From: Methanolobus sp. ZRKC5
GTDB taxonomy: Archaea; Halobacteriota; Methanosarcinia; Methanosarcinales; Methanosarcinaceae
NCBI RefSeq assembly: GCF_038446525.1
Contig: NZ_CP151792.1
Location: forward strand, 62,001-126,000
DNA length: 64,000 nucleotides
Direction of reading: 5' to 3'
Notes under the pieces: model-generated
Told to the model about the DNA's origin: nothing
What the model saw: only the letters and a program-made list of their open reading frames with translations
Database searches by the model: none
Position numbers and translations under genes: made by a program
Shown here: positions 1 to 64,000 of the stretch, piece by piece
Layout: each line of letters opens with the position of its first letter
How positions within the stretch are numbered: position 1 is the stretch's first letter

Positions 1-1360
1 TTCCTTTCGATTCTTTACATGCGCCCTTTGATCTCTTTTTAATTTCATCGATAAGCTCTTTTAGATACCTATCAAGGAGAGGCAACCCTTTTCTCATTGT
101 AGCTGTAGCATATGGTGCTGTTTTCTCAGTATCTCTCATTAGCTCTACTGCACTCTCACAGTGTTTTCTGTAAAAATTAAGCTCGTCTTTCATTAACTCT
201 AGATCCATACTCTCCAAATTGTGAACTTCTTTTAATGCATTTGAAAGGTTGTTAACTGCTTCAATAAGCAATTCCTTACTTTTTGAACCTTTAATTGAAT
301 TTCTTGCTTGTATAAGATGTCTTTCAACTTCGTTTTCCGCATTCTGTTTTTCAAAAATTATAGTATGAAATGAAAGATAAAAAGGAAGACAAAACTGAGA
401 GGGATTGTTTGTCCAAGAAACTGTTTCCTGTGCTGACTTTTCAAAAAAAGAAATGGCTTTTTCCAATTCCAGTTTGTAATCTTCTTCTTTTTTCGCTTGG
501 GAAGCTTTGTATATGGAAGCTTTTCCAAGAGAACAATTTGCGTAGATTCTCACACTCTTGTATTCACTATTAGTAAGTCCATGTAAATCACTCCAAGCTT
601 GTTGATCATCAGATATATTACAGTACACAGAACCAAGGGCATCTGTAGCTTTAGACCTAACATTCCTGTCTTCATCAGTTGTGAGTTTAATTAGATCACT
701 CCAAGCTTGCTGTTTATATGGTATATGGAAAAATGCAGATTTAATGGCAGAGATTGAATGCCACCTTACATAACTGTCATTATCATTAGTCGACCAATGC
801 AAGTCACCCCAAGCCTCATGCTTATCCGGAACTTGAAAGAAAACCAAACCAAGTGTATGAGTTGCCCAAACTCTTACATGACTGTCACGATCAGAGAAAC
901 GACCGTCTAATTCTTCCCAAGCTTGTTGTTTGTCTGGAATTTGAGAAAATATTAAACCAAGAACTTTTGTAGCCTTTGCTCTTACGTTCCTGTTCTTATC
1001 ATTGATTAGTCTGCGTAATTCTTCCCAAGCCTCTTGTTTGTCTGGAATTTGAGAAAATACTAAACCAAGGACTTCAGTGGCTTTATACCTTATGTTAGCG
1101 TCCTTATAATTAAAGAGCCTACGTAAATCATTCCAAGCTTGTTTTTTGTCTTGAATTTGAGAAAATAAAGAACCTAGAAAAGATGTTGCCAATCTATTCA
1201 CATGGGAGTTTTTATCACTAGTCAGTGTTACTATGTTATCCCATGCTTTTTGCTTATCTGGTAAAAGTGAGAAATTATGTTTCAAGTTATTTAGTGCTTT
1301 GATACGTACTTTCGAATCTTTGCTAAGGCATTGATTGTGTATCTCCTCTTGGTTAATCAC
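1..1360 (-). CDS. HEAT-repeat protein (C-terminus beyond window)
   Basis: Open reading frame that runs off the left edge. The chosen start is the GTG at 1358-1360, because an in-frame stop lies a little upstream. After about 60 residues come six to seven tandem units of about 36 residues, each built on the pattern LGLVFSQIPDKQEAW followed by an acidic loop and a basic helix ending VRAKAT. This is typical of HEAT/armadillo-like alpha-solenoids used for protein-protein binding. Two central units are nearly identical, so the array grew by recent duplication. The solenoid is followed by a helical, lysine/glutamate-rich segment that continues out of the window. No signal peptide or catalytic motif is visible. 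The frame is intact throughout. The family is clear; the binding partner is unknown. Confidence 0.75.
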   Translation of the reverse strand, partial: MINQEEIHNQCLSKDSKVRIKALNNLKHNFSLLPDKQKAWDNIVTLTSDKNSHVNRLATSFLGSLFSQIQDKKQAWNDLRRLFNYKDANIRYKATEVLGLVFSQIPDKQEAWEELRRLINDKNRNVRAKATKVLGLIFSQIPDKQQAWEELDGRFSDRDSHVRVWATHTLGLVFFQVPDKHEAWGDLHWSTNDNDSYVRWHSISAIKSAFFHIPYKQQAWSDLIKLTTDEDRNVRSKATDALGSVYCNISDDQQAWSDLHGLTNSEYKSVRIYANCSLGKASIYKASQAKKEEDYKLELEKAISFFEKSAQETVSWTNNPSQFCLPFYLSFHTIIFEKQNAENEVERHLIQARNSIKGSKSKELLIEAVNNLSNALKEVHNLESMDLELMKDELNFYRKHCESAVELMRDTEKTAPYATATMRKGLPLLDRYLKELIDEIKKRSKGACKESKG

Positions 1361-1510
1361 CGTTTAGCACCAAGCATTGGTATAGAAGTTGATACTTAAA
1401 AGTTTTTCTTTTTGTTTGTTACCTTAAAATTTAAACTTCAAGCAGATGATTCACAGCTACTTCAATTAGCCCATCACTATTCATGATGCCTTTGGACCTC
1501 TAATCCACGG

Positions 1511-3989
1511 TTGCTGACTGCAACCTCACTCATTATCATGCTCCCTGAGACCACGATTATACAAGATTATTCCAAAAAACATGATCTAACACTTTATCTA
1601 TTAGATGAATTCGTAGATGAGGTATTCTATCCTGAAACATTCAACTTTGGTACGCTATGTGTTGGTTTCAATCTTGCATTCGATATTAGCAGGATTGCAA
1701 AAAGAACAGGTGAATCGAGAAAAGGGAATAAGGGAGGGTTCACTTTAACCTTATCAGATAATCCTTTTAATCCCCCTATAATCTCTCGAAAGCTAGGGCA
1801 ATCCAATACACACAAGTTCTCTACAACCAAGCAGAATAAAGGTAGGGATTATTTCTCCGGCCATTTCCTTGATGTTCAAACCGTAGGTGAAGTGCTCCTG
1901 TAAAAAAAGCGTATCTCACTTGATAAGGCTTGTGAGCTACTTGATACCAAACATAAGAAAATAAAGGATATAGAGCATGGTACTGTAACTAAAAAATATA
2001 TTGACTACATGATTACTGATGTTGTTGCTACTTGGGAAGTCTATGAGAAACTTATTACTGAGTTAGATCTATATCAGATTGATATCCCACTCACAAAAAT
2101 ATTCAGTGCAGCATCTCTTGGAAAACATGCTCTTGATCAATTGGGAGTTCAACCATTCCAAAAGCAAAATCCTCTTTTCTTACCTGATGTACTAGGCAAT
2201 ATCATGACAACTTATTTCGGTGGTGATGTGAGTGCATGTACCGGAAAAAACCAATAAAGACCACAGTACTTGATTTTACAAGCATGTATCCCACTGTAAC
2301 AATGGAGATGGACCTATGGAAATACATCATAGCCAAAAAATTGAAAATGGCAGATGCAACAGATGAGATCAAATATCTACTCTCACGGGTGTCTCTTAAG
2401 TACTTGCAAAATATGGGAAACTGGAATGATTTTGTAGTAATGGTGAAGATCGTACCTAACAAGGACATCCTTCCCGTCAGAATGGATTACAAGGGTAAAA
2501 ATACAACCTTGAATGTGGGAGTTAACTACTTTTCATCCAAGTCTCCTATGTGGTTTGCTCTTCCCGATGTAATCAGTTCTGTGCTGTTGACAGGTAGAGT
2601 TCCAGAGATTATTGAGGCAATTCGTTTTATCCTTTAGGCGTGCAGGATAGTCTTTTAAAATCCACAATCCTGGGTATTGAAGTTGATCCTAAGAAAGATA
2701 ATCTCATTCAGACCTTTGTTGAAGAGAGGCAGAATATCAAGACAAAAATGAAAAACATGGACAGCGATACCCCTGAACATCGTCATTTTTCAAGTCAGGA
2801 AAAAGCAATCAAGATTCTTGTTAATGCCATGAGTTATGGAATATTCATTGAACTTAATCCTGAGGACAAGAAAAGTGATATTGAGGTCTATGGCCTTGAC
2901 AGTTTTGATACATCTGAGAATAGGTGTGAAAAAGCAGGAAAATACTATCATCCACTGTTAGCTGTAATGATCACTTCAGGCTCACGCCTGTTTTTATCCA
3001 TGGCTGAAGCCAAGGTAAAGGAGCTTGGTGCATTCCATTATTATATGGATACCGACTCTGTGTTTGTTCCACCTGAGCATGCTCAGGAAATTGTAGATTA
3101 CTTTCAACCATTGAACCCGTATTCTCTCGATATATCATTGTTGAAACCGGAAAAAGAAGATATGTGGTTCTATGGAATTTGTTCCAAACGATATACCCTT
3201 TACAATAAAGATGGGGATAATTTCAGCTTTTATGAGTATGATCGATCCTACAAGCTACATGGTTTAGGCCATTTGACCAATCCCTTTCCTAATGATGATG
3301 ACGACTGGCATGCTAATATCTGGCTGGATATTCTACATTTGCATTATGGGACGATAAAACCAATAGATATCGAAGAGAAGTATTCTAGTCTCTATGCAAT
3401 ATCAAGCCTTACAATCAGTACAGCCAATGTATTGAATAGATTTAAGAGAATAAATGAAGGTCAGTCTTGGTCTAAACAAATAAAACCATTCAATTTCTGT
3501 TTGGTAGGATTTCAGTGCATTAAGGAAGATGGGGAACTAATCAAACTTTTAGCTCCTTTTTCCAAAGACCCTCAAAAGATAGTCTATGAACTATTTTTAG
3601 ACTACAATACAGGCGAGGGGAAGCAAGGCCCCCATTATTTTAAACCTTTGAATAGGACGATTTTACAGTACGCGGATCATCCTGGATACAAATATGAAGG
3701 TGACATCGGGCAGATGAAACGCAGGCATATCTATGCTGATAGTGTTGTTCTAATTGGTAAAGAGGCTAACAATGTTGATGAGCAGTCTTTAGAGATTGGG
3801 CAAGCTCAAGTCTTTCTAAATAAGCATGAAATCATGGATAAGATAATGCAACTGGATGTTGAGATGGGGAGAAAAGTAGGTATTGCTTACAGAGGCACCC
3901 TGAAGAGGATTCAGGATAAGATTAAGCAAACAGGAGACATAAACCTGAATGCTAGGTTTATGAGAGGAGTTGCGGATAAGCTCACGTGA
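1511..3989 (+). pseudogene. Family B DNA polymerase, 5'-truncated and frameshifted
   Basis: Remnant of a replicative-type family B DNA polymerase. The first piece carries Exo II (FNLAFDIS near 1665); Exo I and the N-terminus are missing. A TAA at 1901-1903 interrupts the frame, which then continues unchanged through Exo III (YMITDVVATW near 2010). A frameshift near 2225-2257 moves into the frame with palm motif A (DFTSMYPT near 2275). A second shift near 2630 leads to motif B (KILVNAMSYG near 2815) and motif C (YMDTDS near 3043), followed by an intact thumb region to the TGA at 3987-3989. Losing one base near 2630 explains the second shift. Such polymerases are typical of archaeal plasmids, viruses and integrated elements rather than of the core replisome, so this marks an old mobile element. 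It cannot make an active enzyme as it stands. Confidence 0.88.
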
Positions 3990-3997
3990 GAGCTTAT
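3976..3997 (+). terminator. Hairpin terminator after polymerase remnant
   Basis: ATAAGCTC pairs with GAGCTTAT across a 6-base loop, and a T-rich run follows. The stem overlaps the stop codon of the polymerase remnant. Confidence 0.55.
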
Positions 3998-4094
3998 TCT
4001 TCTTTTTTCTTTATCCTTACTTTTAATTTTAATTTTAATTTTGACAAAAGATTTATGAGTTAAGAACTTTCTACTTTCAGTAGGTGATTTTATT

Positions 4095-4304
4095 ATGGCT
4101 ACCTATAAGCAAATTCAAAATTGGGTAAAGAACAACTATGGATATTGTGTAAAATCATGTTGGATAGCTCATGCAAAAGAGATATACAATATTCCTGTTA
4201 GGCAATCTCCAAACAGATACCATCCAGATGTAAGAACTAATCCATGTCCTGAGGATAAGCTAAACTCCATCAAAACAGCATTTGAGCATTTCGATATGCT
4301 TTAA
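4095..4304 (+). CDS. Small conserved protein of unknown function (69 aa)
   Basis: A 69-residue protein that starts MATYKQIQNWVKNNYG and contains SCWIAHAKE, RYHPDVRTNPCP and a C-terminal helix ending FEHFDML. The sequence resembles short hypothetical proteins that I remember as widespread in bacteria and archaea near mobile or defence genes. I know of no assigned function. It is soluble and basic, with one tryptophan-rich helix at the start and a Pro/Asn-rich centre, which could suit nucleic-acid binding, but that is a guess. It lies between the polymerase remnant and a small zinc-finger gene 53 bp downstream, in the same orientation. The frame is intact with a clear ATG. Confidence 0.7.
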   Translation: MATYKQIQNWVKNNYGYCVKSCWIAHAKEIYNIPVRQSPNRYHPDVRTNPCPEDKLNSIKTAFEHFDML

Positions 4305-4356
4305 AGGTGTTGATAATAGCCTTTAATAACTTTTTAAAGAATAAGGAGAATAAGAA

Positions 4357-4557
4357 ATGTGCAATCCAAATTGTCCTTGCTGGGACAAGGATATTACTCA
4401 TCCAAGAAGATGCCCGATTTGCGATTATACGTTTAAAGGGAATGGATGAGACGGAATAGATGCCCATTATAAAGCTAAACACGAAAAAGACACAGGTGAA
4501 CCCTATAAAGAATGGTGGGCTCGAATGTGCGATGATCATAGAGCTAAGCGAAAATGA
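4357..4557 (+). pseudogene. Small C2H2-type zinc finger interrupted by TGA
   Basis: An AAGGAG ribosome binding site at 4342-4347 precedes ATG 4357. The frame gives 30 residues ending CPICDYTFKGNG, then TGA at 4447-4449, and continues open for another 36 codons (DGIDAHYKAKHEKD, then EWWARMCDDH) to the TGA at 4555. Read through, the two halves form one finger, C-x2-C then H-x4-H, so the stop splits a real domain between its Cys pair and its His pair. The simplest reading is a nonsense mutation of a 66-residue protein. TGA recoding is possible but nothing here supports it, and the pyrrolysine codon in these organisms is TAG. Confidence 0.6.
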
Positions 4558-4565
4558 AGATTAAT

Positions 4566-5414
4566 TTATTTTTCTTTATCTTTTTGTCTTACAACTTCAT
4601 CGAGTGTTTTACCATCTTTATCTTTCCAAAGTGTCCATCCATTAGCAGCTCTGCCTAGTACAACTGATGCCGACATGGATGGTGAAGAAAAAGTAAAATC
4701 TTCTTGGTAAACATAGACACCATCTTCTTCCTTTACAATTCCCTTTTCTACTAAATTAGCTCTAAATGCCCGTATACTTGGTTGAAGAGACGTTGTTTCT
4801 TCTATATTTGATTTTGATCCCTTATTAACAACAAATCCTTCTTCAGTATATTCACCAACTGCGTCTGCATCTTTGCTCTTACAAAAGTATGTATTTTTTT
4901 TGCTACGTTTTGTTTGTTCAAAAATAGGATGACCAAGAGTAGCCATTATGATTTTTAATTCATCAAAGAAACGTAAAACAAAATCCCGATCTTGATCCGT
5001 TAGAGATGATTTAGTGGGGGTATTACTATTTTCAAGAGTACATTTATTGACTAACTTAGCCTGTTCACAAGCATGATTTTCAAGATACTTGATATGGGCT
5101 TTGTTTAAGTTGTTTTTCTCTGAAACAAAACATATAGCTTGATTCCAAAAATCCTTCTTTTTGTGGTGATCATTTAAACGAACTGTTAGTATTTCCGATT
5201 CACCAACATACACTTTTGGCTTACCAACTTCGTCTTTTTCACCTATTAGGAAGTATAATCCTGGCTGTTCAAGTTCTGGTCTTTTTAGGCCAGCGTCTAA
5301 TTTTGCTCGAGGAATGGAAACAGCTTTGACAATGGAATCAAAGAACTCGCATATTTTCACTCCTTGAGGGTTGGCATCTGGCAGATAAATTGAGATTGTT
5401 CTTCCTATTGTCAC
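4566..5414 (-). CDS. GIY-YIG nuclease family protein with DUF4357-like C-terminus
   Basis: A 282-residue protein with a GTG start (5412-5414) behind a GAGG. Residues about 50-120 hold the GIY-YIG core: PGLYFLIG, then KVYVGES with a following Arg, then a helix HIKYLENHACEQA carrying the expected acidic residue. The C-terminal third, from about 200 on, ends ASVVLGRAANGWTLWKDKDG and resembles the DUF4357 domain that often follows GIY-YIG modules in stand-alone bacterial and archaeal proteins. The family cleaves DNA with one metal ion; substrate and biological role of this branch are not known, with defence or mobile-element control most often suggested by context. It is convergent with the zinc-finger remnant and divergent from the next gene, with a dyad just upstream of its start. 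Confidence 0.82.
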   Translation of the reverse strand: MTIGRTISIYLPDANPQGVKICEFFDSIVKAVSIPRAKLDAGLKRPELEQPGLYFLIGEKDEVGKPKVYVGESEILTVRLNDHHKKKDFWNQAICFVSEKNNLNKAHIKYLENHACEQAKLVNKCTLENSNTPTKSSLTDQDRDFVLRFFDELKIIMATLGHPIFEQTKRSKKNTYFCKSKDADAVGEYTEEGFVVNKGSKSNIEETTSLQPSIRAFRANLVEKGIVKEEDGVYVYQEDFTFSSPSMSASVVLGRAANGWTLWKDKDGKTLDEVVRQKDKEK

Positions 5415-5425
5415 AAATTTGGCCT

Positions 5426-5439
5426 CAGTATGAATACTG
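5426..5439. promoter_or_regulatory. Perfect 14-bp dyad in divergent promoter region
   Basis: CAGTAT-GA-ATACTG is an inverted repeat 11 bases upstream of the GIY-YIG start, in the region that separates it from the divergent gene at 5530. Position and symmetry fit an operator; the binding protein is unknown. Confidence 0.3.
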
Positions 5440-5529
5440 TTATTGGTAAACTTTAGAACATATTCTATTTATACATATAAATAAGTTAATAATGATTATT
5501 GCTTTAACTCTATTTTAAGGAGTAAACAC

Positions 5530-6354
5530 ATGCTAGAAATAACTGATATTTGTCCTCTTTCATGTTTCACTGATAAACAAACGTTCCATGCTGAATTTGA
5601 AAAAGTTAAAAATGGTTCTTCAACAGGAATAAGAATTACAGTGGAAGTAGATGACTATTTTATCAAATATGCACCAGTAGGAAATTATCCAGACAATCCA
5701 TCTGTAATTATTTGTGGAAAAACTACCTCTGATGGAAGTCATAAACTATTTGTAAAAGCATTAAAAAATGGCAAATCGTTGCATGAAGCCTGCTTATCAT
5801 CTATTTACGCAAATGATATGCGAGATAATCTCTTCAAATATTTGCATGTCATAGGGTTGTTTGATTACCTAAGCCAAATTATCCCATATTGGGAAACAAA
5901 TGATCCAAAAACAAAATGGAATGCTATGTTCGACAATTTGGATGATAGTTTAGCTTCCGGAATTCAATTAACTCAAGCATTTAATTGTGCAATACTCCAT
6001 CCAGTAAAAATAAGTGCTGAACCCCCCAAAAAAGTGTTCAAAAATGTACAAAACGAAATTGGATGCTTTTTCAAGCATTTTAGACTTAGTGATAACTTGA
6101 AGTTAATCATTTTTCTTGATACACCTACAAAAGATGGTCGATTTCATCAAATCGATTTTTGGAAAAATGATTCGACTTTATCAAATAAGAATATAAAAAT
6201 GATTTCTATTACTCATCCATCTAATCAAAATCGAATCATTTTCAATAATCTTGATGATTTAACGCAAATGAAATCAAATAAAACGAACAATGCAATCAAA
6301 CTATTTAATGAAGCAAAAAGCACAATTGATGATTTGTCAGATGAACTCAAATGA
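5530..6354 (+). CDS. Uracil-DNA-glycosylase-like superfamily protein (tentative)
   Basis: A 274-residue soluble protein behind TTAAGGAG. The segment IKYAPVGNYPDNPSVIICG, followed by a short acidic loop, looks like the first strand and loop of the uracil-DNA glycosylase fold (family pattern PVGxNPxxPxxxxVG). The next segment ANDMRDNLFKYLHVIGLFDYL resembles a helix block that I recall from UDG-like proteins of mobile elements. Near residue 230 the string ITHPSNQN matches the HPS-x-N motif of the C-terminal active-site loop. The catalytic acidic residue cannot be fixed by eye. Family members excise damaged or modified bases, so an enzyme acting on modified DNA next to a GIY-YIG nuclease is plausible, but function here is inference. 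It may equally be a non-catalytic relative. Confidence 0.5.
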   Translation: MLEITDICPLSCFTDKQTFHAEFEKVKNGSSTGIRITVEVDDYFIKYAPVGNYPDNPSVIICGKTTSDGSHKLFVKALKNGKSLHEACLSSIYANDMRDNLFKYLHVIGLFDYLSQIIPYWETNDPKTKWNAMFDNLDDSLASGIQLTQAFNCAILHPVKISAEPPKKVFKNVQNEIGCFFKHFRLSDNLKLIIFLDTPTKDGRFHQIDFWKNDSTLSNKNIKMISITHPSNQNRIIFNNLDDLTQMKSNKTNNAIKLFNEAKSTIDDLSDELK

Positions 6355-6426
6355 AGTTCATTCACATTTTTTAAATGTTCTATTTTTAGATATTACTTTC
6401 TAAATTTCTGAGTATCTTAAATTCAG

Positions 6427-6518
6427 GATACCTATTACCCCGAACTTTAATGGGGGGATATAGGTAACGTCAAAAAATACCACTCTATAAAGTTTCTATT
6501 TTTTGCATTTGACTATAC
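6427..6518 (+). promoter_or_regulatory. Shared upstream element, copy A
   Basis: GGGATATAGGTAAC (6455-6468), a 4-base spacer and AAAAATACCACTCTATAAA (6473-6491) recur with the same spacing at 53863-53899, next to another island gene. GACTATAC (6511-6518) also recurs downstream there. In this copy, GATACCTATTACCCC (6427-6441) forms an imperfect inverted repeat with the first block. CTATAAA looks like a TATA box. Together they suggest a promoter with an upstream operator for the gene at 6649. Confidence 0.45.
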
Positions 6519-6648
6519 TTTTTTACATGAGAAAACATAGTAATCTCTAAATGTCAATTTTTATTCATTGTAGATATTTATTTAACTTATTAGTTTACTT
6601 TATAAGTATAATATATATGATTTCATTATTCTATTCAGAGGTATTTCA

Positions 6649-7833
6649 ATGTTAAGAGTTTTTAATGTGGGTCAAGGAGATTCTTTTGAACTAATACCTA
6701 GCGAACACTGCCTATTGAGCGAAACTTCACTACTTATTGATTGTGGACAAGGTTCTAAGAATGTATTTAAAGCTCTTCATAATAAAAAAATAAACCTTGT
6801 ACTTTCTCATTCTCATACTGATCACATTGGAGGTCTTAGTGGTCTCTTTGACGACAGTAGTTCCGATGTTGAAATCAATGAACTTTGGTTACCTTGTTAC
6901 AGCGATGAGATAGTTGCAATTGCAAATTTTTTATTATCATTAAAAGGAGTATCCAAAATAAGTTCTCGTTCAAGAGCTGTATTAGAACTGCAGAACACTG
7001 TACAAGCTTATCAGCTTTTACAAGGAATACTCAGCACAAAAGGATGCAAAAAAATTAGGCCACTTGGAAAAGGGGTGAAAATATGCAGTCATTTATCAAT
7101 ATTGAATCCACCTTTTGATCCGGATTTAGTACTTCACCTTGAAATCGGAACTTCTGAGAAATATAGGGAAATACAACAAACAAATGACTATGAAAAAATA
7201 CGAAGTTGGGTTACATCAGAAGATTTTAATAATAAATGGATTTACCTTCTTGCAGAAGGGTGGAACCGTTCAGGACCTAATCTGATAAACAATAATTCTT
7301 TGAGTCTTCAACAGAGGATGGATTTTATATATGGATTTATCAGTAAAAATGAATCTTTAATTGATGATTTTGTGCTGTCTGGGGATTCAAGGTATTTTAC
7401 AAAATTGGCAAATGAATTGAAACTTACATCAAATGATGCAAGTATTGTACTAAAATACAAATCATCTATTTCACATGATGATTTTTCTTGTCTATTGACT
7501 GGGGATATAGGCAAAAAAAGATTATCAGATTCACTTTCTGGTTTAAAAGATGAAAAAATCAAGATATTCAAGTTTCCTCATCATGGAAGTAAAAACAGCT
7601 TAGACAAAGATGTTTTGAAACGTCTTTCCCCTGAAATAGTTATAATCTCTCATAAAAATGGAATCTTTGGAAGGCAAAAAGATCCTCATCCAAATAAAAA
7701 AGTAGTTGAGACTCTTGACAAAATGAATATACTTACAGCTTATACCAATGATGTGATAAAAAACGGGAATATAATTAAGAATAAATCCAAAAGAAAACCA
7801 CATGAACATGTAGAAATGGTGGATATTTGGTAG
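6649..7833 (+). CDS. ComEC/Rec2-like metallo-beta-lactamase fold hydrolase
   Basis: A 394-residue protein behind an AGAGG site. It begins with VFNVGQGDS, the usual first strand of ComEC-type MBL domains. The metal motif HSHTDH is at residues 54-59, the bridging aspartate is in LLTGDIG near 285, and the downstream histidine motif FPHHGS is near 309. No membrane segments are present, so this is the soluble hydrolase type and not a DNA uptake channel. Relatives are phosphodiesterases or nucleases of mostly unknown substrate, and stand-alone ComEC-like MBL proteins are common in defence islands. It is followed after 57 bp by a two-helix membrane protein in the same direction, which may form one unit with it. 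A shared regulatory element lies about 160 bp upstream. Confidence 0.82.
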   Translation: MLRVFNVGQGDSFELIPSEHCLLSETSLLIDCGQGSKNVFKALHNKKINLVLSHSHTDHIGGLSGLFDDSSSDVEINELWLPCYSDEIVAIANFLLSLKGVSKISSRSRAVLELQNTVQAYQLLQGILSTKGCKKIRPLGKGVKICSHLSILNPPFDPDLVLHLEIGTSEKYREIQQTNDYEKIRSWVTSEDFNNKWIYLLAEGWNRSGPNLINNNSLSLQQRMDFIYGFISKNESLIDDFVLSGDSRYFTKLANELKLTSNDASIVLKYKSSISHDDFSCLLTGDIGKKRLSDSLSGLKDEKIKIFKFPHHGSKNSLDKDVLKRLSPEIVIISHKNGIFGRQKDPHPNKKVVETLDKMNILTAYTNDVIKNGNIIKNKSKRKPHEHVEMVDIW

Positions 7834-7890
7834 ACTAATAAAGGACAAATTAATAGGATGTTTATTGATTGCTTACAAAACTTCTAACCA

Positions 7891-8199
7891 ATGATTATGG
7901 CAAAAGATAAATTCTTCACAGATTCACGAGCAAACCTACTTGATGACCCCATAGGTTTCTTGCAATCATTCATCATGTTGGCAGTTCCATCAGCGGCTTT
8001 TATATGGATTTTAGTAGCTGGCACTTATGCTGAAAATACAGGTCATGGATTTGCAGGGTGGTTGTTATTATCCTTCTATAATCTTGTAGACAAAATCACT
8101 TCATTCATAGTTGAAACGTTTATAGAAGTAGTTATATATGCTGTTGTTATAGTGGTTCTTGTGACATCTGTTTTAGCAGCCTTTGGAATAAAAAAGTAA
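7891..8199 (+). CDS. Small two-helix membrane protein
   Basis: A 102-residue protein with two ATG codons in its first three positions; the second (7897, MAKDKFF) may be the true start. Two hydrophobic helices are evident: residues about 27-45 (FIMLAVPSAAFIWILVAG) and about 70-97 (VEVVIYAVVIVVLVTSVLAA region). A short loop with Gly and Thr separates them, and the protein ends with two lysines. No family is recognised. Its place directly behind the MBL hydrolase, in the same orientation and with only 57 bp between them, suggests co-transcription. In defence operons such small two-helix proteins can act as membrane effectors, but here that is only a hypothesis. Confidence 0.6.
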   Translation: MIMAKDKFFTDSRANLLDDPIGFLQSFIMLAVPSAAFIWILVAGTYAENTGHGFAGWLLLSFYNLVDKITSFIVETFIEVVIYAVVIVVLVTSVLAAFGIKK

Positions 8200-8213
8200 T
8201 AAAGGATTGCTTG

Positions 8214-8438
8214 TTACACGTATAGCCTCTCAACCAATCTCTTCCTTGCTGGAGTGAATAAATTAATCTTTTCACCCATTATCAAAGCCTCTCCTATGGT
8301 TTTCTTTGTTGTCTGGAAAGTCTTCCTATCAATTCCCCATTCCTCAGCTATCTTTTGAGGTAAATTGATTATTTCCTGTGCAATCCGTTTTTCATCGATG
8401 AACAATGAAAACAGACTGAGATTCCATACAACTCGCAT
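8214..8438 (-). pseudogene. Gene fragment with helix-turn-helix-like C-terminus
   Basis: A 74-codon frame on the minus strand containing EEWGIDRKTFQTTKKTIGEA and ending TPARKRLVERLYV, which looks like the DNA-binding tail of a larger protein. Upstream in the same frame, past a TGA, the reading continues as LRDLVYTPLTQLPSIDFTG before another stop, so the ATG at 8438 is probably not the original start and the gene is a decayed fragment. I do not recognise the parent family. Confidence 0.3.
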
Positions 8439-8869
8439 TCATTTTCTATCTACTCCTGTAAAGTCAATAGAGGGTAATTGGGTCAGCGGAGTATAGACCA
8501 GGTCTCTTAAACTTGTCAAGAATCCTGTTTAGGAGCTGGCAACATGGAGCATAGCGGCAGCCGAGGAAGAAAAGGAAGCGGTGCTTAGTATTCATCAATT
8601 CAAAATCATCTTATCAGGCGATCATGTGACAGGCAACAAAACCCATTTTTCTAACGGGAGGGATATTTCATAAGTTAGCAATTATGCTAAGGTATGGTAG
8701 CATCTAATTCAATGCTGCAGTAAAAAACACCTTTAGCGTATTTGCTTTTTAGTCTGGTTGTTTGCAGCATGCCGAAAATTATTGAGAACGAAAAACCCAC
8801 ATACGTTAAAACCTTAATAGTCTTTTTATTATGTCCTCGAGATATGCCGGTTTTAATTTAAATCCTATT
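8439..8869. other. Degenerate intergenic stretch, no gene seen
   Basis: No open frame with coding character, no RNA gene and no repeat could be supported. It is probably decayed sequence between the gene fragment at 8214 and the transposon remnant at 8870. Confidence 0.4.
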
Positions 8870-9216
8870 TTATAGTCATAACGTATACCATTTTTTATAA
8901 ATACATAGACCTTAAGGCCATTAAATCAAAACTTACATACGCTAAAGGATTTTTTAAGAAATCAAATTCTAAAAATCTGTTTTTTTGTAGATTGAAGCAT
9001 TGAAACGCCTTATTTCGAAAATTACTTGTACTATCATGAACTAATTCAGTCTCTAGGATTGATGCAGGGTTTACAGCAAGAATTGTTCCGATGGAAAGCA
9101 TATATTCTTATTAGGAGTGATTTCATATGTTCTTAGTTTTCGTTGCATTTTGATCGATTCAACTAAAACTAAGAACACTTTTATAAATTCAGACTGTCAA
9201 AGTTAGGTTAAAGAAA
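8870..9216 (-). mobile_element. IS1634-type element remnant (5' end only)
   Basis: On the minus strand an end sequence CTAACTTTGACAGT near 9200-9213 is followed by ATG at 9148 and the N-terminus MQRKLRTYEITPNKNICF. This matches the starts of the related copies at 11170 and 21467. One base is missing in the codon after the CF, which shifts the frame into SIGTILAVN; similarity is lost about 35 codons in. Only the beginning of the transposase gene survives, so the element is dead. It lies between accessory-gene debris and the integrase. Confidence 0.6.
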
Positions 9217-9342
9217 ATACTCAATTATTCTCGTTTTGCAAATTGATGAAGTTGTAAGATAAAACTAAAAATAGGAATAAGGGTCTAGTGTCTCTTTTAA
9301 ACATCATATTCAACAATTTCATCCGGGGTCAGACGAACCGGA

Positions 9343-10734
9343 TTAATCATTGAAGGCTTCTTGAAGTGTGCGTTTTTGTATCTCCTTCACCTTATCCTTG
9401 TGTTCATCCGGTACCAATTCCATTATTTCTTCCAATGCCATACGATAGTGTTGAGATGATTGAGCTACGTTAGTGACCATACCATGAAGCTTTTCGTACT
9501 TCGCATCCCCATCTTTTCGCAATGTTTCAAGTTCATAGCGCTCGACCTTGTGTTGCGCATTCTGAGCTTTCAATTTTTGGACTTCTTCTTCAAGTTCCTG
9601 GTAGTCCTTAGAATCTGCAACAACAAGTTCCTTCTGGACAATCAAATGCGGTACAAATTTGGAATATTGGTTTTTCAACTCCTGAATTTGTATATCAGTG
9701 AGTAATTCTGGGGAAAAATAAGCATCTTTCGCACCACCTAAAGTGTGACCCATGAAAAACTCAACCATCTCAGAGTCAAAACCTGCACTTTTCATCGTTG
9801 TATTAAAATGGGTTCGCATATTGTGTGACCGGATTTGATTTATTTCACCTTTTTTGGTGTCTAATCCAGAGCTATTGGATATTTTTTCGTATCTTTTTAC
9901 AAGTGTATCAGGTAATATGCGCCTAATTTCTTCATCGCCCGCTTTTATGCCTTTTTCCTTGTTACCAGTTTCATATGCATTAGAGATTTGTTTACCAATA
10001 AAAAGGTAGCTATCAGGAGTCGTACGTTGCTTATGCTTTGTATTTATGAGTGACTTAATTGTTGTAGGTAGTAGCGTATCGCGCCATCTTAGGTATTCGT
10101 CAACTGCTCTTGTTGCCTCTGGCGATAAAAAAGTAATGAAACTTTTATCAGTCTTTTCCCTCCGTGTATCTATAGTTGTTATCAAGGTTTCCGAGTCATA
10201 TCCATCGTAGTAAGTCTGTAACTTCAATGACGTGATTTCACTTGCACCCATGCCTGAACTAAGACCACATAATATTATTGCCCTATCCTGAAGGTCACAT
10301 ACTGTAAGAGCTTGCTGTATTTCTTCTAATTCCGGTGCTTTTAATTTTGTTGTATTATTTTGTTGTTTTGATTTTTTAGTCCTAGATTTTTTTGGTAATT
10401 GAATATCATGGTATTCATAAAAGGAGCGAATGCATTTCAGGTATGTATTGATTGTTGATGGTTTTAGTTTACCATTGCGTCCATTTGCATTTTCAAGATA
10501 TTCTTTGAATTTAGGAAGCATTACATTTATCTTCCGATTTCTCATTTTTAGCCCATCTTCTACCTCTTTTTCTGCTGATTCAAGTATTTCGTTAGGGGTC
10601 ATTTTGGCATAATCTGTATAATGCTTCATTGCAACCAAACAGACCTTCCAATATTTGGGAGCTGGTTCAATGTTAACATTCCAAATATCCATTGTTGTAT
10701 CGTTTTTCAATTCAGATAATTCCACTTTAATCAC
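9343..10734 (-). CDS. Tyrosine recombinase / site-specific integrase
   Basis: A 463-residue integrase with a GTG start. Residues about 25-125 form a SAM-like core-binding domain. The catalytic domain follows (about 135-350), with the box II motif HNMRTHF (H-x-x-R), then MGHTLGGAKDAYF, which supplies the second His and the nucleophilic Tyr. A lysine-bearing hairpin TRREKTDKSF is also present. In the first box the usual G-[LM]-R-x-S-E reads GMGASE, so the first catalytic arginine appears to be replaced by glycine. The last 90 residues form a coiled coil (EELEEEVQKLKAQNAQ), as in many methanosarcinal integrases. It stands alone between two IS1634-type remnants, and no attachment repeat was found. 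Probably the integrase of the decayed element on the left; activity is doubtful if the box I reading is right. Confidence 0.85.
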   Translation of the reverse strand: MIKVELSELKNDTTMDIWNVNIEPAPKYWKVCLVAMKHYTDYAKMTPNEILESAEKEVEDGLKMRNRKINVMLPKFKEYLENANGRNGKLKPSTINTYLKCIRSFYEYHDIQLPKKSRTKKSKQQNNTTKLKAPELEEIQQALTVCDLQDRAIILCGLSSGMGASEITSLKLQTYYDGYDSETLITTIDTRREKTDKSFITFLSPEATRAVDEYLRWRDTLLPTTIKSLINTKHKQRTTPDSYLFIGKQISNAYETGNKEKGIKAGDEEIRRILPDTLVKRYEKISNSSGLDTKKGEINQIRSHNMRTHFNTTMKSAGFDSEMVEFFMGHTLGGAKDAYFSPELLTDIQIQELKNQYSKFVPHLIVQKELVVADSKDYQELEEEVQKLKAQNAQHKVERYELETLRKDGDAKYEKLHGMVTNVAQSSQHYRMALEEIMELVPDEHKDKVKEIQKRTLQEAFND

Positions 10735-11110
10735 TATATAAGTAAACGCAAACTTCCATATTTATACTTTTTTACTTCGGAAAACTTCTTTCTTTATATT
10801 TTTACCATATCACAATTATCAATTCACACTTAACTCCACAATAAAAATCATAGGCTTTACAGAAAAAAACGGGGTCACTACGCCATCAATTCTACCTCCA
10901 ACCTCCACAACCTTCATAATTATGGCATGTGTATCGAAACTTCCCCTGTAAAGCCTTTGACACTTTCAATCTCACTTTATTTTGCTATTTTTCTTGAATT
11001 TCTCGTGTACATAGGCTCGAATTCCTTGTGCATTACTTTAATTAGTGTACACAAAAGTACACGGTAAAACTCACTATAACTGTGATGGTGCAAATTCAAA
11101 TATGATACTA
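10735..11110. repeat. Intergenic region with 11-bp inverted repeat
   Basis: Between integrase and IS1634 element. AGGCTTTACAG (10852-10862) and CTGTAAAGCCT (10946-10956) are perfect inverted repeats 83 bp apart. The interior has no open frame. Further on, GTGTAC occurs three times between about 11004 and 11060. It could be a very small non-autonomous element or part of an attachment region; nothing else is evident. Confidence 0.3.
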
Positions 11111-12710
11111 TCCAAGTTTGACAGTAAAAAGTAATAAATGTGCTCTTAATTTTGTTTATATCGACAAAAATGCAAACAAAACTAAGAACATATGGGGTTA
11201 TCTCTAATGAGAATATATGCTTTTCTATCGGAACCATTCTGACTGTAAATGAACTTTATGATGTCCTTGATCTATCAACTGTTTTTTGTAAACACAAACA
11301 GAATGGAATTGACATTAACGGCCTGTTAAAATCTCTTGTGAGCTATAAGCTCACAGATAATTTTAGTATAAGAAAAGCTCATCAATGGATTAACCGTAAT
11401 GAGGTTCTTGATATTTTCAACCTTCCTGAATTCAGTGAAAGGACACTTTACAGAGTTCTTGAAACTCTAGGGAATAATCGTGAAACGATTATTTCCGATA
11501 TTCAGGATAGATTATTTGCTCGATATGAATTTGAGCACACGAATATAAACATAGACTGGACGAGCATCGTCCTTTGTGGAAATAAATCCCCACTTGGAAA
11601 AAATGGGTATAGTAGAGATCACAGACCCGACAAGAAACAGATTAATTTAGGTGTTTCTGAACTTGCATCCCCTATTAATGAGCCTATAGAAATCATTGTC
11701 CAAAAGGGAAATGTGCCTGACCAGGCATATTTTGAGGAAATTTGTTTTCAAGTGAACACAAGATTAAGGGAAGGTTCACTTGTTATTTTTGATAAAGGAG
11801 CTAACAGCACAGATAACATTGGCCTGATAATGACAGATAAAATGCAGTATCTGACTGCAAGGAAACTCAATACCAGCGATGACAAGATAATAGCAAAGTT
11901 CAGAAGTTATCCTGTTGAGATAGTTAATCCTAAAGATAGTATATATGGCCTGAAAATTGTTAAACCAAGCAGTATAAATCACCTATATTTTTCAGAAAGC
12001 TTCAGAAAGAGCAACTTGAATCAAGGGCGAGAAAAATTATGAGGCAGATAGAAGAGGCAAAACAGATACAAAATTTGATTGATAAAAATAAAAATTGCTT
12101 AAGATATTCAGGATCAATAATGACCTTGTTGATGTTGTTTATTTATTACAGACTAAGTTGGTGGATCTTGGTGAGCAGGAAGATATCAAACTTCTTAAAG
12201 AAAATTTTATTTCTGGTAGAGAGGTATTTTTCTGCCTGAAATCGAGTATAATTTGACACTTAAAGAAGCTCTACAAACATATAGGTAAAAGGATTCTATT
12301 GAGAAGATCATCAATTCTCCAAAGAATGAGATTGAGATTAAACCATTGGAGTATGGTCTGATGCTAGTCTTTATGGCACTATAATTATTGGGTTCATTGC
12401 ACAATTATTCATATCGCTGATGTGATATGAGTTCAATGAACTCAAACATAAGTCCACAAAATTCATTAAAAAAAGCTTATTGAATTTGGTAGTTACCGTG
12501 GATTTCCTCAAAAGTCAGGCAAAAAACTATATTAACGCTAACTTTGACCCCATAAATTAACTGATTATAAGGAAAAAATGGGTAAAATCGTAGTAACTGG
12601 TATGAAATTGTATAAACTGTCAAATAGGTTTTCCTGACAAAAAAACGAAATATTTGGATTGAAAGCTAAGACATTCTCTTCAATTAAAAGTGATAACTGT
12701 CAAACTTGGG
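11111..12710 (+). mobile_element. IS1634-family insertion sequence (decayed)
   Basis: Bounded by perfect 14-bp inverted repeats, CCAAGTTTGACAGT at 11112-11125 and its complement at 12696-12709, giving about 1.6 kb. It contains one transposase gene that is broken by frameshifts. The same ends occur at 21409 and 22554, and a variant end near 9200, so the family once spread here. Confidence 0.8.
11170..12560 (+). pseudogene. IS1634-family transposase, frameshifted
   Basis: The start is probably ATG 11170 (MQTKLRTYGV), matching the copy at 21467. About 290 codons are intact and include a DUF4277-like N-terminus and DDE-type catalytic region (NIDWTSIVLCG, then VIFDKGANS). Near 12010 a frameshift follows FSESFRK. 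The coding trace continues in other frames through LVDLGEQEDIKLLKENF and GREVFFCLKSS to a C-terminus ending NANFDPIN with TAA at 12558-12560. Several shifts and internal stops are needed to read it, so the full-length protein of roughly 460 residues is not made. IS1634 enzymes are otherwise cut-and-paste DDE transposases. Confidence 0.8.
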
Positions 12711-12781
12711 TAATAACAAAAAATATATCCAACTGTGAATATATTAGCACTTGCTTATATTACAACCTCAGGAGAATAATT

Positions 12782-13213
12782 ATGGACGATTTTATGCAAG
12801 CTGCTATAGAAGAGGCAAAAAGCGGACTAAAAGAAGGAGGAATCCCCATTGGGTCTGTTCTTGTCAGAGATGGAGATATCATCGGCAAAGGACACAATAG
12901 AAGAGTCCAACATAATGACCCTCTGGCTCATGCTGAGATAGACTGCATCCGTAGTGCAGGAAGAATAGGGAAATACGACGATACAATTATTTATTCAACA
13001 CTAATGCCATGTTACCTTTGTGCAGGAGCAATAGTACAATTTGGAATTAAGAAAGTCATTGCAGGTGAATCGGATACTTTTGAAGGAGCTTCCGACTTTA
13101 TGAAAGAGCACGGTGTCGAAGTTATCGATCTTGACATAGCAGAATGTAAGGAAATTATGAAAGAATTCATTCGTGAAAAGCCGGACATCTGGTATGAGGA
13201 TATTGGAAAATAA
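12782..13213 (+). CDS. Cytosine deaminase, yeast FCY1-like
   Basis: A 143-residue zinc deaminase. I chose ATG 12782, behind CAGGAGAATAATT, rather than an earlier start that would place the N-terminus inside the neighbouring IS. Zinc ligands and the catalytic glutamate are in LAHAEID (HAE) and MPCYLCAGA (PC-x2-C). The C-terminus IREKPDIWYEDIGK matches the characteristic end of yeast cytosine deaminase, where the last tryptophan closes the active site, and the GGIPIGSVLV start also fits. The expected reaction is hydrolysis of cytosine to uracil and ammonia in pyrimidine salvage. The resemblance favours free-base cytosine over tRNA adenosine (TadA) as substrate. It is convergent with the kinase gene, with 4 bp between them. 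Confidence 0.85.
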   Translation: MDDFMQAAIEEAKSGLKEGGIPIGSVLVRDGDIIGKGHNRRVQHNDPLAHAEIDCIRSAGRIGKYDDTIIYSTLMPCYLCAGAIVQFGIKKVIAGESDTFEGASDFMKEHGVEVIDLDIAECKEIMKEFIREKPDIWYEDIGK

Positions 13214-13217
13214 GACC

Positions 13218-15053
13218 TTATGCTTTCTTGACTGTTGCCCAGAATACACTGCCTTTCCCTTCAGGATTATCACTAATACCTATTTTACCACCGTGCAATT
13301 CGATAATCCTTTGAGCAATTGCAAGACCAAGACCTGAACCCTTGACAACTTTTTTCTTTTCACCAAGGCGTTTGAAACGATTGAAGACTAAATCCTTGTC
13401 CTTATCAGGTATTCCTTCTCCCAAATCAGAAACCAGCACCTTCCATTCATCAGCGAGGTCCTGCACTTCAACTGACACAACACTGTCAGAAGGACCATAT
13501 TTTATTGCATTGGAAATAAAATTGATAAATACCCCTTCAATGAGAGAATTCACCATAGCTGGATGTGATTGGCCTAGCTTAAGATCAAGCGTTATGTTCT
13601 TTTCCATAAGTTGCGGTTCAAAGTCCTGAACCACATTACGGATGATACTTGCAAGATTCACATATTTGAATGCCAAATCGTTGATATCCTCAAGCATTGC
13701 AAGTTTTGCAGCTGATTCAATCATTTCTATAAGACGTGACACATTTTTCTCAATCAGTTGAAGCTTGTACCTCTTACTTTTATCGACCTCTTCCTGTAAA
13801 AGCATATCATTGAACCCTTTTATCACACCTGCTGGATTTAAGAGATCATGACGAAGCATATCTGTAAACAGATCTTTAAGCTCATTTGAACTCTTGAGTT
13901 GTAATGCATATTGATTCAACTGAGATTCAACTTCTTTGCGTTCGGATATATCCCTTACAACAGAGATTAGCCCTTTATCAAGAGCCGTAAGAGAGGCTTC
14001 ATGAAAAAAACTACTTCCATCTTTCTTCTTTCCAAGCAATTCGCCTTTCCATTTACCCTTTAAGCTGAACTCGGACAGGATAATATTTGAGAAGATTTCT
14101 ATTTCAGGATCATTGTAAAGAACATGCCATTTTTCCCCTATGAATTCATCAGGACTATCATATCCAAAGATATGCACAAGCGCATTATTTACATATGTAA
14201 AAGTACCTTTTTCGTCCATGATAGCCATCCCATCTATAGAGGCTTCCATAGCACGTGTCTGTATTCTAAGTTCCTCCGCAGCTTTTTTTTGCGTCGTAAT
14301 ATCCATGCCAGAGCAAAGAACTCCTATTATATGACCATTTTCATCCATAAGGGATTTAGAGTACCAGGATATTATACGTTGTTCATTCTGTTTTGTAATC
14401 ACAGGACATTCATAGTAGCTAATATCAGACCCAGCTTTATGCAACGTACCTGAAATATGCTTTTCCATTTCCGGCTTCGATGCCTCTGGAATAAAATAAT
14501 GAAGCAAGTTTTGCCCAATAACTTCTTCCTCATTAGCGTAACCCAGTATATCAAGACCCATCTTGTTTATGAGAGAGACATTCTGTTCTAGATTGAGAAC
14601 CATCATCAGAACTGCCGCTACATCAAGGTAATTTTGGGCCTGATCACGTTCTCTTATCAGGTTATCATGAAGGGCTTTTATACGAAGTAAAGAATTCACC
14701 CTCATTTTAAGTTCAAGCCTGTCAACAGGCTTTATGAGAAAATCATCTGCATTGACCTCTATACCCCTTAAACGTTCATCCCTTGCAGACAAAGCAGTAA
14801 CCAGAACAACAGGTATGAATTGAGTAATTTCCGAGCTCTTTATGCGCTCGCAAACACTATAACCGCTAATATCAGGCATCATTACATCAAGAAGTACAAG
14901 ATCAGGCATTTCTCTGGAAACAATGTCCAACGCATCGTACCCATTATACGCGAACAAGACATCATAATCCGATTTGAGGTAAGCCTGAAGCAACTCAACG
15001 TTCAGTGGCTCATCGTCCACAACAAGAATACGGGGTTTATCAGATGGCATCAT
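13218..15053 (-). CDS. Response-regulator/PAS/PAS histidine kinase
   Basis: A 611-residue cytoplasmic signalling protein with no membrane segments. Order: REC domain (residues 8-125; acidic pair VVDDE, phospho-acceptor D56 in LLDVMMPD, Lys in FLIKPVD), two PAS domains (about 140-260 and 268-378, both ending in the DI-[ST]-x-[RQ]-K linker), HisKA dimerisation helix with H402 in LRHDLLNPAG, and a HATPase domain (about 500-608) with N box NAIKYG, DLGEGIP and GSGLGLAI. An N-terminal receiver before sensor PAS domains is common in methanosarcinal kinases and suggests that the protein takes phosphoryl input as well as a PAS-sensed signal. No cognate regulator gene is adjacent. No clear Shine-Dalgarno precedes the tandem ATG-ATG start. 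Confidence 0.92.
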   Translation of the reverse strand: MMPSDKPRILVVDDEPLNVELLQAYLKSDYDVLFAYNGYDALDIVSREMPDLVLLDVMMPDISGYSVCERIKSSEITQFIPVVLVTALSARDERLRGIEVNADDFLIKPVDRLELKMRVNSLLRIKALHDNLIRERDQAQNYLDVAAVLMMVLNLEQNVSLINKMGLDILGYANEEEVIGQNLLHYFIPEASKPEMEKHISGTLHKAGSDISYYECPVITKQNEQRIISWYSKSLMDENGHIIGVLCSGMDITTQKKAAEELRIQTRAMEASIDGMAIMDEKGTFTYVNNALVHIFGYDSPDEFIGEKWHVLYNDPEIEIFSNIILSEFSLKGKWKGELLGKKKDGSSFFHEASLTALDKGLISVVRDISERKEVESQLNQYALQLKSSNELKDLFTDMLRHDLLNPAGVIKGFNDMLLQEEVDKSKRYKLQLIEKNVSRLIEMIESAAKLAMLEDINDLAFKYVNLASIIRNVVQDFEPQLMEKNITLDLKLGQSHPAMVNSLIEGVFINFISNAIKYGPSDSVVSVEVQDLADEWKVLVSDLGEGIPDKDKDLVFNRFKRLGEKKKVVKGSGLGLAIAQRIIELHGGKIGISDNPEGKGSVFWATVKKA

Positions 15054-15613
15054 AATCTATTTTTAAAAAACATATAAGCGCTTTCTTTTAACCCGTCAGC
15101 AAAATACTACAAAGGTATTAATTGTTACGCTATTACTCGTTTTTGTATTAGATTTACCTGACTGAATCTTACAAATAAACAAGCAATTCTATGGTTCAAG
15201 AATAGTTTATAATACTTAAGGATTTCCAGGTACTTTTATACGATTTTTTAATGAAATGTATCAATGAACCTATTAGATGTCCTGTGATAATATCCTACCA
15301 TACGCCGGTTATTCCAAATCCAAAAGGAACTCAAAGCAAATTAGCAAGCAACTGAGCAAATATCAAAGAGCTAAGAACCGTCGCTATCATGGAATTCATA
15401 CCTTTTTCAGTGCATTGGCCGTATGATGTTGCAAGTTCAGCCATAATGTTAAAAAATTGAATTGTCAAAGTTGGGTTTGATTATAAAATCATCAAAAATA
15501 AATTGGAAATTTAATCATTACATTGCATTCAAACATTGAATCAAAGAAACTATATCCTTTCAAAGAGTATGAACATGCAGAATCATATCACTTTTCTGAA
15601 CAGAGAATAAATC
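15054..15613. other. Long intergenic region with possible decayed gene
   Basis: No intact gene. On the minus strand about 15290-15440 reads AELATSYGQCTEKGMNSM and then a hydrophobic run before stops, which looks like a scrap of a membrane transporter gene of unknown family. At about 15468-15480, TTGTCAAAGTTGGG resembles an IS1634-type end. The last 60 bp before 15614 are the upstream region of the GTPase gene. Confidence 0.3.
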
Positions 15614-16387
15614 ATGGCAAGCCAAAAAATGATAGTGAAGGATGTCATTAAGAAATCAGACGTCCTTCTGGAAGTAGTTGATGCCCGTTTTCCCGATGAT
15701 ACCAGGAATAGTGAGATAGAACACGATCTTGGACGTCTCAATAAACCGTTCATCATAGTACTCAATAAATGTGACCTTGTATCAAAGGATAAACTTGAAA
15801 AGGCAAAATCCCGCATGGCAAAAATAGCACCTACTATTTTTGTGTCCTCAAAAGAGAAATATGGGACCACAATGTTGAGATTTAAAATACTGGAAGTTGC
15901 AGATATACAGGACCGGAACATAAAAGTTGGTTGTATAGGATACCCTAACACCGGAAAATCCTCGGTTATCAACAGCGTTGTCGGAAGAGGTAAAGCTCCA
16001 ACATCATCAATCTCCGGGCATACAAAAGGTGTACAAATAATCAACGCAGGCTCACGAATTGTATTTCTGGATACACCTGGCGTTTTTCCCCTGGATGAAC
16101 GTGATGAATACATACAGGGACTACTGGGAATAAAAGACTCAACTCACCTGAAAGACCCTATAGGAGTAGCACTAAGGATTATCGAGAAACTAGTCGTTGA
16201 AGACAAAGAAACGCTTGAATCATTTTACAAAGTAAGCATCGGAGATGAGAATTCCTATGACATACTTGAAATGATAGGATTACAAAGTAATTTCCTGAAG
16301 AAAAAGGGCAAAATTGATGAAACCAGAGCTGCCGTCAAAATAATCAATGACTGGCAAAAAGGATTACTCCGTTTAGATGATATATAA
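15614..16387 (+). CDS. Circularly permuted GTPase, YlqF/YawG family
   Basis: A 257-residue GTPase with G motifs in permuted order: the G4 motif NKCDL comes first (about residues 51-55), then the Walker A/G1 motif GYPNTGKSS (about 109-117) and G3 DTPGVFP (about 156-162). This order is diagnostic of the MMR1/HSR1 class. Bacterial YlqF/RbgA acts in assembly of the large ribosomal subunit, and archaeal and eukaryotic relatives (NOG2/LSG1 type) also act in ribosome maturation, so a similar job is likely here. The N-terminal KDVIKKSDVLLEVVDAR is also typical. It precedes htpX in the same direction with a 32-bp gap, but a functional link is not implied. Confidence 0.9.
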   Translation: MASQKMIVKDVIKKSDVLLEVVDARFPDDTRNSEIEHDLGRLNKPFIIVLNKCDLVSKDKLEKAKSRMAKIAPTIFVSSKEKYGTTMLRFKILEVADIQDRNIKVGCIGYPNTGKSSVINSVVGRGKAPTSSISGHTKGVQIINAGSRIVFLDTPGVFPLDERDEYIQGLLGIKDSTHLKDPIGVALRIIEKLVVEDKETLESFYKVSIGDENSYDILEMIGLQSNFLKKKGKIDETRAAVKIINDWQKGLLRLDDI

Positions 16388-16419
16388 GTTAGATTGAATT
16401 ACCAATAAGAGGCATTGAA

Positions 16420-17301
16420 ATGGTAGAGTGGAAAAAAGATATCGGACTGGAAGGAAGAATGATACTGACGATGTTCCTGCTAGCGGCAGTTTATCTTGGT
16501 TTCCTGGTTTTCCTTGTGTCCATGGGTACACCCCAAACATTCATGCTCCTGTTCATCGCATTGTTCATGGGAGCACAATACTATTACTCGGATAAGCTGG
16601 TCCTCTGGACAATGAAAGCTAGAGTTGTTTCAGAATCAGAAGAACCAAAGCTTCATGAAACAATTACCAGACTATGTGTTATCGCTGGCCTGCCAAAACC
16701 AAAGGTCGCAATTGTAGACACCTCAGTACCCAATGCCTTTGCAACGGGAAGAGGTCCTAAGAATGCTGTTGTTGCTGTAACCACTGGCCTGATGCGCAAG
16801 CTTGACCAGGGAGAACTGGAAGCAGTGCTTGCACATGAACTTAGCCATGTGAAAAATAGGGACATGGCAATATTGACAATCGCGAGTTTTATCTCAACTC
16901 TGGCATTCTATATTGTAAGATACAGTTTCTATTTTGGTGGTTTTGGAGGCGGTCGCAGGAATTCAAATGGTGGTCTGGTAGCCATTTGGATCGTTTCAAT
17001 ATTGGTATGGATCATTAGTTTTCTTCTTATTCGTGCTCTTTCAAGGTACAGGGAATTTGCAGCAGACAGAGGGTCAGCAGCCATAACAGGAAACCCTGTG
17101 AACCTTATCTCTGCACTAAGAAAAATAAGTGGAACAATGGCAAACGTGCCTACTGAAGACCTGCGTAAGGTCGAAGGTATGAATGCCTTTTTCATAATAC
17201 CTGCAGTATCCGGTTCTATGATGAATCTGATATCAACTCATCCATCCATGGAAAAAAGGATTGAAGCACTTGAAAAGATACAGAGGGAGATTGAACTCTG
17301 A
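16420..17301 (+). CDS. htpX: HtpX-like membrane zinc metalloprotease (M48)
   Basis: A 293-residue integral membrane protease. Two N-terminal helices (residues about 14-34 and 38-58) are followed by a cytoplasmic catalytic domain. The zinc motif HELSH is at residues 138-142, and the third ligand is in the downstream FAADRGSA segment near 211. Two further helices flank a glycine-rich loop (FGGFGGGRRN, about 167-177). HtpX degrades misfolded or damaged membrane proteins. Its stop codon overlaps the start of the pspAB gene by one base (TGATG), so the two are certainly co-transcribed. The pspA-pspAA pair faces it from the other side, which makes this a compact envelope-stress module. Confidence 0.93.
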   Translation: MVEWKKDIGLEGRMILTMFLLAAVYLGFLVFLVSMGTPQTFMLLFIALFMGAQYYYSDKLVLWTMKARVVSESEEPKLHETITRLCVIAGLPKPKVAIVDTSVPNAFATGRGPKNAVVAVTTGLMRKLDQGELEAVLAHELSHVKNRDMAILTIASFISTLAFYIVRYSFYFGGFGGGRRNSNGGLVAIWIVSILVWIISFLLIRALSRYREFAADRGSAAITGNPVNLISALRKISGTMANVPTEDLRKVEGMNAFFIIPAVSGSMMNLISTHPSMEKRIEALEKIQREIEL

Positions 17302-17873
17302 TGGGTTTTCGTGATATGTTCAATTCTGTGCTTGGAAGAAGCAAAGTGCCTGAAGCAAAAACGGACAGGCTTTTTGCCATATCAACTGCAGTCATAACCC
17401 TCGAACTAAACCTGAATCTGAAACCTTCTGCAGTAGCAGGGATATGTTTCAAATCTATGGGCATGTCAAAATACGAAAATACAAGGGAAGAAATAGAACA
17501 GCTTCTTAAGTTCAGTACCAAAGAAACAGGAACAGATTACAACATTCAAAAGGATGAATACAATTTTCTGTGGGTGATATTGAAAGACAAGGACTTTGAA
17601 GACCTTGTAACTAACATACATATGATATCCCAGACCCTTATAGAACAGAATTTCGGGGAACAGATATTGTGTGCAGTTTATAGGTTTGAAAGTAATGGAC
17701 CTGTTTACTGGATATATAACTTCAAACAAGGAAATTACTATCCTTTCGTTCCCACGGGAAAGAGCAAAAGAGATAATCCAATGGAACTAAGGCTCAAATC
17801 TTTGATGGAAAAGGAACTACCAATCGAAAAAGAAGTGGGAAAATGGTACCCTCTCTGGAGTATGCCTTTTTAG
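17301..17873 (+). CDS. pspAB: PspA-associated protein PspAB
   Basis: A 190-residue soluble protein whose start overlaps the htpX stop. It matches my memory of PspAB, a partner of PspA in actinobacteria and archaea: N-terminal MGFRDMFNSVLGRSK, central VAGICFKSM, AVYRFESNGPVYWIYNFKQG, YYPFVP, and the C-terminus EVGKWYPLWSMPF. No catalytic motif is visible and the function is unproven; it is thought to modulate the phage-shock response together with PspA and PspAA. Coupling to htpX and proximity to pspA-pspAA strengthen the call. It ends 45 bp from the convergent pspAA gene. Confidence 0.85.
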   Translation: MGFRDMFNSVLGRSKVPEAKTDRLFAISTAVITLELNLNLKPSAVAGICFKSMGMSKYENTREEIEQLLKFSTKETGTDYNIQKDEYNFLWVILKDKDFEDLVTNIHMISQTLIEQNFGEQILCAVYRFESNGPVYWIYNFKQGNYYPFVPTGKSKRDNPMELRLKSLMEKELPIEKEVGKWYPLWSMPF

Positions 17874-17917
17874 GTCATAAACCATGAGTTAGATCAATAC
17901 CATTTAAACCATTGATT

Positions 17918-18196
17918 TCAATCTTCAAATACCCCGACACCTGTAAAGATTTCCTTTGCTTCCTCGAATGTCAGGTCGCCTGGTGGTACAATAATATTGG
18001 ATTCCACAATATCAGAATCATCAAGCTGCTTTCCATTAGTTTTTATCATATCAATGAGCTTTGAGAGTTTTACCCCGTATTCTTCTTCGTTTCCTTTAGA
18101 TACGAGTTCCACTATTTCATTATCAATCACATTCAGCTCATCGAAAAGACTGCTCGGTACTTCATACTGGCCTTCACTAACTATTCTAATGATCAT
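17918..18196 (-). CDS. pspAA: PspA-associated protein PspAA
   Basis: A 92-residue acidic protein, the second gene of the pspA-pspAA operon. Its ATG overlaps the pspA stop in ATGA, and a GGAGG inside the end of pspA serves as its ribosome binding site. The pattern MIIRIVSEGQYEVPSSLFDE, DNEIVELV, SNIIVPPGDLTFEEAKEIF fits the PspAA family, a small partner of PspA/IM30 proteins in archaea and actinobacteria. It has no signal peptide or membrane segment. The likely role is to control PspA assembly at the membrane; this is inferred from co-occurrence and has not been shown here. Confidence 0.85.
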   Translation of the reverse strand: MIIRIVSEGQYEVPSSLFDELNVIDNEIVELVSKGNEEEYGVKLSKLIDMIKTNGKQLDDSDIVESNIIVPPGDLTFEEAKEIFTGVGVFED

Positions 18197-18891
18197 TTAC
18201 CTGCCTCCTTTTTAAGTTTCTCAATTTCAAGGTCGACACTTGAATTGGCATTTATCTTTGCAAGTTCCCTGTCAATATCATCGCCGCTGCTTGTAAGATC
18301 ATCGAGTGTACCCACTTCTATGAGCTCATCAAGTGCAGATGCACGAGCTTTCATCTGGTCAGTTTTATTCTCAGCTCTTTCTATTGCCATACCCACGTCA
18401 GCCATTTCTTCACTTATACCTGACACGGATTCATTTATCTTGACTTGAGCTTCAGCTGAAGAATACTGGGCTTTGATGGTTTCCTTCTTTGTCCTGAAAA
18501 CTTCTACTTTGGTCGAAAGGCGCTTCTCGGCTGCAACAAGTTTTTCTTGTTCTTTTTCAATGTCAGCTATCTGCTGGTCAAGACCCTGGACCTGTATTGC
18601 AAGAGCACTCTTCCTTTCAAGAGCCATACGTGCCAGATCTTCTCTGTCAGCCTGTATAGCTTCCTTTGCCTGCCCATCAAGTTTCTCAATGCTCTGTGAC
18701 AATTTTGATCGCTGCAACTGAAGTCTCTTTTTTGATGTTGTTACTTCTGCAACACCTCTTTTTACACCCTGTAACATTTCCAGTTGCTTCTCATAAGAAT
18801 AATCAAGTGTTTCCCGGGGATCTTCCACTCGATCCATTAATTTATTCATTTTTGATTTGACTACTGTTCCCATCCTGTTGAACAATCCCAT
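18193..18891 (-). CDS. pspA: PspA/IM30 membrane-stress protein
   Basis: A 232-residue protein that is almost entirely alpha-helical coiled coil. The start is ATG 18891, behind a very strong TCAGGAGG (18899-18906), not the upstream ATG at 18957. The N-terminus MGLFNRMGTVVKSKMNKLMD is the amphipathic membrane-binding helix, DPRETLDYSYEKQLEML follows as in all PspA/Vipp1 proteins, and long Gln/Glu/Lys helices continue to the end. PspA proteins are ESCRT-III-like; they bind stressed membranes and form rods or rings that limit proton leakage. It is translationally coupled to pspAA and convergent with htpX-pspAB. Confidence 0.93.
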   Translation of the reverse strand: MGLFNRMGTVVKSKMNKLMDRVEDPRETLDYSYEKQLEMLQGVKRGVAEVTTSKKRLQLQRSKLSQSIEKLDGQAKEAIQADREDLARMALERKSALAIQVQGLDQQIADIEKEQEKLVAAEKRLSTKVEVFRTKKETIKAQYSSAEAQVKINESVSGISEEMADVGMAIERAENKTDQMKARASALDELIEVGTLDDLTSSGDDIDRELAKINANSSVDLEIEKLKKEAGK

Positions 18892-19054
18892 GTTATTCCT
18901 CCTGAAAAGTAAAGATAATAAAGGTATAAAGTTCAAATGGCATAAATGCCTTCCCAATTTAAATGTTCACTGCAACAAATAAGAGCAACTATACTTTTAG
19001 ATAGGATTACGATATATAGGATAACATACAGAATTTCTGATGGAGAAGCAAACT

Positions 19055-19573
19055 ATGGTCAATACAGATTACGATGACGAAAATATATTCAGAAGCCAGA
19101 GACTTGCCGTATTTGCTGACGTACAGAACATGTTCTATTCTGCAAGAAATAATTATTCTGACAGTCGCTTGGATTACGAAAAATTGCTTGCCACGGTACT
19201 GAAAGGCAGACAACTTGTAAGAGCAATTGCTTATCTGGTCGAAACAGAAGACATTGATCAGTCAGGATTCAAATACCATTTAAGAAACTTTGGATGGGAA
19301 CTAAGATCCAAACAACTCAAAATAAGACCAGATGGATCAACTAAAGGTGATTGGGATATGGGAATAGCCATTGATGCAATAGCCATATCTGAAAAGGTAG
19401 ATACTGTTGTGATTGTCAGTGGTGATGGAGATTTCACAGCTCTTGTAAATCACCTTAAAGCCTGTGGAGTACGTGTTGAAGTTCATTCTTTTGAAAGGAA
19501 TACAGCAGCGGAACTTATTAGCTCAGCCACAGAATACTATCCAATAGATGAAAGTATACTCCGAAGAAAATAA
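19055..19573 (+). CDS. NYN-domain (LabA/DUF88-like) protein
   Basis: A PIN-like NYN-domain protein of 172 residues. The ATG at 19055 is preferred over 19040 because GGAG (19042-19045) stands 9 bases before it. Conserved acidic sites are visible in FADVQNMFYSAR (D-x-x-N), KGDWDMGIAID and VSGDGDFTAL, matching the metal-binding carboxylates of NYN/LabA proteins. The family is thought to be RNA-cleaving, as in eukaryotic Zc3h12a relatives, although most prokaryotic members have no known substrate. It is divergent from pspA and monocistronic. Confidence 0.85.
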   Translation: MVNTDYDDENIFRSQRLAVFADVQNMFYSARNNYSDSRLDYEKLLATVLKGRQLVRAIAYLVETEDIDQSGFKYHLRNFGWELRSKQLKIRPDGSTKGDWDMGIAIDAIAISEKVDTVVIVSGDGDFTALVNHLKACGVRVEVHSFERNTAAELISSATEYYPIDESILRRK

Positions 19574-19640
19574 GAAAAATTTATTTTACTCTTTGGAACA
19601 AAACGTAAACCCATTTAAAGATTGAGTTTAATTTACTGCT

Positions 19641-21140
19641 ATGTCAAGCAGGTATAAATTACCAGATCACCTTACACTTATCCATCCGCGTTCATTAAAA
19701 CATTTGAATCATCATCTGCATGAACTTGTAAAAAGTAGACTCTGGTTAAAGATTCTCATAGGAATGATGCTGGGAATCGTTACAGGACTTATACTTGGGC
19801 CTTCCACTGGTATTTTGAGCAAGGAAATATCGTACACCATTGGTGAATGGCTGGCATTACCTGGATATATATTCCTTGCACTTCTCCAGATGATTGTTGT
19901 ACCACTTGTTTTTGCATCCATTATAAGGGGAATTGCATCTGGCGAAGATATGCAACAACTCAAAAAAATAGGACTTCGTACAGTTGCCTTTTTTCTCGTT
20001 ACCACTGCACTTGCAATACTTGTAGGGCTTACTCTTGCATTAACAATAAATCCTGGAACTTACATCAGCAGCGAGCTTGTCCAGGATACAATGATGTCAG
20101 ATACAACACAGATGGAACAAAATGAAATGATCACACCTGGTGTTTCTGAACTTCCTAGCATGATAACTACCATTGTACCAACCAATCCATTGGGATCACT
20201 TGCAACCGGAGATATGCTTCAGGTAGTCCTGTTCTCTGTGATTATAGGTGTGGCTCTTGTTTCTATGTCACCTGTGCAATCAAAACCAATGTTAGAGTTA
20301 TTAGGTTCTTTGCAGGAAGTAAGTATGACAGTTGTCAAATGGAGCATGGCACTGGCCCCAATTGCTGTTTTCGGACTGATTAGCAAATTTACAATCAATC
20401 TCGGACTTGATGCATTAATGGGGATGCTGGTCTATGTAGGTACGGTACTGTTGGGACTGTTAATTATGCTCATATTCTATATGATGGTCATCCTGATAGT
20501 AACGGGAAAAAATCCGTTGAATTTTATGAGATCAATAAGAGATGTATTATTACTCGCATTTTCCACATCCAGTTCTGCTGCTGTTATGCCACTTTCAATA
20601 AAAACGGCTGAGGAAAAAATAGGCGTCAGGCCGTCTATATCCCAATTCGTTATTCCCCTTGGCGCTACAATAAATATGAATGGTACAGCTCTTTACCAGA
20701 GCATAGCAGCTGTTTTCCTTGCGCAGGTATTTGGAATAGATCTTGGCTTCGGTGAATTGGTGCTGATAATGATAACTGTAGTTGGAGCCTCAATAGGTAC
20801 ACCATCTACGCCAGGAGTAGGTATTGTAATCCTTGCCCTGATACTGAGCAGTGTAGGAATACCCACTGCTGGTATTGCACTTATTATCGGAGTTGACAGG
20901 ATCCTTGATATGAGCCGTACTGCGGTTAATGTTACCGGAGACCTTGTCACATGTGTTGTTATGGATAAATGGGTGAACGGAAAGAAAAGTGCTAATGAAG
21001 AATTCATTGAAGTCGCAAAACGTGAAGCACAAAGAAGAGTACTTGGAGAAGATGTCATTATTACTGCACGTAACTATTCAGCCTGGCACGATTTGCCTAT
21101 TGGTACTGATTTCATCGAAATAGAGATGTCTGCTCACTAA
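19641..21140 (+). CDS. DAACS-family Na+/dicarboxylate-glutamate symporter with transposon-derived tail
   Basis: A 499-residue secondary transporter of the GltT/GltP/DctA family. Signature elements are all present: the serine-rich re-entrant loop STSSSAAVMP, the NMNGT motif in TM7 (ATINMNGTALYQ), the second hairpin GTPSTPGVG and the TM8 motif DMSRTAVNVTGD that binds the substrate amino group or carboxylate. It should take up aspartate, glutamate or C4-dicarboxylates with Na+ or H+. An N-terminal cytosolic stretch of about 30 residues precedes TM1. The last 23 residues (from RNYSAWHD to the end) are encoded by a 194-bp miniature transposon inserted at 21070. Without it, the gene would end ITAQE at the TAA now found at 21277-21279. 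Confidence 0.93.
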   Translation: MSSRYKLPDHLTLIHPRSLKHLNHHLHELVKSRLWLKILIGMMLGIVTGLILGPSTGILSKEISYTIGEWLALPGYIFLALLQMIVVPLVFASIIRGIASGEDMQQLKKIGLRTVAFFLVTTALAILVGLTLALTINPGTYISSELVQDTMMSDTTQMEQNEMITPGVSELPSMITTIVPTNPLGSLATGDMLQVVLFSVIIGVALVSMSPVQSKPMLELLGSLQEVSMTVVKWSMALAPIAVFGLISKFTINLGLDALMGMLVYVGTVLLGLLIMLIFYMMVILIVTGKNPLNFMRSIRDVLLLAFSTSSSAAVMPLSIKTAEEKIGVRPSISQFVIPLGATINMNGTALYQSIAAVFLAQVFGIDLGFGELVLIMITVVGASIGTPSTPGVGIVILALILSSVGIPTAGIALIIGVDRILDMSRTAVNVTGDLVTCVVMDKWVNGKKSANEEFIEVAKREAQRRVLGEDVIITARNYSAWHDLPIGTDFIEIEMSAH

Positions 21141-21263
21141 CAATCTAACAATCAAAAAAGCAATCAATAGCAACAATCAAAATAAATGATCCTAATGAAA
21201 TTTACGTTTCAACTTTTTGTCAAGATTGTTATTGATAGCGTTTTTATCAGGCTGAATAGTTAC
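21070..21263. mobile_element. 194-bp miniature element (MITE), copy 1
   Basis: Starts GTAACTATTCAGCCTG and ends CAGGCTGAATAGTTAC, a 16-bp terminal inverted repeat that matches the ends of the IS66 element at 32808-35580. Flanked by perfect 8-bp direct repeats TACTGCAC (21062-21069 and 21264-21271). It lies in the 3' end of the symporter gene and supplies its stop codon. No transposase gene; mobilisation in trans by the IS66-type enzyme is the obvious model. Confidence 0.88.
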
Positions 21264-21667
21264 TACTGCACAGGAATAAAAACAAACTTTTTTCTGGCAA
21301 CCAATTTAGTTCATTTTAGATTCCTGCCACGCAAAGCGTGGTTTTGGTTTATTTTTACGATTAAAACAGATGACATTCAATTAAAGCCATCCTTCAACAC
21401 CATATATTTCAAGTTTGGCAGTCAAAATTAATAAAAGTGTTCTTAGCTTTGTTGTAGTCGACAAACATGCAACAAAAACTAAGAACAGATGAGATTATTC
21501 CAAATGAGAATATATGCTTTCCTATCGGAACTATCCTGGCTGTAAATCAATTTTACGATCTACTTGATCTTTCCACTGTTTTTTGTAAACACAAACAGAA
21601 TGGAATTGACATTAACGACCTGTTAAAATCTCTTGTGAGCTATAAGCTCACAGATAATTTTAGTATA

Positions 21668-22547
21668 GAACTTATCTCAAAACGTCTCTTGAACTTTATT
21701 TCAACATAGTAGAAAACATGCAATATCCAGTAGCCCCTTGAAAACAACATTAAGCCTTTCATATCTACTTGCTATTCTTCTGAAACCCATCTTCAACCAT
21801 GCAAAAAATCGTTCTATTGTTCCTCTTTTATGGTATGACTCATACTCGAACCTTGTGGGCCTTCCTCTTTTTCTATTTTTCTCATTCCTGATATTTACAG
21901 GAATGTTACTTTTGATCGCTCTTGATCTCAAGTATTTTCTGATTACAACATTATCATAAGTAGAATCAGCAAGCACTTCTGATGGTCTTGTTCCTAGTCT
22001 TCCATCCGTCTTGACCCTGATACTTTCCATGACCTCGATGAAATGCTGACTATCATGCTCTTTTCCAGAAGCAATCTGTATTGTCAAAGGAAAAACTTCG
22101 CAACTTACACAAACATGGATCTTTATGCCGTTCCTTTTTTTGTGACTGTTGTATGCGGAATCTTCTCCCCTTTTTTAGTTTCAATGAAACTGCTATCAAC
22201 ACATACGACATCCATGGTGAACTTACCTTTTTGGTAAGCGGAATCCCGAAGGGATTCCATTATCATAGTCCATATTCCTTCCTCAGACCACCTTTTGAGT
22301 CTTCTCCAAGCAGTTGCCTGGGAACCATAATTAACTGGCATATCCCCCCATCTGCAACCTGTTATCAGAACAAAGAGAATACCATTGATGACCTTACGGT
22401 CATCAGCTCTCTCTCTTCCGGTTATTGGTTGTGGAGGTAAGTGTGGCCTAATAAACTTCCATTGCTCATCAGAGAGTTCTCTGAATTGCATTCATATCCC
22501 CATAATAACATTAAGAAAGATAGTATTTATAGTTTTGATATGGGTTC
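21668..22547 (-). mobile_element. IS5-family (IS427-like) insertion sequence
   Basis: About 880 bp with imperfect ends, GAACTTATCTCAAAAC on the left and the complement of GAACCCATATCAAAAC on the right. It carries a two-frame transposase on the minus strand. The size and the two-frame design fit the IS427 subgroup. No clear target duplication is seen, in line with a deletion at its right border. Confidence 0.72.
21701..22491 (-). CDS. IS5-family transposase, two frames joined by -1 frameshift
   Basis: OrfA (start 22491, MQFRELSDEQWKFIRPHLPP) is 122 codons and holds the N-terminal helix-turn-helix plus the first catalytic Asp in VCVDSSFIE. OrfB continues in the -1 frame through NGIKIHVCVS, EVLADSTYDN (second Asp) and TIERFFAWLK (Glu). 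The overlap contains a run of seven A residues, of the form A-AAA-AAG, where a programmed -1 slip would fuse the frames after VTKK to give a DDE transposase of about 260 residues. Both frames are intact, so this copy may still be functional. Confidence 0.78.
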
Positions 22548-22682
22548 GTGAAAACTGTCAAACTTGGGATACTACTACCGTCACAATTCAGAATATATTT
22601 AAGTTCTATCCGAGCAGGATATATTAAACTAAAATAAAAAAATACTGAATGCTAAAATAAGGTATGGAGGGAGCATTGTTTT

Positions 22683-23720
22683 TTAATTTTCCTGCCATCC
22701 AAGAGATTCCATTGTTCCAATATCATTTTCTTTTACTTTCAAGCTATAATGGCACATACCGTCCTTCAAATTCACATAACTGAAATCTGAAATCTGTACA
22801 TCATGAGCGGTGCCAAAGTATGCGATTGCAAGTTCTTCCTCGGTGGGTTCCATCAGGAAATTGATATTTCCTTCGCCGTACCAGAGCTGCCATGGTGGTT
22901 GACTGCAAAACATTTGCTCCGAGTTCATCTCAACAAGCTTTTCCAGCATATTCAGGTTCATTTCATCCCATACATCATCAATTATTGCTGATTCGATAAT
23001 TTCGTTGTATAATCTTATCTCGACAGTATGGTTGGTGATGACCGGTGCGACCATCTGGTCTGATCTGTTCCCGTAGCCACCATGGCTGCTTATAAATGTG
23101 TAAATGAGGACGTGTAATTCAGGCTCTTCCACATTGTACTGGTAGTCTGTTAAAGAGAGGTCTGAGCCGTCAAAATTGTAAGTTGGTGAATTCATGATCC
23201 ATTCTTCAGCAATAATTATTGCATCATTTTCAGGGATTGCAATTGCATAGCGCCTTAATTGAACCAGAGCTTCATCTATTTCCCTGAGACCATCAGGCAT
23301 GTATTCATGGAAATAAGGGTCAACTTTTATGGTCTTAGTCATTCCTTCCTGTGTAACTGTAATTTCTACTGTTCCGGTGTCAGCAACAATTGGCTGTCCT
23401 TCCTGTGGTTCGTAGAGTTCGTTCATTTCAGCGAATTCATTATCCCTGAAGAGTTCAAGCAGATTGTTGCGTGTTTCTTCATCAATAGGTTTTATGTATC
23501 TGGATGTCAAGTCATTTTCATAGTTGTAATAGCTAAAATTTACAGCCGTGGAATTAACAATAAGTTCCTGTACTGCCATTTCCTGTAAAGTGAAAGCGCC
23601 GTATGTCAGGTGTGTAATGACTGCGTTATCAGAGATGTCTGGTGTGCCATTTTTCTCTTCTGTGCATCCTGCGCTGAGAATAGCAAGTGCCAGAAGAAAT
23701 ATTATAATTGTTCTTTTCAT
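22683..23720 (-). CDS. Surface lipoprotein of unknown function
   Basis: A 345-residue protein with a GGGGGA site before its ATG. The N-terminus MKRTIIIFLLALAILSAGC is a signal peptide with a lipobox (LSAGC), followed by a Thr/Asp-rich linker. The mature part is acidic, beta-rich and aromatic, with two similar halves that each contain a short ITVTQEG- or EIRLYNE-like strand. No catalytic motif or known domain is recognised. It would be anchored to the outer face of the cytoplasmic membrane through the lipid-modified Cys. It is monocistronic and lies between the IS5-type element and the divergent methyltransferase gene. Confidence 0.7.
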   Translation of the reverse strand: MKRTIIIFLLALAILSAGCTEEKNGTPDISDNAVITHLTYGAFTLQEMAVQELIVNSTAVNFSYYNYENDLTSRYIKPIDEETRNNLLELFRDNEFAEMNELYEPQEGQPIVADTGTVEITVTQEGMTKTIKVDPYFHEYMPDGLREIDEALVQLRRYAIAIPENDAIIIAEEWIMNSPTYNFDGSDLSLTDYQYNVEEPELHVLIYTFISSHGGYGNRSDQMVAPVITNHTVEIRLYNEIIESAIIDDVWDEMNLNMLEKLVEMNSEQMFCSQPPWQLWYGEGNINFLMEPTEEELAIAYFGTAHDVQISDFSYVNLKDGMCHYSLKVKENDIGTMESLGWQEN

Positions 23721-23906
23721 TAAAGTCCCCCTTGATTTTCTCCTTATAATCAGGATATATTCACTCTATTTCTATCTTTGGTGTTTTTTTCACAACTATT
23801 CTTAATCTTTTTTTCTCTTCTCTTAACATCAATCTCCGTCAACATCAGGTGCTTTTAAAATATGGGGACCACAAAAAATTATAATCAGTAAGTACAATGT
23901 CCTTTC

Positions 23907-24653
23907 ATGATCGAATCGCCAATTTTTGAAATATTTTATGGCTTGCCCAGGCAGGGCCCCGGTAGCAATAAATGTACGGAAAAAGCCTTTAGCATGCTTT
24001 CACCTCTTCCGGCAGATGTAAAAATTCTGGATATAGGCTGCGGTGCAGGGATGCAGACCATTCATCTTGCAAAGATTTGTGGTAACTGTCATATTACTGC
24101 AGTTGATGTTTACCAGCCATATCTTGACAGTCTTATGGAAAAGGCGGTAGCTGAAGGAGTTGCTGACAGGATATCCACTGTGTGTACCTCCATGGAAGAC
24201 TTGCCGTTTGGTGCTAATGAATTTGATATAATCTGGTCTGAAGGTGCTATTTTTGTCATGGGTTTTGAAAAAGGACTTGATTACTGGAAACATTTCCTGA
24301 AAGAAGGTGGTTTCATGGCGCTTACAGAGGCAGCCTGGTTCACAGAATCTCCTTCAGAGGAAGTTTTTCAGTTCTGGAATGAATGTTATCCCGATATAGC
24401 GACAATTCCACAAAACGAAAACAGAATTGAAGCTGCTGGGTATACTATTATTGACCAGTTCAAGGTACCGGCATCTGCCTGGTGGGATGATTACTATGTT
24501 CCTCTGGAGAAAAGACTTGATTCAATAGAAGATAAGTTCAAAGGTAATACTGAAGCTGAATCTATAATTGAGTTCTCCAGAAAAGAAATAGAACTTTTCA
24601 GGCAGTATTCAAATGAATATGGTTATGTTTTCTTTGTATTTCAAAAAGAATAA
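23907..24653 (+). CDS. Class I SAM-dependent methyltransferase
   Basis: A 248-residue Rossmann methyltransferase. Motif I is ILDIGCGAGMQTI (residues about 40-52), motif II is HITAVDVYQPYL, with SMEDLPFGANEFDIIWSEGA covering motif III/IV, and GGFMALTEAAWF is the post-motif strand. It resembles the broad UbiE/Methyltransf_11 group. The N-terminal IFEIFYGLPRQGPGS, the WWDDYY segment and a C-terminal helical cap suggest a small-molecule substrate, but it cannot be named. It converges with the Rieske gene with 10 bp between the stops. Confidence 0.85.
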   Translation: MIESPIFEIFYGLPRQGPGSNKCTEKAFSMLSPLPADVKILDIGCGAGMQTIHLAKICGNCHITAVDVYQPYLDSLMEKAVAEGVADRISTVCTSMEDLPFGANEFDIIWSEGAIFVMGFEKGLDYWKHFLKEGGFMALTEAAWFTESPSEEVFQFWNECYPDIATIPQNENRIEAAGYTIIDQFKVPASAWWDDYYVPLEKRLDSIEDKFKGNTEAESIIEFSRKEIELFRQYSNEYGYVFFVFQKE

Positions 24654-24663
24654 AAAAGAATAA

Positions 24664-24987
24664 TCATACAAAGATGGATATGTTTCCGTCTTCAACTTGT
24701 ACTTCAAAAGTTTCAACCTTTGGATCATCCATGTCTATATACTCGCCTGTATCAATATTCTCTCCGGTGCGAATGTCAAAGCCCCAGTTATGGCATGCAC
24801 ATTTGAGTGTATAATCTTCTAGGCTCCCGTTCTTAAGGGGACATCCTTCATGTGGACATTCGTTTGAAATTGCATATACTTTGTTTTCCTTCTTTATCAG
24901 GGCTATTTGTTTATTCCCTGTTTTGATGACCTTTATTTTTTCTTCTTTTAATTTATCTTCTTCTATAGCAAATATCCACTCAGCCAT
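24664..24987 (-). CDS. Rieske-type [2Fe-2S] ferredoxin
   Basis: A 107-residue protein with GGAGGT before its ATG. Cluster ligands are in CPHEGCPL (C-x-H) and CACHNWGFD (C-x-x-H), the standard Rieske pattern, 16 residues apart. It resembles the soluble ferredoxin components of aromatic dioxygenase or nitrite reductase NirD type rather than a membrane Rieske protein: there is no membrane helix, and the length is typical of the small soluble group. A role as an electron carrier is likely, but no partner oxygenase or reductase is encoded nearby. Confidence 0.87.
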   Translation of the reverse strand: MAEWIFAIEEDKLKEEKIKVIKTGNKQIALIKKENKVYAISNECPHEGCPLKNGSLEDYTLKCACHNWGFDIRTGENIDTGEYIDMDDPKVETFEVQVEDGNISIFV

Positions 24988-25139
24988 AAACTACCTCCAT
25001 AGTCTTTTCATCAAAGTATAACTTCGTCTGCATGCATTGGACTCAGTGTAAGTTATACTCCTATAAAATGCACTGTCATTCACTTATAAATAATTGGCGT
25101 AAAAGTAAACCCCAAACTACATAAGTTCATAAAATAAAC

Positions 25140-25333
25140 GTAACTATTCAGCCTGATAAAAACACTATCAATAGCAATCTTGACAAAAAGTTGAGACCTA
25201 CATTTTATTAGGATCATTAATTTTGATTGTTGCCATTGATTGCTTTTTTGATTCTTAGGTTGTTAGTGAGCAAACATCTCCGTTTTGATTAAATCAGTAT
25301 CAATAGGCTAATTGTGGTAGGCTGAATAGTTAC
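25140..25333. mobile_element. 194-bp miniature element (MITE), copy 2
   Basis: Same length and ends as the copy at 21070, with the opposite orientation. Flanked by perfect 8-bp direct repeats AAATAAAC (25132-25139 and 25334-25341). It sits in the 400-bp intergenic gap between the Rieske gene and the next membrane protein; the rest of the gap is unremarkable AT-rich promoter DNA. Confidence 0.88.
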
Positions 25334-25421
25334 AAATAAACTTAATATACAATGTGCCATCATCTTTGATGATATTGGATTAGATCACAAATATCTTATT
25401 GAAATTAAGCTGAAGTTAAAA

Positions 25422-26687
25422 ATGCTACTAACTAAAATAAATACTGAAAACATTTCTTTGGGTGTATTGCGTCTGTGGTTTTCACGGATCATTCTTTACA
25501 TTCTTCTGTTCGTATTCAGTTTTGTAATATTTCACTACATAATTCTGGTTTTTGGACCTCCCATTTATGATATGACGAGTGCACGCTATATGATAAGTGC
25601 CTTGATACAGAGTGAAGCAGCTATAATGGCTATAATTGTCACACTGAGCCTGGTGGCAGTGGAACTTGCTTCGGGTTCTTACTCTGTGAGGATGATCGAT
25701 CTTCTCAAAGTATATAATCCGGATTTCTGGATTCTCATGGTAATTTATATTGTATCCATGATCTATTGTTTGTTCGTTCTAAAATCCATACCTGATAAGA
25801 GCACAGGTCAAATGCAGCTCAGAATAGCATTTGCATTTCACTCAGGTGTTTACTCTTTCTTAGTATTGTTCCCATACCTGTTAAGAACACTTAACATGCT
25901 CAAGCCTTCAACATTGCTAAATATGCAGGCAATGAAACTGAATGCAAAGAATATAACAACAGCTATAAGTTCAGATGCCGACAGAACTCTGGAAAAAGAT
26001 CCCATACAACCAATTATCGATATAATCAGTAGTTCATTGTTAAAACATGATTTTGAAACAACAAGGAACGGACTAAATATCATAGGTAAACGTACCAAAG
26101 AGATATTCACAAACAGTAATCTTGAAATCACAGAACAAAAAACAATTGCAAACTATATTTTTTCCCGTCTTGCAAGGTTTGGGAAGTTCACCTTAAATCA
26201 TGCTGATGAAGATGCTACATTTATTGTGATAAGGAACCTTGAGATCCTATGGAAAGAGTTGGAAAAGAATGATCCTGGTAATTCTGTATTGCAGGCATCA
26301 TCATCCCTTGAACAGATTGGTATAGTTGCATCAGAGAAGCATCAGCGAGATGTACTGTCCACTGTTATCAACCATCTTTTTGATATTGGTCAAGGGGCTT
26401 TGGATGAGGATTATAACAGGGAAGCTTCAAAGGTTATAGATTCCCTGGCTTCGATTGGCTTTTCATGTATTAATAAGCAGACAGACCCCGGAATGGTGGA
26501 AGATATAGTTTATGGGATTGGCAAACTTGGTATAAAGGCAGCAGAAAGTGGCCAAGTATCATCAGCTTCTCAGGCGGCAGATTCTATGAATACTTTAATG
26601 GTTTCCATGGAACTCATAGAAACGCCTGAGTATAAACGACTTTACAGAAAGGCTGAGAAAATATCACAATCAATTCGTTTGGAATAA
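25422..26687 (+). CDS. DUF2254-like membrane protein
   Basis: A 421-residue protein with four membrane helices in its first 160 residues: about 20-45, 65-90, 105-125 and 135-155. These are followed by a soluble domain of about 260 residues made of helical repeats. The motif SEAAIMAIIVTLSLVAVELA, in the second helix, resembles the DUF2254 family, whose function is unknown. In the C-terminal part, units such as SLEQIGIVASEKHQRD and DSLASIGFSCINKQTD look like alpha-solenoid repeats. It is monocistronic and followed by a hairpin terminator. Confidence 0.6.
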   Translation: MLLTKINTENISLGVLRLWFSRIILYILLFVFSFVIFHYIILVFGPPIYDMTSARYMISALIQSEAAIMAIIVTLSLVAVELASGSYSVRMIDLLKVYNPDFWILMVIYIVSMIYCLFVLKSIPDKSTGQMQLRIAFAFHSGVYSFLVLFPYLLRTLNMLKPSTLLNMQAMKLNAKNITTAISSDADRTLEKDPIQPIIDIISSSLLKHDFETTRNGLNIIGKRTKEIFTNSNLEITEQKTIANYIFSRLARFGKFTLNHADEDATFIVIRNLEILWKELEKNDPGNSVLQASSSLEQIGIVASEKHQRDVLSTVINHLFDIGQGALDEDYNREASKVIDSLASIGFSCINKQTDPGMVEDIVYGIGKLGIKAAESGQVSSASQAADSMNTLMVSMELIETPEYKRLYRKAEKISQSIRLE

Positions 26688-26737
26688 TGTTATTTGCCTA
26701 TTATCACCGACAAGCTTAATGCCGTTGCTACTGTTAC

Positions 26738-26756
26738 AAGAGCACTGCTCTTTTTT
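26738..26756 (+). terminator. Hairpin terminator
   Basis: AAGAG and CTCTT pair across a 5-base loop (the full AAGAGCA/TGCTCTT is symmetrical), followed by six T residues. It lies 50 bp after the membrane protein gene. Confidence 0.55.
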
Positions 26757-26881
26757 GTTTTGCTTTACAAAACAATTTGGAACATTAATTCTTAAAGCGG
26801 GCCAAATTGAAAACAAATCCAGATGATGTGACGTCATCCCATGTTTTGCATTGATGGCCACATAATCACAGGAACTATAAT

Positions 26882-28174
26882 ATGGAATCATCAACGTTTA
26901 AAGACCTTCAGTTATCCAGAAATCTCGAAAAAGCAATTGAGGAACTAGGTTTTGAGGAACCTACTCCCATACAGGTTCAGTCTATTCCTCATATCCTTGA
27001 AGGCAAGGATGTCATCGGTCAGGCGCAGACCGGTACAGGTAAGACTGCTTCATTTGGGATACCAGCTCTGGAAATGGTAACTCCTAACAGCAGAAATACT
27101 CAGGTACTTGTTTTATGTCCTACAAGAGAACTTGCAAATCAGGTTGCAGATGAGTTGACCAAGCTTGCAAAATACACTAAGGCAAAGATACTGCCAGTGT
27201 ACGGTGGACAGAACATCGACAGGCAGATAAAGGCTCTCAGGAGTGGTGTTCATATAGTGATTGGAACTCCTGGAAGAGTCATGGATCACATCGAGCGCAA
27301 GACATTAAAACTTAACAACGTGGAAATGGTTGTTCTTGATGAAGCTGATGAAATGCTTGACATGGGATTCAGGGAGGATATTGAAAGCATCCTCAGCAGT
27401 GTTCCTGATGACAGGCAGACCATCCTTTTCTCAGCTACAATGCCTGCTCCAATAATGAAATTAGCTAAAAGGTTTCAAAATAATCCAATACATGTCAAGA
27501 CAATCCATAAAGTTGTCACAGCACCTAACATGGAGCAATCCTACTTTGAAGTGAAGCATCATATGAAGCCTGATGTCCTTTGCAGGATGATCGATATTTA
27601 TGATGTGAAATCATCTCTTGTATTTTGTAATACCAAGAAAAAGGTGGATGAACTTGTCAGTCTCCTTAAAACAAGAGGTTTTCTTGCTGACGCAATTCAT
27701 GGTGATCTGAAGCAAACCCAAAGAGAGAAGGTAATGGCAAGTTTCAGGAAAGGGGAAATAGAGACCCTTGTTGCAACTGATGTAGCAGCCCGTGGTATCG
27801 ATGTTGAGAATATCGAAGTAGTTTTCAATTATGATATGCCACAGGATGAGGAATCCTATGTACACAGAATCGGAAGGACGGGACGTGCAGGAAGGCCTGG
27901 AATAGCATTCACTTTTGTAACTCCCAAGGAGATATACAAGATTAAGAGCATCCAGAAGTACACTAAGACAAAAATAAAGAACCAGAAGGTTCCAACAAGA
28001 AGTGATGCTGAGGATTTCAAGGCGAACATGCTTGCAAAGAAAGTAAAGGAAACTATTGATGCAGGTCACCTTGGAAAGCATATGCATTGGGTGGAGAAGA
28101 TGGCAGAGGAGGATTATACCTCAATGGACATTGCCGCCGGACTTGTCAAGTTAATGCTTTCTGGAAAAAAGTAA
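26882..28174 (+). CDS. DEAD-box RNA helicase
   Basis: A 430-residue ATP-dependent RNA helicase. Motifs in order: Q motif (GFEEPTPIQVQSIP), I (AQTGTGKT), Ia (PTRELANQ), GG (YGGQ), Ib (TPGRVMD), II (DEAD, about residue 154), III (SATMP), IV (LVFCNT), V (ATDVAARGID) and VI (HRIGRTGRAGR). A short C-terminal extension of about 60 residues follows instead of an RNA-binding tail of the DbpA type. In cold-adapted relatives such as Methanococcoides burtonii, a DEAD-box helicase of this kind is cold-induced and unwinds structured mRNA. The next genes encode aIF1A and a TRAM protein, also RNA-related. An 8-bp palindrome TGACGTCA is found about 50 bp upstream. Confidence 0.95.
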   Translation: MESSTFKDLQLSRNLEKAIEELGFEEPTPIQVQSIPHILEGKDVIGQAQTGTGKTASFGIPALEMVTPNSRNTQVLVLCPTRELANQVADELTKLAKYTKAKILPVYGGQNIDRQIKALRSGVHIVIGTPGRVMDHIERKTLKLNNVEMVVLDEADEMLDMGFREDIESILSSVPDDRQTILFSATMPAPIMKLAKRFQNNPIHVKTIHKVVTAPNMEQSYFEVKHHMKPDVLCRMIDIYDVKSSLVFCNTKKKVDELVSLLKTRGFLADAIHGDLKQTQREKVMASFRKGEIETLVATDVAARGIDVENIEVVFNYDMPQDEESYVHRIGRTGRAGRPGIAFTFVTPKEIYKIKSIQKYTKTKIKNQKVPTRSDAEDFKANMLAKKVKETIDAGHLGKHMHWVEKMAEEDYTSMDIAAGLVKLMLSGKK

Positions 28175-28203
28175 CTTTTAACTAGTTAAAGTAAGGGATA
28201 ATC

Positions 28204-28226
28204 GTTACCGGATAAGATTCGGTAAC
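28204..28226 (+). terminator. Hairpin after helicase gene
   Basis: GTTACCG and CGGTAAC pair across a 9-base loop 30 bp after the helicase stop. There is no clean T run afterwards, so it may be an mRNA 3' stabiliser rather than a terminator. Confidence 0.35.
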
Positions 28227-28457
28227 TCCCTGAAATATACGATTCATCTTATATAGTTTGAGCATATCTATACAAATAGAATCAAATGGCCATACTACAC
28301 TAGTAAATTTTTATTTACAGTAACGGAGATTGGTCAAATTTTGCTTTATTTAAATTGGATATTTCTAATGTTGTGAGATCCATAGACAACATTTTGGTAA
28401 ATATCTTGTTTTGAGTAAGGTAGGAATAAAACATTTTACATGCACTGAGGTATTAAT

Positions 28458-28796
28458 CTGGCTAATTATAGAAGTAATAAAAGGAAAAGTAATGCAAGGG
28501 GTGGAAATCCTGATGGACAGGAAGTTGTCAGGGTTAGGACTCCACGCAAAGAGAATGGCGAGGTTCTGGCAACAGTTTCAAGTCTTCTTGGAGCAAACAG
28601 GGTAAGGTTGCAATGCATGGATGGTGTGGTCCGTATGGGAAGGATTCCTGGTTCAAAGAAGAAAAGAATGTGGGTCCGTGAAGGCGACATCGTTATAGCA
28701 ACTCCTTGGGAGATCCAGGATTCAAAAGCTGATGTTATATGGAAGTATACTCGTCCTCAGGTTAACTGGTTGGAGCGTAAAGGCTTCCTTGGATGA
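28458..28796 (+). CDS. eif1A: Translation initiation factor aIF1A, CTG start
   Basis: A 112-codon gene for the archaeal homologue of eIF1A, which binds the A site of the small subunit and promotes scanning and start selection. The OB fold is clear: [52 protein letters not shown], and the C-terminal [12 protein letters not shown] basic N-terminal tail ([14 protein letters not shown]) precedes it. There is no in-frame ATG, GTG or TTG between the upstream in-frame stop (TGA 28446-28448) and the middle of the OB fold. GAGGT (28447-28451) lies six bases before CTG 28458, so CTG is the best start, with ATT 28452 too close to the site. A mini-frame ATG-CAC-TGA (28440-28448) overlaps the ribosome binding site. 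Confidence 0.85.
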
Positions 28797-29036
28797 GATG
28801 AATTTAATTATTCATCTTTTCTGATATCTATTTTTTATTCATTTTGTATTTGATTTTGAATAGCTACTATTTTTTGATTAGTTACAACATAAAACTATTT
28901 TGATTAGTTATAACATTAAACGTAAAACTATTCAGTAGTAATTACTTGATAATATAGAAAAAGTAATGTTGAATATAATTAAAAAAAGGTTATCGAAGTA
29001 TCATTTAAAGATACTTCATATGAAAAAGTATTGTGC

Positions 29037-29243
29037 TTATTCAGCAACTTCGCCGAATGCGAACTTTCTCATTACTTTTGTTACTTTGATGGTTACTTCG
29101 TCGCCTACTGATGTTCCAGGTACAAAGATTACAAATCCGCTTACTCTTGCAATTCCGTCTCCTTCTCTTGCAAGGTCTTCGATTGTTACGTCGTATGTCT
29201 CTCCGGCATCTACAGGTGCTGTGGTTTCATTTCTGTTAAACAT
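29037..29243 (-). CDS. Stand-alone TRAM-domain RNA chaperone
   Basis: A 68-residue protein that is essentially one TRAM domain: GETYDVTIEDLAREGDGIAR, then GFVIFVPGTSVGDEVTIKVTKV and a basic end MRKFAFGEV. An AAGGAAGTG ribosome binding site stands 10 bases upstream. Single-TRAM proteins are abundant in methanosarcinal archaea; in Methanococcoides burtonii and Methanolobus psychrophilus they respond to cold and act as RNA chaperones, much like bacterial Csp proteins. It converges with the aIF1A gene. The upstream leader on the minus strand is long and AT-rich, as expected of genes with post-transcriptional control. Confidence 0.92.
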   Translation of the reverse strand: MFNRNETTAPVDAGETYDVTIEDLAREGDGIARVSGFVIFVPGTSVGDEVTIKVTKVMRKFAFGEVAE

Positions 29244-29779
29244 TTTAAATTCACTTCCTTTTTGGTTAGCTTAAAAGATCTGAGTAAGCTGAAAACATAA
29301 TGCAAAATAGAAATCTACAGTTTAAGTAAATGCCATTTAATGTCAATACGTTTAGCGAATTACAGTCTTATTGTAAAGCACTTTCACATAGGTTTGTTTC
29401 TATATAAACGTTGTGCTGGTTGTTGGTTTTTTGGAATATTGCTGATAATTTGATGACTTCAAAGCGATGTGCATACTCGTTATATTGGAATGAATTAATA
29501 TAAATGACTCGACATAAATGTCGATAAACTTATATTAATCCAGCACCTGCCATTTTATAGGGAACTCTAAATGTTTAAATTGAGTGGGTATAATTTCATT
29601 GATTTTGGTGTTAGACATATCCTAAAGTTGGCAGTACTTTGTTTTAGTTGCCTATATAGTATTAACTTTGTTCATATTGAGATGTCTGAGCTTTGCCCTT
29701 CACAACAAAAACGATGATATTGATTTTCTTAATTTCAAAACGGGATTATAGAACTGGTAATATTTAACGAGGTATAAAA
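29244..29779. other. Divergent intergenic region (536 bp)
   Basis: Separates the TRAM gene and the LamG/cohesin gene, which diverge. It has no open frame. It contains the TRAM leader and a concentric double dyad at 29494-29539 (listed separately); nothing else could be supported. Confidence 0.4.
29494..29539. promoter_or_regulatory. Concentric double dyad, candidate operator
   Basis: ATTAATATAA (29494-29503) and TTATATTAAT (29530-29539) are perfect inverted repeats, and inside them CGACAT (29510-29515) and ATGTCG (29518-29523) share exactly the same centre. The 6-base spacers between outer and inner arms are not complementary. The layout suits two protein dimers on one DNA site more than an RNA hairpin. 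Confidence 0.4.
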
Positions 29780-31741
29780 ATGAAGTGTTACTACAATAAA
29801 ATCTTTAGTATTGTTGTTATTGGGTTACTGTTAATTTTGATGTCTGCAACAATCGCATCCGCTGTATCTGAATCAGGACTTGTGGCGTACTATCCATTTG
29901 ATGGGGACACAAGGGACTATTCAGGAAATGGAAATGATGGAACGAACAATGGTGCCACTTTTGTCTCAGGAATGAGCGGAAATGCGCTTGATTTTGATGG
30001 AATGGCTGATTATGTTTCCGCACCAATCAACATAAATTCAGATGTAATGCCACAGGTGACTATGACACTCTGGGTGAAATCAGACAGTGATTCAAGGGGA
30101 ACTGTCATTTCACATGATAATGGAGGATATGATCGTACAATAGACATCGATGCACGTGGCGGAGGACTCGGATGGTCAGCATTTAGTGGTTCTGGAGGTG
30201 TTCTGGGGTATCAGTCAGTCATAACGGATAAATGGACATTCCTTGCAGTTGTCTACGATCAGGATGCAGGTACTGTGAAGTTTTATGTGGATGGTACTAT
30301 GTATGAAGAAGAAGGCAGCCTTGGAACTGGATGGAATGCAATCAATATTGGCTCTAATCCATCATATGGTGCTAATTTTGATGGTATTATAGATGAGGTT
30401 AGAATATACAATTACGCACTAACCCAAAGTGAGATAAACTCCATTTATGAAGGGGGGATAGAGCCTTCGACTGGAGATATTACATCAACACCTACTGGTC
30501 CATCCATCTCTGAACCGGGGCTTGTAGCTTATTATCCATTTGATAAAGACACAATGGACTATTCAGGAAATGGAAATGATGGAACAAACAATGGTGCTAC
30601 CTTTGTTTCAGGAATAGGTGGAAATGCACTGGATTTTGATGGTATGGAGGATTATGTTTCCGTACCTATCAATATAAATCCAGACGTGATGCCACAGGCA
30701 ACCATAGCACTCTGGGTAAGATCGAACAGTGATTCAAGAGGGACAGTCATTTCACACGATAATGGAGGGTATGATCGTACAATAGATATCGATGCACGTG
30801 GAGGGGGACTTGGATGGTCAGCATTTAGTGGTTCTGGAAGTGTTCTGGGATACCAGACAGTCACAACTGATAAATGGACATTTTTGGCAGTGGTCTACGA
30901 TCAGGATGCAGGAACTGTGAAATTCTATGTAGACGATGTCATGTATGAAGAAGAAGGTAGCCTTGGAATGGGATGGGATGCAATCAATATTGGTTCTAAT
31001 CCTTCGTTTGGTGCGTATTTTGATGGTCTCATAGATGAGGTAAGGATATACGACTACGCGCTGACCCAAAGTGAGATCAGTTCTCTCTATGGAGGGGAAA
31101 TGGTTCCACCCGCAGGAGATAGTATACCTCCTTCAACAGTTGATATCACACCTCCTTCCACGATTGAAGTCTCAGGTTTGATCTTTGAATCCCGTAGTAA
31201 ATCAAGCGGGAGCAGTGTACAGATACCATTGACACTGAAGGGAACGTATGAAAATATCGGAAACATGGATATGTCTCTGAGCTATGATCCCTCTGTCCTT
31301 GAAGCCACTGAGGTCATCAAAGGTGGTTTAACAACAAATTCCCTGTTCGATTACAATATTTTGGACGGGACCATAAAGATAAGTCTGGCTGATAAGAACG
31401 GATTTGGTGGGGACGGATCGATAGCCTATGTTAATTTTAATATTATAGGGTCAGAAGGGTCATCGTCAGATCTTGAGATAACTACCATCTCAGCTAACAG
31501 GGATGATGATGAAATAGTGGAGATTCAAACTCATGATGGTCTATTCAATGTGGTAGGAATGGACGAAAGTATAGGTGATGCTGATGGGGATGGGGTTCAC
31601 ACAGCTCTCGATGCACTTTATGCACTTCAAATGTCTGTAGGTAAGATTCCAGAAGACCTGGCCATGGATGTAAATGGGGATGGAAGTGTGACCTCTTTTG
31701 ATGCCAGAAGAATTTTGAAGAATGTTGTAGGAGATGAATAA
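29780..31741 (+). CDS. Secreted LamG-LamG-cohesin-dockerin protein
   Basis: A 653-residue exported protein with a signal peptide (about residues 1-28, ending IASA) behind an ACGAGG site. Two LamG/concanavalin-like domains (about 31-228 and 245-442) are nearly identical, each starting GLVAYYPFD and ending FDGIIDEVRIYNYAL; such domains bind carbohydrate or protein ligands. A Pro/Thr linker is followed by a cohesin-type domain (about 463-592: VQIPLTLKG, MDMSLSYDPSVLEAT, GSIAYVNFNI). The end is a dockerin with two calcium loops, DADGDGVHTALDALYALQ (about 599) and DVNGDGSVTSFDARRILK (about 628). Having both cohesin and dockerin, it can act as an adaptor. It is followed 18 bp later by a membrane-bound cohesin gene. 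Confidence 0.9.
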   Translation: MKCYYNKIFSIVVIGLLLILMSATIASAVSESGLVAYYPFDGDTRDYSGNGNDGTNNGATFVSGMSGNALDFDGMADYVSAPININSDVMPQVTMTLWVKSDSDSRGTVISHDNGGYDRTIDIDARGGGLGWSAFSGSGGVLGYQSVITDKWTFLAVVYDQDAGTVKFYVDGTMYEEEGSLGTGWNAINIGSNPSYGANFDGIIDEVRIYNYALTQSEINSIYEGGIEPSTGDITSTPTGPSISEPGLVAYYPFDKDTMDYSGNGNDGTNNGATFVSGIGGNALDFDGMEDYVSVPININPDVMPQATIALWVRSNSDSRGTVISHDNGGYDRTIDIDARGGGLGWSAFSGSGSVLGYQTVTTDKWTFLAVVYDQDAGTVKFYVDDVMYEEEGSLGMGWDAINIGSNPSFGAYFDGLIDEVRIYDYALTQSEISSLYGGEMVPPAGDSIPPSTVDITPPSTIEVSGLIFESRSKSSGSSVQIPLTLKGTYENIGNMDMSLSYDPSVLEATEVIKGGLTTNSLFDYNILDGTIKISLADKNGFGGDGSIAYVNFNIIGSEGSSSDLEITTISANRDDDEIVEIQTHDGLFNVVGMDESIGDADGDGVHTALDALYALQMSVGKIPEDLAMDVNGDGSVTSFDARRILKNVVGDE

Positions 31742-31759
31742 AAATAAGGAGCTGAAAGA

Positions 31760-32305
31760 ATGAGAAAAGTTTTAATATTGATTAGTTTGGCATTTCTTAT
31801 ATCGTTTGCCTCAGCGAGCAGTTTGACTCTCATTGTAAGCGATACTACAGGTGAGAATGGAGCTATTGTGGAGGTTCCAATAGGTCTTGAAGGCGCGACA
31901 GATATTGGAAGTATGGACATTGTTATGAGTTACGATAGCGAGGTTTTACAGGCCACAGGGGTCGATACTGGTAAGCTTGGTATAAATGCGTACATTGAGT
32001 CAAATACGGTTGATGATGGCGAGGTCATCATTGCTCTGGCAGATGCATCAGGAATTAGTGGTAATGGCCCGATTGCAGTTGTCTCTTTTGAAGTGATTGG
32101 CGACACCGGCTCATCAAGTCCCCTGGCACTTGGGGATATTTCAGTGCATGATATAGGACGGGTTGAAGTAATCACAACAACCATGGATGGGACTTTTAGT
32201 GTTACTGATAAGACTGAGGATGCAGGTTATAGGGGTGCAGGTATGCTTGTAATAAGCGCACTCATCATGGCGTTGTTTGCAATCAAGCGAAAAAAAGAAA
32301 AGTGA
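31760..32305 (+). CDS. Membrane-anchored cohesin-domain protein
   Basis: A 181-residue surface protein: signal peptide (1-19, ending ASA), one cohesin-like domain (about 20-150: VEVPIGLEGATDIGSMDIVM, SYDSEVLQATGV, GPIAVVSFEVIGD), a short linker and a C-terminal helix (about 158-175) with a basic tail RKKEK that fixes it in the membrane. There is no PGF-type sorting motif. AAGGAGCTG at 31746-31754 is its ribosome binding site. It lies 18 bp behind the LamG-cohesin-dockerin gene, so the dockerin of that protein is the natural candidate ligand. Non-cellulosomal cohesins and dockerins are known in archaea; no glycosidase is encoded here. Confidence 0.85.
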   Translation: MRKVLILISLAFLISFASASSLTLIVSDTTGENGAIVEVPIGLEGATDIGSMDIVMSYDSEVLQATGVDTGKLGINAYIESNTVDDGEVIIALADASGISGNGPIAVVSFEVIGDTGSSSPLALGDISVHDIGRVEVITTTMDGTFSVTDKTEDAGYRGAGMLVISALIMALFAIKRKKEK

Positions 32306-32464
32306 AATGAAATAAAAAGATTCACTATTTTTTCTATTTTTTTCTCTATCTGGAAACTTCAAGTAAAGATGAAGGTATTTCTGTATCTGATAAAATCGGT
32401 TCATTTGTCAATCTTTATGATGGATTGAATTTGCTCTTAAAGATCAATTTTCATCATTATGATG

Positions 32465-32515
32465 ATATATCTAAATATAGATATATTCATATAGTTTAAA
32501 AAAGTAGTACTTTTT
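32465..32515. promoter_or_regulatory. Two palindromes upstream of small ORF
   Basis: ATATATCTA-AATA-TAGATATAT (32465-32486) and AAAAAGTA-G-TACTTTTT (32499-32515) are perfect inverted repeats just before the short frame at 32529. They may be promoter operators or hairpins in a transcript leader. Confidence 0.35.
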
Positions 32516-32528
32516 ACTCAACAAACAT

Positions 32529-32690
32529 ATGAAAAACGGAAAAACGAAAAAGTACGAATGCGGAGATCTCGGTTTCATCGAATTATCCCCTCAGACTTTG
32601 CCTTATATTAAGGTAATATCTGCAAATCCGCATTTAATCCTTAAAAACGTAAGTGGAGTATGGGCGGGGGCCCGGGCTTATGTTTGTTGA
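32529..32690 (+). CDS. Candidate small protein (53 aa), unknown
   Basis: An uninterrupted frame MKNGKTKKYECGDLGFIELS to a C-terminus SGVWAGARAYVC, 53 residues. The N-terminus is basic; the C-terminus is Gly/Ala-rich and ends in Cys. There is no clear Shine-Dalgarno, so it would be a leaderless or weakly translated gene. The GC-rich end of the frame (GGGCGGGGGCCCGGGC, about 32661-32676) stands out from the AT-rich surroundings. Two palindromes precede it and a strong hairpin follows 16 bp downstream, which looks like a complete transcription unit. It could instead be an RNA gene in which the frame is accidental. No family recognised. Confidence 0.35.
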   Translation: MKNGKTKKYECGDLGFIELSPQTLPYIKVISANPHLILKNVSGVWAGARAYVC

Positions 32691-32706
32691 TGGGTTATTG
32701 TCTTTA

Positions 32707-32723
32707 GGGGGGTTAAACCCCCC
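32707..32723 (+). terminator. G6/C6 hairpin
   Basis: GGGGGG-TTAAA-CCCCCC, a very stable stem behind the small frame at 32529. No T run follows; it may act as a terminator or RNA 3' end. Confidence 0.45.
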
Positions 32724-32852
32724 ATATAGTTCATATCTGATTATTCTATCCTGCATTATTACAATATATACATAACTATATTTTTTAGATTAAGCAATTA
32801 TAAAAAGGTAACTATTCAGCCTGACTGTTTTAATGATGCAAAAAACAATATA

Positions 32853-33999
32853 GAGGATTTCGATAAACTACCATCAATACCCATACAATTTAATAAAATT
32901 TAAATAATAGCAAAGCAAATTTACTATTATGGATTCTTTTACTGATTTTACCTTAAATGAAGAATATAAGCGTCTCCAATCTGTCGGAGATAAGCTTGCT
33001 GAAATTGAATATTTAGTAGATTGGAAGCCTTTTCGCCCTATTCTGGAGTCAATGTACATAAACAGAACAGCTTCAGGCGGACGGCCTGAAGCTGATGTTA
33101 TTGTAATGTTCAAGATGCTTGTTCTGCAACAATGGCATGGTCTTTCTGATGCTGAGCTTGAAAAGCAGTGTATTGACAGGATATCCTTTAGGAAATTCCT
33201 GGGATTTCCTGAATATGTACCAGACAGTACAACTGTCTGGTCATTCAGGAAGAGAATTATCGACAATGGTAAAGAAAAAGCGGTGTGGGATGAAATGCAG
33301 AATCAGCTTGATGCTCTTGGTTTGAAGATTAAAAAAGGAATGATCCAGGATGCAACTTTTATTCACTCAGATCCAGGACATGCAAAAGCAGATGTACTCA
33401 GAGGAAAAGATGCGAAAACAAGAAGAAGCAAAGATGGAACCTGGACTAAGAAAAATGGTAAATCTCACTTTGGATACAAACTTCATACAATTATTGATAA
33501 GGATTATGAACTAATCAGAAGATTTGAGACAACAACTGCATCACTTCACGATTCACAGGTTGATCTGTCTGAAAAGGGTGAAGTGGTGTATAGAGATAAA
33601 GGATATTTTGGAGCAATAGCAAAAGGTTTTGCAGCAACAATGCAACGAGCTGTAAGAGGACATCCTTTAGGAATAATGGATATCCTCAGAAATGAAAGAA
33701 TAAGTGTGAAAAGAGTCCCTTGCGAAAGAGTGTATGCAGTGACAAAAGAAATATTTAAAACCAGAAAGGTTCTTGTTACAACTGTAGAAAGAGTGAATGC
33801 AAAAATGTTGATGACAGCTTTTTGTTTTAATCTGCATCAATTGAGGACACTAAAAACCAAAGGAGTAATTTAGGATAGCGGGAGCTATACTAAAAATAAG
33901 GATTAATGAAGAGAAATTAAACAAAATGATAAAAAATGAGAGGATATAATTGAGTTTGAATACTTTAATGATCTAAAATGAGGGAATATCGAAATCCTC
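32853..33999 (+). mobile_element. IS5-family element, copy A
   Basis: An 1147-bp element with 13-bp terminal repeats GAGGATTTCGATA and TATCGAAATCCTC, inserted just inside the left end of the IS66 element and flanked by TA on both sides. It appears identical to the copy at 58471-59617. Confidence 0.88.
32929..33873 (+). CDS. IS5-family transposase (copy A)
   Basis: A 314-residue single-frame transposase with an intact sequence. The N-terminal DUF772-like DNA-binding region contains SGGRPEADVIVMFKMLVLQQ and LSDAELEKQCIDRISFRKFL. The DDE core follows: first Asp in GMIQDATFIHSD, second in VYRDKGYFG, and Glu in the VERVNAKMLMTAF helix region. The basic segment KTRRSKDGTWTKK between the first two is typical of this IS5 group. 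The protein is identical to the copy at 58547, so both are likely active or only recently moved. Its position separates the IS66 transposase from its left end. Confidence 0.9.
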   Translation: MDSFTDFTLNEEYKRLQSVGDKLAEIEYLVDWKPFRPILESMYINRTASGGRPEADVIVMFKMLVLQQWHGLSDAELEKQCIDRISFRKFLGFPEYVPDSTTVWSFRKRIIDNGKEKAVWDEMQNQLDALGLKIKKGMIQDATFIHSDPGHAKADVLRGKDAKTRRSKDGTWTKKNGKSHFGYKLHTIIDKDYELIRRFETTTASLHDSQVDLSEKGEVVYRDKGYFGAIAKGFAATMQRAVRGHPLGIMDILRNERISVKRVPCERVYAVTKEIFKTRKVLVTTVERVNAKMLMTAFCFNLHQLRTLKTKGVI

Positions 34000-34080
34000 T
34001 ATACTATGGCTTCATTCTATGTGTTAAAAAATATTCAGTAAAATATCATAAAAAACGTCTATCAATCTGAGGGGATTTGT

Positions 34081-35529
34081 ATAGACCGCGAAGAAATACT
34101 TGCAGTTTATGAAGCTGGTCCAGAAGCAGTAGTAGAACTTGTAACTCGATTACTTGGGATAATTGAACATCAATCTCTCCAAATTGCACAACTTGAAGAG
34201 CGTGTCAGGCATTTGGAAGAAATGCTTGAAAAGAATAGTCGCAACAGTAGCAAACCACCTTCTACTGATTCTTATGCACGGAATAAACCAACCGTTAAAA
34301 GTCAAAGAAAAAAGACCAATAAGCATGTAGGTGGTCAAAACGGTCATCCTGGTACTACATTAAGAATAAATGATGATCCGGATGAAGTTATTGTTCATCC
34401 TGTTAATCAATGCGTCAATTGTGGGAGATCGTTAGCTTCTGTTCCCTCTGACTATGAAAGAAGACAGGTCTTTGACATTCCTCCTATAACTATCAATTGC
34501 ATTGAACATCGTTGCGAGATTAAAACATGTCCCAAATGTTCTCATGTAAACAAAGCTCTTTTTCCAGATGGTGTAACTCAGCCGACTCAATACGGTCATC
34601 GAGTTAAGTCATTTGCAGTTTATTTGCACACTTACCAATTACTTCCTTATCAGCGTGTTACCAAGTTGTTCTCTGATATTTTGGGATGCAAGATAAGTCC
34701 TGCTACTTTGGTGAACACGGAACGTAGTTGTTTTGAGAAGCTTGGAGCTTTTGAAAATACAGTGAAACATCTCCTGAAAGAATCTCCTGTCATCAATCTG
34801 GATGAAACAGGAATGAGAATAAATGCAGTTCGTAATTGGCTTCATGTGGCAGGTACAGACAAACTGACCTATTATTTTGCACATCGCAAAAGGGGCTCAG
34901 AAGCAATGGATGCTATGGGCATATTACCAGGTTACACTGGTGTTGCAACACATGATTTTTGGAAACCGTACAACAAATATGAATGTCAACATTCATTATG
35001 TAATGCACATTTATTACGAGAGTTAACTGGAGCTTCCGAAAACAGTGATCAACAGTGGCCAAAGATAATGAGTGATCTCTTGATATGCATTAAACATCAT
35101 GTTGATAATGATCTTTTAGATACTGAGCTAATTCAAAGGTTCAGTGAGGATTATGATCACATAACTTGTTTAGGAGTGAATGAAAATCCTCCTGATCCGG
35201 AATCAAATGTGCGGTCTAAAAAACGAGGACGTAAGAAGCAGACCACGGTAAAGAATTTGCTGGATAGGTTTATTGGCCATAAAGAGGATATCTTGCGATT
35301 TATGTACGACCAAAACGTTCCGTTTGATAACAATCAGGCTGAAAGAGATATCAGAATGACGAAAGTACAGCAGAAGATATCAGGTACTTTCCGCAGTGAA
35401 CAGGGTGCAAAAAATTTCTGCCGTATAAGAGGATACGTGTCTACTGTTAATAAGAATTCTGAATCTGTTATCGATGCAATTAGTGCAATATTTTATGGCA
35501 ATTCATTTGTTCCAAAGTTGCAGAATTGA
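34081..35529 (+). CDS. IS66-family transposase
   Basis: A transposase of about 480 residues. Coding similarity begins at 34081 (IDREEILAVYEAGPEAVVEL), six bases behind GAGGGG, but the codon there is ATA; the first standard start in frame is TTG 34213. A coiled-coil region (QLEERVRHLEEMLEKNSRNS) leads into SSKPPSTDS, the IS66 zinc-finger motif (CVNCGRSLAS, CPKCSH) and the DDE core: LDETGMR, then ATHDFWKPYNKY, CNAHLLREL, and VPFDNNQAERDIRMTK with the catalytic Glu. The frame is intact. Start usage suggests either a decayed start codon or very low expression; the enzyme would also recognise the ends of the 194-bp miniature elements. Confidence 0.88.
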   Translation: MDREEILAVYEAGPEAVVELVTRLLGIIEHQSLQIAQLEERVRHLEEMLEKNSRNSSKPPSTDSYARNKPTVKSQRKKTNKHVGGQNGHPGTTLRINDDPDEVIVHPVNQCVNCGRSLASVPSDYERRQVFDIPPITINCIEHRCEIKTCPKCSHVNKALFPDGVTQPTQYGHRVKSFAVYLHTYQLLPYQRVTKLFSDILGCKISPATLVNTERSCFEKLGAFENTVKHLLKESPVINLDETGMRINAVRNWLHVAGTDKLTYYFAHRKRGSEAMDAMGILPGYTGVATHDFWKPYNKYECQHSLCNAHLLRELTGASENSDQQWPKIMSDLLICIKHHVDNDLLDTELIQRFSEDYDHITCLGVNENPPDPESNVRSKKRGRKKQTTVKNLLDRFIGHKEDILRFMYDQNVPFDNNQAERDIRMTKVQQKISGTFRSEQGAKNFCRIRGYVSTVNKNSESVIDAISAIFYGNSFVPKLQN

Positions 35530-35676
35530 TCGTGGATGAAGAAATCAGCTTGGTGGAAGTGAGCTAGGCTGAATAGTTACATAAAAAGAACTATTATGAA
35601 ATATATTATGCACAATATTACATTAATTCATAATGTTTATATAGTTAGTAACCAGTTATTTCGCTGGTGAAATAGT

Positions 35677-35787
35677 ATGAAGAAGAGCACATCTATTGAA
35701 ATAAAGAGAATTTTCATTCTATTTCTTTTGTATCTGTTCCTGATGATCTCACTTGGGCTTATTTCCGGTTTCACTCATATAATTTAG
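35677..35787 (+). CDS. Small single-helix membrane protein (36 aa)
   Basis: ATG 35677 is preceded by GGTGA at a suitable distance. The protein has a basic start (MKKSTSIEIKR) and one hydrophobic helix (IFILFLLYLFLMISLGLI), then ends SGFTHII with a TAG stop. It lies beside the IS66 right end and converges with pncB, with 17 bp between the stops. Small membrane peptides of this shape are common but rarely annotated. It has no recognisable family; coding is plausible but unproven. Confidence 0.4.
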   Translation: MKKSTSIEIKRIFILFLLYLFLMISLGLISGFTHII

Positions 35788-35804
35788 CACACCAGAAATA
35801 ATAA

Positions 35805-37013
35805 TTATTCATCAAGTCCTTTACGTCCAAAAATGTAGTTCGCTACTCTGATAGCATCTTTATTCCCGGTTTCTTTTCCTTCATCATCACTTAACTTCAC
35901 TACAGGTATATCATTAATGCTGTGAAGTTTTATTACCATATTAAGAGGTGGACTGGACCTGAAGAACTCATGATTATTAGTGATGCTTGTCCCAATTCCG
36001 AATATGCAGTTAATCCGACTTTCACACTTCTTCTTTATCTCTATTGCATCTGAAGCGGAAAGTGAGTCACTGAAAATAACAACTTTTGTCAGTGGGTCTA
36101 TACCCATTTTTTCATAGTGCTGTATGACCCTGTCGGCAAATTTCAGAGGATCTCCACTGTCATGGCGAACACCATCATACAACTTGGAAAGTTTCAGATT
36201 GAAATTTCTGAAAAATGGTTCTGATCCAAATGTATCAGAAAGTGCAATTCCCAGATTTCCCTTGTAAACATCGACCCAACTCTCCAATGCGAACAGATTT
36301 GCATTGCGCAGTCCTATAAGTGCTGAAGTTCCCATTATCCATTCGTGGCCAATAGTGCCTGTTGGTTTGACACCATATTTTTTAGCAAGGTACACGTTAC
36401 TTGTGCCAGTGAATGTTTTACACTTATGAAGTATCCTGACAGCAAGGTCATGTATTTCAAAACTCCGCCTTCGGCGTGTTCCAAACTCTGAAAAACCACA
36501 ACTGTTCTGCTCAAGCTCTTTAGCATTGCTCACTATAAGCTTTTCATACTCATTCAGGAGATTGCTATAACCCGAACCATTGCCGTATTCTGAATCTACC
36601 CAGTCTGTTTCTATCATCTTGAAATAGAGTTCTGAAACAGTAGCCATGAGGATTATTTCCCACAGAATACTGCTATGCCAGGGACCTTTTATTGTCAGAT
36701 CAAGATCTGCATTCTCAGTTAGTTGGACACTTACTTCTGATGGATCGAAACGATAATTTTTGAGATACTCGACGTAACTGGGTTTGAAGTATGGACATTC
36801 AGCCCTCAGCCAGATGTATTCATCATCTGTCAGGCTGAGTTTCGGTATGTCTTCATCAATGATCCTTCTAAGTTCTTCAACAAATTGCTTTGTAAAGCGT
36901 TGGTCACCTCTGTTGGTAAAACGATATTCTGCAGATGCCTGCGGAAAAAGCTCAAGGATAGCCATCTGCATTGTAAGTTTGTAAAGATCATTGTCCAGTA
37001 TTGAGCAAATCAA
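35805..37013 (-). CDS. pncB: Nicotinate phosphoribosyltransferase
   Basis: A 402-residue enzyme with a TTG start behind GGAAG. It converts nicotinate and PRPP to nicotinate mononucleotide in NAD salvage, with ATP hydrolysis. Family motifs: [11 protein letters not shown] at the N-terminus, [16 protein letters not shown] (about residue 180), [20 protein letters not shown] (about 202), the conserved histidine in TIGHEW that is phosphorylated in this family, and [16 protein letters not shown]. The length fits the short bacterial-type enzymes of about 400 residues. It is monocistronic and divergent from the regulator gene at 37214. Confidence 0.95.
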
Positions 37014-37213
37014 GTTGTTTCTTCCTTTTTAATTATTAACAAGTAATCGCTATATAGCCTTCCTACTTTCGTATACCTTTTATCTATATATCATGTTTGC
37101 TTGTGTTTTCTATCAAGTACTAAATATATGATAATAATTCAGTTCAGTATAGATTAATATAGTTTCATGTTATAATTATGTACAGAAAATTCTAAATAAA
37201 GAAGGTATTCATC

Positions 37214-37993
37214 ATGAGTAGTAATATTCTGAAAGGAGATCAAAACGGTATGTACTTGCAGGAGTTTGAAAACCTGCGGTCTGAGATAATTTCCTTAAAA
37301 AAGGATGTTAACAGAGTACTTGAACGCTCTAATCATCGTAGTATGGATGCCATGTTCATGGAAATGAAAGGTGACCTGTCACGACCTGTTATACACTATA
37401 TGATTGAGGATACAAAAAAGACAGTTGAAGAAAACTTTTGTATGGAATGCGATAACAAAGATGTCTGTAAAAATGCATTCTCTGATCTTCTTCAGGAACT
37501 GGCCCTGCTTCTTATGGAGGATAAAGTTACTGAGGGGTCCCTTGTTTCGTTCCAGGAACGGTTCAATGAGCTTAAGGGTTTCGCGGTCACTGATAATTGC
37601 GATAACTGCATAAAGAGCGCGTCCGTTATATTTGATAAACAGATGGAACTGATACGCTCATTCAACAGGACCCACAATGAAGATTCGAGCAACAGAGCCA
37701 TCATAGACATCAGTACCATATCAGATGATATTGTCACGGAAGTATGTGAGCCTCTTGCCAATAAGCAACGCCTGGCAATTCTCAAATCAGTAAACTCTGA
37801 TACAAAAAGCTTTTCTGAACTCTCAAAGATCACTGGTCTGCGTGGAGGAAATCTTCTTTTCCATATTCAGAAATTGCTGGACACTGGTATGATCCTGCAG
37901 AGGACCGAGCGGGGGGATTATATGATTACTAGAAAAGGTCATGTCACCCTAAAAGGAATGGCTGAGCTTTATGAAAAACTCATCAAAAGCTAA
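37214..37993 (+). CDS. Winged-helix transcription regulator with Cys clusters
   Basis: A 259-residue protein behind GAAGG. The C-terminal winged helix-turn-helix (about residues 180-250) of ArsR-like type reads LANKQRLAILKSVNSDTKSF, SELSKITGLRGGNLLFHIQK, MILQRTERGDYMITRKG. The N-terminal 170 residues form an all-helical sensor of no known family with two cysteine groups, CMECDNKDVC (about 76-85) and CDNC (about 133-136), which could bind zinc or an iron-sulfur cluster. Such regulators are plentiful in methanosarcinal genomes. It overlaps the convergent gene at 37983 by 11 bp. Its target is unknown; the divergent pncB is one possibility. Confidence 0.82.
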   Translation: MSSNILKGDQNGMYLQEFENLRSEIISLKKDVNRVLERSNHRSMDAMFMEMKGDLSRPVIHYMIEDTKKTVEENFCMECDNKDVCKNAFSDLLQELALLLMEDKVTEGSLVSFQERFNELKGFAVTDNCDNCIKSASVIFDKQMELIRSFNRTHNEDSSNRAIIDISTISDDIVTEVCEPLANKQRLAILKSVNSDTKSFSELSKITGLRGGNLLFHIQKLLDTGMILQRTERGDYMITRKGHVTLKGMAELYEKLIKS

Positions 37994-38348
37994 TATCGGT
38001 AATATTTTTACACTCGTTCCATTTCGTGTATATTGCCATGATCTCTTCTGCAATTTCCGTGCCCATTCTTTCTTCGATCAGCTCAAGGAACAGTGTCATG
38101 TAATGAGGTTGCACACACCCAAGGCTCTCTTCACCTGTTCTTATAAGTGATAACAGGTATTCCAGATCATCGTCATCCAGGGCGGACAAACGGGTCTTGA
38201 AGTCTTCTTCATTTTTTGCATAATGGTTTGCAAGAGGTGGAAGTATGGACTTATATGGTGCTTTTGAACCTGTACATTCAAGTCCTGCACACTCAGGAGC
38301 GACTTTTTTTAACACTACTATATCTTTAGGGGAAAGTTCTCTTGCCAT
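37983..38348 (-). CDS. Conserved methanogen protein of unknown function
   Basis: A 121-residue soluble acidic protein. The N-terminus RELSPKDIVVLKKVAPECAG contains two cysteines (PECAGLEC); the middle has KSILPPLANHYAKNEEDFKT, and the rest is helical with LDDDDLEYLLSLIRTGEESL. No known domain is recognised, though the overall pattern looks like a small helical regulator or adaptor conserved in methanogens. It lies downstream of the U32 peptidase gene (44-bp gap, same strand) and its 3' end overlaps that of the regulator at 37214. Confidence 0.65.
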   Translation of the reverse strand: MARELSPKDIVVLKKVAPECAGLECTGSKAPYKSILPPLANHYAKNEEDFKTRLSALDDDDLEYLLSLIRTGEESLGCVQPHYMTLFLELIEERMGTEIAEEIMAIYTKWNECKNITDISF

Positions 38349-38391
38349 ATTATCACCTAAACTCTTTTAGTTTATAATTTATTATACTGAT

Positions 38392-40857
38392 TTATAGTAC
38401 ACCTTTGAAATAGTGTCCCTGATCGTATTCCTCATCCCTTGTGGACTTCAGTTTAATCTGTTTGCCGTCAAGTGCTCTTCTGTAATTGCGTGTGATATCC
38501 TTTACATCCACTTTTTCATAAAGGGAAAGGTCAAGTCTTAACACATCAGCACCTGATGTACAAAGTTTATCAATTTCCTCCACCATGTTCAGGACCGTGG
38601 AATTGTAGATAAGGGTACGCTCACCTTCTCGCTTCACCGGGAATGAGCCTTTGGTGTTATCCACAAGTAGCACCTCACTGTCAGTTTCGATAGTCCCGTC
38701 TTCAATAAGAGGACCTAACAGGTCATTCTTTGTCACAAGCAGAAGTTCACGTCCATATGCCATGACCTCTATTTGTATATCAGGATCTGCGTTAATGCAA
38801 ACCTCCTGTGTTTCTTCAAGGTTTAGTTCACTTGAAAGTGTAACACGGTAAGCACCGGATGTTCGGAATGCATTTACTGTGTAAGAATTGAAGGCATTGA
38901 ACTCTTTTTGGGTAACAAAGGGTGCATCCATTTCATTTGCCAGTCGGATTGTTCCGTAATTAGAACATGCAAGTTTGAATCCTGCATCTGCAACCTGTTG
39001 CATCAGTTCTTTTAGTGCAGGCATTTCTTCTTCAAAACTTACCTGTGGTGTCATCAGGACAAATTCCACATCCTTTTCCTTCAGGCCGTTAGTCCTGAGG
39101 ATATTATTCTCATTCATCAATTCAGTGAATAGATGAATAGGTGCATAAACAATATCAGCGCCAGATTTGGATGCAGTAAAAATTGAATCGATCTCTGAAA
39201 CCTCAACACTTAACAGAGGTCTTTTTGCTTTCTTTTTGCTTTCTTCCCGCTTATATCCTGTGGAAACAGTGGGACAACTGCGGTTCCTGCCCTCTCTTGG
39301 GAATCTGGAATTAAACAGCTCTTCAACTGCTTCCCTTCTAGTACCTGAAAGTGCTCCAAGGGGAATGAAAATATTATCGTCAACATCCAGAATAATATCT
39401 TCGACGTGGAATGTTGTATCACCGAGTTTTCCAAGAGTTGCTATCATTTGCTCCTGGCTTGTGGGAGAACTTTTTGCTTCCTGCACTATGTAATCACTGA
39501 TGGCTTCAGTTTCCCTTTTCCTGCTTTTCACGTTGATATGCAGCTTTTCTCCCTTTCTTGCATGAATTGTTATTATCAGGGGAGTGGTTTGAAGCTCAAT
39601 GTTCTGTAAGCTTTCAAGTAATTGAGGGTCGGTAGATACATAGACCTCATCGTTCTTTCTTATGGATTTGCTGGTCTTTGCACTTATCAGCAGAGTGGTT
39701 TCCTCTCCTTTCCTGGCAACCTGTACAGCCTCACCATTAACAAGAATACCATGAACACGACAACCTATGATCCTGATGCGAGTATTTATGCTGATACCGT
39801 CATTTACCTTTATATCCTGAAGAGGTGTAATGGTCATTTCACCTTCTTTTGTGGACTTAGTTATATTATCCACTATTCCCAGATAGGCACCGTAATTGGC
39901 ACTGTATTTGCGTTGTGTGACATCTTCTTCACCAAGAACAAAACCCCGGGTAAAGCCCCTATAGAATAGTTTTGCAAGCTCGTTCTCCATTTCCTCAAGT
40001 TCTTCTGTACTGAAATTCTCACCTGTATCGCATACTTTTTCTGCAACATTTTTGTAGGTTCTTGCACTGGCGGTCACGTACTCCGGTTTTTTCATCCTGC
40101 CTTCTATTTTGAGGCTCTTGACACCTGTCTTTATAATGTCTTCAAGCCCCGGGAAGGTACAGAGTTCTGCACAGCTTATTGGATACTCACCTACCCGTTT
40201 GCTGTCTACGATCTGTCCATCGACTGACAGTTTATACGGCCGTCTGCAAGGCTGGAAACATGCGCCTCTGTTTGCGCTTCTGTCCGTTATGGCAGTACTG
40301 AACAGGCATCGACCTGAAAATGAATAACAAAGGGCACCGTGAACAAAAAGTTCGATTTCAACTGATGTTTTGTCTATAATACTTTTGACCTGCTCCGTGC
40401 TCAGTTCCCTTGAGAGTATGACTCTTGAAGCACCTGCATCCCTGATAAAATCAACACCTTGTGGGTTGTGGATCGTCATCTGGGTACTTGCATGTAGTGG
40501 AAGGTCCGGGAAATGCTCTTTTAGTAAAAAGAAAAGACCTAAGTCTTCCAGTATAATTCCATCTATATTGTATGCGTATGCCTTATGAACAATATCTATG
40601 GCCTCTTGAACCTCATGTTGCTTGAGTGGAATATTAAGAGCAATGAATACCTTAACTCCATAGGTATGTGCAAGATCGATATTGTCCCTGAGGTCCTCTA
40701 CGGAAAAATTATTTGCACCCTGGCGAGCATTTAACTGCCCAACTCCAAGGTAAACAGCGTCTGCTCCTCCTTTTATGGCGGCTTTCAGGGCTTCCGGGTC
40801 ACCAGCAGGTGCCAGGATCTCAGGAGGAGTACAGGTTGAAGATTTGTTATTATGCAT
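38392..40857 (-). CDS. U32 family peptidase / RlhA-like protein with DUF3656
   Basis: An 821-residue protein. The N-terminal U32 domain (about 10-310) begins PEILAPAGDPEALKAAIKGG and contains the signature region ELFVHGALCYSFSGRCLFS, with GACFQPCRRPY and SLKIEGRMKKPEYV. The four cysteines in this region match the iron-sulfur ligands inferred for this family. A DUF3656-like region (about 330-540) and a second U32-like half (from LLSVEVSEIDSIFTAS) follow. In E. coli the relative RlhA hydroxylates C2501 of 23S rRNA, so an RNA-modification role is more likely than proteolysis. It is monocistronic or leads the short gene at 37983. Confidence 0.88.
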   Translation of the reverse strand: MHNNKSSTCTPPEILAPAGDPEALKAAIKGGADAVYLGVGQLNARQGANNFSVEDLRDNIDLAHTYGVKVFIALNIPLKQHEVQEAIDIVHKAYAYNIDGIILEDLGLFFLLKEHFPDLPLHASTQMTIHNPQGVDFIRDAGASRVILSRELSTEQVKSIIDKTSVEIELFVHGALCYSFSGRCLFSTAITDRSANRGACFQPCRRPYKLSVDGQIVDSKRVGEYPISCAELCTFPGLEDIIKTGVKSLKIEGRMKKPEYVTASARTYKNVAEKVCDTGENFSTEELEEMENELAKLFYRGFTRGFVLGEEDVTQRKYSANYGAYLGIVDNITKSTKEGEMTITPLQDIKVNDGISINTRIRIIGCRVHGILVNGEAVQVARKGEETTLLISAKTSKSIRKNDEVYVSTDPQLLESLQNIELQTTPLIITIHARKGEKLHINVKSRKRETEAISDYIVQEAKSSPTSQEQMIATLGKLGDTTFHVEDIILDVDDNIFIPLGALSGTRREAVEELFNSRFPREGRNRSCPTVSTGYKREESKKKAKRPLLSVEVSEIDSIFTASKSGADIVYAPIHLFTELMNENNILRTNGLKEKDVEFVLMTPQVSFEEEMPALKELMQQVADAGFKLACSNYGTIRLANEMDAPFVTQKEFNAFNSYTVNAFRTSGAYRVTLSSELNLEETQEVCINADPDIQIEVMAYGRELLLVTKNDLLGPLIEDGTIETDSEVLLVDNTKGSFPVKREGERTLIYNSTVLNMVEEIDKLCTSGADVLRLDLSLYEKVDVKDITRNYRRALDGKQIKLKSTRDEEYDQGHYFKGVL

Positions 40858-40988
40858 GCAGATCAGATTCTTATTAGGTTGAATGATAAATCGATAAGTA
40901 AAATTTAGAACACAGGAATGAATAGCTCTTTTCGTATCCTTTCAATATGTTCGTTTAGTTTAAAATAATTTATTTGGAATAACTCTTT

Positions 40989-42494
40989 TTACTGTCCCAT
41001 GTCTCCGGACAGGGGTTCAATTGTGGTCCCTTTCCCTATTAGCAGGTTGTATGCATCAGTTGCTTCATTGTATTTGACAAGCACATTATAGATTTTAAGT
41101 ATACTTCCATATCCTGCTTTTGTGATCACTTCATTATCTTCTGAAAGGTTATGGGATGGTAACACTGCATAGACTGCCTTTTTTGAAGTACCGTCGCATA
41201 TTCTGTAGAGTTTGTACTTCTCATCACCCAGATCACCTGACATCAGTGAACCTACCACATTTATACGTTTAGTATTATGTTTGTCAATTTTTGCCATGCG
41301 TGCGAATTTTGCTTTATCAGGAACCATGAGATTCTGCTTTGACAGTTTGTCCTTCCTGAGTATCGCATATGAGTATTTGATATCGGTATTAATGTAACGA
41401 TAAGGCTCATCGCATTCTGCCAGTTTGCTCATGACCCTGGTAATCTCAATATCTTTTTTATGATCGAAGCTCCAGCATGTTTTAAGGGTACATTCACCCG
41501 ACCAGATGAATGAACATGGGCTATATATCTTGATTCCCATTCTCTTCAGTATTATGGTGAGTGCTCTCATCTCAGTTGAATTAACCTTGTCAGCAGGTTC
41601 TATTATTATGATATTACCATCAGGTGTGAGTTTTTCTGCCATGTTCTTTACGATATCAGCCCTTTGTTCAAGGCTTAGGCCTTTCATCTCATTCAGGACA
41701 TTGGAAAAGACCATAAGGTCAATGTTGTCCGGAAGTTTTTCAATTTCCAGTTTACTCACATCGGCTCTGATAGGTTCTTCAACAGTGACATTTGATTTTA
41801 TGTCTGCATACTGTGGAACGAGGAAATTATATGCCTCTATGTTTTCGTCGAAGAGTTCAATTGTATGGATGTTTGCCTTGCGGTCGTCAAGACGGTTGTA
41901 AAAGTCGATAATTGCCAGTGGGATTGTACCCGGTCCGGTTCCTACATCAAGTATTTTCATACGGTTCTTCAGAAGACCGTCCTTTGCCAGGTCGTAGAGA
42001 AGATATTGAAATTGTATAAAATATACAGGGAACTGATAAGCAAGGTATCCAAGGATGCTATATCCTTTTTCATAGCTTATGTTTCTTGCATTGCCTTCTT
42101 TCCAGTAGCTGGCTTTCTGATAGCGAATGGCTCTTCTTATTTTATCTAAAACGATGGGGTCGTCCCAGTCTTTGCTGGTCTTCTTTTCGATATATTGTTC
42201 GATATGACGTTCCATTTTTCTGGAAACAGCAGTTGACTTGAAAAAAAGGTCATTCTTTTTTATTTCCTCATCAGTAAGTTCCATTTTCTTTTGAGGAGTT
42301 GCACGAACAATCCTGAAATCATCCTTATTGATAACAACATCGATTCCAAGGTCGAAGAACAGGGGTTTAAGAGTATTGTATACCTGTTGGACGGATGTTT
42401 CCTCATTTAGATAGTCAGTAAGCTCTGATAACATGAATTCTGGTTTCATGCGTGAAACGTATTTGAATGTAGATATGATTTCCCTGTCTGACAT
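40989..42494 (-). CDS. Rsm22-like ribosomal small subunit methyltransferase
   Basis: About 501 residues from ATG 42494 (MSDREIISTFKYV); an ATG at 42551 would add 19 residues of no obvious role. Residues about 175-310 form a SAM-binding Rossmann domain (KILDVGTGPGTIPLAIIDFY, ELFDENIEAYNFL, DLMVFSNVLNEM). Then comes a cysteine motif, YSPCSFIWSGECTLKTCWSF, like the metal-binding C-terminal motif of the Rsm22/mtS22 family. Rsm22 proteins act on or assemble the small ribosomal subunit, and some carry an iron-sulfur cluster. The N-terminal 110 residues are winged-helix-like and resemble an archaeal extension. Divergent from the gene at 42724. Confidence 0.78.
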   Translation of the reverse strand: MSDREIISTFKYVSRMKPEFMLSELTDYLNEETSVQQVYNTLKPLFFDLGIDVVINKDDFRIVRATPQKKMELTDEEIKKNDLFFKSTAVSRKMERHIEQYIEKKTSKDWDDPIVLDKIRRAIRYQKASYWKEGNARNISYEKGYSILGYLAYQFPVYFIQFQYLLYDLAKDGLLKNRMKILDVGTGPGTIPLAIIDFYNRLDDRKANIHTIELFDENIEAYNFLVPQYADIKSNVTVEEPIRADVSKLEIEKLPDNIDLMVFSNVLNEMKGLSLEQRADIVKNMAEKLTPDGNIIIIEPADKVNSTEMRALTIILKRMGIKIYSPCSFIWSGECTLKTCWSFDHKKDIEITRVMSKLAECDEPYRYINTDIKYSYAILRKDKLSKQNLMVPDKAKFARMAKIDKHNTKRINVVGSLMSGDLGDEKYKLYRICDGTSKKAVYAVLPSHNLSEDNEVITKAGYGSILKIYNVLVKYNEATDAYNLLIGKGTTIEPLSGDMGQ

Positions 42495-42723
42495 TATGGT
42501 TTCATAGCCTCTCCAACATGATAAATATACTGATGGAAGTTTTTGAATCATGTTTTACCGTGATTGGGTCTGAGTCGAATAATTTATATAGTAGCTACAC
42601 ATAATCAAATTTAGTTGTCTTAAATCAACTAAAATGGACTACCTCCAAAGATCAAGACGACAGAAGTGGATTTAGTTCCAAATGGGCGATGAATACTCCA
42701 CAATAAAAATTAGGATTGTTTAT

Positions 42724-43041
42724 ATGGAATCTGAAAAATCACTATTCAATAAGATAATAGAAAAAGCACGGGAATCTGTTCTCAACTTTGACAGCATGGA
42801 AGCTGAATCTGCCGTCCGGGAAGCGGTTGATGCAGGCATGGACCCTGTTGATCTAATAGAACTTGGATTTATAGAGGGAATGAGAGAGATGGGAGATCGT
42901 TTCGAAAAAGGAGATGTTCCGCTTTTGCATATATTTGCAGCTTCCAAAATAATGGAAAAAGGTATTTCACTGCTCAAATCCTGCGCAATGGAAAATCACA
43001 TGGATTTTAGTATATTCGGTAATATTGCAATAAGGGCCTGA
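42724..43041 (+). CDS. Corrinoid-protein cap domain (truncated methyltransferase corrinoid protein)
   Basis: About 105 residues from ATG 42724; the ATG at 42682 would add a 14-residue non-conserved tail. The sequence KARESVLNFDSMEAESAVRE, AVDAGMDPVDLIELGFIEG, MREMGDRFEKGDVPLLHIFAAS is the four-helix cap (B12-binding-2) that covers the cobamide in MtaC, MtbC, MtmC and related proteins. It stops at FGNIAIRA, exactly where the Rossmann B12 domain with D-x-H-x-x-G should begin. No such domain is present downstream, in any frame I checked. It is either a decayed corrinoid protein or a stand-alone cap. The CoM methyltransferase gene at 48451 is the nearest pathway partner. Confidence 0.75.
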   Translation: MESEKSLFNKIIEKARESVLNFDSMEAESAVREAVDAGMDPVDLIELGFIEGMREMGDRFEKGDVPLLHIFAASKIMEKGISLLKSCAMENHMDFSIFGNIAIRA

Positions 43042-43152
43042 TTCAGGCTTACTTAGATTTGCTACTTTAATTCTGATTTTCTTTTTTTATTAGTCTGCTA
43101 TAACACTTCTATGGCTGTAATATTTATTAGTGATGAACATCCTTTTTTTATT

Positions 43153-43554
43153 ATGGATAGTTCTGCCACACATGAAAAGCTCCTGATGTGCAGATTAGAT
43201 ACGCTGATTGCTGACGGATTGTACGAAAAAGCAATATCCTGTCTGGATGAAATATTAAAAGAACACCCTGCTGATGAACATGCTCTTTCAATGAAAGGAT
43301 TCGCATATTGTCTGGTGGAGGATTCTGAAAAAGGTATTGAACTTCTGGAAGATGCACTGGAAATGGAACCATACTCAAAGAATGTTCTTATAATCTTTGC
43401 AGATGCCTGCCTGCAATCTTCAATGTCTGATAGATCATTGGAGATACTGGAAAGGGCAATAAATTATTATCCTGAAGATGACGGGTTTGTTATGTTAAAA
43501 GCGGTCATTCTCGGAGCCAGAAAACGAAGTGGTATTAATGCGCAGTTTAATTAG
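43153..43554 (+). CDS. TPR-repeat protein
   Basis: About 133 residues from ATG 43153 (MDSSATHEKLLM). It contains three tetratricopeptide-like helix pairs: GLYEKAISCLDEILKEHPAD, ALSMKGFAYCLVEDSEKG and SKNVLIIFADACLQSSMSDR. No other domain is present. TPR proteins mediate protein contacts; the partner is unknown. It starts about 110 bp after the truncated corrinoid gene and precedes a membrane protein gene by 45 bp in the same direction, so it may share a transcript with it. Confidence 0.78.
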   Translation: MDSSATHEKLLMCRLDTLIADGLYEKAISCLDEILKEHPADEHALSMKGFAYCLVEDSEKGIELLEDALEMEPYSKNVLIIFADACLQSSMSDRSLEILERAINYYPEDDGFVMLKAVILGARKRSGINAQFN

Positions 43555-43599
43555 CTTTAAATCAGTAACTATATAACTCAACCTTTACTATTTATTTAT

Positions 43600-44688
43600 A
43601 TGAGCTGGTATGTAATAGATGCAGTTGATCGTGCAATAGAAAGGACACGAACATGCCTTATTGAACCTTTTGACATCTGGAAGTGGCTAAAACTTGCCAT
43701 TATTGTCTTATTTATCGGTGGCGTCGGCAGTGGTTTCAATGGTGGCGGTAATGGCGGTCCTTATGGTGGTTCTGAACCAGATCTTTCCGGGATTCCACAG
43801 GGATTCATCGAAATTATTAGCAATTTTTATGAGCATCTGATGTCTTATTCTGGAGTTACACTTGTCATCTTAGCTATAGTATTCATCTTCCTATTTGCTC
43901 TTCTTCTGAGTTTGATAGGAAGTGTAATGGAATTCGTTTTTGTGGAATCACTGGTTCACAATGATGTACGGATACGGGAGTATTTTAGCAGGTATCTGGT
44001 AAAAGGAGTAGCTCTTTATGTTTTGCGTATAATTGTAGTTTTGGGAGTTCTTCTGGTTTTTGCCATTCTTGCATTGCCTTTATTTTTTATCATAGGTGGT
44101 ATGAATGGGGGAATTGACAATTTAGGCGCAGCTTCTATTGCATTACTTATTGTGGGAATTTTTGCCATTATTTTTGTAATTGCTATTATCGCAGGCATAA
44201 TTGGATCATTTGTCAATCTGGCCATACCCGTTTCTATGTACTCAGAATGCAACATATTTTCGTCTTTATTTCGGGTGTTTGGACAGTTCAGGTCTGATTG
44301 GAAACAGATGGCAATATATTGGATAGGTCGTTTGGTGCTTGCTATTGCAGTAGGTATACTTCTGGCAATTCTGGCAATCATAGCAATGATAGCATTGGGA
44401 ATTTTGCTTCTTATTGTGGACCTCATTCTATACTTTGGTTTTTCAGCAATATTTGCGGATACTACTGTGTGGATCTTGTTTATTCCAATATTAGTTGTCG
44501 AATTTATTATGTTCATATTTATGATGGCTTTTGTAGGAATGCCTGCGAGTGTTTTTATGAAATACCACATGCTCACTTTCCTGCAAAAATGGTATCCTGT
44601 GGAAATTCCTATGTTTGACAACAGCCCGATAATGGGTGCTAACAACATGGATGAATGGGTAAATGAAACAATCTCAACTGAAGATTAA
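43600..44688 (+). CDS. Multi-pass membrane protein (DUF7544-like)
   Basis: A 362-residue protein starting MSWYVIDAVDRAIERTRTCL, with an amphipathic segment and then about six membrane helices: 30-42, 84-110, 140-165, 175-205, 240-280 and 288-312. A Gly-rich loop (GFNGGGNGGPYGG) follows the first. The C-terminal 45 residues are soluble and contain FMKYHMLTFLQKWYPVEIP. I associate this pattern with the DUF7544 family of archaeal membrane proteins, whose function is unknown. Followed by a clear terminator. Confidence 0.65.
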   Translation: MSWYVIDAVDRAIERTRTCLIEPFDIWKWLKLAIIVLFIGGVGSGFNGGGNGGPYGGSEPDLSGIPQGFIEIISNFYEHLMSYSGVTLVILAIVFIFLFALLLSLIGSVMEFVFVESLVHNDVRIREYFSRYLVKGVALYVLRIIVVLGVLLVFAILALPLFFIIGGMNGGIDNLGAASIALLIVGIFAIIFVIAIIAGIIGSFVNLAIPVSMYSECNIFSSLFRVFGQFRSDWKQMAIYWIGRLVLAIAVGILLAILAIIAMIALGILLLIVDLILYFGFSAIFADTTVWILFIPILVVEFIMFIFMMAFVGMPASVFMKYHMLTFLQKWYPVEIPMFDNSPIMGANNMDEWVNETISTED

Positions 44689-44698
44689 TTCTGCTTAT

Positions 44699-44721
44699 GA
44701 AGGCAACAGTAGTTTGCCTTC
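44699..44721 (+). terminator. Hairpin terminator
   Basis: GAAGGCAA and TTGCCTTC form an 8-bp stem with a 7-base loop; T-rich sequence (CTTTTTCC) follows. Closes the transcript of the membrane protein gene. Confidence 0.6.
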
Positions 44722-44830
44722 AACTGCTTTTTCCATTATAATGCAATTCCCCACCAAATTCCATTCTATTTTTCTACAGAGTCAAAACATATTGTTTTTT
44801 AAACCATAAAATGTATCATGGCTTAATAGC

Positions 44831-45559
44831 ATGAATCAAGATACCATCCCAAAAATCAAAAATCCTCAAAGAGTAGCCTTAAATAGGTGGATTTATGCAG
44901 CTATTTTCTTTACTGTTCTCGGCCTACATAGCTACATCACTTTTGATATAAACTCGTTTGATGGTTTGTTTATTATGGTCTCTATCACTATTGTGTTGAC
45001 TTCATTATTCTTTATCAGGACAACTAGGAAAAACGTTAAAGTTCTGGATAAGGCTATCAATCAGAAAAAGATGATCGTCCATTGGAAATACACGAATGAA
45101 GAATGGTGGAATTATTTATCGCACGAAGAGGATTATCGAAATGATATGGGAAGTTTAATGGCTATTTTTTTATCAGTGATAACTGCAATCATATTTGTTC
45201 CGATCATTGTGTTTGCACCTGAGGGTAATTTTTTCATGTTTATGGTGATGCTAGGTTTATTTGGGCTTTATTTTTTCATGGGATATGTCTTTCCTTCGAT
45301 CCTGTTCTATTTCAAGAGAAAAAGCGTGGGAGAGGTCATTTTGCTTGAGAAAGGAGTTCTTTTGAATAAAGAATTTCATACATGGGACTTTCCACTATCA
45401 AAATTCAGTTTTGCAGAATTTCAAGAAGAACCATATAATCATATAGAGGTAGTCTATGATTTCTTTGATCGAACAGGACCTAGAAGCTATACTGTAAATG
45501 TTCCGATACCTGGAAATAATAAAGATGATATTGACAAGATAATCTCTAGTTTTAACTAG
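44831..45559 (+). CDS. Four-helix membrane protein, unknown family
   Basis: A 242-residue protein with two N-terminal helices (about residues 20-37 and 45-62), a cytosolic loop containing VHWKYTNEEWWNYLSHEED, and two more helices (about 110-130 and 137-160). A soluble C-terminal domain of about 75 residues (VILLEKGVLLNKEFHTWDFP, then RSYTVNVPIP) looks like the beta-rich bPH/DUF5673-type domains that follow paired helices in many prokaryotic membrane proteins. No operon partner; gaps of 110 and 238 bp on either side hold no gene. The function is unknown. Confidence 0.65.
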   Translation: MNQDTIPKIKNPQRVALNRWIYAAIFFTVLGLHSYITFDINSFDGLFIMVSITIVLTSLFFIRTTRKNVKVLDKAINQKKMIVHWKYTNEEWWNYLSHEEDYRNDMGSLMAIFLSVITAIIFVPIIVFAPEGNFFMFMVMLGLFGLYFFMGYVFPSILFYFKRKSVGEVILLEKGVLLNKEFHTWDFPLSKFSFAEFQEEPYNHIEVVYDFFDRTGPRSYTVNVPIPGNNKDDIDKIISSFN

Positions 45560-45797
45560 CTGTTTTAGTGTGCAGTCTCTGTATAAATTCGTATTATTCA
45601 AGTGATTATAGAAATTAATAATTATTTGAAATACACATTTTGATATTGATATTTTTGTAATTTAACATGATGGTGTAATTTATACAGGATTTTAATAGAG
45701 TCATAAAATTTATTTTTTATAAAACAGCAATATGCTTTTTGCAATTAATTGAGCTTTTGTCACAAAGTAGATATTTTCACCTGTCTTTTACATATTC

Positions 45798-46382
45798 ATG
45801 AACAGGATTATCCTTGCTTCTGCATCTGCGAGAAGAAAAGAGCTGTTAGAGCAATTGATAGGTCCGGATTTTGATATTTATGTGAGTTCTTATGCAGAAG
45901 ACACAGGCAAAGGTTTGAGTCCTGTTGAACTTGTCATGCATCACTCTTTTGAAAAAGCAGTTGATGTGGCGGATAATCTCGAAGAAGGCGTAATTATCTC
46001 TGCTGATACAGTTGTCGTTTGCAGGGGCGAAGTACTTGGAAAACCAGCTGATGAGTATCATGCACAAGAGATACTGCAAAAAATAAACGGACAACAGATA
46101 AAGGCGATTACCGGATTGACTGTAATGGATGTTTGTAGCAGAGAAGAAATTACGGAATATGAACTAACAACCGTCTGGATGAGGAAAATGCCGGAACAGC
46201 TGATAAGAGATTATATCAACACAGGAGAGCCTTTTGGCAAAGCAGGTGCCTTTGCAATACAAGGGAAAGGAGCTATACTTGTTGAGAGGATTGATGGTGA
46301 CTTTTTCAATGTTGTGGGTCTTCCACTTTTCAGGCTGTCAAATATGCTTGATAAATTCAATGTAAATGTCCTGTTTTCCTAA
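45798..46382 (+). CDS. maf: Maf-like nucleoside triphosphate pyrophosphatase
   Basis: A 194-residue protein of the Maf/HAM1-like house-cleaning group. It opens with ILASASARRKELLEQL, the conserved phosphate-binding start, and has IISADTVVVCRGEVLGKPAD (catalytic Asp), ITGLTVMD and GEPFGKAGAFAIQGKGA with GDFFNVVGLPL near the end. Maf proteins hydrolyse non-canonical or modified nucleoside triphosphates such as dTTP, UTP, m5UTP or pseudo-UTP to monophosphates. The full-length match to the family is clear. It is monocistronic, preceded by a 238-bp AT-rich gap. Confidence 0.93.
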   Translation: MNRIILASASARRKELLEQLIGPDFDIYVSSYAEDTGKGLSPVELVMHHSFEKAVDVADNLEEGVIISADTVVVCRGEVLGKPADEYHAQEILQKINGQQIKAITGLTVMDVCSREEITEYELTTVWMRKMPEQLIRDYINTGEPFGKAGAFAIQGKGAILVERIDGDFFNVVGLPLFRLSNMLDKFNVNVLFS

Positions 46383-46451
46383 AATGTTTTTCATCAAAGA
46401 AAGCTTAATAAAAAATGAGAAAAAAGAAAGAAAAAGAAAACTAAGATACTT

Positions 46452-47393
46452 TTAGATTTTCCTTTTATTCTTTCTTATAATTCCCGCAGCACAAAGCATG
46501 GAAATCACCAGCATAGGAATTTCAAATCCGGGAGATTCTGCAGCTGTATCTTCTTCATCTTCTTCTACGGGCATCTCATCATCAACAGGTATGTCTGATT
46601 CAAGAAGCGTATATGTCATTGGTGTCTTCAGTTTCAGGTCATGGAGCTTAATTGATTCGCTGGTTTGCGCATTTGCAGCTATTAGACCATCTGTGATGAC
46701 ATCCACCTCAAAGCTGTAGGATTCATCGGCCGGAACAGTCATTCTTACAGTTCCTCTTGTTCTTTGACCATGTTCTACGTTTGAGACAATGACACTGCCT
46801 GTGTATCTTGTGTACTGATCAACGACTGCTGTGACAACTATATTGATTTTGTCTGCTTCATCGCCCTGATTGTAGAGTCCTGGTGAAGCTTCAAAAATAA
46901 TATCCTCACCATAATTTGTTGCCTGTATGGTTTCTATCATCAGGTCGGTCAGAATCACATTTGAAACAGGTTCAGTTGTTCCTTCAATGAGCCGTATCTG
47001 GCTAGTATACTCATCTACAAGGTTATTGTCTTCGAACAATTCCACTATAACGAGCTGTTCCCCACTTTTAGGAACGTTGAAATTAAGGGCTTTATATGTC
47101 TGGGAATTTGCTTTAAGGTAGCCTACATTTTCTGTATGATCTGATGTTATCAGATTTGTAGATGGGTCTTTTGTTTTTACCTTGATGGAAAGTGTGCCTG
47201 TATCACTAGCCATGGGATTTTGCGTGTAGACAGTTACCTTAAGCTCGAACTCTTCATCCGCCAGTGTTGACATCACATCTACATTGGTGATTACAGGATG
47301 CTGGACTTCTTTTACTACATTCTCGTTCAGGCATCCACTGGAGATACAAAACAGAAAAATGGAAAAGAAAAGCAGAAGGTTCACAACTTTCAT
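46452..47393 (-). CDS. Surface protein with lipobox and PGF-type C-terminal sorting signal
   Basis: A 313-residue exported protein. The N-terminus LLLFFSIFLFCISSGC is a lipoprotein signal with lipobox ISSGC. The middle is made of two or three immunoglobulin-like beta domains of the CARDB/COG1361 kind (ELKVTVYTQNPMASDTG, then DIIFEASPGLYNQGDEADKI). After an acidic linker (VDDEMPVEEDEEDTAAE) comes PGFEIPMLVISMLCAAGIIR and a basic tail, the PGF-CTERM tripartite signal processed by archaeosortase A. Carrying both a lipobox and a PGF-CTERM is unusual. It lies 8 bp behind a second lipoprotein gene in the same operon. Confidence 0.8.
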   Translation of the reverse strand: MKVVNLLLFFSIFLFCISSGCLNENVVKEVQHPVITNVDVMSTLADEEFELKVTVYTQNPMASDTGTLSIKVKTKDPSTNLITSDHTENVGYLKANSQTYKALNFNVPKSGEQLVIVELFEDNNLVDEYTSQIRLIEGTTEPVSNVILTDLMIETIQATNYGEDIIFEASPGLYNQGDEADKINIVVTAVVDQYTRYTGSVIVSNVEHGQRTRGTVRMTVPADESYSFEVDVITDGLIAANAQTSESIKLHDLKLKTPMTYTLLESDIPVDDEMPVEEDEEDTAAESPGFEIPMLVISMLCAAGIIRKNKRKI

Positions 47394-47401
47394 GCTATCG
47401 C

Positions 47402-48220
47402 CTACAGTTTAACTTTCAGCACAAGTTTCTGTTCATCTACGATATGGTCACCATACATTAATCTGACATAGATATCGGTCTCACCATTTGGTGCATCATC
47501 TTTCACAGGTATCTGCATTCCCTTAGTATGGGATGTTCCACTTCTTGCCATTGCCTCGCTTATATTCATGGATGCCTGGTCTGCTATGAGTTTATTGTCA
47601 ACATCTGCCACAACAGTTAGTATGCCAGCAGGCACAGTGCTCTGTCCATGATTCTTTACTGAGAATGTAATGGTTGCATTTTCTCCGGCTTCAAGTTCCC
47701 AGGCTTCTGCTGAAGTTGTACGCAATGAATCCATATCCTTTACAAATCCAAGGAACTGGAGTTGTACGTCCGGAAGTATGGTTACTTCTACAGGAACTGA
47801 TTTTGTCTTTGTTATCTGCAATCCTTCATCATCTGTTCCTGAAAGGTAACTGATGGTCACAGCGGATTCATTTGTATCTGTGTCAAAAGCCGGTGCCATT
47901 ATCTTTGAGTTAAGAATAGAAGATTCAGCAGTATCGGCAGCATTCTCTTTTCCTGCTATATTAAGAGAATCTGTTCCTGTAATTATAAATGGCATGTAAC
48001 TTGAAACCATTACGGAATCAATGGACTGTGTAGCATTGTTACTTATTTTCAGGGATATGTCCTGTTCCTGGAATTCTTTAATGACTACCGGGGAGGCGTC
48101 AATAAATACATTTTCAGGGCTTACAGAGTCTATTGGTCCAACGGTTGTTGTGCAACCTGATATTATTACCATGGCTAAAAGTGATGCGATCACTATTATT
48201 TTCCGGACTAGTTCTGTCAT
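47402..48220 (-). CDS. Surface lipoprotein with beta-sandwich domains
   Basis: About 272 residues from ATG 48220 (MTELVRKIIVIAS) behind GAGGT; the ATG at 48250 is less likely. The signal peptide ends in lipobox IISGC. The mature part has two Ig-like domains: ISLKISNNATQSIDSVMVSS and a later one with ENATITFSVKNHGQSTVPAG and DIYVRLMYGDHIVDEQ, as in COG1361-type archaeal surface proteins. There is no C-terminal sorting signal. It is the first gene of the pair with the PGF-CTERM protein, 8 bp apart, so the two probably work together at the cell surface. No catalytic motif is seen. Confidence 0.78.
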   Translation of the reverse strand: MTELVRKIIVIASLLAMVIISGCTTTVGPIDSVSPENVFIDASPVVIKEFQEQDISLKISNNATQSIDSVMVSSYMPFIITGTDSLNIAGKENAADTAESSILNSKIMAPAFDTDTNESAVTISYLSGTDDEGLQITKTKSVPVEVTILPDVQLQFLGFVKDMDSLRTTSAEAWELEAGENATITFSVKNHGQSTVPAGILTVVADVDNKLIADQASMNISEAMARSGTSHTKGMQIPVKDDAPNGETDIYVRLMYGDHIVDEQKLVLKVKL

Positions 48221-48450
48221 AATTAATACCTCACTTTTGAAAGTACTCAAAAGTTTAAAAACCCTTTGATAATTTTTATTATTGTTTTTTATTTATTTTA
48301 ATAATATATTAATAACCTAGGTTGATTGGCAATAATTCCAGCAGATATGCATACAAATAAGTAATGTCCACTAAAAACAATATTTGTAAATGTGGAGAAA
48401 AGATAGTCTTTTAAATAACCTGGATACATAGAATTATTGAGGAGTTCTGT

Positions 48451-49476
48451 TTGTCTGGTCTAACATTAAAAGAGCGTTTTATCAATTCCCTGGAAAGAAA
48501 AAATGTGGATAAAGTTCCTGTCTGTTCGGTAACTCAAACAGGAATAGTTGAACTTATGGAAATAAGCGGCGCAAAATGGCCCGATGCTAATTATGATCCT
48601 GAAAAAATGGCCACATTGGCTATTGCTGCACATGAGCTAACAGGGCTTGAAGCTGTCAGGTATCCCTTTTGTACCACAGTTCTAGCTGAGAGCCTTGGAT
48701 GTACTATTGCAGAAGGTTCTCTTGATACACAACCTTACCAGCTTGATTTTCCATGCAAGGATAAAGAAGATGTTACCGGATTTTCTATCCCGGAGAAATT
48801 ACTTGAAAGTAAAAGAATAAAAACAATGCTTGAAGCTACTGATATAATAAAAAGCAGGATATCAGACGATGTTCCAGTAATTGCAGGAATGATAGGACCT
48901 GCAGCCATTGCTTTTTATCTATGTGGTGCAAATAACTACTTGCGGTGGTGTATAACTGAATCCGACCTTCTTACAGAGCTGTTTGCTATTGGTACCAAAG
49001 TATGCACAGAATATGCCAATGCTCTTTTTGATCACGGAGCAGATGCAGTAGTTATAATTGATTCAGAGGCAGGTCCTGATCTTTTCCCGCCACCATTGTT
49101 TGAATCTCTTGTAATCCCACATTATCGGTTACTGACTAGAAATCTAAAAGGGCATTCAATTCTTCATATTTGTGGTGACGCTACGGATATTCTGGATATT
49201 ATGTCTGAATCTGGATTCCATGGGCTTAGCATAGAAGAAAAAGTAGATCTCGCTTATGCGAGTCAGATCGTTTCAGGTAGAGTATGCCTTATAGGTAATG
49301 TGTCACCTGCTGCAACCTTGCTTGGTAAATCGCCTGACCACATTAAAAAAGAAGCAAAACAATGTATTATGGATGGAGTAGGTATACTGGCCCCTGGATG
49401 TGGTATCGCTCCACGCACATCAATTGAGAGCATAAAGGCCTTTGTGGAAGCAAGAGATGAATTTTATAAAGAATAA
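48451..49476 (+). CDS. Methylcobamide:CoM methyltransferase, MtaA/MtbA family
   Basis: A 341-residue enzyme of the uroporphyrinogen-decarboxylase superfamily. The start is TTG 48451 behind GAGGAG (48440-48445). It transfers the methyl group from a methylated corrinoid protein to coenzyme M in methylotrophic methanogenesis. The zinc site is visible as H-x-C in HSILHICGDATD (about residue 240) and the distal Cys in APGCGIAPRTSIES (about 316); RYPFCTTVLAESLG and GMIGPAAIAFYL are also typical. The family splits into MtaA (methanol), MtbA (methylamines) and MtsA (methyl sulfides), and I cannot separate them by eye. No corrinoid or substrate methyltransferase genes are adjacent, apart from the orphan cap domain 5.4 kb away. 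Confidence 0.9.
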   Translation: MSGLTLKERFINSLERKNVDKVPVCSVTQTGIVELMEISGAKWPDANYDPEKMATLAIAAHELTGLEAVRYPFCTTVLAESLGCTIAEGSLDTQPYQLDFPCKDKEDVTGFSIPEKLLESKRIKTMLEATDIIKSRISDDVPVIAGMIGPAAIAFYLCGANNYLRWCITESDLLTELFAIGTKVCTEYANALFDHGADAVVIIDSEAGPDLFPPPLFESLVIPHYRLLTRNLKGHSILHICGDATDILDIMSESGFHGLSIEEKVDLAYASQIVSGRVCLIGNVSPAATLLGKSPDHIKKEAKQCIMDGVGILAPGCGIAPRTSIESIKAFVEARDEFYKE

Positions 49477-49993
49477 GAATTACTAGCAATATAATACTTT
49501 GTAGTATATGTCTGTTAACAGAAGTTGTGGATTTGCTGAAATGAAATGGCAATGGACAATGCTTCTGTTATTTGATTTTTTTTGTGTAAATAGTATATGT
49601 CGTCTAGTTTGACCCTGGTTTCATAAGGGAGAGCTACGTGTATAATTGGTGTATATACAAAGGTGTTTTTTTGATGCGCTTATAATATTCATTTTTTTGA
49701 GGTTTTAAATACACAATTGCATAACTGTATATCATTTTTACATATTGTGTATAAAAAGCTAACTAATTTTATTGAGTAATATATTGTGGTCTATTAATAA
49801 GTATATGCAATATATCAATATACAGACGCAGATTTTTTATATTGCTACAATATCAGTGAGTACTTTTATATGTATTAAAATTATATAATAATCTAATTTT
49901 ATTGTGTGACTTATACATATCTGTTTAAAAATGTGGTTTTAACATTGTTATCAAATTTGATTTAGCGTATATACAAATGGAGGATGTGGTCAA
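49477..49993. other. Long AT-rich intergenic region (517 bp)
   Basis: Precedes the chemoreceptor gene. No open frame or RNA gene is evident. GTATATACAAA occurs twice (about 49648 and 49967), with many TATA-like stretches. It probably contains a long leader or a regulated promoter; no more can be supported. Confidence 0.4.
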
Positions 49994-52045
49994 TTGAATT
50001 TAAAAAACATTACGATCAATCGAAAGATCATTGCGTTTGCTTTGATCCTTACAATTTTGCCAATGGCAGCTGTTGGGTTGTTTGCTTATGAGCAAACTTC
50101 AACTGCTATTGAAAAAGAATTGCAGGATAGACTTGAAGAACAAGTCTTCATGGAAAAGCAGTATATAGATACTGTATTTTCCCTTGCCCAGGATAATGTT
50201 GAACTTAATCTGGATGTAGCTCACAATAGTTTTTATAAACTTGGTGACCCAAAAATATCTGATGGTGAGCTGTTATTTGGAGATGATTATACTGCCAATA
50301 GTAAATATGACATGGTTGACTCTATCAAAGAGCAAAATGGGGCAGAAGTAACTGTTTTTCAGGTAATTGATAATTCCGCAATTCGTATCTCTACTACTAT
50401 ACTCGATGAGAGTGGAAAACGTATTATGGGGACTGCTGTATCTGATGCCGTTTATGAAGCTGTTGTACAGAAAGGACAAACATATAATGGAATAGCCAGT
50501 GTTCTTGGGGACCGTTATTTGAGTACTTATGAGCCGATAAAAGATGCTTCCGGAAATATAATAGGCATCCTTTTTGTTGGTATTCCTGAAGAGTACTACC
50601 GTCTTGTGGTCAAAGAACAGATGTCCAGTATCACTTTCGGTGAAACAGGATACATGTTTGTAATGGATTCAAATGGTGATGTCATTATTCATCCAAGCAT
50701 AGAGGGAGATAACCTTGGCAGCAATGATTTTGCCAAACAAATGATCGCCGAAAAAGAAGGTGATGTCGTTTATGAATGGCAGGGTCGTGATAAGGCAATA
50801 AGTTACACCTACTTTGAGGAAAAGGACTGGATCATTGCATCTGGTACTTATATTGATGAATTTGAAGCTCCTGTTAGGGTGATAAAGGATGGAATAATAG
50901 CTGCTATACTTGTATTTACGGTTCTTGGTTCTGCTGCAGCATTCCTGATAAGCAGATCCATTTCAGGTGGAATCCAAAAAATCGTTGCGGACTTTAAGAA
51001 GATATCAAATGATGCGCTTGAAGGTAAGATCGATACCAAAGCTGAAACAGATGTTGACATTGATTTTATTGCAATTCCAAAGGGTCTGAATGATATTCTA
51101 AGTTCATTGACTAATATTATTAACGTGGTCAGCAAGAGTGCAAACAATGTTGCTGCAACAGCTGAAGAAATGTCAGCGTCCATTGAGGAAATGACTGCTG
51201 CATCCACAGAGATATCCACAACCGTTGGTGAGATAGCTAAAGGTTCAAATGAACAGTCTTCCATGTCAGATGATGTTGCCAAGACAATGAGTGACATGAC
51301 CGTTGGTGTGCAGGATATTGCAGTCAATGCTCAGCAGGCAGCAGAAGCAGCAAACACGTCAAAGGACGTTATATCTGATGTTGGCATCCAGTCAAAAGAC
51401 CTGCTGGTACAGATGGATGATATTCAGGCTGCTACAAATGATTCAGCGACTGTTATTAAGCAACTTGAGGCCAAGTCTAACCAGATCGGTGAGATAGTTG
51501 CTCTTATCACCAGTATTGCAGACCAGACAAACCTGCTTGCTCTTAACGCGGCGATAGAAGCTGCAAGGGCAGGAGAACATGGTCGTGGATTTGCGGTTGT
51601 TGCAGATGAGGTCAGAAAGCTTGCAGAAAACTCAGGTACTGCAGCGTCTCAGATATCTGATCTACTTTCAGAGATCAAAGAGGGAACCCATGCAGCAGTC
51701 ACTTCAATGGAATCTGGTGTTATAACAGTTACAAATGGTGTCAGTTCACTTGGAAGGACTGTAGAAGCTGTACAAAATATAGTCGAGGAAAGTGACAAAG
51801 TTGCTCTTATGACAGGGAACATTGCCGCTGCAGCACAGGAACAATCTGCTTCCATTGAAGAGATAACTGCGACTGTTGATGAAGTAGCTACCATATCACA
51901 AGAAACTGCATCAGGCACTGAGCAGACCTCTGCGGCTGTGGAACAACAAAATGCATCTATGACGGAGCTTGCAAAGAGTTCGCAGGAACTTGCACAGATG
52001 GCTTCTGAAATGCAGGAAATTGTTTCAAAATACATTATTGAATAA
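49994..52045 (+). CDS. Methyl-accepting chemotaxis protein
   Basis: A 683-residue chemoreceptor with a TTG start behind GGAGG (49979-49983). TM1 is at about residues 13-32, followed by an extracellular Cache-type sensor of about 250 residues ([54 protein letters not shown]). A second helix is at about 292-318, then a HAMP linker and a long cytoplasmic coiled coil with the signalling hairpin [20 protein letters not shown] and GHGRGF-like turn [14 protein letters not shown] (about 520-535), which contacts CheA and CheW. Adaptation sites are likely in the Glu/Gln-rich helices. The Cache type fits small organic ligands; which one is unknown. Confidence 0.95.
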
Positions 52046-52047
52046 AC

Positions 52048-52071
52048 AAAGAGGAGTTTTTCCTCCTCTTT
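52048..52071 (+). terminator. Hairpin terminator after chemoreceptor
   Basis: AAGAGGAG and CTCCTCTT form an 8-bp stem with a T-rich loop, followed by TTTT. It begins within a few bases of the stop codon. Confidence 0.65.
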
Positions 52072-52284
52072 TACTTTCATTTTAAATTGTGAATCTGGTT
52101 ATTGTCCTTTTTTCTTTCCTTTTTCTTTTTCAACTCGTTAAATATAAGTATTTGAAACAAAAATTATCTAATTGTGCGAATAATAATACTCATAAAATAA
52201 TTATAGAAAATATAGTCTGGTTGAGGAGGATTCTACCGGAAAGTTGAAAAATGATATGGATAAGTTGGGTAGCAAAGTGATAAT

Positions 52285-52827
52285 ATGTCAGGATCAAGTT
52301 TAGATAGCAAAAAAGTTTTGATGGTTGTTGCACAGGAAGGTTTCAGGGATGAGGAGTTCTTTGAACCCAGGGATGTATTTGAGGATGCAGGAATAACTAT
52401 TACTGTTGCAAGCAAGACTACAGATGTAGCTACCGGGGCACTTGGCGGGACTGTAAGACCTGATGTTCCTATAGATAAAGTGATTATTTCCGAGTATGAT
52501 GCGATTGTTATTTCAGGTGGTGGCGGTTCAAGAAAACTGTTATGGCCGGATAAGAAGTTGCAGCAACTGGTTGCTGATGCCTTTGAACATGAGAAGGTCG
52601 TGGCTGCGATCTGTGTGTCTCCTGTGATACTTGCAAGAGCAGGGATACTTGAGGGTAAAAAAGCTACTGTTTTTAAGGACCCCGAATCTATCAAGGAGCT
52701 TAAAAAAGGCAAAGCAAATTATGAGGATGCAGATGTAATAGTTACTGAGAATATCATTACAGCCCGTGATCCTCCAAGCGCTGAGGCATTTGGTGAGGCT
52801 GTTATTGAAGCTCTTGAGAAATGGTAA
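52285..52827 (+). CDS. DJ-1/PfpI family protein
   Basis: A 180-residue protein of the class I glutamine amidotransferase-like fold. The nucleophilic elbow is AAICVSPVIL with catalytic Cys (about residue 110), the acidic residue near the N-terminus is in AQEGFRDEEFFEPRDVFEDA, and YDAIVISGGGGSRKLLWPDK is the conserved turn. A histidine after the Cys, typical of PfpI proteases, is replaced by valine (CVS), as in several DJ-1 subgroups. Family members include glyoxalases, chaperone-like and deglycase-like proteins; the precise role cannot be fixed. Closed by a clear terminator. Confidence 0.88.
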   Translation: MSGSSLDSKKVLMVVAQEGFRDEEFFEPRDVFEDAGITITVASKTTDVATGALGGTVRPDVPIDKVIISEYDAIVISGGGGSRKLLWPDKKLQQLVADAFEHEKVVAAICVSPVILARAGILEGKKATVFKDPESIKELKKGKANYEDADVIVTENIITARDPPSAEAFGEAVIEALEKW

Positions 52828-52844
52828 AGCCGGATAACCGGCTT
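52827..52844 (+). terminator. Hairpin terminator after DJ-1 gene
   Basis: AAGCCGG-ATAA-CCGGCTT, immediately after the stop codon and followed by AATATTTTATTTTCTT. Confidence 0.7.
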
Positions 52845-52920
52845 AATATTTTATTTTCTTAGTTTTTCAGTTTTTCATCTTTTTTTCATTTTTGACTTTT
52901 GTTAATTAGTTTTGTGCAGA

Positions 52921-53682
52921 CTAAGGCTTGATTACCATCAGGTCTTTAGCAATGGTGACGTTGCCAGTAAAGTACTTCCTGATATGGTGTCTGGCTTCCT
53001 CGTAATGTCCATGCATGTGAGGATAGAGGTGTGTCAGGTAGAGTTCCTTGACGTTAATCGGATACTCCTCCAGCATGAGGGTGAACATGTCCGGTGTGGT
53101 GTGGTTGGTCATGGGGAATCCCAGCGGGAACGAGCATTCATGTATGAGTACATCTGCATCCTCTGCCAGTTCCATTACTGCTTCACATGGCTCGGTGTCT
53201 CCTGTATAAACAACGCTTTTGCCTTCGCTCTTAATGCGATACGCCAGTGAGTTATTAGTATGAACGGTCTTAGCACACGTGATAGTACAATCTCCTCCTT
53301 TTCCCTCTGGTGCAAACTCATCCCCAGGCGAGAGTTCTATGATGTCAACGGTGAACCTGTCCTTTAGATAGTCATAGACGTCCAGCGTCTTTTCAAACCA
53401 TTCCCGTGTGCCCTGAGGCCCGTATAACCGCATATCCGTCTTTTTAACAAGCCAGTTAGCCTTGATAAGGGCAAGTACATCCCCGACATGGTCAAGATGC
53501 AAATGCGTGAGAACGATGCCATCAATGTCCGTATGTTTATGCTTGCTCTCCAGTATCCTGCCAAGAACACCGCACCCGCAGTCAAAAAGCAATAATTTCC
53601 CCTCGAAATCCATAAGCACACCTGACTGAACCCTTCCAGCCTGAGGTATGCCAACTCCTGTGCCAAGAAACGTAATTTCCAT
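52921..53682 (-). CDS. RNase Z-like metallo-beta-lactamase hydrolase
   Basis: A 253-residue MBL-fold protein. MEITFLGTGVGIPQAGRVQS is the usual RNase Z/ElaC-like start, THLHLDHVGD (H-x-H-x-D-H) is the main metal motif at about residues 60-69, YTGDTEPC supplies the bridging Asp, and LTHLYPHMHG the last histidine. It lacks the exosite arm of true tRNase Z, so it is a member of the wider ElaC/ribonuclease Z superfamily that includes phosphodiesterases and arylsulfatase-like enzymes. The gene lies back to back with the tRNA-Leu gene, with 85 bp between them. Tentatively a phosphodiesterase. Confidence 0.85.
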   Translation of the reverse strand: MEITFLGTGVGIPQAGRVQSGVLMDFEGKLLLFDCGCGVLGRILESKHKHTDIDGIVLTHLHLDHVGDVLALIKANWLVKKTDMRLYGPQGTREWFEKTLDVYDYLKDRFTVDIIELSPGDEFAPEGKGGDCTITCAKTVHTNNSLAYRIKSEGKSVVYTGDTEPCEAVMELAEDADVLIHECSFPLGFPMTNHTTPDMFTLMLEEYPINVKELYLTHLYPHMHGHYEEARHHIRKYFTGNVTIAKDLMVIKP

Positions 53683-53767
53683 ACCTGTTATAATAAGACT
53701 TAAGTAACTTAATTGTTATTATCCCGTGTTTAAAACAAAATGACCGGCACCCATACTTCTTCTAAAT

Positions 53768-53852
53768 GCGGGGGTTGCCCAGCTAGGTCAAAGGCGCTGG
53801 ACTTAAGATCCAGTATCGAAGGATTTCGAGGGTTCGAATCCCTCCCCCCGCA
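53768..53852 (+). tRNA. tRNA-Leu (UAA anticodon)
   Basis: An 85-base class II tRNA. The acceptor stem GCGGGGG pairs with CCCCCGC, with discriminator A at 53852 and no encoded CCA. The D arm is GCCCAGCTAGGTCAAAGGC, the anticodon stem CTGGA/TCCAG encloses loop CTTAAGA with anticodon TAA, a long variable arm (ATCGAAGGATTTCGA) follows, and the T arm contains GGTTCGAATCC. Class II architecture with this anticodon gives leucine. No intron. tRNA-Leu genes are frequent integration targets, and the accessory island at 53.9-59.6 kb begins directly after it. Confidence 0.97.
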
Positions 53853-53862
53853 CTTGTTTTTA

Positions 53863-53987
53863 GGGATATAGGTAACTAAGAAAAATACCACTCTATAAAT
53901 TTAATCACTTTATTTTCATCAAATTAATTCAAAATTGGACTATACCCATTTACTTATATAGTTATATTCTAAACTATTGAGAATATA
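53863..53987 (+). promoter_or_regulatory. Shared upstream element, copy B, with dyad
   Basis: GGGATATAGGTAAC (53863-53876), a 4-base spacer and AAAAATACCACTCTATAAA (53881-53899) repeat the element at 6455-6491 with the same spacing. GACTATAC recurs at 53938-53945. Nearer the gene, TATATTCT (53963-53970) and AGAATATA (53980-53987) are an inverted repeat with a 9-base spacer, a likely operator for the gene at 54015. Confidence 0.45.
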
Positions 53988-54014
53988 ATTTAAAATTTAA
54001 TGGTGAGTTCAGTT

Positions 54015-54974
54015 ATGAATTTCAAAAAGTTTCTTACTATTCCAGAGGTTCGAGATTTAATTGATAAAAACACAAAAATGCCAAAATATAAAATTGAATC
54101 TGAAATGAAAGCAGAACCATTGACAAAAAACTATATTTTAGTTGGTATTGCGTTTGATTATTTTATTCGTTTCTATCTTAAAAGAGAAAACCAAGAAATT
54201 GATGATCCTATTTGGAAGGCAGAAATTAACTGTAATACCAAGGCAGGCGGAAAGTTAGACATTTTTAATCATAAATTAATTGATATACCTGATAGATTCA
54301 TGTATTATGGAAAAGTTCCACGAAAAGATGAAAAAGAAATAAAAATCTTAATTGATAATCTCAATTCAGCTCAATTTTCGTATCATAAATATCTAAAAAA
54401 TGGAATCGTTTCTGACGAAGTCATTAAAAGTTGTTTTTTACTTGCTAAAATTGAAAGTTCTTTGAATGACTATGTACCAATTGACTCAAATTTTGGAAAA
54501 ATTGAAGCAAAAGATATTGAGGATTTAAGGAACCTAATAAATACTCTGTCACCTGAACATTTTTATTTTAGAAACACATGCCATATAAAAACACCATTAG
54601 AAGCCCCACTTATCTCTGATAAAATAACTGAAGCTGATCTTATAATTGATGATGCAATAATTGATGTGAAAGTAACTAAAGAACCTAGATTAACAAGAGA
54701 AATGTTTCGTCAGCTCACGGCGTATTTCATTTTACACAATTATAGCACTTATACAAATTTTAAGATAGAAAAAAAAGAACTCGCTAATTTTTCTATTAAC
54801 AAAATGGGAGTTTATTTTGCTAGGCATGGTATTTTGTATAAATTCAATGCAGAAGATGTTTTTCTTCCCTCAGCACCAGAAGAACTAGTGACACCATTAT
54901 TTAGACAAATCACTAAATACTACATTGAAAGTGGAACAAAAAAGTATGACTCTGATTTTCAGTGTTATAGGTAA
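54015..54974 (+). CDS. PD-(D/E)XK nuclease-like protein (tentative)
   Basis: About 319 residues from ATG 54015 (MNFKKFLTIPEVRDLI), behind GGTGAG (54002-54007). I do not recognise a named family. A pattern of the PD-(D/E)XK fold is visible near residue 213: ITEADLIIDDAIIDVKVTKE (Asp ... Asp-x-Lys), followed by a helix LTREMFRQLTAYFILHNY with a Gln, as in exonuclease-type nucleases where a Gln follows the core. The upstream part is helical and contains LVGIAFDYFIRFYLKRE, which could be an accessory helical bundle. It is the first gene after the tRNA-Leu and carries the shared upstream element. Confidence 0.55.
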   Translation: MNFKKFLTIPEVRDLIDKNTKMPKYKIESEMKAEPLTKNYILVGIAFDYFIRFYLKRENQEIDDPIWKAEINCNTKAGGKLDIFNHKLIDIPDRFMYYGKVPRKDEKEIKILIDNLNSAQFSYHKYLKNGIVSDEVIKSCFLLAKIESSLNDYVPIDSNFGKIEAKDIEDLRNLINTLSPEHFYFRNTCHIKTPLEAPLISDKITEADLIIDDAIIDVKVTKEPRLTREMFRQLTAYFILHNYSTYTNFKIEKKELANFSINKMGVYFARHGILYKFNAEDVFLPSAPEELVTPLFRQITKYYIESGTKKYDSDFQCYR

Positions 54975-55012
54975 AAATCAAAATTTAATCTTACAAACCT
55001 AATTATATTTGG

Positions 55013-56311
55013 TCAAATCAAACCTTCATTCCTCATTAGGAGAAGCACATCGATAATATGACCAAAATATGCACCTGTTGGTCTTTTTAGTAGAATCCAA
55101 TACAAATAGTCTTTATCATGTTTATAGACGTATTCTAAATTTCTTCCTTCATGTTTGCCACAATAAAAAAATTCTTCTTTCATCATCATTTCAAGTTTAC
55201 TTGGAGCTACCCATTCTCCATTTTTGTAAACTTTCATGTATCTAGCACCACATTCTCCATCAAGCCATTGAGGAATTATCTCATATTCAAAGTACTCCAT
55301 CGTTTTAGAGTATTTTTGAAGTTGTTTTAGGGATTTTTGATAATCAGTTTCGCTACGATGTCTTTTTCCTGATTTGTAATACTTATCTAATCTGAAAACA
55401 GTTGGTGTAATAAAATTATCCCATTCACAAAAAACATTCTTTTTTGCGAGTGGGTTTTTACATAAAATTACATTGGAACTAATTCTTTCTGAGAAATAAA
55501 TACAAGAATCACAAGGTATTGATTCTCCACCAATTTTTGCTCTGAAATCTTCTTCATATAAACTATCATCAGGATAGTCACATTCATAAAGGAATTCGTC
55601 TGTATACTTATATTCATCTAGTTCGCAAATCCTGCTAATGGATTTATAACCAAAACAAGGGAATATATTTTTGAGATCAGGGTAATAAGTTACAGGTATA
55701 TTATTTTTGCAATAATTAAGTGTCAAAAGCCCCTTGATTTTGACGTCATCTGATAGCTTCAACAAAGCATGTTCATTTGAGATATAATTCTTCAATAATT
55801 CAGAATATAATTTTGCATTTGTTCGGACTTTCAAAAAAGGTATTTTAGCATTCTTTAAAAATGTAATTGCTTCATTTTCTAAATCATGGGTTACAATAAT
55901 TTCAACAATTATTTTTAGTTCATCATTATTAAAAAGAGATAGATCAGGTCTATAATTCTCTGCTACATGTTTTTCCATTTGGATACTGTTGACATCATCT
56001 AATAAATTAATAAAATGTACTTCTGAACATGAACATTCAAACTGAACAGATGCTGGAGTTTCATGTAATAAACATGTCTGGAAAAAATCGTATAATAGAA
56101 TTTTTGTGTTATAATGCAGAGGAGTTTCGCCACCGTGGTCAAAATCGACATGTTTGTGAGCAAAATGAGGGCGTCTAATTTTCCCTTTTCTCAGAATCAT
56201 CTCACCGTTACAATTAGGGTTTGCACAAGTAAATGTATCATCTTTAGTAGCATTGCTGACATGCACTATTTTTCCAGAACTTGTTTTAGCAAACTCGAAT
56301 TGTACTGCCAT
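55013..56311 (-). CDS. CoiA-like competence-type nuclease
   Basis: A 432-residue protein. The N-terminus has the CoiA zinc finger: CANPNCNGEMILRKGKIRRP followed by HFAHKH (about residues 29-55). The next 120 residues contain the restriction-like core, with the conserved YRPDLSLFNNDELKIIVEII (Asp ... Glu-x-x), the pattern of CoiA-type PD-(D/E)XK nucleases. The C-terminal half has two further cysteine sets (CDSCIYF and a Cys near KNPLAKKNVFC), suggesting another metal site. In bacteria CoiA supports transformation, whereas stand-alone archaeal homologues are of unknown role and often lie in defence-like islands. It converges with the gene at 54015. Confidence 0.75.
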   Translation of the reverse strand: MAVQFEFAKTSSGKIVHVSNATKDDTFTCANPNCNGEMILRKGKIRRPHFAHKHVDFDHGGETPLHYNTKILLYDFFQTCLLHETPASVQFECSCSEVHFINLLDDVNSIQMEKHVAENYRPDLSLFNNDELKIIVEIIVTHDLENEAITFLKNAKIPFLKVRTNAKLYSELLKNYISNEHALLKLSDDVKIKGLLTLNYCKNNIPVTYYPDLKNIFPCFGYKSISRICELDEYKYTDEFLYECDYPDDSLYEEDFRAKIGGESIPCDSCIYFSERISSNVILCKNPLAKKNVFCEWDNFITPTVFRLDKYYKSGKRHRSETDYQKSLKQLQKYSKTMEYFEYEIIPQWLDGECGARYMKVYKNGEWVAPSKLEMMMKEEFFYCGKHEGRNLEYVYKHDKDYLYWILLKRPTGAYFGHIIDVLLLMRNEGLI

Positions 56312-56465
56312 AATTTTCCTACACTTTTTTAAAATTTCAACCGATTAAATACCAGATAAAATCTTGTTTATATTGACTCCCATCTTTAAATAAATTTTAA
56401 TTAGATTTATAAGGAATGGGTAGTATCTTGATTCATGTTGTAAGCTATTTACAAAAGAGGGAATT

Positions 56466-56537
56466 ATGGGTACAGTTTTTGATCATTTTGAAAACATCTC
56501 TTATAGAAATGAAGCAGATGTAAATCATAAATTTGTT
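56466..56537 (+). pseudogene. 5' fragment of a gene cut by a miniature transposon
   Basis: From ATG 56466 (behind AGAGGG) the frame reads MGTVFDHFENISYRNEADVN and HKFV, then enters the 194-bp element and ends. The YRNEADVNHKF string looks like the start of a nuclease-type protein. Whether the sequence on the other side of the element belongs to the same gene is unclear, because the reading frames do not join. Confidence 0.45.
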
Positions 56538-56731
56538 GTAACTATTCAGCCTGATAAAAACGCTATCAATAACAATCTTGACAAAAAGTTGAAACGTAAA
56601 TTTCATTAGGATCATTTATTTTGATTGTTGCTATTGATTGCTTTTTTGATTGTTAGATTGTTAGTGAGCAGACATCTCTATTTCGATGAAATCAGTACCA
56701 ATAGGCAAATCGTGCCAGGCTGAATAGTTAC
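56538..56731. mobile_element. 194-bp miniature element (MITE), copy 3
   Basis: Same length and terminal repeats (GTAACTATTCAGCCTG ... CAGGCTGAATAGTTAC) as copies at 21070 and 25140. Unlike them it has no target duplication: flanks are AATTTGTT on the left and CAAAGATA on the right. This suggests that the two sides were joined by recombination between two copies rather than by a single insertion. Confidence 0.85.
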
Positions 56732-56885
56732 CAAAGATAAAGCAATTAAATCTAAAGAAAGGCATGAGGAATTTTTAAGATTCGCCAATGGTAATTTTCG
56801 AGAATCTGACGACATTGCCAGTGTAATCGAAGAGTATAGAAAATATCTAGGCAAGGAAAAAATTGAACAATATCGTCAAGATATA

Positions 56886-58028
56886 ATGAGTATCGGTTCC
56901 AAAGAAAACTATAAGGTAACTTTGAATGAGAGTATTAACGAAAATATTCTGAATCTCTTATCTTTATCGTTTGGGTGCAATGAAAATTGGACTTCACCAT
57001 TAGGTAAAAGTGAAATTGATTTTAAACCAATAATATCTATAGATGGCGATTACTATTGTTTTTTAACTCCACATCTCATAAGAAATGTTATCTCTATCAT
57101 TGAATCGCTGTTTTCGACTAAAGAATTCAGTAAATATACCGAAATAAAAAGCAAATATTTTGAACAAAAGTCATTGGAACTATTGAGTAACGTTCTTCCA
57201 AATGCTACGATTCATAAGAGTCTTTACTATCCATTTTATGAGGACGAAAAAGAGAAGTGGCCTGAAATTGATGGGATTATTTCTTATGAGGATAGTTTAC
57301 TTCTTGTAGAAATTAAAGCAAAAAATAAGCGAAGTATTGCAGGAAGAAAAGATATTTTAACAATATCTAAAGGTGACTTCAAAAAAAATATCACTGAAGC
57401 TTTTGATCAATCAAAAAGAGCATTAGAATATATTTCAAGTTCAGAAGAAGTATCTTTTTATGACAGTAATAATAAAAATAAAAAGGAAGTTCTTAAACTC
57501 AAAAAAGAAAATTATAGTAATATATTTCTAGTCAATATTACTTTAGAAGCTTTCCAAGATTTATCAACATCTCTCAATACAGTAAAATTATGGGATGCAA
57601 AATTATTATCTGGCAATCATTATCCATTTGCTGTAAGCATTTATGATTTGATGATTATAACAGAATTATTAGAAAATTCCGATGACTTTATAAAATATTT
57701 GATAGAAAGAAACAATTTAGAGCTAAATCAAGAAATCAGCTCACTTGATGAAATTGATTTTTTAGGATACTTTTTAGAACATAGCACACTCTCAAAAACA
57801 AGTGATCTTCCTAAATCAGATATTACACTATTAAATGGATATAGTTCAAACATTGAGAAATACTACTCATATCTACAGGGAGAAATTGAATATGCAGAAA
57901 AGCCAGTGAGAAAGAAGACTCAAACTGAAATTATCCGTGAAAAATTAGAAAGTGGATTTTTGAGTAAAAACAATCGTTGTTGGTGTGGTTCTAATAAAAA
58001 ATATAAGCATTGTTGCGGACGTAATTAA
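56886..58028 (+). CDS. Putative NERD-like nuclease with SEC-C motif
   Basis: A 380-residue frame; the same frame is open back to 56733, at the border of the miniature element, so the ATG at 56886 may be internal and the true N-terminus lost. The central segment EIDGIISYEDSLLLVEIKAK is a PD-(D/E)XK core (Asp, Glu-x-Lys) as in NERD-type nucleases, and IAGRKDILTISKGDFKKNI follows. The C-terminus is the SEC-C zinc motif, CWCGSNKKYKHCCG, which binds zinc and is shared with SecA and many uncharacterised proteins. Together these suggest a DNA-processing or restriction-like enzyme in a mobile island. The true length and activity are uncertain. Confidence 0.65.
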   Translation: MSIGSKENYKVTLNESINENILNLLSLSFGCNENWTSPLGKSEIDFKPIISIDGDYYCFLTPHLIRNVISIIESLFSTKEFSKYTEIKSKYFEQKSLELLSNVLPNATIHKSLYYPFYEDEKEKWPEIDGIISYEDSLLLVEIKAKNKRSIAGRKDILTISKGDFKKNITEAFDQSKRALEYISSSEEVSFYDSNNKNKKEVLKLKKENYSNIFLVNITLEAFQDLSTSLNTVKLWDAKLLSGNHYPFAVSIYDLMIITELLENSDDFIKYLIERNNLELNQEISSLDEIDFLGYFLEHSTLSKTSDLPKSDITLLNGYSSNIEKYYSYLQGEIEYAEKPVRKKTQTEIIREKLESGFLSKNNRCWCGSNKKYKHCCGRN

Positions 58029-58077
58029 GTTATTATAAAAGGGTTGATAAATTCAATTCTTAAAAGAAGTTGAATAT

Positions 58078-58461
58078 TTAGTAATATTCAACACTAAGAT
58101 AATTGCCAACCTTTTCAATCGAAGGATATTGATCATTTGGTATGTAAACAGTGATGTAATTTCCTGTCATTTCAATTTTATTAACACTAGTACCTCTTTC
58201 AACAACAACTTCAATATAATTTCCAGTCAAATCAAGATTAATAGTCTCTTGATTCCTGATTTGTTCTTGAATGTTATTACCTGTTATTTCAATTGTATTT
58301 GACTGAGAACTTACATATCCATCAGAAGTATAATCTATTTCATTTGATGTACTTTGCGTTGAAGTACTAGTGCTTGTTGTATAAGTTGTTCTTTCAATTG
58401 TTCTTTCTTGAACAATGTGTTCTTGTGGGGCTTGTTCTACACAACCAAGTGTTGAAACCAA
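58078..58461 (-). pseudogene. Lipoprotein gene cut at its signal peptide by IS5 copy B
   Basis: A 127-codon frame encoding a small Thr/Ser/Gln-rich surface protein (EHIVQERTIERTTYTTSTST) followed by three similar beta strands, each of the form IEITGNNIQEQ/IEVVVERG. Upstream of the nominal start (a TTG at 58461) the reading runs LLLILVSTLGC, the end of a lipoprotein signal peptide, into the IS border at 58470. The beginning of the signal peptide is therefore missing and no proper start remains. The IS right flank on the minus strand gives KYLL before it, behind a stop, so the original join cannot be fully rebuilt. Confidence 0.6.
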
Positions 58462-58470
58462 AATTAATAA

Positions 58471-59617
58471 GAGGATTTCGATAAACTACCATCAATACCC
58501 ATACAATTTAATAAAATTTAAATAATAGCAAAGCAAATTTACTATTATGGATTCTTTTACTGATTTTACCTTAAATGAAGAATATAAGCGTCTCCAATCT
58601 GTCGGAGATAAGCTTGCTGAAATTGAATATTTAGTAGATTGGAAGCCTTTTCGCCCTATTCTGGAGTCAATGTACATAAACAGAACAGCTTCAGGCGGAC
58701 GGCCTGAAGCTGATGTTATTGTAATGTTCAAGATGCTTGTTCTGCAACAATGGCATGGTCTTTCTGATGCTGAGCTTGAAAAGCAGTGTATTGACAGGAT
58801 ATCCTTTAGGAAATTCCTGGGATTTCCTGAATATGTACCAGACAGTACAACTGTCTGGTCATTCAGGAAGAGAATTATCGACAATGGTAAAGAAAAAGCG
58901 GTGTGGGATGAAATGCAGAATCAGCTTGATGCTCTTGGTTTGAAGATTAAAAAAGGAATGATCCAGGATGCAACTTTTATTCACTCAGATCCAGGACATG
59001 CAAAAGCAGATGTACTCAGAGGAAAAGATGCGAAAACAAGAAGAAGCAAAGATGGAACCTGGACTAAGAAAAATGGTAAATCTCACTTTGGATACAAACT
59101 TCATACAATTATTGATAAGGATTATGAACTAATCAGAAGATTTGAGACAACAACTGCATCACTTCACGATTCACAGGTTGATCTGTCTGAAAAGGGTGAA
59201 GTGGTGTATAGAGATAAAGGATATTTTGGAGCAATAGCAAAAGGTTTTGCAGCAACAATGCAACGAGCTGTAAGAGGACATCCTTTAGGAATAATGGATA
59301 TCCTCAGAAATGAAAGAATAAGTGTGAAAAGAGTCCCTTGCGAAAGAGTGTATGCAGTGACAAAAGAAATATTTAAAACCAGAAAGGTTCTTGTTACAAC
59401 TGTAGAAAGAGTGAATGCAAAAATGTTGATGACAGCTTTTTGTTTTAATCTGCATCAATTGAGGACACTAAAAACCAAAGGAGTAATTTAGGATAGCGGG
59501 AGCTATACTAAAAATAAGGATTAATGAAGAGAAATTAAACAAAATGATAAAAAATGAGAGGATATAATTGAGTTTGAATACTTTAATGATCTAAAATGAG
59601 GGAATATCGAAATCCTC
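58471..59617 (+). mobile_element. IS5-family element, copy B
   Basis: 1147 bp with the same 13-bp ends and apparently the same sequence as copy A (32853-33999). No matching target duplication is visible at its borders (AA on the left, TA on the right). Confidence 0.88.
58547..59491 (+). CDS. IS5-family transposase (copy B)
   Basis: A 314-residue protein identical to the transposase at 32929-33873, with the same DUF772-like DNA-binding part and DDE core. The frame is intact. Complete identity means that one of the two copies transposed very recently, and either could supply transposase. Confidence 0.9.
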   Translation: MDSFTDFTLNEEYKRLQSVGDKLAEIEYLVDWKPFRPILESMYINRTASGGRPEADVIVMFKMLVLQQWHGLSDAELEKQCIDRISFRKFLGFPEYVPDSTTVWSFRKRIIDNGKEKAVWDEMQNQLDALGLKIKKGMIQDATFIHSDPGHAKADVLRGKDAKTRRSKDGTWTKKNGKSHFGYKLHTIIDKDYELIRRFETTTASLHDSQVDLSEKGEVVYRDKGYFGAIAKGFAATMQRAVRGHPLGIMDILRNERISVKRVPCERVYAVTKEIFKTRKVLVTTVERVNAKMLMTAFCFNLHQLRTLKTKGVI

Positions 59618-59771
59618 TAGAAGATATTTTCAAAACCTCATGTACTACCAGACAGCTGCATCCTGCTTAGATATCCTAGCTATAATCTACATTTCTTAGA
59701 GAATATCGGAGAAATTAATCCCCGTGAAGTGACGTAAAAACGATGCTCCTACCTTTCAGGTGTGGATACAT

Positions 59772-60357
59772 TCAGGCGGATTCAAGAGCACGATTTTCCC
59801 ATTGTTCGATGTTTACACCTTTAATCAAAAGCCACAAGGGCAGTAATAATTCCCCGATACCTGCAAACTCGATAATTGACGCATCGAAGCTGAGATTAAA
59901 AAAGAATGTAACACATTCTATCAGATAGCCAAAACATCCGATTATAAACAAGACACCCAGAATTCTGGGAATATATCCTGACTTGTAAACTAAATAACCA
60001 AGGGGAAGTAACCAGAGAGCCAAAAATATCTGGGCGATAAAAGTACCAGCTTCGTGTAAATTGAGAAATAACATTACCTGAGCATCCAATTGTTCTGCTC
60101 CGAATACTGTTAAATGATCAGTACCGTTTAATAGCAGCAGGACAGCAAAGTGATTAAGCATATTCAGAGCATTGCAATAGGAGCAGCGATTCAGAAGCCA
60201 TGATATTATTAACTGTTGTTGCAGCATTTCCCGGTATGATCAGGCTCTGGCGGACAATAATTTGTGCGAAGATACCGAATATAAAAACCATTAGATACAG
60301 TAAACCTGCAACTCTGGCATAAACAAGCGGTGATGTTTCAACAATGTGTTTTGTCAT
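59772..60357 (-). pseudogene. DUF4386 membrane protein, internally deleted and frameshifted
   Basis: The first frame (start 60357) reads MTKHIVETSPLVYARVAGLL and continues to VNNIMASESLLLLQCSEYA, which is the usual DUF4386 opening. The second frame begins near 60200 with ALNMLNHFAVLLLLNGTDHL and runs through GAEQLDAQVMLFLNLHEAGT, YKSGYIPRILGVLFIIGCFG to GVNIEQWENRALESA. Compared with the intact relative at 63237, about 60 residues in the middle are missing, and the two parts lie in different frames. The product would be non-functional. Confidence 0.78.
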
Positions 60358-60376
60358 TTCAAGCCCCCCTAATTTG

Positions 60377-61354
60377 TTAACTATTGTTACTATGTTCCAC
60401 AGTTATGACCACATTTCCTTTTTTATGCCCTTTTTCAACATACCTGTGAGCTTCAACTATTTGTTCCAACGAATAACATCTATCAATAACCGCCTTTATC
60501 TTTTCCTCTTCAATAAGCTCCTTGAAAAAAAGAACATCTTGTTTCGTGTATTTTGGAAGCGGAAACATAACCTTTTTGCTGCCAAATTTTGACGTCCATA
60601 ATTCTAAGAAGGGATTCTGAGCTAAGAAACCCAGTTCTGTTGAAAAATAGATCCCTCCTGATTTTATGATGTTCTTACAGAGTGAAAATGAGCTCTTGCC
60701 GACTGCATCAAAAACCACTTCATATGTTTGTTCATCACTGGTAAAATCCTCTTTTGTATAATCAATTATCCTGTCCGCTCCCAGAGAGCTTACCATTTCT
60801 GTATTTGTTGTGCTGCATACAGCAGTAACTTCTGCTCCATAATACTTAGCAAGCTGCACTGCTGCGCTACCTATAGATCCGGACGCACCGTTTATAAGAA
60901 CTTTTTGTCCGCTTTGAATATTTGCTCTACCAAGGTAATTCAATGAAAGTATTGCCCCATCACAGACCGAAGCAGCTTCTTCATAGGTCATATTGTCCGG
61001 CTTTATTGCTATCGGATCATCTTCGCTCAGGCAGATATACTCAGCATGGGTACCAAATTTGTCACCGCTATGACCAAAAACCCGGTCACCTTCTATGAAT
61101 TCTTTTACGTCGTTACCCGTTGCTTCAATTTCCCCGGCAAACTCCGTCCCAAGTATCGCTCTTTTTGGTTTAATTAGGCCAGTGAAAAATCTTGCAATAA
61201 AAGGATCAGCCTTTCGAAGACCACAGTCTGTTCTGTTAACTGTTGTCGCATGTATCTTTATAAGAATCTCTTTATCCTCCGGAATCGGTTTATCTACTTC
61301 TTTAAACTGAAGAACTTCCGGAGGGCCGTATTTTTCGTATACAACCACTTTCAT
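60377..61354 (-). CDS. MDR-family NAD(P)-dependent oxidoreductase
   Basis: About 325 residues from ATG 61354, 7 bases behind AGGAG. It is a medium-chain dehydrogenase/reductase of the quinone oxidoreductase type: MKVVVYEKYGPPEVLQFKEV at the start, GTEFAGEIEATGNDV, GDRVFGHSGDKFGTHAEYIC, the NAD(P) site KVLINGASGSIGSAAVQLAK (about residue 145), and FDAVGKSSF. Catalytic zinc ligands of alcohol dehydrogenases are absent apart from C47-like positions, so quinone or enoyl reduction is more likely than alcohol oxidation. It lies between two DUF4386 genes on the same strand, with gaps of about 20 and 35 bp, so it is probably co-transcribed with them. Confidence 0.87.
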   Translation of the reverse strand: MKVVVYEKYGPPEVLQFKEVDKPIPEDKEILIKIHATTVNRTDCGLRKADPFIARFFTGLIKPKRAILGTEFAGEIEATGNDVKEFIEGDRVFGHSGDKFGTHAEYICLSEDDPIAIKPDNMTYEEAASVCDGAILSLNYLGRANIQSGQKVLINGASGSIGSAAVQLAKYYGAEVTAVCSTTNTEMVSSLGADRIIDYTKEDFTSDEQTYEVVFDAVGKSSFSLCKNIIKSGGIYFSTELGFLAQNPFLELWTSKFGSKKVMFPLPKYTKQDVLFFKELIEEEKIKAVIDRCYSLEQIVEAHRYVEKGHKKGNVVITVEHSNNS

Positions 61355-61388
61355 ATTCATTCTCCTAATTTTATTGCATAAAGTTATT

Positions 61389-62117
61389 TTATATCGTTTC
61401 TATTTCTGTTTTTCCAGACCCTTGATCAATTGCATATGGATTGAAACCTTTAACAATAAGCCATATTGAGAGCATGATTTCAGCCACAGCGATCGGAAGG
61501 GCAAAAATAAGCTCCAATCCCATTTCTGAAATTCCAGTAAACATGCCAATATTAATCAGCACGGAACCAGTTAACAAAGCAATAGCAGCAATAAAACCCC
61601 AAGCCGATATAAATCGTGGAACGAGATTTGATCTATACAATACAGAATAAAGAATCAAAGATCCTAAAGCAAAAACGATATGATAGATCAGTCCTTGTGT
61701 GCCGGCCCAATGATTAACTGACTGTATCGAACTACCTATGTATTGAAAATATGAAGCATCCACCCCTCCTTTATTCAAATAATCCTGACTTAAATTGACC
61801 AGCAGCAGCTTACTGATATAAGCAACACTTAAGAGGGCAGCCTCAAATAATCTGAAAACGACATACCCCAGAGCTAAGGCTTCATTGTGTTTTTTTAAGA
61901 TGGGAAACAAGAATACTGATAAGAGAACTACTGCAGGAACACCTGTAAACTCCAGCAGTATTCCAATTATAACAACTATTTTGTTTGGATAAGCATTATC
62001 CAGATAATCCGGAGAATCTAGAATAGGTTTGTAAAAAGCTTCTCCAATAAAAAGCATAACAATCGCAAATATAAACAATAATCCCACAATTATTGCGGTC
62101 TTTCTGTTTGAATCCAT
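61389..62117 (-). CDS. DUF4386 family membrane protein
   Basis: A 242-residue protein with seven membrane helices, one per about 30 residues, starting at 8-27 and 45-68. It matches the DUF4386 pattern in VFRLFEAALLSVAYISKLLL, GSLILYSVLYRSNLVPRFIS (close to the YKSGYIPR motif of other members) and the ending FALPIAVAEIMLSIWLIVKG. The function of the family is unknown. It is the probable first gene of the operon with the MDR oxidoreductase, and is a diverged paralogue of the two other DUF4386 genes here. Confidence 0.83.
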   Translation of the reverse strand: MDSNRKTAIIVGLLFIFAIVMLFIGEAFYKPILDSPDYLDNAYPNKIVVIIGILLEFTGVPAVVLLSVFLFPILKKHNEALALGYVVFRLFEAALLSVAYISKLLLVNLSQDYLNKGGVDASYFQYIGSSIQSVNHWAGTQGLIYHIVFALGSLILYSVLYRSNLVPRFISAWGFIAAIALLTGSVLINIGMFTGISEMGLELIFALPIAVAEIMLSIWLIVKGFNPYAIDQGSGKTEIETI

Positions 62118-62152
62118 TCTTTCATCTCTTTTATTGTCAAATTCTGTAATTA

Positions 62153-63227
62153 TAGTTGTTCACTTAATATTCATAACTTATTTTTCAGAAACTTATCAAT
62201 CCATTTTCTTGCGAAACTAATCTTTGATGAACAACTAATAAACGTCTCAGCAATCAGATTTTTCATATGGTCAAGATCTTTCACAAAATTACAAGAAATT
62301 ATTCTTTTGACGCTCTTCCAGATGAATTCTATTGGATTCAAGTCTGGCGAATATGGAGGTAAATAGACCAATTCGATGTCATTTGCCTGTGCAAAATCCA
62401 ATGTATCTTTTGCTCGATGTGATCTAAAATTGTCGAGAATGATTACAATTCTTTTTCCTATGTTACTGTTTTTTACAGTTGACAGAAATGAACATACATC
62501 TTCTTTGGTTGAATGTTCCTTAAAATTTATAACTGAATTACCATTCAATGCATAAAACCCGAAGGAGTTTGCTTTTAGCCTGGTTGTGTTTTTGAAGATA
62601 ACAGGTTTATTGAAAGACCATAAACGAACTGTATTTGATGTTGTTTGTGGAGATGATTCATCAAGAAAGCCGATAACGCAACCATCATCGATTAATGGTA
62701 AGTTTTTTTTAAACGGTCTTCTGCGTCTTCTGGTCTTCGATGATCATGTGTATAGGGTTTGCCATGATGCATGCCAAACTTTTTCAAGATGACTAATATT
62801 TGCTTAATGGTGTATTGAACTTTAAACTCATTATATATGAGTTCCTGAACTGCTTTTGTTGACCAGTCATCACGCTCATGTAACATGGTCTTTAGTTTTT
62901 CTTTTTGGTCATTAGTGAGTTTTGAAGGGCAACCTCCTGAAAACCTGGGTTTCAAACCTTTATATCCGTCTTGATTCCACCGTTCTTGCCATTGATATGC
63001 AACGGGTTTTGATATCCCTACAAGTTTAGCCGCTTCATTAACTGAAGCACCTTCATAACGGTGTTTAACAAAATACAAACGTTGTAGAACTCTTGTATCT
63101 TTCTCTAACGACTTAATATGTTTAAGCAATTCCTCTAATGAAAGATGATGCTCTATCAGAATTTGTTCTGGTTTAGCCATGAAAAATAGTTGTATCTCTT
63201 AAGTAATAAATGTTTAGTTAATAACTA
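62153..63227 (-). mobile_element. IS630-family insertion sequence
   Basis: 1075 bp flanked by TA on both sides, the usual IS630 target. Ends are related inverted repeats: TAGTTGTTCACTTAATATTC on the left and, on the complement of the right end, TAGTTATTAACTAAACATTT. It lies between DUF4386 genes and carries a two-frame transposase. Confidence 0.75.
62171..63180 (-). CDS. IS630-family transposase, two frames joined by -1 frameshift
   Basis: The first frame (start 63180, MAKPEQILIEHHLSLEELLK) is 162 codons with a helix-turn-helix (EAAKLVGISKPVAYQWQERW) and ends shortly after a run of eight A residues. In the -1 frame the sequence continues without a stop as NLPLIDDGCVIGFLDESSPQ (first Asp), then IVIILDNFRSHRAK (second Asp) and PPYSPDLNPIEFIWKSVKRI (catalytic Glu) to the end at 62171. 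A slip on the A run would give one protein of about 335 residues, as in other IS630 elements with programmed frameshifting. A sequencing or mutational indel is the alternative. Confidence 0.8.
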
Positions 63228-63236
63228 TAATCAATC

Positions 63237-63959
63237 TCAAGATCCGACCTCTGGTATTTTACTTCCTTTCAATAGAAGCCACACGGTAAACGATAGTTCT
63301 CCAATAACTCCGGGAACGATAACTATTATCATAAATATTGTTGCGTAGTTTGCATAGTTGGGTAAAAGGAAGTTTGCAAAACTATCAGCAAGATAACCTA
63401 ATGATGCAATTATCAACAAGATGCCAATAACTTTTGGAATATAACCCGACTTGAAAATTAAATAACCAAGAACAAACAGATGAATACCAAAAAAGATCAA
63501 TCCGATCAGCCATGTCTGGTTAAATGCATTGAGTAATATCATCACCTGTGCCTGTAGTTGAGCTGTGTCAAATGCAGCCAGGTAACTGGCACTACCTAAA
63601 AGTTGTAATACACTGAAAAGATTGTATAAGGCAATTCCAAAAATAGTTGCATTCACAAGTCTTAGCCATGCTGCAAGCAATGAAAGACTGTTGTTTACCG
63701 GTTTGAGTAAAATATAAAGTGCCCAGGCCACCACCACATCAAAAATAACCATGATTATAAAGCCTAAAATACCTAAACGAAATTGCCCTTCATTAGTCAG
63801 AATATTGTTTACAGTTGTTGCAGCGTCTTCCGGTACAAAAAGATTCATGAGAACGACAAAGTTAGCTGCGATACCAAGTACAAAAATAATCAGGTAACTA
63901 AAACCGGCAATTAATGCAGCTTTACGTAGTGATATATCATCGACAATGTGGTTTACCAT
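63237..63959 (-). CDS. DUF4386 family membrane protein
   Basis: An intact 240-residue DUF4386 protein with seven hydrophobic helices. The start is ATG 63959 behind a GGGTGGG site. Conserved stretches are AGFSYLIIFVLGIAANFVVL, PEDAATTVNNILTNEGQFRL, VVAWALYILLKPVNNSLSLL, FDTAQLQAQVMILLNAFNQT, GYLIFKSGYIPKVIGILLII and the C-terminal ELSFTVWLLLKGSKI. It is the full-length model for the broken copy at 59772. No function is known; the family resembles small integral membrane proteins of stress or signalling islands. An IS630 element separates it from the DUF4386-MDR pair downstream. Confidence 0.88.
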   Translation of the reverse strand: MVNHIVDDISLRKAALIAGFSYLIIFVLGIAANFVVLMNLFVPEDAATTVNNILTNEGQFRLGILGFIIMVIFDVVVAWALYILLKPVNNSLSLLAAWLRLVNATIFGIALYNLFSVLQLLGSASYLAAFDTAQLQAQVMILLNAFNQTWLIGLIFFGIHLFVLGYLIFKSGYIPKVIGILLIIASLGYLADSFANFLLPNYANYATIFMIIVIVPGVIGELSFTVWLLLKGSKIPEVGS

Positions 63960-64000
63960 TTAAACCCACCCTTTCCTCTCAATTTAAAGTTGATTACAGG

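Follow-up and report, generated by a model that had tools for sequence, protein, structure and literature searches.

A recently inserted IS66-type MITE provides the predicted C-terminus and stop codon of an SDF-family symporter in Methanolobus

The 64,000-nucleotide stretch of Methanolobus DNA analysed here (the window) contains a gene for an SDF-family (glutamate/dicarboxylate, DAACS) symporter at 19641-21140 (+), whose 499-residue product, as read from the frame, ends in 23 residues and a stop codon that lie within a short repeated element. This raises the question of how a conserved carrier came to end in repeat-derived DNA, and of whether the added tail matters to the protein. The features at the locus, in window coordinates, are as follows.

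19641 to 21140, plus strand: SDF-family symporter gene (PF00375), from the open reading frame and Pfam
21062 to 21069, plus strand: left 8-bp target-site duplication (TSD), TACTGCAC, from the sequence
21069 to 21140, plus strand: MITE-supplied tail RNYSAWHDLPIGTDFIEIEMSAH and TAA, with codon 477 beginning on the last base of the TSD, from reading the frame
21070 to 21263, plus strand: type-A MITE with IS66-type ends, one of 83 genome copies, from terminal inverted repeats (TIRs), TSD and genome matches
21070 to 21085, plus strand: left 16-bp TIR, GTAACTATTCAGCCTG
21248 to 21263, minus strand: right 16-bp TIR, CAGGCTGAATAGTTAC, 100% complementary to the left
21264 to 21271, plus strand: right 8-bp TSD, TACTGCAC, identical to the left
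21272 to 21279, plus strand: displaced native gene end (AG of CAG for Q, GAA for E, TAA), from the frame of the joined flanks and matching the orthologue in genome G003 (DVIITTQE-TAA)

The symporter retains a complete SDF domain (PF00375, E=7e-120, residues 34-444, profile positions 1-387 of 387 in a Pfam search), and the change is confined to its end. Codon 477 consists of the C that closes the TSD and the first two bases (GT) of the element, which then contributes codons 478-499 in full, together with the TAA at 21138-21140; the MITE is thus the source of residues 477-499 and of the stop codon. When the flanks are rejoined without the element and with a single TSD, the gene instead reads ...GCA CAG GAA TAA, ending ITAQE with its TAA at 21277-21279. 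A preliminary description of this DNA had proposed both that frame and the perfect 8-bp repeats around a 194-bp element, and we reproduced each exactly. The net effect is that QE is exchanged for 23 residues, lengthening the protein from 478 to 499 amino acids and leaving the first 476 residues otherwise intact. That the tail is read as protein is a prediction from this intact frame. Just downstream lies an IS4/5-type element (21701-22491, minus strand), perhaps frameshifted or broken, whose transposase is split over two ORFs, a DUF4096 part at 22123-22491 and a DDE_Tnp_1 part at 21701-22087.

Related genomes point to the same native end. A search of 60 of them gave 30 with a protein match, and the C-terminal ends of about 26 orthologues were read; L059 was excluded because its ORF continues into another protein, and L070 is apparently the same contig as L060. 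The tail occurs in none of these approximately 26 ends, and the insertion claim thus survives the check for element-free orthologues bearing the same tail. The short ITAQE-like terminus anticipated by the preliminary description is seen in the nearest two orthologues (92% and 90% identical), which stop at the predicted place with DVIVTAPEEQ-TAA and DVIITTQE-TAA, compared with DVIITAQE-TAA for the joined flanks. In a DNA alignment of five orthologues, homology continues to the gene end with no element, and it is from such related species that we infer the exact empty insertion site. Elsewhere the C-termini of orthologues differ in both length and sequence, indicating that this end of the protein tolerates change. 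The insertion, its TSD, the changed frame and the absence of the element from relatives are all shown by the DNA. The locus is a C-terminal fusion in which a MITE gives a conserved gene its last codons and stop, while element-free orthologues lack the tail; together with the TSD and the multi-copy nature of the element, the approximately 26 tail-less orthologues strongly support the original idea that a miniature transposon is the source of this C-terminus.

The element belongs to an abundant family. In the 3.05-Mb genome (one contig), the 16-bp TIR with up to two mismatches has 161 + 166 matches against 0 + 2 for a reversed control, and the full type-A left end has 83 against none, counts so far above the controls that the repeat cannot be attributed to chance. 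Of the 83 type-A copies, all of which were extracted, 81 have a length of exactly 194 bp and 52 are identical to the copy in the symporter. Exact 8-bp TSDs flank 60 of the 83, rising to 69 if one mismatch is allowed, and other TSD lengths (4 to 12) are nearly missing among the first 73 copies extracted. The presence of at least 83 near-identical copies reflects recent multiplication in this genome. A sister type, type B, adds at least 29 further copies, with exact 8-bp TSDs in 25/29. The element has the properties of a MITE in that it is short, multi-copy, bounded by TIRs and a TSD and devoid of a transposase gene (frames initiated at its ends run to 23 codons at most), and in that the genome houses an IS66-family insertion sequence (IS) with matching ends and an 8-bp TSD. 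No Rfam family was found across window positions 20800-21800, a plasmid collection gave no match to the MITE, and our literature search found no paper on MITEs in Methanolobus. Three related features lie elsewhere in the window.

25140 to 25333, minus strand: type-B MITE of 194 bp, intergenic, with TSD AAATAAAC, from genome and window matches
32808 to 35580, plus strand: IS66-family IS (L079), the likely mobilising type, interrupted, with TSD ATAAAAAG, from its ends and transposase matches
56538 to 56731, minus strand: second type-A MITE of the window, identical to that at 21070-21263 on the opposite strand, intergenic and without a TSD, from genome and window matches

The flanks of the copy at 56538-56731 differ (AATTTGTT and CAAAGATA), and its lack of a TSD suggests inter-copy recombination or local rearrangement. 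Tandem copies about one TSD (7-8 bp) apart occur genome-wide (e.g. L005, L026, L134 and L141), and a type-A copy is nested in a type-B copy at genome positions 209980-210375; such arrangements indicate that copies act as targets, or target-adjacent sites, for one another.

What moves the MITE? IS66-family elements have ends starting GTAA and generate 8-bp TSDs. The resident IS is 1622 bp long and has a single gene, whose transposase product scores 312 bits with NF033517 (cut-off 180) and also matches PF03050; 31 full-length transposase copies are present in the genome. At each end of the IS the outermost 15-16 bp agree with those of the MITE, and its own TSD of 8 bp is exact at 22 of the 27 sites measured. 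The clear match between the two is confined to the terminal 15-17 bp and the interiors hold no clear shared sequence, so the idea that the MITE arose from the resident IS simply by internal deletion was rejected. Paired IS and MITE ends recur in other genomes of the genus; in one of these, G006, an IS (L177/L195) and a MITE (L033) again have a common end, GTAACTATTCAGCC, and exact 8-bp TSDs. Common ends, equal TSD length and the recurrence of the pairing elsewhere in the genus lend good support to the view that the IS66-family transposase would move the MITE in trans. The IS66 element of the window is itself disrupted: some 45 bp in from its left end sits an insertion of about 1.15 kb, in which an ORF at 32929-33873 (314 aa) has the look of a putative IS5-type transposase.

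We surveyed 135 insertion sites, pooled over the IS and the two MITE types, with ORFs called crudely at a minimum length of 100 aa. Insertions inside ORFs are strongly depleted (32/135 versus about 101 expected from shifted positions at the same loci), and most MITE copies are intergenic. In 44 cases the insertion lies downstream of an ORF 3' end by no more than 100 bp, compared with 24 expected from A+T-matched intergenic positions, and MITE and IS66 insertions are rarer near ORF 5' ends. Either selection or target choice, for instance of terminator regions, may underlie this bias towards 3' ends. The symporter insertion sits at the edge of the pattern.

Nor is the symporter alone in having its end rewritten. 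ORFs running into the element were traced for every extracted type-A and type-B copy, and a macrodomain protein (PF01661; L103) gains 23 residues, VTIQPDKNTINSNLDKKLRPTFY, going from 176 to 199 aa, while an ORF without a known family (L165) grows from 469 to 476 aa. Others are shortened: a GNAT protein from 167 to 159 aa (L168), a B12-binding protein from 235 to 230 aa (L028) and a 971-aa ORF to 474 (L003). A corrinoid-protein-like ORF (L161) is truncated, as are two PAS-domain-like signalling ORFs, one at L104/L157 and the other, by type B, at L155 (all named by eye). The insertions at L104 (genome position 749836) and L157 (751204) fall in one long gene, which type-A and type-B copies have cut into pieces. 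Among the MITEs of relatives we found a single doubtful ORF of at least 90 aa entering an element. The GTAA end of the MITE provides a TAA in one frame, and the family as a whole has a small, fixed repertoire of endings to give; the symporter is no special case but belongs with a handful of comparable events. It is conceivable, though we regard it as doubtful, that an archaeal IS66-type MITE family which prefers gene 3' ends has thereby given a batch of young tails to unrelated proteins in one genome, of which some would be translated and some would influence the fate of the protein. The endings in that scenario would depend on frame, being either an immediate TAA at the GTAA end or about 5, 7, 14-17 or 22-23 residues.

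Does the tail mean anything to the symporter? It contains 2 D, 2 E, 1 R, 2 H and 3 aromatic residues, with a pI of 4.7 and a GRAVY of -0.40, so that its earlier characterisation as highly charged overstates the charge of what is a moderately acidic peptide. The further proposal, that the tail has consequences for assembly or regulation, found no support: the insertion is young, its frame carries no codon-position signature, and homologues of solved structure align only to about residue 459, before the tail, and are therefore silent on it. An AlphaFold2 model from a two-sequence alignment has a mean pLDDT of 35, too low to support any claim on the structure of the tail. A tail selected because it changes symporter assembly, stability or regulation would at least fit its aromatic and acidic residues and its in-frame attachment to a carrier whose 476 residues are otherwise intact. 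We nevertheless consider this highly improbable, given that most copies of the element are identical and the insertion therefore recent, that the peptide is simply the stock translation of that frame in 77/83 type-A copies, that orthologue C-termini vary in length and sequence, and that the genes bearing such tails are functionally unrelated. Selection might alternatively act on the MITE itself, as a family with a conserved peptide frame favoured for in-frame insertion of the kind proposed for Rickettsia palindromic elements. In many related MITEs of other genomes the left-end frame indeed runs for about 22-25 codons without a stop (NYSAYHNLPIDTDFIETEMFAH-like), but across these related MITEs there is no third-position excess (entropy 0.94/0.81/0.84 for codon positions 1/2/3), and in the close MITE group the changed columns fall 7/7/5 of 18 by codon position. 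Type B and some relatives moreover have the frame interrupted, mononucleotide shuffling of the element leaves it open as far as the tail frame in 18% of cases, and copies are mostly intergenic. The codon-position test largely refutes a selected coding frame, which we rejected and which seems about as improbable as a selected tail.

The remaining alternatives concern the RNA and the history of the gene. The 194-nt element RNA folds strongly (-53.1 kcal/mol, z = -5.8), with the coding tail and stop in its 5' arm, and this makes an effect on the mRNA 3' end a serious alternative, in which a hairpin alters termination or stability and the protein tail is incidental. The element also parts the gene from a native 3' flank containing a T-run, and insertions cluster past gene 3' ends. 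Against this, the complementary arms would make any such element fold, and the 3' bias may merely reflect the purging of promoter and coding insertions. We judge it unlikely that the RNA is where the main effect lies; such an effect would in any case be compatible with the tail and does not exclude it. The reverse history, in which the symporter had this tail from the start and the repeat formed around it, can be set aside almost entirely: nothing was found in its favour, none of the orthologues read carries the tail, and the same DNA stands at 82 other places in the genome.

Our preferred explanation for the locus, to which we assign a probability of roughly 0.93, is a recent IS66-mobilised MITE insertion that re-ends the symporter, with a tail that is tolerated and whose translation is predicted. 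The IS66-family transposase of this genome would have acted in trans on the TIRs that its IS has in common with a non-autonomous IS66-type MITE, and would recently have moved that MITE into the final codons of the conserved symporter gene, with duplication of 8 bp of target. Translation would enter the element in the single left-end frame that is open for 22 codons before a TAA, and because of this QE gives way to the 23-residue tail and the native stop is left untranslated. The insertion is real and recent. Given the variable C-terminus of the family and the tendency of MITE copies to lie at gene 3' ends or just past them, the tail is most likely tolerated and probably near-neutral.

Comparable events are known from bacteria. 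In Coxiella burnetii, QMITE1 and QMITE2 are MITEs at gene 3' ends which confer C-terminal residues and a stop, with extensions of 12 aa in pntAA, 16 aa in the proline/betaine transporter CBU_2058 and 33 aa in EnhC, and genes of known function are among those struck at their 3' ends (PMC5896051). The Methanolobus MITE resembles the QMITEs in giving both a C-terminus and a stop, to transporters among others, but the QMITEs are bacterial and unrelated in sequence, whereas the element described here is archaeal, with IS66-type ends, 8-bp TSDs and a multi-copy full-length partner. The RU elements of enterobacteria are small mobile repeats whose open frames are fused into annotated genes and have been proposed to yield new peptides (Delihas 2007, PMC2759123); these are other elements in other hosts. 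Rickettsia palindromic elements, of about 150 bp, make in-frame insertions in coding genes, nearly half of the elements lying in frame inside genes (reviewed in PMC10969869). The Methanolobus MITE is unlike them, since its insertions are depleted in ORFs and its frame gave no third-position excess and no coding signature. Compared with IS66 elements of the single-ORF type, which the resident partner resembles in its NF033517/PF03050 transposase, GTAA ends and 8-bp TSD, the MITE has the ends only, lacks a transposase, and has an interior that does not come from the resident IS. A C-terminus given by a MITE is thus an already known kind of event, and the novelty here lies in the particular MITE family, in the IS66-type element that partners it and in the host being an archaeon. 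The symporter provides a clean and very recent archaeal case in which a mobile element swaps a protein C-terminus and the gene is not destroyed, and the many near-identical copies in one genome are raw material for new protein ends that can be counted before much selection has acted.
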